This document shows positions 1 to 14,645 of a DNA stretch of 14,645 bases, in pieces. Location of the stretch: positions 1-14,645 of the forward strand of contig JAFGVM010000086.1 in NCBI GenBank assembly GCA_016937995.1, written 5' to 3'. The notes beneath the pieces are model-generated. The model worked only from the letters and a program-made list of their open reading frames with translations. It was not told the DNA's origin and ran no database searches. Position numbers and translations under genes: made by a program. How positions within the stretch are numbered: position 1 is the first letter of the stretch; each line of letters starts with the position of its first letter. The stretch comes from Candidatus Delongbacteria bacterium (GTDB taxonomy: Bacteria > UBA4055).

Positions 1-1193
1 GCACAACAGAAGCAAAAATAAATCTGGATAACAGCAAAGACAGGGGATTATCCAGATCATTCAGTGTAACAACTTCAGCGTCAAAAGCGGGTGATCCAAA
101 TGTTTTTGAAGTAACATCAGATATTACAAATATTGCAACATATTCTACTACCATGAGAGCAGGCAGTAATGGCAGATATACAGATTTTAGTCCTGAAAAT
201 GTTTTTTTAGGCCTAAATGCTGGTTGGCAAACTGTTCCTGATACAACTCAAATTAATACAGGTCAAAGGAATGTATTCATAGGTAACAATGCAGGATACG
301 GTAATTCAACTGGATATGATAACATATTTGTTGGTACTAATTCAGGATATTCAATATCTACTGGACCATCCAATACAGCGATGGGAGCTTATTCACTTAG
401 TTCAACTACCTGGGGTGGACAAAATACTGCAATTGGTTATGAGTCTATGCTTAATAGTGATCATGGCATGATGAACACTGCTCTCGGTATGTGGTCATTG
501 ATGAATAGTGAGGACGGTAGTTACAATACATGTGTAGGAATGTACTCCGGTTATGGTAATAAGACAGGTGGTTATAATACTTCAATTGGCTATAAAAGTT
601 ATGATTCAGGATTTAATTCTGGAGGAGCTCATACTTACTGTACATTTTTAGGGAATGATGCTGATATAACAGGTGTGTCTACATATACTAATGGCACAGC
701 TGTGGGTAATGGAGCAAAAGTATCTGCCAATGATCAGGTAAGAGTGGGAAATGTATCTGTAACCAGTATTGGAGGCTATGTAGGTTGGACAACACTGGGC
801 AAAAAAAGTTACTCAAAGGAAGTGAATGAAAATATAGTCGGTTTGGAATTTATAAAGAAACTAAGACCTGTATCATACGATCTTGATGTTGAGATGATAA
901 ATAAGGATCTTGGAATTGAACAAAACACAGATGATACTGATGTCAAAGGTTCCATCAACAGAAGTAAGAACTTAAAAAGATCTGGTTTTTTTGCAGAAGA
1001 AGTATTAAAAGCAGCAGAAGAAAGCGGGTATGATTTTACCGGTTTGGATAAACCCGGGAATAAAGATGATCAATACGGTCTGAGATACTCAGAATTTGTT
1101 GTTCCATTGATCAAAGCAGTGCAGGAACAACAGGAAATAATTGAAAAACTTGAAGCAAGAATAGAAGAATTAGAAATAAAAACTGACAAATAA
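1..1193 (+). CDS. Exported repeat fibre-like protein with S74-type C-terminal domain, 5' end cut by window edge (paralogue 1)
   Basis: The reading frame is open from base 3, so the ATG at 153 is internal. Codons 3-86 encode the second half of the leader shared by the four downstream paralogues (TTEAKINLDNSK, then LSRSFSVTTSASK). The visible 396 residues then give a QYTDFSPEN-type entry segment (GRYTDFSPENVFLGLNAG), about seven 17-residue Gly/Asn repeats (bases 261-630) and a linker with GNGAKVSANDQVRVGN. After that comes a region matching the S74/tail-fibre chaperone type: VGLEFIKKLRPVSYDLDV, a GFFAEEVLKAA helix (the family's GxIAQEV), YGLRYSEFVVPLIKAVQEQ and a terminal heptad coiled coil. 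The usual S-D-x-R-F-K cleavage motif reads as G-K-K-S-Y-S-K, so self-cleavage is doubtful. It is probably exported like its neighbours, but the signal peptide lies outside the window. It ends 27 bases before the next gene. Function as a surface fibre or adhesin is inferred. Confidence 0.85.
   Translation, partial: TTEAKINLDNSKDRGLSRSFSVTTSASKAGDPNVFEVTSDITNIATYSTTMRAGSNGRYTDFSPENVFLGLNAGWQTVPDTTQINTGQRNVFIGNNAGYGNSTGYDNIFVGTNSGYSISTGPSNTAMGAYSLSSTTWGGQNTAIGYESMLNSDHGMMNTALGMWSLMNSEDGSYNTCVGMYSGYGNKTGGYNTSIGYKSYDSGFNSGGAHTYCTFLGNDADITGVSTYTNGTAVGNGAKVSANDQVRVGNVSVTSIGGYVGWTTLGKKSYSKEVNENIVGLEFIKKLRPVSYDLDVEMINKDLGIEQNTDDTDVKGSINRSKNLKRSGFFAEEVLKAAEESGYDFTGLDKPGNKDDQYGLRYSEFVVPLIKAVQEQQEIIEKLEARIEELEIKTDK
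3..86 (+). repeat. 84-base perfect direct repeat, copy A (leader of paralogue 1)
   Basis: Bases 3-86 are identical to 1377-1460. Both encode the second half of the conserved leader. Identity may extend further left, beyond the window edge; base 2 already differs from the corresponding base 1376. Confidence 0.95.
261..630 (+). repeat. Coding tandem repeat array, about 7 units of 17 residues (51 bases)
   Basis: Units follow the pattern xxN-[VTI]-x-[IVM]-G-xx-[AS]-x-x-x-x-x-x-G, for example RNVFIGNNAGYGNSTG then YDNIFVGTNSGYSISTG. The units are diverged at DNA level. This is the shortest and most degraded array of the five paralogues. Confidence 0.8.
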
Positions 1194-1220
1194 ATTGATC
1201 ACCGAAAAAAGGGAGAAGGA

Positions 1221-2900
1221 ATGAGACATATAATTATTTTCTTAATAATCGGAGTTTTAACAATAAGCGCAGAAACACTTTTCGAGATAAAAGATAACAG
1301 TGGCGAACCGGTATTTTCTATCTCAGATGACGGTATGCGAGTGATCAATAACGGTGATACAATGATGGTGATCAGTACAACAGAAGCAAAAATAAATCTG
1401 GATAACAGCAAAGACAGGGGATTATCCAGATCATTCAGTGTAACAACTTCAGCGTCAAAATCCGGTTATGCAAATGTATTGGAAGTTACGACCGATTCAA
1501 CTAATATTGGCACTAGATCAACAACAATGAGAGCGAATGGAGTTGGGAGGTATACAGCCTTTAGTCCGGATAACATGTTCATTGGATTGAATTCTGGCGC
1601 ATCAACGACACTTGGGGTACCTGATCCGATTTATTCGGGCAGGTATAATGTTTTTTTAGGCAATGAAGCTGGTGCTAATAATACTTCAGGTTATGTAAAT
1701 ACTTTTACAGGATATCAGGCGGGAATGTCGAATACTACAGGTCATCATAATTCATTTTATGGTCTTCAAGCTGGTTATTTGGCAGACACGGGTGAAAATA
1801 ATTCATTTTTCGGTTTTCAAGCCGGTTATTCAGCTACTTCAGGAACAGATAATGTTTTTATCGGAACCAGAGCGGGTTATTCAAACTCAACGGGAAGCTA
1901 TAACGTAAGTATCGGTAATGATGCTGGAAAGGCCAATTCAGGTATGGGGAACGTGAATATTGGTAATGAAGCTGGTATGAGCAATGAGTCAGCATTTAAT
2001 ATTTTCATAGGAACCTCGGCAGGTAAAGATAATTCCAGTGGAGCTGCAAATACATTTATTGGTAATCTTGGAGGAGCGAATAATACTACAGGTTCATACA
2101 ATACATATATGGGGTGGACTGCAGGAGCTAGTAATAATGGAAGCAATAATACATTTCTAGGTACTTGGGCTGGCTGGAATGTCATTGGAGCAGATAATAA
2201 TGTTTATTTAGGATATTTTACCGGAAAAGGTAATAATTACGGAGATAATAACGTTTTTATAGGAAGCAATGTTAATGTTGCAGGATCTAATAAATTAGCA
2301 ATTGACAATACTGATACAACTACACCACTGATATACGGTGATTTCTCGTCAAATGCTTTGACTGTGAATGGAACCCTAAATGTGACTGGGAACACTTCAT
2401 TGGGTGGCACTCTTACAACTACGGGAAACACAGGCATAGGTGGTAATTTAACTACTACAGGCAGTGCTACAGTTCAAGGATCAATTATAACTTATAGTAA
2501 TGTGTCGTTGGCAGGGACTTTGACGACACCATCCGTATTTACAGATAATAACGGCCTTGTTATATTGAACAATCCCGGGACAGCAGCAGATCCTACTTCC
2601 TATGTTTATCAAGGAGCACCAAGCTCTACTTCAAAAGGTTATGCATTTGCAATTAAGGATGCTCTATGGGTAACCGGACCAGTATTTGCCCCTGACGTAT
2701 ACTATAGAAATACTACCTACGGTAAAAAAGTCGTATATGTCGATGCAATGGGTCAATTTTGTGTGCAAAGCAAAGGTGATAGTGATGTCGCTGACAACAG
2801 AGATATTGAATTATTGAAAGAAGATAACAAAAAATTAAAAACCGAGATCGAATTATTAAAATCAGAGATAGAAGTAATTAAAATGCTTTTAAGAAAATAG
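1221..2900 (+). CDS. Exported repeat fibre-like protein with beta-repeat shaft and coiled-coil C-terminus (paralogue 2)
   Basis: 559 residues. A signal peptide (residues 1-17, cleavage expected after ISA) precedes the conserved leader (18-80: ETLFEIKDNSG, PVFSISDDG, INNGDTMMVIS). An entry segment YTAFSPDNMFIGLNSG leads into about 13 Gly/Asn repeats (about 140-355). Next come the exit segment LAIDNTDTTTPLIYGDF, a Thr/Gly beta-repeat region (about 377-440, LNVTGNTSLGGTL type) as in phage fibre shafts, and a 40-residue module (451-490, NPGT to DALWVT) shared with paralogue 4. A heptad coiled coil finishes the protein (about 525-559, LLKEDNKKLKTEIELLKSEI). No S74 domain is present. The start is supported by a purine-rich GGGAGAAGG just upstream. 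It follows paralogue 1 by 27 bases and precedes paralogue 3 by 8 bases, so co-transcription is likely. A trimeric surface fibre is inferred from the shaft-like repeats and coiled coil; binding partner unknown. Confidence 0.88.
   Translation: MRHIIIFLIIGVLTISAETLFEIKDNSGEPVFSISDDGMRVINNGDTMMVISTTEAKINLDNSKDRGLSRSFSVTTSASKSGYANVLEVTTDSTNIGTRSTTMRANGVGRYTAFSPDNMFIGLNSGASTTLGVPDPIYSGRYNVFLGNEAGANNTSGYVNTFTGYQAGMSNTTGHHNSFYGLQAGYLADTGENNSFFGFQAGYSATSGTDNVFIGTRAGYSNSTGSYNVSIGNDAGKANSGMGNVNIGNEAGMSNESAFNIFIGTSAGKDNSSGAANTFIGNLGGANNTTGSYNTYMGWTAGASNNGSNNTFLGTWAGWNVIGADNNVYLGYFTGKGNNYGDNNVFIGSNVNVAGSNKLAIDNTDTTTPLIYGDFSSNALTVNGTLNVTGNTSLGGTLTTTGNTGIGGNLTTTGSATVQGSIITYSNVSLAGTLTTPSVFTDNNGLVILNNPGTAADPTSYVYQGAPSSTSKGYAFAIKDALWVTGPVFAPDVYYRNTTYGKKVVYVDAMGQFCVQSKGDSDVADNRDIELLKEDNKKLKTEIELLKSEIEVIKMLLRK
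1377..1460 (+). repeat. 84-base perfect direct repeat, copy B (leader of paralogue 2)
   Basis: Identical to 3-86. The other leaders (3072-3148, 4987-5070, 6670-6753) encode similar residues but differ at many synonymous positions, so this pair is recent or has been homogenised. Confidence 0.95.
1638..2285 (+). repeat. Coding tandem repeat array, about 13 units of 17 residues
   Basis: Successive units such as VNTFTGYQAGMSNTTG, HNSFYGLQAGYLADTG and NNSFFGFQAGYSATSG keep a 17-residue register with occasional 15-18 residue units. The alternating hydrophobic-x-G and Ala/Ser-Gly spacing resembles the beta-roll head repeats of trimeric autotransporters (14-15 residues there), but the unit is longer. 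Confidence 0.88.
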
Positions 2901-2908
2901 GACAACAT

Positions 2909-4819
2909 ATGAGAAAGATATTTTTAGTGTCAATAGTATTATTCAGCATGCTAGGTGCTGAGACTTTATTCGAAATAAAAGATAATAGCGGTGATCCGGT
3001 ATTCTCGATATCCGATGACGGGTTAAGGGTTTTCAACCTGGGTGATACACTTATGGTGATCAGTGCGTCTGAAATTAGAGCGAACCTCAGCAACAGTAAA
3101 GATAAAGGTTTGTCCAGATCATTCAGTGTGACAACATCTGCTTCAAAAGGGGACGGTAACGATCTAATGCGACTCACCCCTGACAGTACAAGGTTCTGGA
3201 TAAGTGATGCAGGAGCGGGATTTGGTGTGTCAAGCCAGACAGCTTTAAAAGAGAAGAGTGTGGCTACTAATTTTCTTAAAGTATCAAATGTAAATACTCA
3301 GATGAGAGAAGGTGTCGGAGGAAATCAGTATACAGATTTTAGCCCTGAAAATATATTTTTAGGTTTGAATTCTGGAATAAGTACAGTTCCTGCAGGAGAA
3401 ACTTCAGGCGAAAGCAATGTCTTTCTGGGGAATTTAAGTGGTGGAGTAAACGTTTCAGGGGCTGCTAATGTATTTGCCGGGTATAAATCGGGTTTTTCAA
3501 ATTATAATGGGCATAAGAATTGCTTTATAGGACAGGAATCAGGATACAAAAATTATAGCGGAATTGAGAATGTTTTCATCGGCTATCAAGCTGGTTATAA
3601 CAATTATGATGGAGATCGAAACGTTTTTTTGGGGTATAGATCAGGTGTTCAGAATATTTCTGGTGTGAGAAATGTTTTTATAGGTTATGAATCCGGGACA
3701 AGCAATGGAACTGGTTGGGGTAATACTTTTGTAGGAGAGGCAAGCGGTATGTCCAATACAGACGGATATGGGAATTCATATTTTGGACGTAATTCAGCAG
3801 CAAGTATTTCTACAGGAGACTATAACACTGTTATGGGGAATGAGTCTATAGCAGCAAATCAGAGTGGTAGTTTTAATTCCTGTTATGGAGCTTTTAGCGG
3901 AAAGTGGAATTATTCGTCAGGTTCTTCAAATTCATTATTTGGTTATCAGGCTGGTTATGGTGTTGCGGTAAGTTCGAATACGTATAGTAATAACTCTTAC
4001 TTCGGAACTCAGAGTGGATTTTCTACAACAACTGGATCAGATAATTCATATTTTGGTTATCAAAGTGGCTATAATAACAATACCGGAACTGGAAATGTAT
4101 TTATAGGTTATCAGGCAGGTTACAATGAAACAGGTTCAGAATTATTGTATATCGATAACTCAAGTACAACACAACCATTGATCTACGGAGATTTTGATAG
4201 TGATTATGTTAGATTTAATGCAGATATAAGTGTTAAAAACCAAACGTCATTAAATCATTTGGATGTAACTGGACAAACAGATCTTAATGGAGGGGTTAAT
4301 GTAATTGGAGATGCAACGATAACTGGGACACGAGCGTCTGTTATTCATCCAATGGGACAAACAACAAATGGATTATTCATCCAATCTTCTTACAATAGCA
4401 ATACTGACTCATGGCATTTTTATCAATCCACAGTAGACAACCTTACGTTGTGGTATAATACTACTTTAAGAGGAACATGGGATTTAACTTCAGGTGTCTA
4501 TACCTCCTCATCAGATAAGAGATTCAAAAAAAATATAGAGGAATTAACAAAAGTGATGGATAAAGTGATGCTTCTTCAACCTAAGAGGTATAATTTTATT
4601 TCTCAGAAAAATAATGATGGTAAGTATATCGGGCTGATAGCTCAGGAAGTCGAAAAACTGTTTCCTGAATTTGTTATGTATAACGAAGAAGCTGATGCAT
4701 ATACAATGGATTATGCCGGTCTAAGTGTAGTTGCAATTCAGGCTATAAAGGAGCAGCAGGAACAGATCGATAAGCTAAAATCAGAGATTGAAGAAATTAA
4801 AAATATTTTGAATAAATAG
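2909..4819 (+). CDS. Exported tail-fibre-like protein with intact S74 (endosialidase-type) chaperone domain (paralogue 3)
   Basis: 636 residues. Signal peptide 1-17 (cleavage after LGA), conserved leader 18-80, then a segment found only in this copy (about 88-130, DSTRFWISDAGAGFGV and ATNFLKVS). The entry motif QYTDFSPENIFLGLNSG follows, then about 14 Gly/Asn repeats (168-412), the exit segment LLYIDNSSTTQPLIYGDF, a short beta-repeat stretch and a knob-like region (about 476-534). The C-terminal 100 residues form an S74 intramolecular chaperone domain: S535-D-K-R-F-K540, KVMLLQPKRYNF, YIGLIAQEVEKLFPEFV, YAGLSVVAIQAIKEQQ and a final coiled coil. In phage fibres this domain drives trimer folding and is then released by cleavage just before the Ser; the Ser-Asp-x-Arg-x-Lys motif is intact here. 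An AGGA site precedes the ATG. Gaps are 8 bases to the previous gene and 11 to the next. A trimeric surface fibre is likely; target unknown. Confidence 0.9.
   Translation: MRKIFLVSIVLFSMLGAETLFEIKDNSGDPVFSISDDGLRVFNLGDTLMVISASEIRANLSNSKDKGLSRSFSVTTSASKGDGNDLMRLTPDSTRFWISDAGAGFGVSSQTALKEKSVATNFLKVSNVNTQMREGVGGNQYTDFSPENIFLGLNSGISTVPAGETSGESNVFLGNLSGGVNVSGAANVFAGYKSGFSNYNGHKNCFIGQESGYKNYSGIENVFIGYQAGYNNYDGDRNVFLGYRSGVQNISGVRNVFIGYESGTSNGTGWGNTFVGEASGMSNTDGYGNSYFGRNSAASISTGDYNTVMGNESIAANQSGSFNSCYGAFSGKWNYSSGSSNSLFGYQAGYGVAVSSNTYSNNSYFGTQSGFSTTTGSDNSYFGYQSGYNNNTGTGNVFIGYQAGYNETGSELLYIDNSSTTQPLIYGDFDSDYVRFNADISVKNQTSLNHLDVTGQTDLNGGVNVIGDATITGTRASVIHPMGQTTNGLFIQSSYNSNTDSWHFYQSTVDNLTLWYNTTLRGTWDLTSGVYTSSSDKRFKKNIEELTKVMDKVMLLQPKRYNFISQKNNDGKYIGLIAQEVEKLFPEFVMYNEEADAYTMDYAGLSVVAIQAIKEQQEQIDKLKSEIEEIKNILNK
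3410..4144 (+). repeat. Coding tandem repeat array, about 14 units of 17 residues
   Basis: Very regular at the start (for example ENVFIGYQAGYNNYDG, RNVFLGYRSGVQNISG, RNVFIGYESGTSNGTG). One unit near 3930-4000 is expanded to about 21 residues. The last unit ends GYNETG, exactly as in paralogue 5. Confidence 0.88.
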
Positions 4820-4830
4820 GATTCCGTATT

Positions 4831-6477
4831 ATGAAAAAAATAGCTCTCATCATCTTTGTATGTATTATATCCTTAAGTGCTGAAACTCTCTTTGAGATCA
4901 AAGATAATAGTGGACAGCCTGTATTCTCGATTTCAGACGATGGAATGAGGGTTATAAATAACGGTGATACAATGATGGTAATAAGTTCAACTGAAGCTAA
5001 GATCAATCTGGATAACAGTAAGGACAGGGGGTTGTCCAGATCTTTCAGTGTTACAACTTCAGCATCAAAAGCAAACGGTACAAATGTATTAGAAGTTACA
5101 ACAGACCAAACAATTATGAGAGAAAGCACACAGGGAGATCAATATACTAATTTCAGACCTGATAATATTTTTATAGGATTAAATTCGGGAGCTTTTTCTA
5201 CAGGTACCCAAAATGTTTTTTTAGGCAATGAAAGTGGGATTAATAATTCATCAGGTAATTATAACATTATGATCGGTGATAAAGCGGGATTTAATAATAG
5301 TACCGGGGGCGAAAATTTATTCATAGGTAATAATTCTGGGTACACCAATACTATAGGGACTTATAACTTTTTCATCGGTCATGATAGCGGAAAAAATAAT
5401 ACTGCCGGTAATAATATGTTCGTTGGGCATAATGCGGGTTTTACCAATAGTAGCGGTGATGCAAATTTATTTTTAGGCACAGATGCAGGAGCATATAATT
5501 CAGACGGTTCATCCAATGTTTTTATCGGTCAACAGACTGGTTTGTATAATACACATGGAGATAATAACACTTTTGTCGGAAGATGGTCAGGTAATTCGAA
5601 CCAGCTGTATTCGAATGATAATACAATGATCGGTTATAAGGCAGGATCATCCCAAACATCAGGTAATCAAAATACATATATAGGATCAAGTTCAGGAATG
5701 TCAAAAACATCAGGCTACTATAACACTTTTGTCGGATTCGGTTCGGGTCAGAATAACGGAACAGGTGGGTATAATGCTTTCTATGGATATCATGCTGGTT
5801 ACAATAATACGGGAAACTATAATACATTCATAGGAATGCAGTCAGGATATAGTAATGCAGGATCAAACAGTGTGTTCCTTGGATATAAATCAGGATATAA
5901 CGAAACAGCATCCAATAGACTCTATATTGAAAATTCTGATTCTGCAGCTCCGCTGATATATGGAGAATTCGATAATGATTTGGTCCAGATCAACGGAGAA
6001 CTTACCACCACAGGCAACCTATTTATGAACGGAGCATATTTCAAGATATTAACAAATCCCGGGACGGATGCAGTTCCGACAAACTACGTTTATCAGGGTA
6101 GTAGTACTGCTTCAACATCAAAGCAGTACGCTTTCACTGTCAATGATGCACTTTGGGTCACATCTCATGCTTATATTGATGGATATATTCAGGTTGGTGG
6201 AGGAACTAATATCTCAAAGACACAGGCAGGTACTTATTCTGCAGGTGTAAATTCAACAGGTGGAGTTAAAACTGTCACAATTACATTTCCTACAGCCTTT
6301 ACAACAACTCCTAAAGTTAATGTAACACCAAAAGGACAGAATTTTACTGATACTTTCGCAGTAACGACTAGAAATATAACAACAACATCTTTTCAGGTGA
6401 ACATATACAGAGTCGACAGTCCGGGTGGAATATGGGGACAGACATTGTCACTTGACTGGTTTGCTTGGCAACAATAA
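4831..6477 (+). CDS. Exported repeat fibre-like protein with H-type-lectin-like C-terminal tip (paralogue 4)
   Basis: 548 residues. Signal peptide 1-17 (cleavage after LSA), conserved leader 18-80, entry segment QYTNFRPDNIFIGLNSG, about 14 Gly/Asn repeats (126-364) and exit segment RLYIENSDSAAPLIYGEF. A 40-residue module (409-448, NPGT to DALWVT) is shared with paralogue 2. The last 71 residues (478-548) read as a small beta-sandwich: KTVTITFPTAFTTTPKVNV, TRNITTTSFQVNI, and a closing Trp-rich strand SLDWFAWQQ. This spacing (VxFxxxFxxxPxV, then N-x-T-x-x-x-F, then W-x-A-W) fits H-type lectin or phage fibre-tip domains, which bind sugars. There is no S74 domain and no C-terminal coiled coil. 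It lies 11 bases after paralogue 3 and 33 before paralogue 5. A glycan-binding surface fibre is inferred; the lectin call is moderate. Confidence 0.88.
   Translation: MKKIALIIFVCIISLSAETLFEIKDNSGQPVFSISDDGMRVINNGDTMMVISSTEAKINLDNSKDRGLSRSFSVTTSASKANGTNVLEVTTDQTIMRESTQGDQYTNFRPDNIFIGLNSGAFSTGTQNVFLGNESGINNSSGNYNIMIGDKAGFNNSTGGENLFIGNNSGYTNTIGTYNFFIGHDSGKNNTAGNNMFVGHNAGFTNSSGDANLFLGTDAGAYNSDGSSNVFIGQQTGLYNTHGDNNTFVGRWSGNSNQLYSNDNTMIGYKAGSSQTSGNQNTYIGSSSGMSKTSGYYNTFVGFGSGQNNGTGGYNAFYGYHAGYNNTGNYNTFIGMQSGYSNAGSNSVFLGYKSGYNETASNRLYIENSDSAAPLIYGEFDNDLVQINGELTTTGNLFMNGAYFKILTNPGTDAVPTNYVYQGSSTASTSKQYAFTVNDALWVTSHAYIDGYIQVGGGTNISKTQAGTYSAGVNSTGGVKTVTITFPTAFTTTPKVNVTPKGQNFTDTFAVTTRNITTTSFQVNIYRVDSPGGIWGQTLSLDWFAWQQ
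5206..5922 (+). repeat. Coding tandem repeat array, about 14 units of 17 residues
   Basis: Units such as ENLFIGNNSGYTNTIG, ANLFLGTDAGAYNSDG and YNTFVGFGSGQNNGTG. The last three units are shortened to 16 residues. DNA of adjacent units is diverged, so recent slippage expansion is not evident. Confidence 0.87.
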
Positions 6478-6510
6478 ATAAAAATTTAATATTGAGGAAA
6501 AGGATAAAAT

Positions 6511-8172
6511 ATGAAGATTGTAAAATTTATTTTGATGCTAATTGTTATAGCTTCTCTAAGCGCAGAAACTCTTTTTGAAATTAAAGATAACAGTGGACAG
6601 CCTGTATTCTCGATTTCAGACGATGGTTTAAGGGTTATAAATAACGGTGATACAATGATGGTCATAAGTTCTACTGAAGCTAAGATCAATCTGGATAACA
6701 GTAAAAACAAAGGCTTGTCAAGATCGTTTGCAGTTACAACATCAGCTTCAAAAAAATCAGGAACAGTAAATGTTATGGAGGTTGGAACACAATCCACTAC
6801 ACTTCGTGAAGGTGAGGCAGGAGATCAATACACGCAATTTAGCCCTGAAAATCTTTTTATCGGTTTAAATGCGGGAATTCATACGACACCATACAGTTAT
6901 TGGGGAGGAATGAATAATATTTTCCTTGGAAACTCTAGTGGCTATTGGAATGATTGGGGAACAGATAACATTTTTATTGGAGATAGTACCGGTTTTAACA
7001 GCAAAAATACAGATAAAAATATATTCATCGGAAATCTTGCTGGATTTAATACTGAGTCAGATGATCCTGGATATGGTAGTTCGAATGTATTTATCGGTGT
7101 TAAGTCGGGGTACTCAAATATAGAAGGTATGCATAGTGTTTATGTAGGTCAGCAAACTGGTGAAATGAATTACAATGGAACAGCGAATGTTTTTATTGGT
7201 AGCCTTACGGGTAAGGAAAATAACAGTAATTTTAACACTGCTGTTGGAGGAACTACGTTTTACAAAAATACTTCAGGTTCAAGTAACACAACTTTAGGAT
7301 GTTTTGCAGGTTATAATAATTTAACAGGTTCCAGGAATGTTTTTTTAGGTTACAAAGCAGGTTATAATGAAACCGGTTCAGATAGATTGTATATTGATAA
7401 TTCAGACACCTCAACACCTTTGATCTGGGGTGATTTCAGCGCAAACACTTTAAGATTTAACGGCAATGTCGGAATTAATACAGCACCAAGCTCAAGTTAT
7501 GGTTTATATTCTCTTAGCGATTACAGGGGAGTTTATGGCTATGCTTATACTTCAGCAGATGATTTTACTTACGGTGTTTATGGATACGGATATGGGGGAG
7601 CTGTAAGGAATGTTGGAGTGTACGGAACTTCTGGTGGCACTGGAACTAACTGGTCAGGGTATTTTGTAGGAAATGTTTATGTAGGTGGAACTGTTTCAAA
7701 ATCAGCAGATGAAATTAAGATCGATCATCCACTCGATCCGGAAAATAAATTTTTATACCACTCAGATATTTCGAGTGATCAAATGACAAATATTTATCAT
7801 GGTAATGTAATTCTCGGTCATAATGGTGCTGCTGAAGTTATATTGCCTGATTGGACAGAAGAAATAAATAAAAATTTCAGGTATCAGCTTACAGCCATAG
7901 GAGCACCCGGACCTAATTTATATATTTCAAAAAAAATTGATAACAATAGTTTTGAAATTGCAGGTGGTTCAGAAGGAATGGAAGTATCATGGCAGATCAC
8001 CGGTATCAGAAATGATAAATATGCTCAAAAAAATCCAATGAAAGCAGAAGTTGAAAAAAGTAAGAATGAAAAAGGTTATTATTTACACCCTGAAGCATAT
8101 GGTAAAACGGAAGAAATGGGTATAGAAGACCATATTCAAAAGATTGAAAGAAAATTAAAGGATGAAAATTAG
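6511..8172 (+). CDS. Exported repeat fibre-like protein with GVYG repeats and a conserved C-terminal domain of unknown function (paralogue 5)
   Basis: 553 residues. Signal peptide 1-18 (cleavage after LSA), conserved leader 19-81, entry segment QYTQFSPENLFIGLNAG, the second shortest array (about nine units, 134-290) and exit segment RLYIDNSDTSTPLIWGDF. A GVNIGN-like strand (FNGNVGINTAPSS) leads into short GVYG/YGVYG repeats (about 325-395). Residues 397 to about 520 form a compact domain: KIDHPLDPENKFLYHS, MTNIYHGNVILG, AEVILPDW, FRYQLTAIGAPGPNLYIS, EVSWQITGIRND and GYYLHPEAYG. I recognise this as a conserved C-terminal module seen in many bacterial repeat proteins but know no assigned function. 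A short amphipathic helix (DHIQKIERKLK) ends the protein. The ribosome binding site is GAGGA/AAGGA upstream of the ATG. It is last in the tight cluster. A surface role is inferred. Confidence 0.88.
   Translation: MKIVKFILMLIVIASLSAETLFEIKDNSGQPVFSISDDGLRVINNGDTMMVISSTEAKINLDNSKNKGLSRSFAVTTSASKKSGTVNVMEVGTQSTTLREGEAGDQYTQFSPENLFIGLNAGIHTTPYSYWGGMNNIFLGNSSGYWNDWGTDNIFIGDSTGFNSKNTDKNIFIGNLAGFNTESDDPGYGSSNVFIGVKSGYSNIEGMHSVYVGQQTGEMNYNGTANVFIGSLTGKENNSNFNTAVGGTTFYKNTSGSSNTTLGCFAGYNNLTGSRNVFLGYKAGYNETGSDRLYIDNSDTSTPLIWGDFSANTLRFNGNVGINTAPSSSYGLYSLSDYRGVYGYAYTSADDFTYGVYGYGYGGAVRNVGVYGTSGGTGTNWSGYFVGNVYVGGTVSKSADEIKIDHPLDPENKFLYHSDISSDQMTNIYHGNVILGHNGAAEVILPDWTEEINKNFRYQLTAIGAPGPNLYISKKIDNNSFEIAGGSEGMEVSWQITGIRNDKYAQKNPMKAEVEKSKNEKGYYLHPEAYGKTEEMGIEDHIQKIERKLKDEN
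6910..7380 (+). repeat. Coding tandem repeat array, about 9 units of 17 residues
   Basis: Units include NNIFLGNSSGYWNDWG, DNIFIGDSTGFNSKNT and RNVFLGYKAGYNETG. One unit near 7060 carries an insertion of about five residues (ESDDPGYG). Confidence 0.83.
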
Positions 8173-8198
8173 AGGATTAAACTGTGAATTTAGAAAAG

Positions 8199-8214
8199 AG
8201 TGACAGAAATCACA
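8199..8214. promoter_or_regulatory. CRP/FNR-family-like palindromic operator
   Basis: The site reads AGTGACAGAAATCACA, matching the TGTGA-N6-TCACA consensus of CRP at 9 of 10 informative bases. It lies 49 bases before the start of the GLUG protein gene. A TAGAAT hexamer at 8241-8246 could be a -10 element, putting the palindrome centre about 46 bases upstream of a predicted transcription start. No regulator gene is in the window, so binding is inference. Confidence 0.35.
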
Positions 8215-8251
8215 GATATAACTTAATTAATGAAATAAATTAGAATAAATT

Positions 8252-8259
8252 AAGGAGGA
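8252..8259 (+). promoter_or_regulatory. Strong ribosome binding site for the GLUG surface protein
   Basis: AAGGAGGA ends four bases before the ATG at 8264. It is the best Shine-Dalgarno match in the window, stronger than those of the five preceding paralogues, and it fixes the start codon. Confidence 0.8.
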
Positions 8260-8263
8260 ATTT

Positions 8264-11248
8264 ATGAAGTACAAACTACTGCTTCTGCTTCTATGGACCA
8301 TGTCTGTTGTGCATGCGACAATAGTAGTAGATCCTAACTGTACTATCAATTTCGGGGCTTCCGATGTTTATATCAGCGGTGGGCTTCAGATCGATCTTGT
8401 AAAAGATGTACCCAAGTATCCTACGATCACTTTTGATCCAGGTTCAAGATTGTATTTTGTCGGTTCTGGTGATGCTGATCTTACAAATGTATATGTACTG
8501 CGTAATGTTACGGTAGATAAACCCTCAGGTGATCTGTATATAAACAGCGGTCTTAATATTACAGGTAACCTTGATTTTGTGAGTGGAAATCTTATCACAG
8601 GAGCAAATTCAGTAACTCTTGATCAGACTTTGAATGGCAATCTGTCCGGAGAGAGTGCAACTTCTTATGTAGTGGGAACGGTGGTTGCCAGCAGACTGAT
8701 CGGTACTGGAACTTCAAATTTTGGAAACATCGGGTTTGCTATTACAAACTCAGGAAATAATCTTGGTACTGCTACAGTGACAAGAGAATCCGGAAGCGGA
8801 AGTGATGTTAACATTTATGGTTCAAATGGTATCGAAAGAAAATGGACTTTAGGTACTTCTGTTGGTTTTACAGGTACCAGGAATGTTACTTCAAGCTGGC
8901 TTTCAAATGAAGACAATGGTAATACTCTGGCCGATCTTAAAGTTTGGAAGTACGAACCGGCAAAAAGTGATGATTCTTATAATGATGTAGTTTCTCAGAA
9001 GAGAATATTAAAGAATTCTTCAAGCAAAACTGCAACTCGTTCAGACAGAGAAATAAGAGAGTCAGGCCCGGAAATTGATGATGATCTTGTGCAAATAGTT
9101 GAAACGGATCCTAAAACACTTGGATGGGTGGAAGTTGATGGTGCAAGTTTTAATACATCTTCATCTCCAAGGACCTCAATGTTCTCAATTGATGCAGCTA
9201 CAGTATTTACAATAAATGACGCACTGAATGCTTTTGCAGATGGTTCAGGAACTGAAGCTAATCCATATCAGATAGCAACCTTAGATCAATTAGATGACGT
9301 AAGATACTATTTGTCTGCATGTTTCATCCAGATCGCAAATATTGATGCCTCGCCAACTACAGGTTGGGACTCTGGTGCAGGCTGGACTCCTATAAGTGGG
9401 TTTGGTGGAAAATATGATGGTCAGGGGCATACAATTTCAAACCTGTTTATTGACAGGACCACTAATAACATTGGGCTTTTTGGTGTAACAAATGCGGGAA
9501 GTGAAATAAAAGATCTGGGACTTGAAAATGTTGATATTACCGGAGGAACATACACAGCTGGATTAGCTCCTTACAGCCAGGGAACAATATCAGGATGTTA
9601 TGTTAAAGGAACAGTTTCTTCTGCATATGATTATCTTGGTGGATTAGCCGGTTACGCAAGAACAGGGTCTTTCATTACAGATTCATATTCGTATGCTGAT
9701 GTGATTTCAACTGCAGTGTCAGGATTGAATATAGGTGCTTTTTGCGGACGATTATATAACACACCAATAATAAACTGCTACTCTACGGGAAGTGTTACAA
9801 TTAATAGTTCAAATCCCGGAAACAGGGGTTTTGTAGGTGCTGTAGGTACCGGAATCACTATGACTAATAATTTTTGGAACACTGAATTGTCCGGACAGAC
9901 CACTACAGCGGGTACTGCTACAGGATTAACCACGAATGAGATGAGAACTTTATCAACATTTACAGATGCAACCTGGGATTTTCAGGATGAAAGTGCTAAC
10001 GGTGTTGAAGATATTTGGGGAATGAATTATGCAGATAATAATGCATTTCCTTTCCTTAGCTGGCAGGGAATAGCTCATGATCCTATTTCGGGCTTTGCAG
10101 GAGGTATGGGAACAGAGTCTGAGCCGTTTTTAATATCAAATTTGACTGAGCTTGATAATGTGAGAAACTTTTTGACAGGTTATTATTTTTTACAAACCGA
10201 CGATATAGATGCATCTGAAACTACTGGTTGGAATGGTGGGGACGGTTGGATACCAATAGGATATACAAGTCCTTATTTTACCGGAAGCTATGATGGTGAT
10301 AACCACAAAATATCTAATTTGTACTTCGATACCAGCCTTCAGTATTCCGGTCTTTTTGGTGTCGCTTATACAAATTCAGTTATAAAAAACTTAGGATTGG
10401 TTGATATAGATGCAAATGGCGGAACTGTTTACTCAGGAACTATTTCAGGTTACAGTAATAGTGAAATTTCAAATTGTTTCGTATCAGGAACTATTAGATC
10501 AAATAGCTATACAGGTGGATTTTTAGGATACTCAAATGGTGCTACGGTCTCTGATTGTTATTCAAAAGTTGATGTTACAAGAATAACCGGGAACACAGGA
10601 ACATTTGTAGCAGGTTTTATAGGTTACAATGGATTAGGAACTATACAAAGATGCTATTCTATAGGTGCAGTATATTATGAAGATGCAACAGATCCTGTTA
10701 ACCGGGGATTTTCAGGAGGGAATACGGGAACCATCAGTGATAGTTTCTGGGATATAGAAACTTCCGGTCAGAGTACAAGTGGGGGTACTGCAACCGGTAA
10801 ATCTACTGCTGAAATGCAGGATGTTTCAACATATACCGCTACAGCTACAGTAGGTCTGACCACTCCTTGGGACTTCGTGGGAGATCCTAATGATGATGTA
10901 GCAGCTGATGACTACTGGAATATTCATGCAAGTCTTAACGGTGGATATCCTTACTTTGAGTGGGAGGGAAGGATCCCTGTTCTTGCACCGGGTAATGTAG
11001 TATTAGCATATGACGGAAGCGATGTGACAATTACCTGGGATGCTGTTTCAGGGGCGTCAGGTTATGCTGTCTATTCTTCAGATGATCCTTACGGAACGTT
11101 CAGTTTAGATGGATCGGGCTCTTTCAACGGAGAAGAGTGGACTGTATCTACAGCTGATCCAAGGATGTTCTATTTTGTGACAGCGACCAACGCAACTAAG
11201 GAGACCCCTAAGACAATTAGCATGCAAAATCATGTTGTGAGTAAATAA
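8264..11248 (+). CDS. Large exported surface protein with duplicated GLUG-repeat block and fibronectin-III-like end
   Basis: 994 residues. Signal peptide 1-18 (LLLLLLW core, cleavage after VHA). Residues 19-320 are beta-rich, with TLNGNLSGE, GTGTSNFGNIGFAI and GTATVTRESGSG, as in exported proteins of Bacteroidota-like phyla. Two homologous blocks follow: about 323-605 and 611-900. Each opens with F-A-x-G-x-G-T-E-x-x-P-[YF]-x-I, then DIDAS..TGW and YDG..H.ISNL, then GLUG-type turns (GGLAGY, GGFLGY) interleaved with Cys-Tyr-Ser strands (CYSTGSV, CYSIGAV), and closes with W..E.SGQ and [YF]PF..W.G. Residues 905-990 resemble a fibronectin III domain (VTITWDAVSGASGYAVYSSDD). GLUG repeats occur in secreted adhesins and polysaccharide-associated proteins. 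No obvious C-terminal sorting signal or membrane anchor is seen. It lies 91 bases after paralogue 5 with its own strong ribosome binding site, so it may have a separate promoter. Role unknown; surface adhesion is the best guess. Confidence 0.88.
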   Translation: MKYKLLLLLLWTMSVVHATIVVDPNCTINFGASDVYISGGLQIDLVKDVPKYPTITFDPGSRLYFVGSGDADLTNVYVLRNVTVDKPSGDLYINSGLNITGNLDFVSGNLITGANSVTLDQTLNGNLSGESATSYVVGTVVASRLIGTGTSNFGNIGFAITNSGNNLGTATVTRESGSGSDVNIYGSNGIERKWTLGTSVGFTGTRNVTSSWLSNEDNGNTLADLKVWKYEPAKSDDSYNDVVSQKRILKNSSSKTATRSDREIRESGPEIDDDLVQIVETDPKTLGWVEVDGASFNTSSSPRTSMFSIDAATVFTINDALNAFADGSGTEANPYQIATLDQLDDVRYYLSACFIQIANIDASPTTGWDSGAGWTPISGFGGKYDGQGHTISNLFIDRTTNNIGLFGVTNAGSEIKDLGLENVDITGGTYTAGLAPYSQGTISGCYVKGTVSSAYDYLGGLAGYARTGSFITDSYSYADVISTAVSGLNIGAFCGRLYNTPIINCYSTGSVTINSSNPGNRGFVGAVGTGITMTNNFWNTELSGQTTTAGTATGLTTNEMRTLSTFTDATWDFQDESANGVEDIWGMNYADNNAFPFLSWQGIAHDPISGFAGGMGTESEPFLISNLTELDNVRNFLTGYYFLQTDDIDASETTGWNGGDGWIPIGYTSPYFTGSYDGDNHKISNLYFDTSLQYSGLFGVAYTNSVIKNLGLVDIDANGGTVYSGTISGYSNSEISNCFVSGTIRSNSYTGGFLGYSNGATVSDCYSKVDVTRITGNTGTFVAGFIGYNGLGTIQRCYSIGAVYYEDATDPVNRGFSGGNTGTISDSFWDIETSGQSTSGGTATGKSTAEMQDVSTYTATATVGLTTPWDFVGDPNDDVAADDYWNIHASLNGGYPYFEWEGRIPVLAPGNVVLAYDGSDVTITWDAVSGASGYAVYSSDDPYGTFSLDGSGSFNGEEWTVSTADPRMFYFVTATNATKETPKTISMQNHVVSK

Positions 11249-11251
11249 GAG

Positions 11252-11281
11252 ATTGCCATACATCGTTTTGATGTTCGCAAT
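11252..11281 (+). other. Weak imperfect hairpin after the GLUG gene
   Basis: ATTGC at 11252-11256 pairs with GCAAT at 11277-11281, and CATC pairs with GATG inside, separated by an unequal internal loop. It lacks a T-tract and sits directly before the strong terminator. It could support 3' end stability, but may be incidental. Confidence 0.3.
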
Positions 11282-11290
11282 TACAACATA

Positions 11291-11323
11291 AAAGAAGGGC
11301 AGATCTGTGATCTGCCCTTCTTT
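11291..11323. terminator. Bidirectional intrinsic terminator
   Basis: A perfect 15-bp stem (AAAGAAGGGCAGATC and its complement) encloses a TGT loop. It is followed on the plus strand by TTCTTTCTTTATT-like T-rich sequence and preceded by A-rich sequence that gives a shorter T-rich run on the minus strand. It lies between the convergent stops at 11248 and 11340, so it should end transcripts of both genes. Confidence 0.93.
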
Positions 11324-11339
11324 CTTTATTAAATTTAAT

Positions 11340-13931
11340 CTATTCAACTACTCTCTTTACATCAGCGGAAGGTTGAGAAATAATTACAGCGGCATCATTA
11401 AGATATTTATTTGCAACAGCTTTGATTTGCTCAGGGGTTACTTTTCTAAGATCTACCAGTTGATCCTTCAAGAAATTGTAACCAAGACCCAAGGATTCAT
11501 ACCTTGTCATAGTACCTACCAACTGATTATCGGTAAAATACCCGTCAAGCATCTTTGCATAACCTTCTACAGACAGATTGATCTCTTCTTGACTTATATC
11601 ACCATCGATCAATCTTTGAACTTCATGTTTAAGAACTTTGACAAGTTCATCTTTTTTACCTAAAGAAGTCTGAGCAACGATCCTGTAAAATCCGTAGTCC
11701 TTAGTTCCTGAATAATATGAATATGCTGAATATACGAGGTCATTATCAACTCTCGTAGCCTTCATAAGTCTACCTGAGAAACCGTTAGCCATAACTTGAT
11801 TTAAAGCTGTCATAGAAAAATATTCAGGATCTCCCTGTAATGGAGCTTGAAAGTTAATTACTACATTTACCTGCTCAAATTCGCATTCATCAACAAATGT
11901 ATCATTTAATTTAGGTACTACCAACGGGATCTTTTCCCCTTTAATTTTTCCATCAGGGATATTGTTCTTTATGTTCTTAGCGTATTTCTCTGCCTTATCT
12001 TTTGATATGTCCCCGAATAGTGTAACTATTATACTTTCTGCTTTAACATATTTTTTGTACATATTTTTGAGATCATCTCTGGAAATATTTTGCAAAATAT
12101 CGTTTTTCTCTTTTGCAGTAACACCTGATTTTTGACCTTTGTAAAGAATTGATGATCTGAATTCATCATAAGCATGATTTGGGCTGCTGATACTTCTTTT
12201 ATATGAAGCATCTTCTCTTTCTTTGGCAAGTATTAATTCTTTTTCATCAAATTCAGGATCGTTCATAATGCTGTAAAATCTTTTAAGAAGCTCATCAAGA
12301 TCTTCTTTGATGCATTTGAAGCTAACATAAACTCCGTTAGGGGAGATATTTGCATTTAATTGTATCGCATGGTCTTCCATCCAGGAAGTTAAGTCCATTG
12401 AAGAATAGTCTTTGGTGCCACCACTATACATGTTATCAATTAAGAACTGGAAAGTCCCGACATTTTCTAACGTTTCATAATCTGAAGATATCGGCAGGAA
12501 TATTTCTCCCTGAATAACTGGATCAGTAGTATTCTGCTTGTAAAGTAAAGTAATATCATCATCGACCATGATCTTTTCGACATTAGACTTAACGACTTCT
12601 ATCGTCTTATCCTGTATGCTTGATTTTTGTCCTTCAGGTACTGCAAAGTAGATAACTCTATTATCAGGGATATAGTATTTTTTTATTGCGTCTGTGACCT
12701 TCTTAGGAGTTAAAGCTTCATATTGAGCTATATGCATATCAAATATATCAGGAACTCCGTAAACCATCATATTCCAACCTATTTCCTGAGCTTCATCGTC
12801 TAATGCAGGAGTTGTTAAAATTTTCTGAGCTTTTTCTCTGGTGATAACTTCATCGATCTGCTTTTGAGTAATTCCTTTTTTTGCAACTTCAGCTATTATC
12901 TCATCAATTCTTCGAACTACTGTATCTAAATTTTTAGTCTCTTTAGTTTCAAATACATACTGGATCATAGTCTCTGGAAAATGACCACCATCGTTAAAGT
13001 ATCCATATATCCAGTTTACAAGTTTTTCTACTTCGACAAGATTATATTGTACTGGGGAATTTCTTTTTTCAAACAAGATCTGAGATGCCATTGTTATAGC
13101 TGCAAAATCATCAGATTCTGCAGGAGGAATAAGTTTAGTAATAAATGCTCGTGGTTGCTGAATAGCAAATTCATCAACGTATTTAATATTGCCAGGGCGA
13201 ATTCTTTCTTTAGGTTGATATACAGGAACAAGAACGTCTCTTTCATAGTCCTTGAAAGTTTCCTCTATCTTTTTCATTGTTTCATCTACATCAAGATCAC
13301 CTACAGCTACGAATATCATATTGTTAGGCATATATCTTCTACTGTAATAATCCATCATATCTTCTCTGGTGTTCTTTTTGAATATCTCAATGTCACCGAT
13401 AACCTCATTTTTCACATTAGAAGTAAGGAAAGTTCTTGCTCTCATTTTGTTATAAACTTTAGCCATAGGAGATGCAACCCGGTAAACAAATTCTTTTACA
13501 ATTACATCCTTCTCTCTCGTTACTTCAGTTGAGTCAAATGCACAATTTACTATATTATCAGCAAGTAATTCCAAAGTAGTGTCCGCATATTTCTTATCAG
13601 CCTGCATATAGTAAACAGTTGCACCAAAAGTTGTATATGCATTTGAGATAGCTCCCAGTTCTTTTCTTTTATCAGAGTGCCATGCTTCTGTGTGATTTGT
13701 TGTAGAACCACCTGAAACAATATGCTCAAGGTAATGGGATAATCCCTTTCCTAAATATTCTCCTTCATCGATAGATCCAGTCTTTACGAACATAAAGAAT
13801 CCAACTGAAGTGTTACTTTTATTTTCCTTTACGACCACCTGCATTCCATTTGGTAGAGTTTTAGTAATAATATTCTCGGCGAATAAGGCAATGGAGAATA
13901 TTAATGCTACGATAATGATGCTTTTTTTCAT
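11340..13931 (-). CDS. Exported two-lobe M16 family zinc metallopeptidase (insulinase/PqqL-like)
   Basis: 863 residues with a signal peptide (MKKSIIIVALIFSIALFAEN), so it probably acts in the periplasm or at the outer membrane. The inverted zinc motif H66-Y-L-E69-H70 is intact. E147 lies 76 residues after H70 (in VIVKEF), exactly the family's HxxEH-x76-E spacing, so the N-terminal lobe should be catalytic. The usual SNAYT segment, the DYYSRRYMPNNMIFVAVGD strand and the second-subdomain helices follow. The C-terminal half (about 460-863) repeats the fold without HxxEH but keeps the substrate-gripping G-[FS]-x-G-R-L-M-x-x-x-R and D-L-V-Y-S signature. At about 860 residues it matches two-lobe periplasmic peptidases rather than single-lobe processing peptidases (about 420). 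AAAGG upstream of the ATG supports the start. It is convergent with the GLUG gene and downstream of the ParB-like gene across 217 bases. It degrades peptides; the substrate is unknown. Confidence 0.93.
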   Translation of the reverse strand: MKKSIIIVALIFSIALFAENIITKTLPNGMQVVVKENKSNTSVGFFMFVKTGSIDEGEYLGKGLSHYLEHIVSGGSTTNHTEAWHSDKRKELGAISNAYTTFGATVYYMQADKKYADTTLELLADNIVNCAFDSTEVTREKDVIVKEFVYRVASPMAKVYNKMRARTFLTSNVKNEVIGDIEIFKKNTREDMMDYYSRRYMPNNMIFVAVGDLDVDETMKKIEETFKDYERDVLVPVYQPKERIRPGNIKYVDEFAIQQPRAFITKLIPPAESDDFAAITMASQILFEKRNSPVQYNLVEVEKLVNWIYGYFNDGGHFPETMIQYVFETKETKNLDTVVRRIDEIIAEVAKKGITQKQIDEVITREKAQKILTTPALDDEAQEIGWNMMVYGVPDIFDMHIAQYEALTPKKVTDAIKKYYIPDNRVIYFAVPEGQKSSIQDKTIEVVKSNVEKIMVDDDITLLYKQNTTDPVIQGEIFLPISSDYETLENVGTFQFLIDNMYSGGTKDYSSMDLTSWMEDHAIQLNANISPNGVYVSFKCIKEDLDELLKRFYSIMNDPEFDEKELILAKEREDASYKRSISSPNHAYDEFRSSILYKGQKSGVTAKEKNDILQNISRDDLKNMYKKYVKAESIIVTLFGDISKDKAEKYAKNIKNNIPDGKIKGEKIPLVVPKLNDTFVDECEFEQVNVVINFQAPLQGDPEYFSMTALNQVMANGFSGRLMKATRVDNDLVYSAYSYYSGTKDYGFYRIVAQTSLGKKDELVKVLKHEVQRLIDGDISQEEINLSVEGYAKMLDGYFTDNQLVGTMTRYESLGLGYNFLKDQLVDLRKVTPEQIKAVANKYLNDAAVIISQPSADVKRVVE

Positions 13932-14148
13932 TTTTATACCTTTTATTTAATTTTTCATAATAAGCTCGTATCTTTAGAACAGATCTTAAGATAATTAATT
14001 TTATATGTTACTCAAAGATAATAATGAATATTTAAACTAAATAAAATGATAAAGTGCAGTTTTGATGGTGTGAAAGTAGAATTGTTTAATGTGTCAAAAG
14101 CAGAAATGTCGGGTTTAATTTAAATTAATTGACCAATAGATGGTCAGT
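13932..14148. other. Intergenic spacer upstream of the M16 peptidase
   Basis: This AT-rich 217-base region must contain the M16 promoter unless transcription enters from the ParB-like gene. A TTGACA hexamer (minus strand, 14097-14092) has no convincing -10 at 16-18 bases. A weaker TTGAGT / TATCTT pair with a 16-base spacer (14015-13988) is possible. Apart from the small palindrome at 14130-14146, nothing else is recognisable. Confidence 0.5.
14130..14146. repeat. Short palindrome after the ParB-like gene
   Basis: TGACCA-ATAGA-TGGTCA is a perfect 6-bp inverted repeat starting three bases after the stop codon of the minus-strand ParB-like gene. It could be a weak terminator stem (no good T-run follows) or a protein-binding site. 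A related sequence lies at 14591-14606. Confidence 0.45.
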
Positions 14149-14535
14149 TTAAAGTTTACTATGATCAGTCCACATGCGTTCGCACCGATCTATCCAGAGT
14201 TTTTGATAGTCGGTTCTATTTAAAATTCTCCCGTCAAGATCTGAGATCGTTGTTATTTTTTCACTTAGACACCATTTTACACAAACTTTATACAGATCCC
14301 AGTTAAGTTCATCTTCATCCCAGATGACTTTTGCTTTTTTTATACCTAATTTATTTAGAGCATACAATCTTGTGTGTCCGTCTGTGATAACTATTTTTTT
14401 ATCGAGTAATTTTATTGGGATCGGGTCATATGAGTTTATATCATTTGTGAGTTTAGTATTTACTGCTGCAAGTTTTTCTTCAGAGATGTACAATTGGCTT
14501 GGTTGGAGAGATGATATTGGTTTTAGAAGTGGCAT
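14149..14535 (-). CDS. Small stand-alone ParB-like N-terminal-domain protein
   Basis: 128 residues. The N-terminus, with LQPSQLYISEEKL (10-22), is typical of a family of small ParB/Srx-fold proteins. YDPIPIKLLDKKIVITDGHTRLYAL (36-60) carries the G-H-T-R motif that replaces the G-E-R-R nucleotide-binding loop of true ParB proteins. WDEDELNWDLYKVCVKWC (72-89) and DLDGRIL...LWIDRC (99-118) complete the family pattern. There is no helix-turn-helix DNA-binding domain or dimerisation domain as in chromosomal ParB (about 290 residues), so it is not a partition protein. Related stand-alone proteins are, from memory, somewhat longer (about 170-190), making this a compact version. Nucleotide (CTP/ATP) binding is possible from the fold but not shown. 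The family start motif lies immediately after the chosen ATG; the ribosome binding site is weak. Function unknown. Confidence 0.8.
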   Translation of the reverse strand: MPLLKPISSLQPSQLYISEEKLAAVNTKLTNDINSYDPIPIKLLDKKIVITDGHTRLYALNKLGIKKAKVIWDEDELNWDLYKVCVKWCLSEKITTISDLDGRILNRTDYQKLWIDRCERMWTDHSKL

Positions 14536-14645
14536 GGTCTTTTTTTCTTGTAAACATATGGTTAAGTATTAAACTGTGCTAAAGCATTCGGACCCATAGA
14601 TGATCACGTTGCGCCATTTTGCCAATGTTGTGGAAGTGTACACAA
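14536..14645. other. Right-edge region without an assignable gene
   Basis: From about 14577 the sequence is less AT-rich than the rest of the window. Frames on both strands are open to the edge: plus-strand codons ending ...APFCQCCGSVH, and a minus-strand frame ending ...VIIYGSECFSTV at a TAA (14571-14569). Either could be part of a gene mostly outside the window. The visible part is too short to decide. The ParB-like gene's promoter would also lie here. Confidence 0.3.

Follow-up and report, generated by a model that had tools for sequence, protein, structure and literature searches.

The closest described relatives of the proteins considered here belong to four different systems, namely the tail fibres and spikes of phages that carry an S74 (ICA) domain, a domain also found in MYRF; the type Vc trimeric autotransporter adhesins, in particular the heads of YadA, EibD, CbpF and BpaC; the 'tail fiber domain-containing' proteins of Bacteroidota, encoded on Hymenobacter plasmids, together with a plasmid protein of Aureispira; and the H-type lectins (PF09458). 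In phage endosialidases, S74 drives trimerisation of the chain, after which it cleaves itself off by means of a Ser-Lys pair (PMC3742443). The locus analysed here, from an uncultured phylum, has parts in common with all four, and no published description of its fibre family was found in the literature searched, the coverage of which was incomplete. Its most interesting feature is an N-terminal leader that is sharply delimited and probably co-adapted.

A tandem array of leader-bearing genes

The window, i.e. the whole stretch of DNA analysed (14,645 nt), is a complete contig, C34, of a metagenome-assembled genome (2.75 Mb, 97% complete) of Candidatus Delongbacteria. Five ORFs, all co-directional, fill positions 3 to 8172 with intergenic gaps of 27, 8, 11 and 33 nt, which bears out the tight five-gene cluster recognised in a sequence-only reading of the same DNA. 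The window contains the following features:

3-1193, + strand: gene 1, fourth gene of the array; end of the leader, repeats and an S74-like end without the Ser-Lys pair; no exit segment
1221-2900, + strand: gene 2; leader (1269-1463), shaft of 17-residue repeats, exit segment, short coiled-coil end
2909-4819, + strand: gene 3; leader (2957-3151), shaft, exit segment, S74 chaperone domain (4511-4675) with the Ser-Lys pair (SDKRFK)
4831-6477, + strand: gene 4; leader (4879-5076), longest shaft in the window, exit segment, H-type lectin end (about 6271-6465)
6511-8172, + strand: gene 5; leader (6562-6756), shaft, exit segment, GVYG segment, end domain without a Pfam family (7645-8163)
8264-11248, + strand: GLUG-repeat secreted protein, a conserved downstream neighbour 91 nt past gene 5; not a fibre gene
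11340-13931, - strand: M16-family peptidase, a conserved boundary of the locus, outside the fibre system

The C-terminal part of the GLUG-repeat protein (about residues 905-985) recurs at many sites in the genomes of the phylum. A small minus-strand ORF (14149-14535) reads like a ParB/sulfiredoxin-type fragment; it had no match in Pfam and a weak, non-significant one in NCBIfam.

The contig begins within gene 1, leaving it open at its 5′ end, and the window holds only about the last 30 residues of its leader. The earlier reading had given all five genes the same leader; the repeats and S74-like end of gene 1 are indeed present, but its 5′ part lies on another contig, C93. A whole-genome search showed that C93 encodes three complete members (A, B and C) followed by the N-terminal 60-odd residues of one more, and its end overlaps the beginning of the window by 35 nt, all identical and in frame. 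Because of this overlap, and because no other contig of the genome gave a leader match, we infer a single tandem array of at least eight genes, in the order A-B-C-1-2-3-4-5. The junction, which was deduced from the overlap and not read through, falls inside the conserved leader, as is typical of an assembly break.

All complete members start with a hydrophobic N-terminus that, judged by eye, resembles a Sec signal peptide. It is followed by the 63-residue leader (ETLFEIKDNSG...SRSFSVTTSASK), for which 33 of the 67 alignment columns are invariant across the eight genes, the individual leaders being 69-88% identical to that of gene 1. Next come the shaft, made of 17-residue repeats (NxFIGxxAGxxNxTG), the exit segment PLI[YW]G[DE]F, present in every gene of the array except gene 1, and finally the C-terminal module. 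The leader, the repeats and, for genes 2-5, the exit segment had all been recognised previously. Two truncated ORFs of 66 and 68 residues (L054:2940-3137 and L071:7224-7427) consist of the leader alone and lie inside or at the edge of arrays; they are likely to be scars of deletion or recombination. Another member (L065:3632-4549) has five tandem leader units and a coiled coil without a shaft, and the leader can therefore also serve as a repeatable stalk unit.

Of the 13 genomes of the phylum, 11 were positive with a leader profile, with no more than 16 matches per genome, most of them in tandem, and the chromosomal position of the arrays is conserved. All relatives in named public genomes belong to Candidatus Delongbacteria. 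A chance origin of the family was rejected in view of this distribution and of the identity among leaders, and an assembly artefact in view of the near-null codon identity of the leaders (see below) and their occurrence in ten other assemblies.

The flanks of the arrays consist of housekeeping or signalling genes. The 5′ end of the array lies inside a contig in six genomes, and in each of them a cyclase/AAA/TPR gene is found upstream (two of these six genes were run against Pfam); GLUG-type genes follow the array in seven genomes, with an M16 peptidase gene further on in four. Matches to phage fibre and spike families were obtained for the shaft and for S74, and one could imagine a decayed phage tail, tailocin or contractile injection system, from which the fibre genes survived and were duplicated. 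We consider this improbable: the flanks are conserved from genus to genus and contain no virion genes, either here or in six or more other genomes; the leader had no match in 2.9 million viral contigs, nor did the five-leader protein, used as query, find any in phages and plasmids; and the chains start with signal-like segments, which phage fibres do not need. The chromosomal, non-phage nature proposed for the cluster thus holds in this and in related genomes, and a phage origin of the shaft and S74 modules themselves, in genes that lie outside any prophage, is plausible from the sequence matches.

Shaft and C-terminal modules

In the predicted structure of the gene 4 protein, confidence is high for much of the shaft (blocks with pLDDT 80-94) and low for the leader, and the end domain is unusable. 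The top Foldseek match of this model was EibD, with a weak E-value (1.3). Using VIA-align, the shaft model was superposed on EibD over 112 residues (Z 10.9, 2.8 Å) and on CbpF over 180 residues (Z 10.5, 5.3 Å); phi29 gp12 gave similar Z scores but an rmsd near 12 Å. The Pfam YadA_head family matched 7 of 65 family members (best 3.3e-20), all located outside the window, and the likeness of the window's shaft to YadA-type heads is one of model alignment only. The modelled shaft is therefore likely, though not proven, to be a YadA-like beta-roll related to the heads of trimeric autotransporters, in line with the fibre character originally attributed to these proteins. Trimerisation of the chains would fit the beta-roll fold, the S74 domains and the terminal coiled coils.

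Among the 65 phylum members, Pfam assigned S74 to 34, YadA_head to the seven just mentioned and H_lectin to six; the recurrent C-termini are S74, the H-type lectin, a domain without a Pfam family and short coiled coils. The same tip types recur on differing leaders in array genes of other genera, which supports the modular tips of the earlier reading. The types it had assigned to individual genes were also recovered for S74 in gene 3 (PF13884 above cut-off, 1.9e-15), for S74 in gene 1 (with a score below the Pfam threshold) and for the lectin in gene 4, while genes 2 and 5 gave nothing convincing in Pfam. That every copy bears a different tip does not hold for the whole array, as S74 ends recur in genes A and B, and gene C has a short coiled-coil end of the same type as gene 2.

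Every S74 domain above cut-off in the genome belongs to the fibre array. The Ser-Lys pair is kept in 30 of 35 S74 modules, including those of genes 3, A and B; in the other five, gene 1 among them, one or both residues are missing, gene 1 having Gly and Ser at the two positions. S74 had been proposed as a receptor-binding tip. By analogy with the phage enzymes (PMC3742443), it is probably instead a self-cleaving trimerisation chaperone that is removed and not used for binding. Since the pair is kept in genes 3, A and B, the mature ends of their products should be the segment before S74, whereas gene 1 should keep its S74-like end after maturation.

The H_lectin domain (PF09458) of gene 4 (6.8e-7; 29.8 bits against a curated cut-off of 24) is shared with five relatives and suggests, at the level of sequence, glycans as ligands. 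Neither gene 4, gene 5 nor a profile of the gene 5 end had a sequence match in the PDB, and the sole PDB matches of the lectin profile had E-values of 0.28-0.29, i.e. no convincing solved relative. The end of gene 5, the model of which is too weak for structure search, is a recurrent domain without a Pfam family, detected by profile 20 times in nine genomes; within the phylum it is confined to contigs of the fibre locus. All occurrences are on contigs with leader genes except one (G011:C466), which has a GLUG-type neighbour gene. A common origin of the lectin and gene 5 ends is not claimed (profile comparison probability 0.4%).

A constant N-terminus joined to a variable C-terminus, in tandem, is also the layout expected of polymorphic toxins, with a constant delivery part and exchangeable toxic ends. 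This is highly improbable here: the gaps of 8-33 nt leave no space for immunity genes, and the ends are S74, lectin and coiled-coil modules, no toxin family having been found with Pfam.

Likeness of leaders within genomes

We compared 62 members module by module and scored, for each module, the genome of the nearest relative and, for the leader, also its end type. With the leader, 52 of the 62 nearest relatives came from the same genome, where 7.4 were expected (none of 2000 shuffles reached this value, the label shuffles treating genes as independent), and the end type was shared in 27 cases against 22.7 expected, i.e. without excess. No such genome effect was seen in the shaft (entry, 7 vs 4.9 expected; mid shaft, 5 vs 5.9), the exit segment (2 vs 5.4), the signal-like segment (9 vs 6.4) or the tips (S74, 7 vs 3.7; gene 5 end, 0 vs 1.2). 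The leader tree requires 16 genome changes, compared to 42.9 with shuffled labels, its single branches being poorly resolved given the shortness of the leader. Ends and shafts are old and common to several genera, while one short N-terminal module is alike within each genome.

Where leaders of the same genome have the same amino acid, their codons agree at 0.478 against a null of 0.402, i.e. synonymous sites are near-random, and agreement above 0.8 was found for one pair only, genes 1 and 2, which share 84 identical nt. Recent gene conversion was therefore rejected as the whole cause of the likeness. With synonymous codons near the null, the likeness is for the most part ancient and maintained by selection, and exchange is rare. 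The identical stretch in genes 1 and 2, like the truncated leader-only ORFs within arrays, could be taken as a sign that the array works as a repertoire for recombination or phase variation, expression being limited to one or a few genes and the rest acting as donor cassettes. The chances of this are slim, as every complete gene has its own start and signal-like segment, the genes follow each other in an operon-like manner and the nearly randomised leader codons indicate that exchange is rare.

The genome-specificity of the leader is consistent with co-adaptation, over a long time, to a partner or base that the leaders share. On the simplest reading, every leader in a cell would interact with one and the same partner, be it an anchor, an exporter or each other. 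That the start of these proteins is alike within a species and the remainder is not suggests one common docking base. The leader-only likeness indirectly supports the common anchoring base of the sequence-only reading, in which surface display and anchoring are putative: no C-terminal YadA_anchor (PF03895) was detected in the whole genome and none of the 57 matches to the type IX secretion system (T9SS) sorting domain (TIGR04183) lies on C34 or C93. The genome does encode a SprA-type T9SS component, and this SprA homologue and the 57 sorting tails make for a rich T9SS in a Delongbacteria genome.

A proposed shared fibre base and its place among known systems

Our preferred explanation, which we consider probable, is that the array is a chromosomal, operon-like set of eight or more genes whose products are exported and form fibres, probably homotrimeric, that have a leader-dependent common base and provide several binding ends per cell. 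Each chain would be exported by means of its signal-like segment and cross both membranes; the leader would form the shared base and anchor the fibre at the surface, followed by the beta-roll shaft, the exit segment and a C-terminal module (S74 chaperone, H-type lectin, undescribed domain or short coiled coil). The S74 module would cut itself off once the chains have trimerised. A single leader-dependent partner or base would serve the different fibres, giving each cell several binding ends, presumably for adhesion. The computed basis of this explanation comprises the array, its domains, the fold resemblance of the shaft, the locus, the tips across genera, the leader-only likeness and the status of the Ser-Lys pair, to which export across both membranes, trimerisation, self-cleavage, anchoring through the leader and adhesion are added as putative steps.

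As there is no outer-membrane anchor and no T9SS tail, the surface location of the fibres is putative. The same lack, together with the fact that several ends are merely coiled coils, would suit exported structural proteins of the periplasm or of an extracellular matrix, not displayed at the surface and without a receptor-binding role. We regard this as unlikely, since proteins without ligands would hardly be expected to have H-type lectin ends and several different conserved end domains. A more specific, tentative version of the preferred explanation is that the leader works as a docking tag recognised by an outer-membrane partner specific to the lineage, for export or anchoring, forming a base with N-terminally anchored, YadA-like fibres of reverse polarity and exchangeable C-terminal ends; if true, this would be an export route other than type V or type IX secretion. 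The contrast between the leader and the rest of the protein points to a common-base interface and makes the question of export and anchoring testable.

Compared to the S74 phage tail fibres and spikes, the present proteins have the S74 domain with its Ser-Lys pair (PMC3742443) and a shaft and S74 similar to those of phage fibres, but their array is chromosomal and free of virion genes, their N-terminus is signal-like and their leader is absent from phage collections. The plasmid-encoded proteins of Hymenobacter and Aureispira likewise combine 17-residue repeats with S74, and the Aureispira protein carries a gene 5-type end (44% identity); unlike the array members, they have another N-terminus, are encoded by single genes and adjoin genes for T9SS sorting-domain proteins (L073:4123-6513 and L074:6381-10308), which are possible export or anchoring partners. 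The H-type lectin, in turn, is here mounted at the end of a bacterial repeat fibre. With type Vc adhesins the family shares the beta-roll shaft, by model alignment, and the YadA_head domain in seven members, but the C-terminal YadA anchor is missing from the genome and the polarity is reversed, the variable module being C-terminal and the constant one N-terminal. The locus is thus a real, conserved, chromosomal array of modular fibres, a variant of the known fibre adhesins in which phage-fibre and trimeric-adhesin parts are joined in a conserved system of an uncultured phylum.
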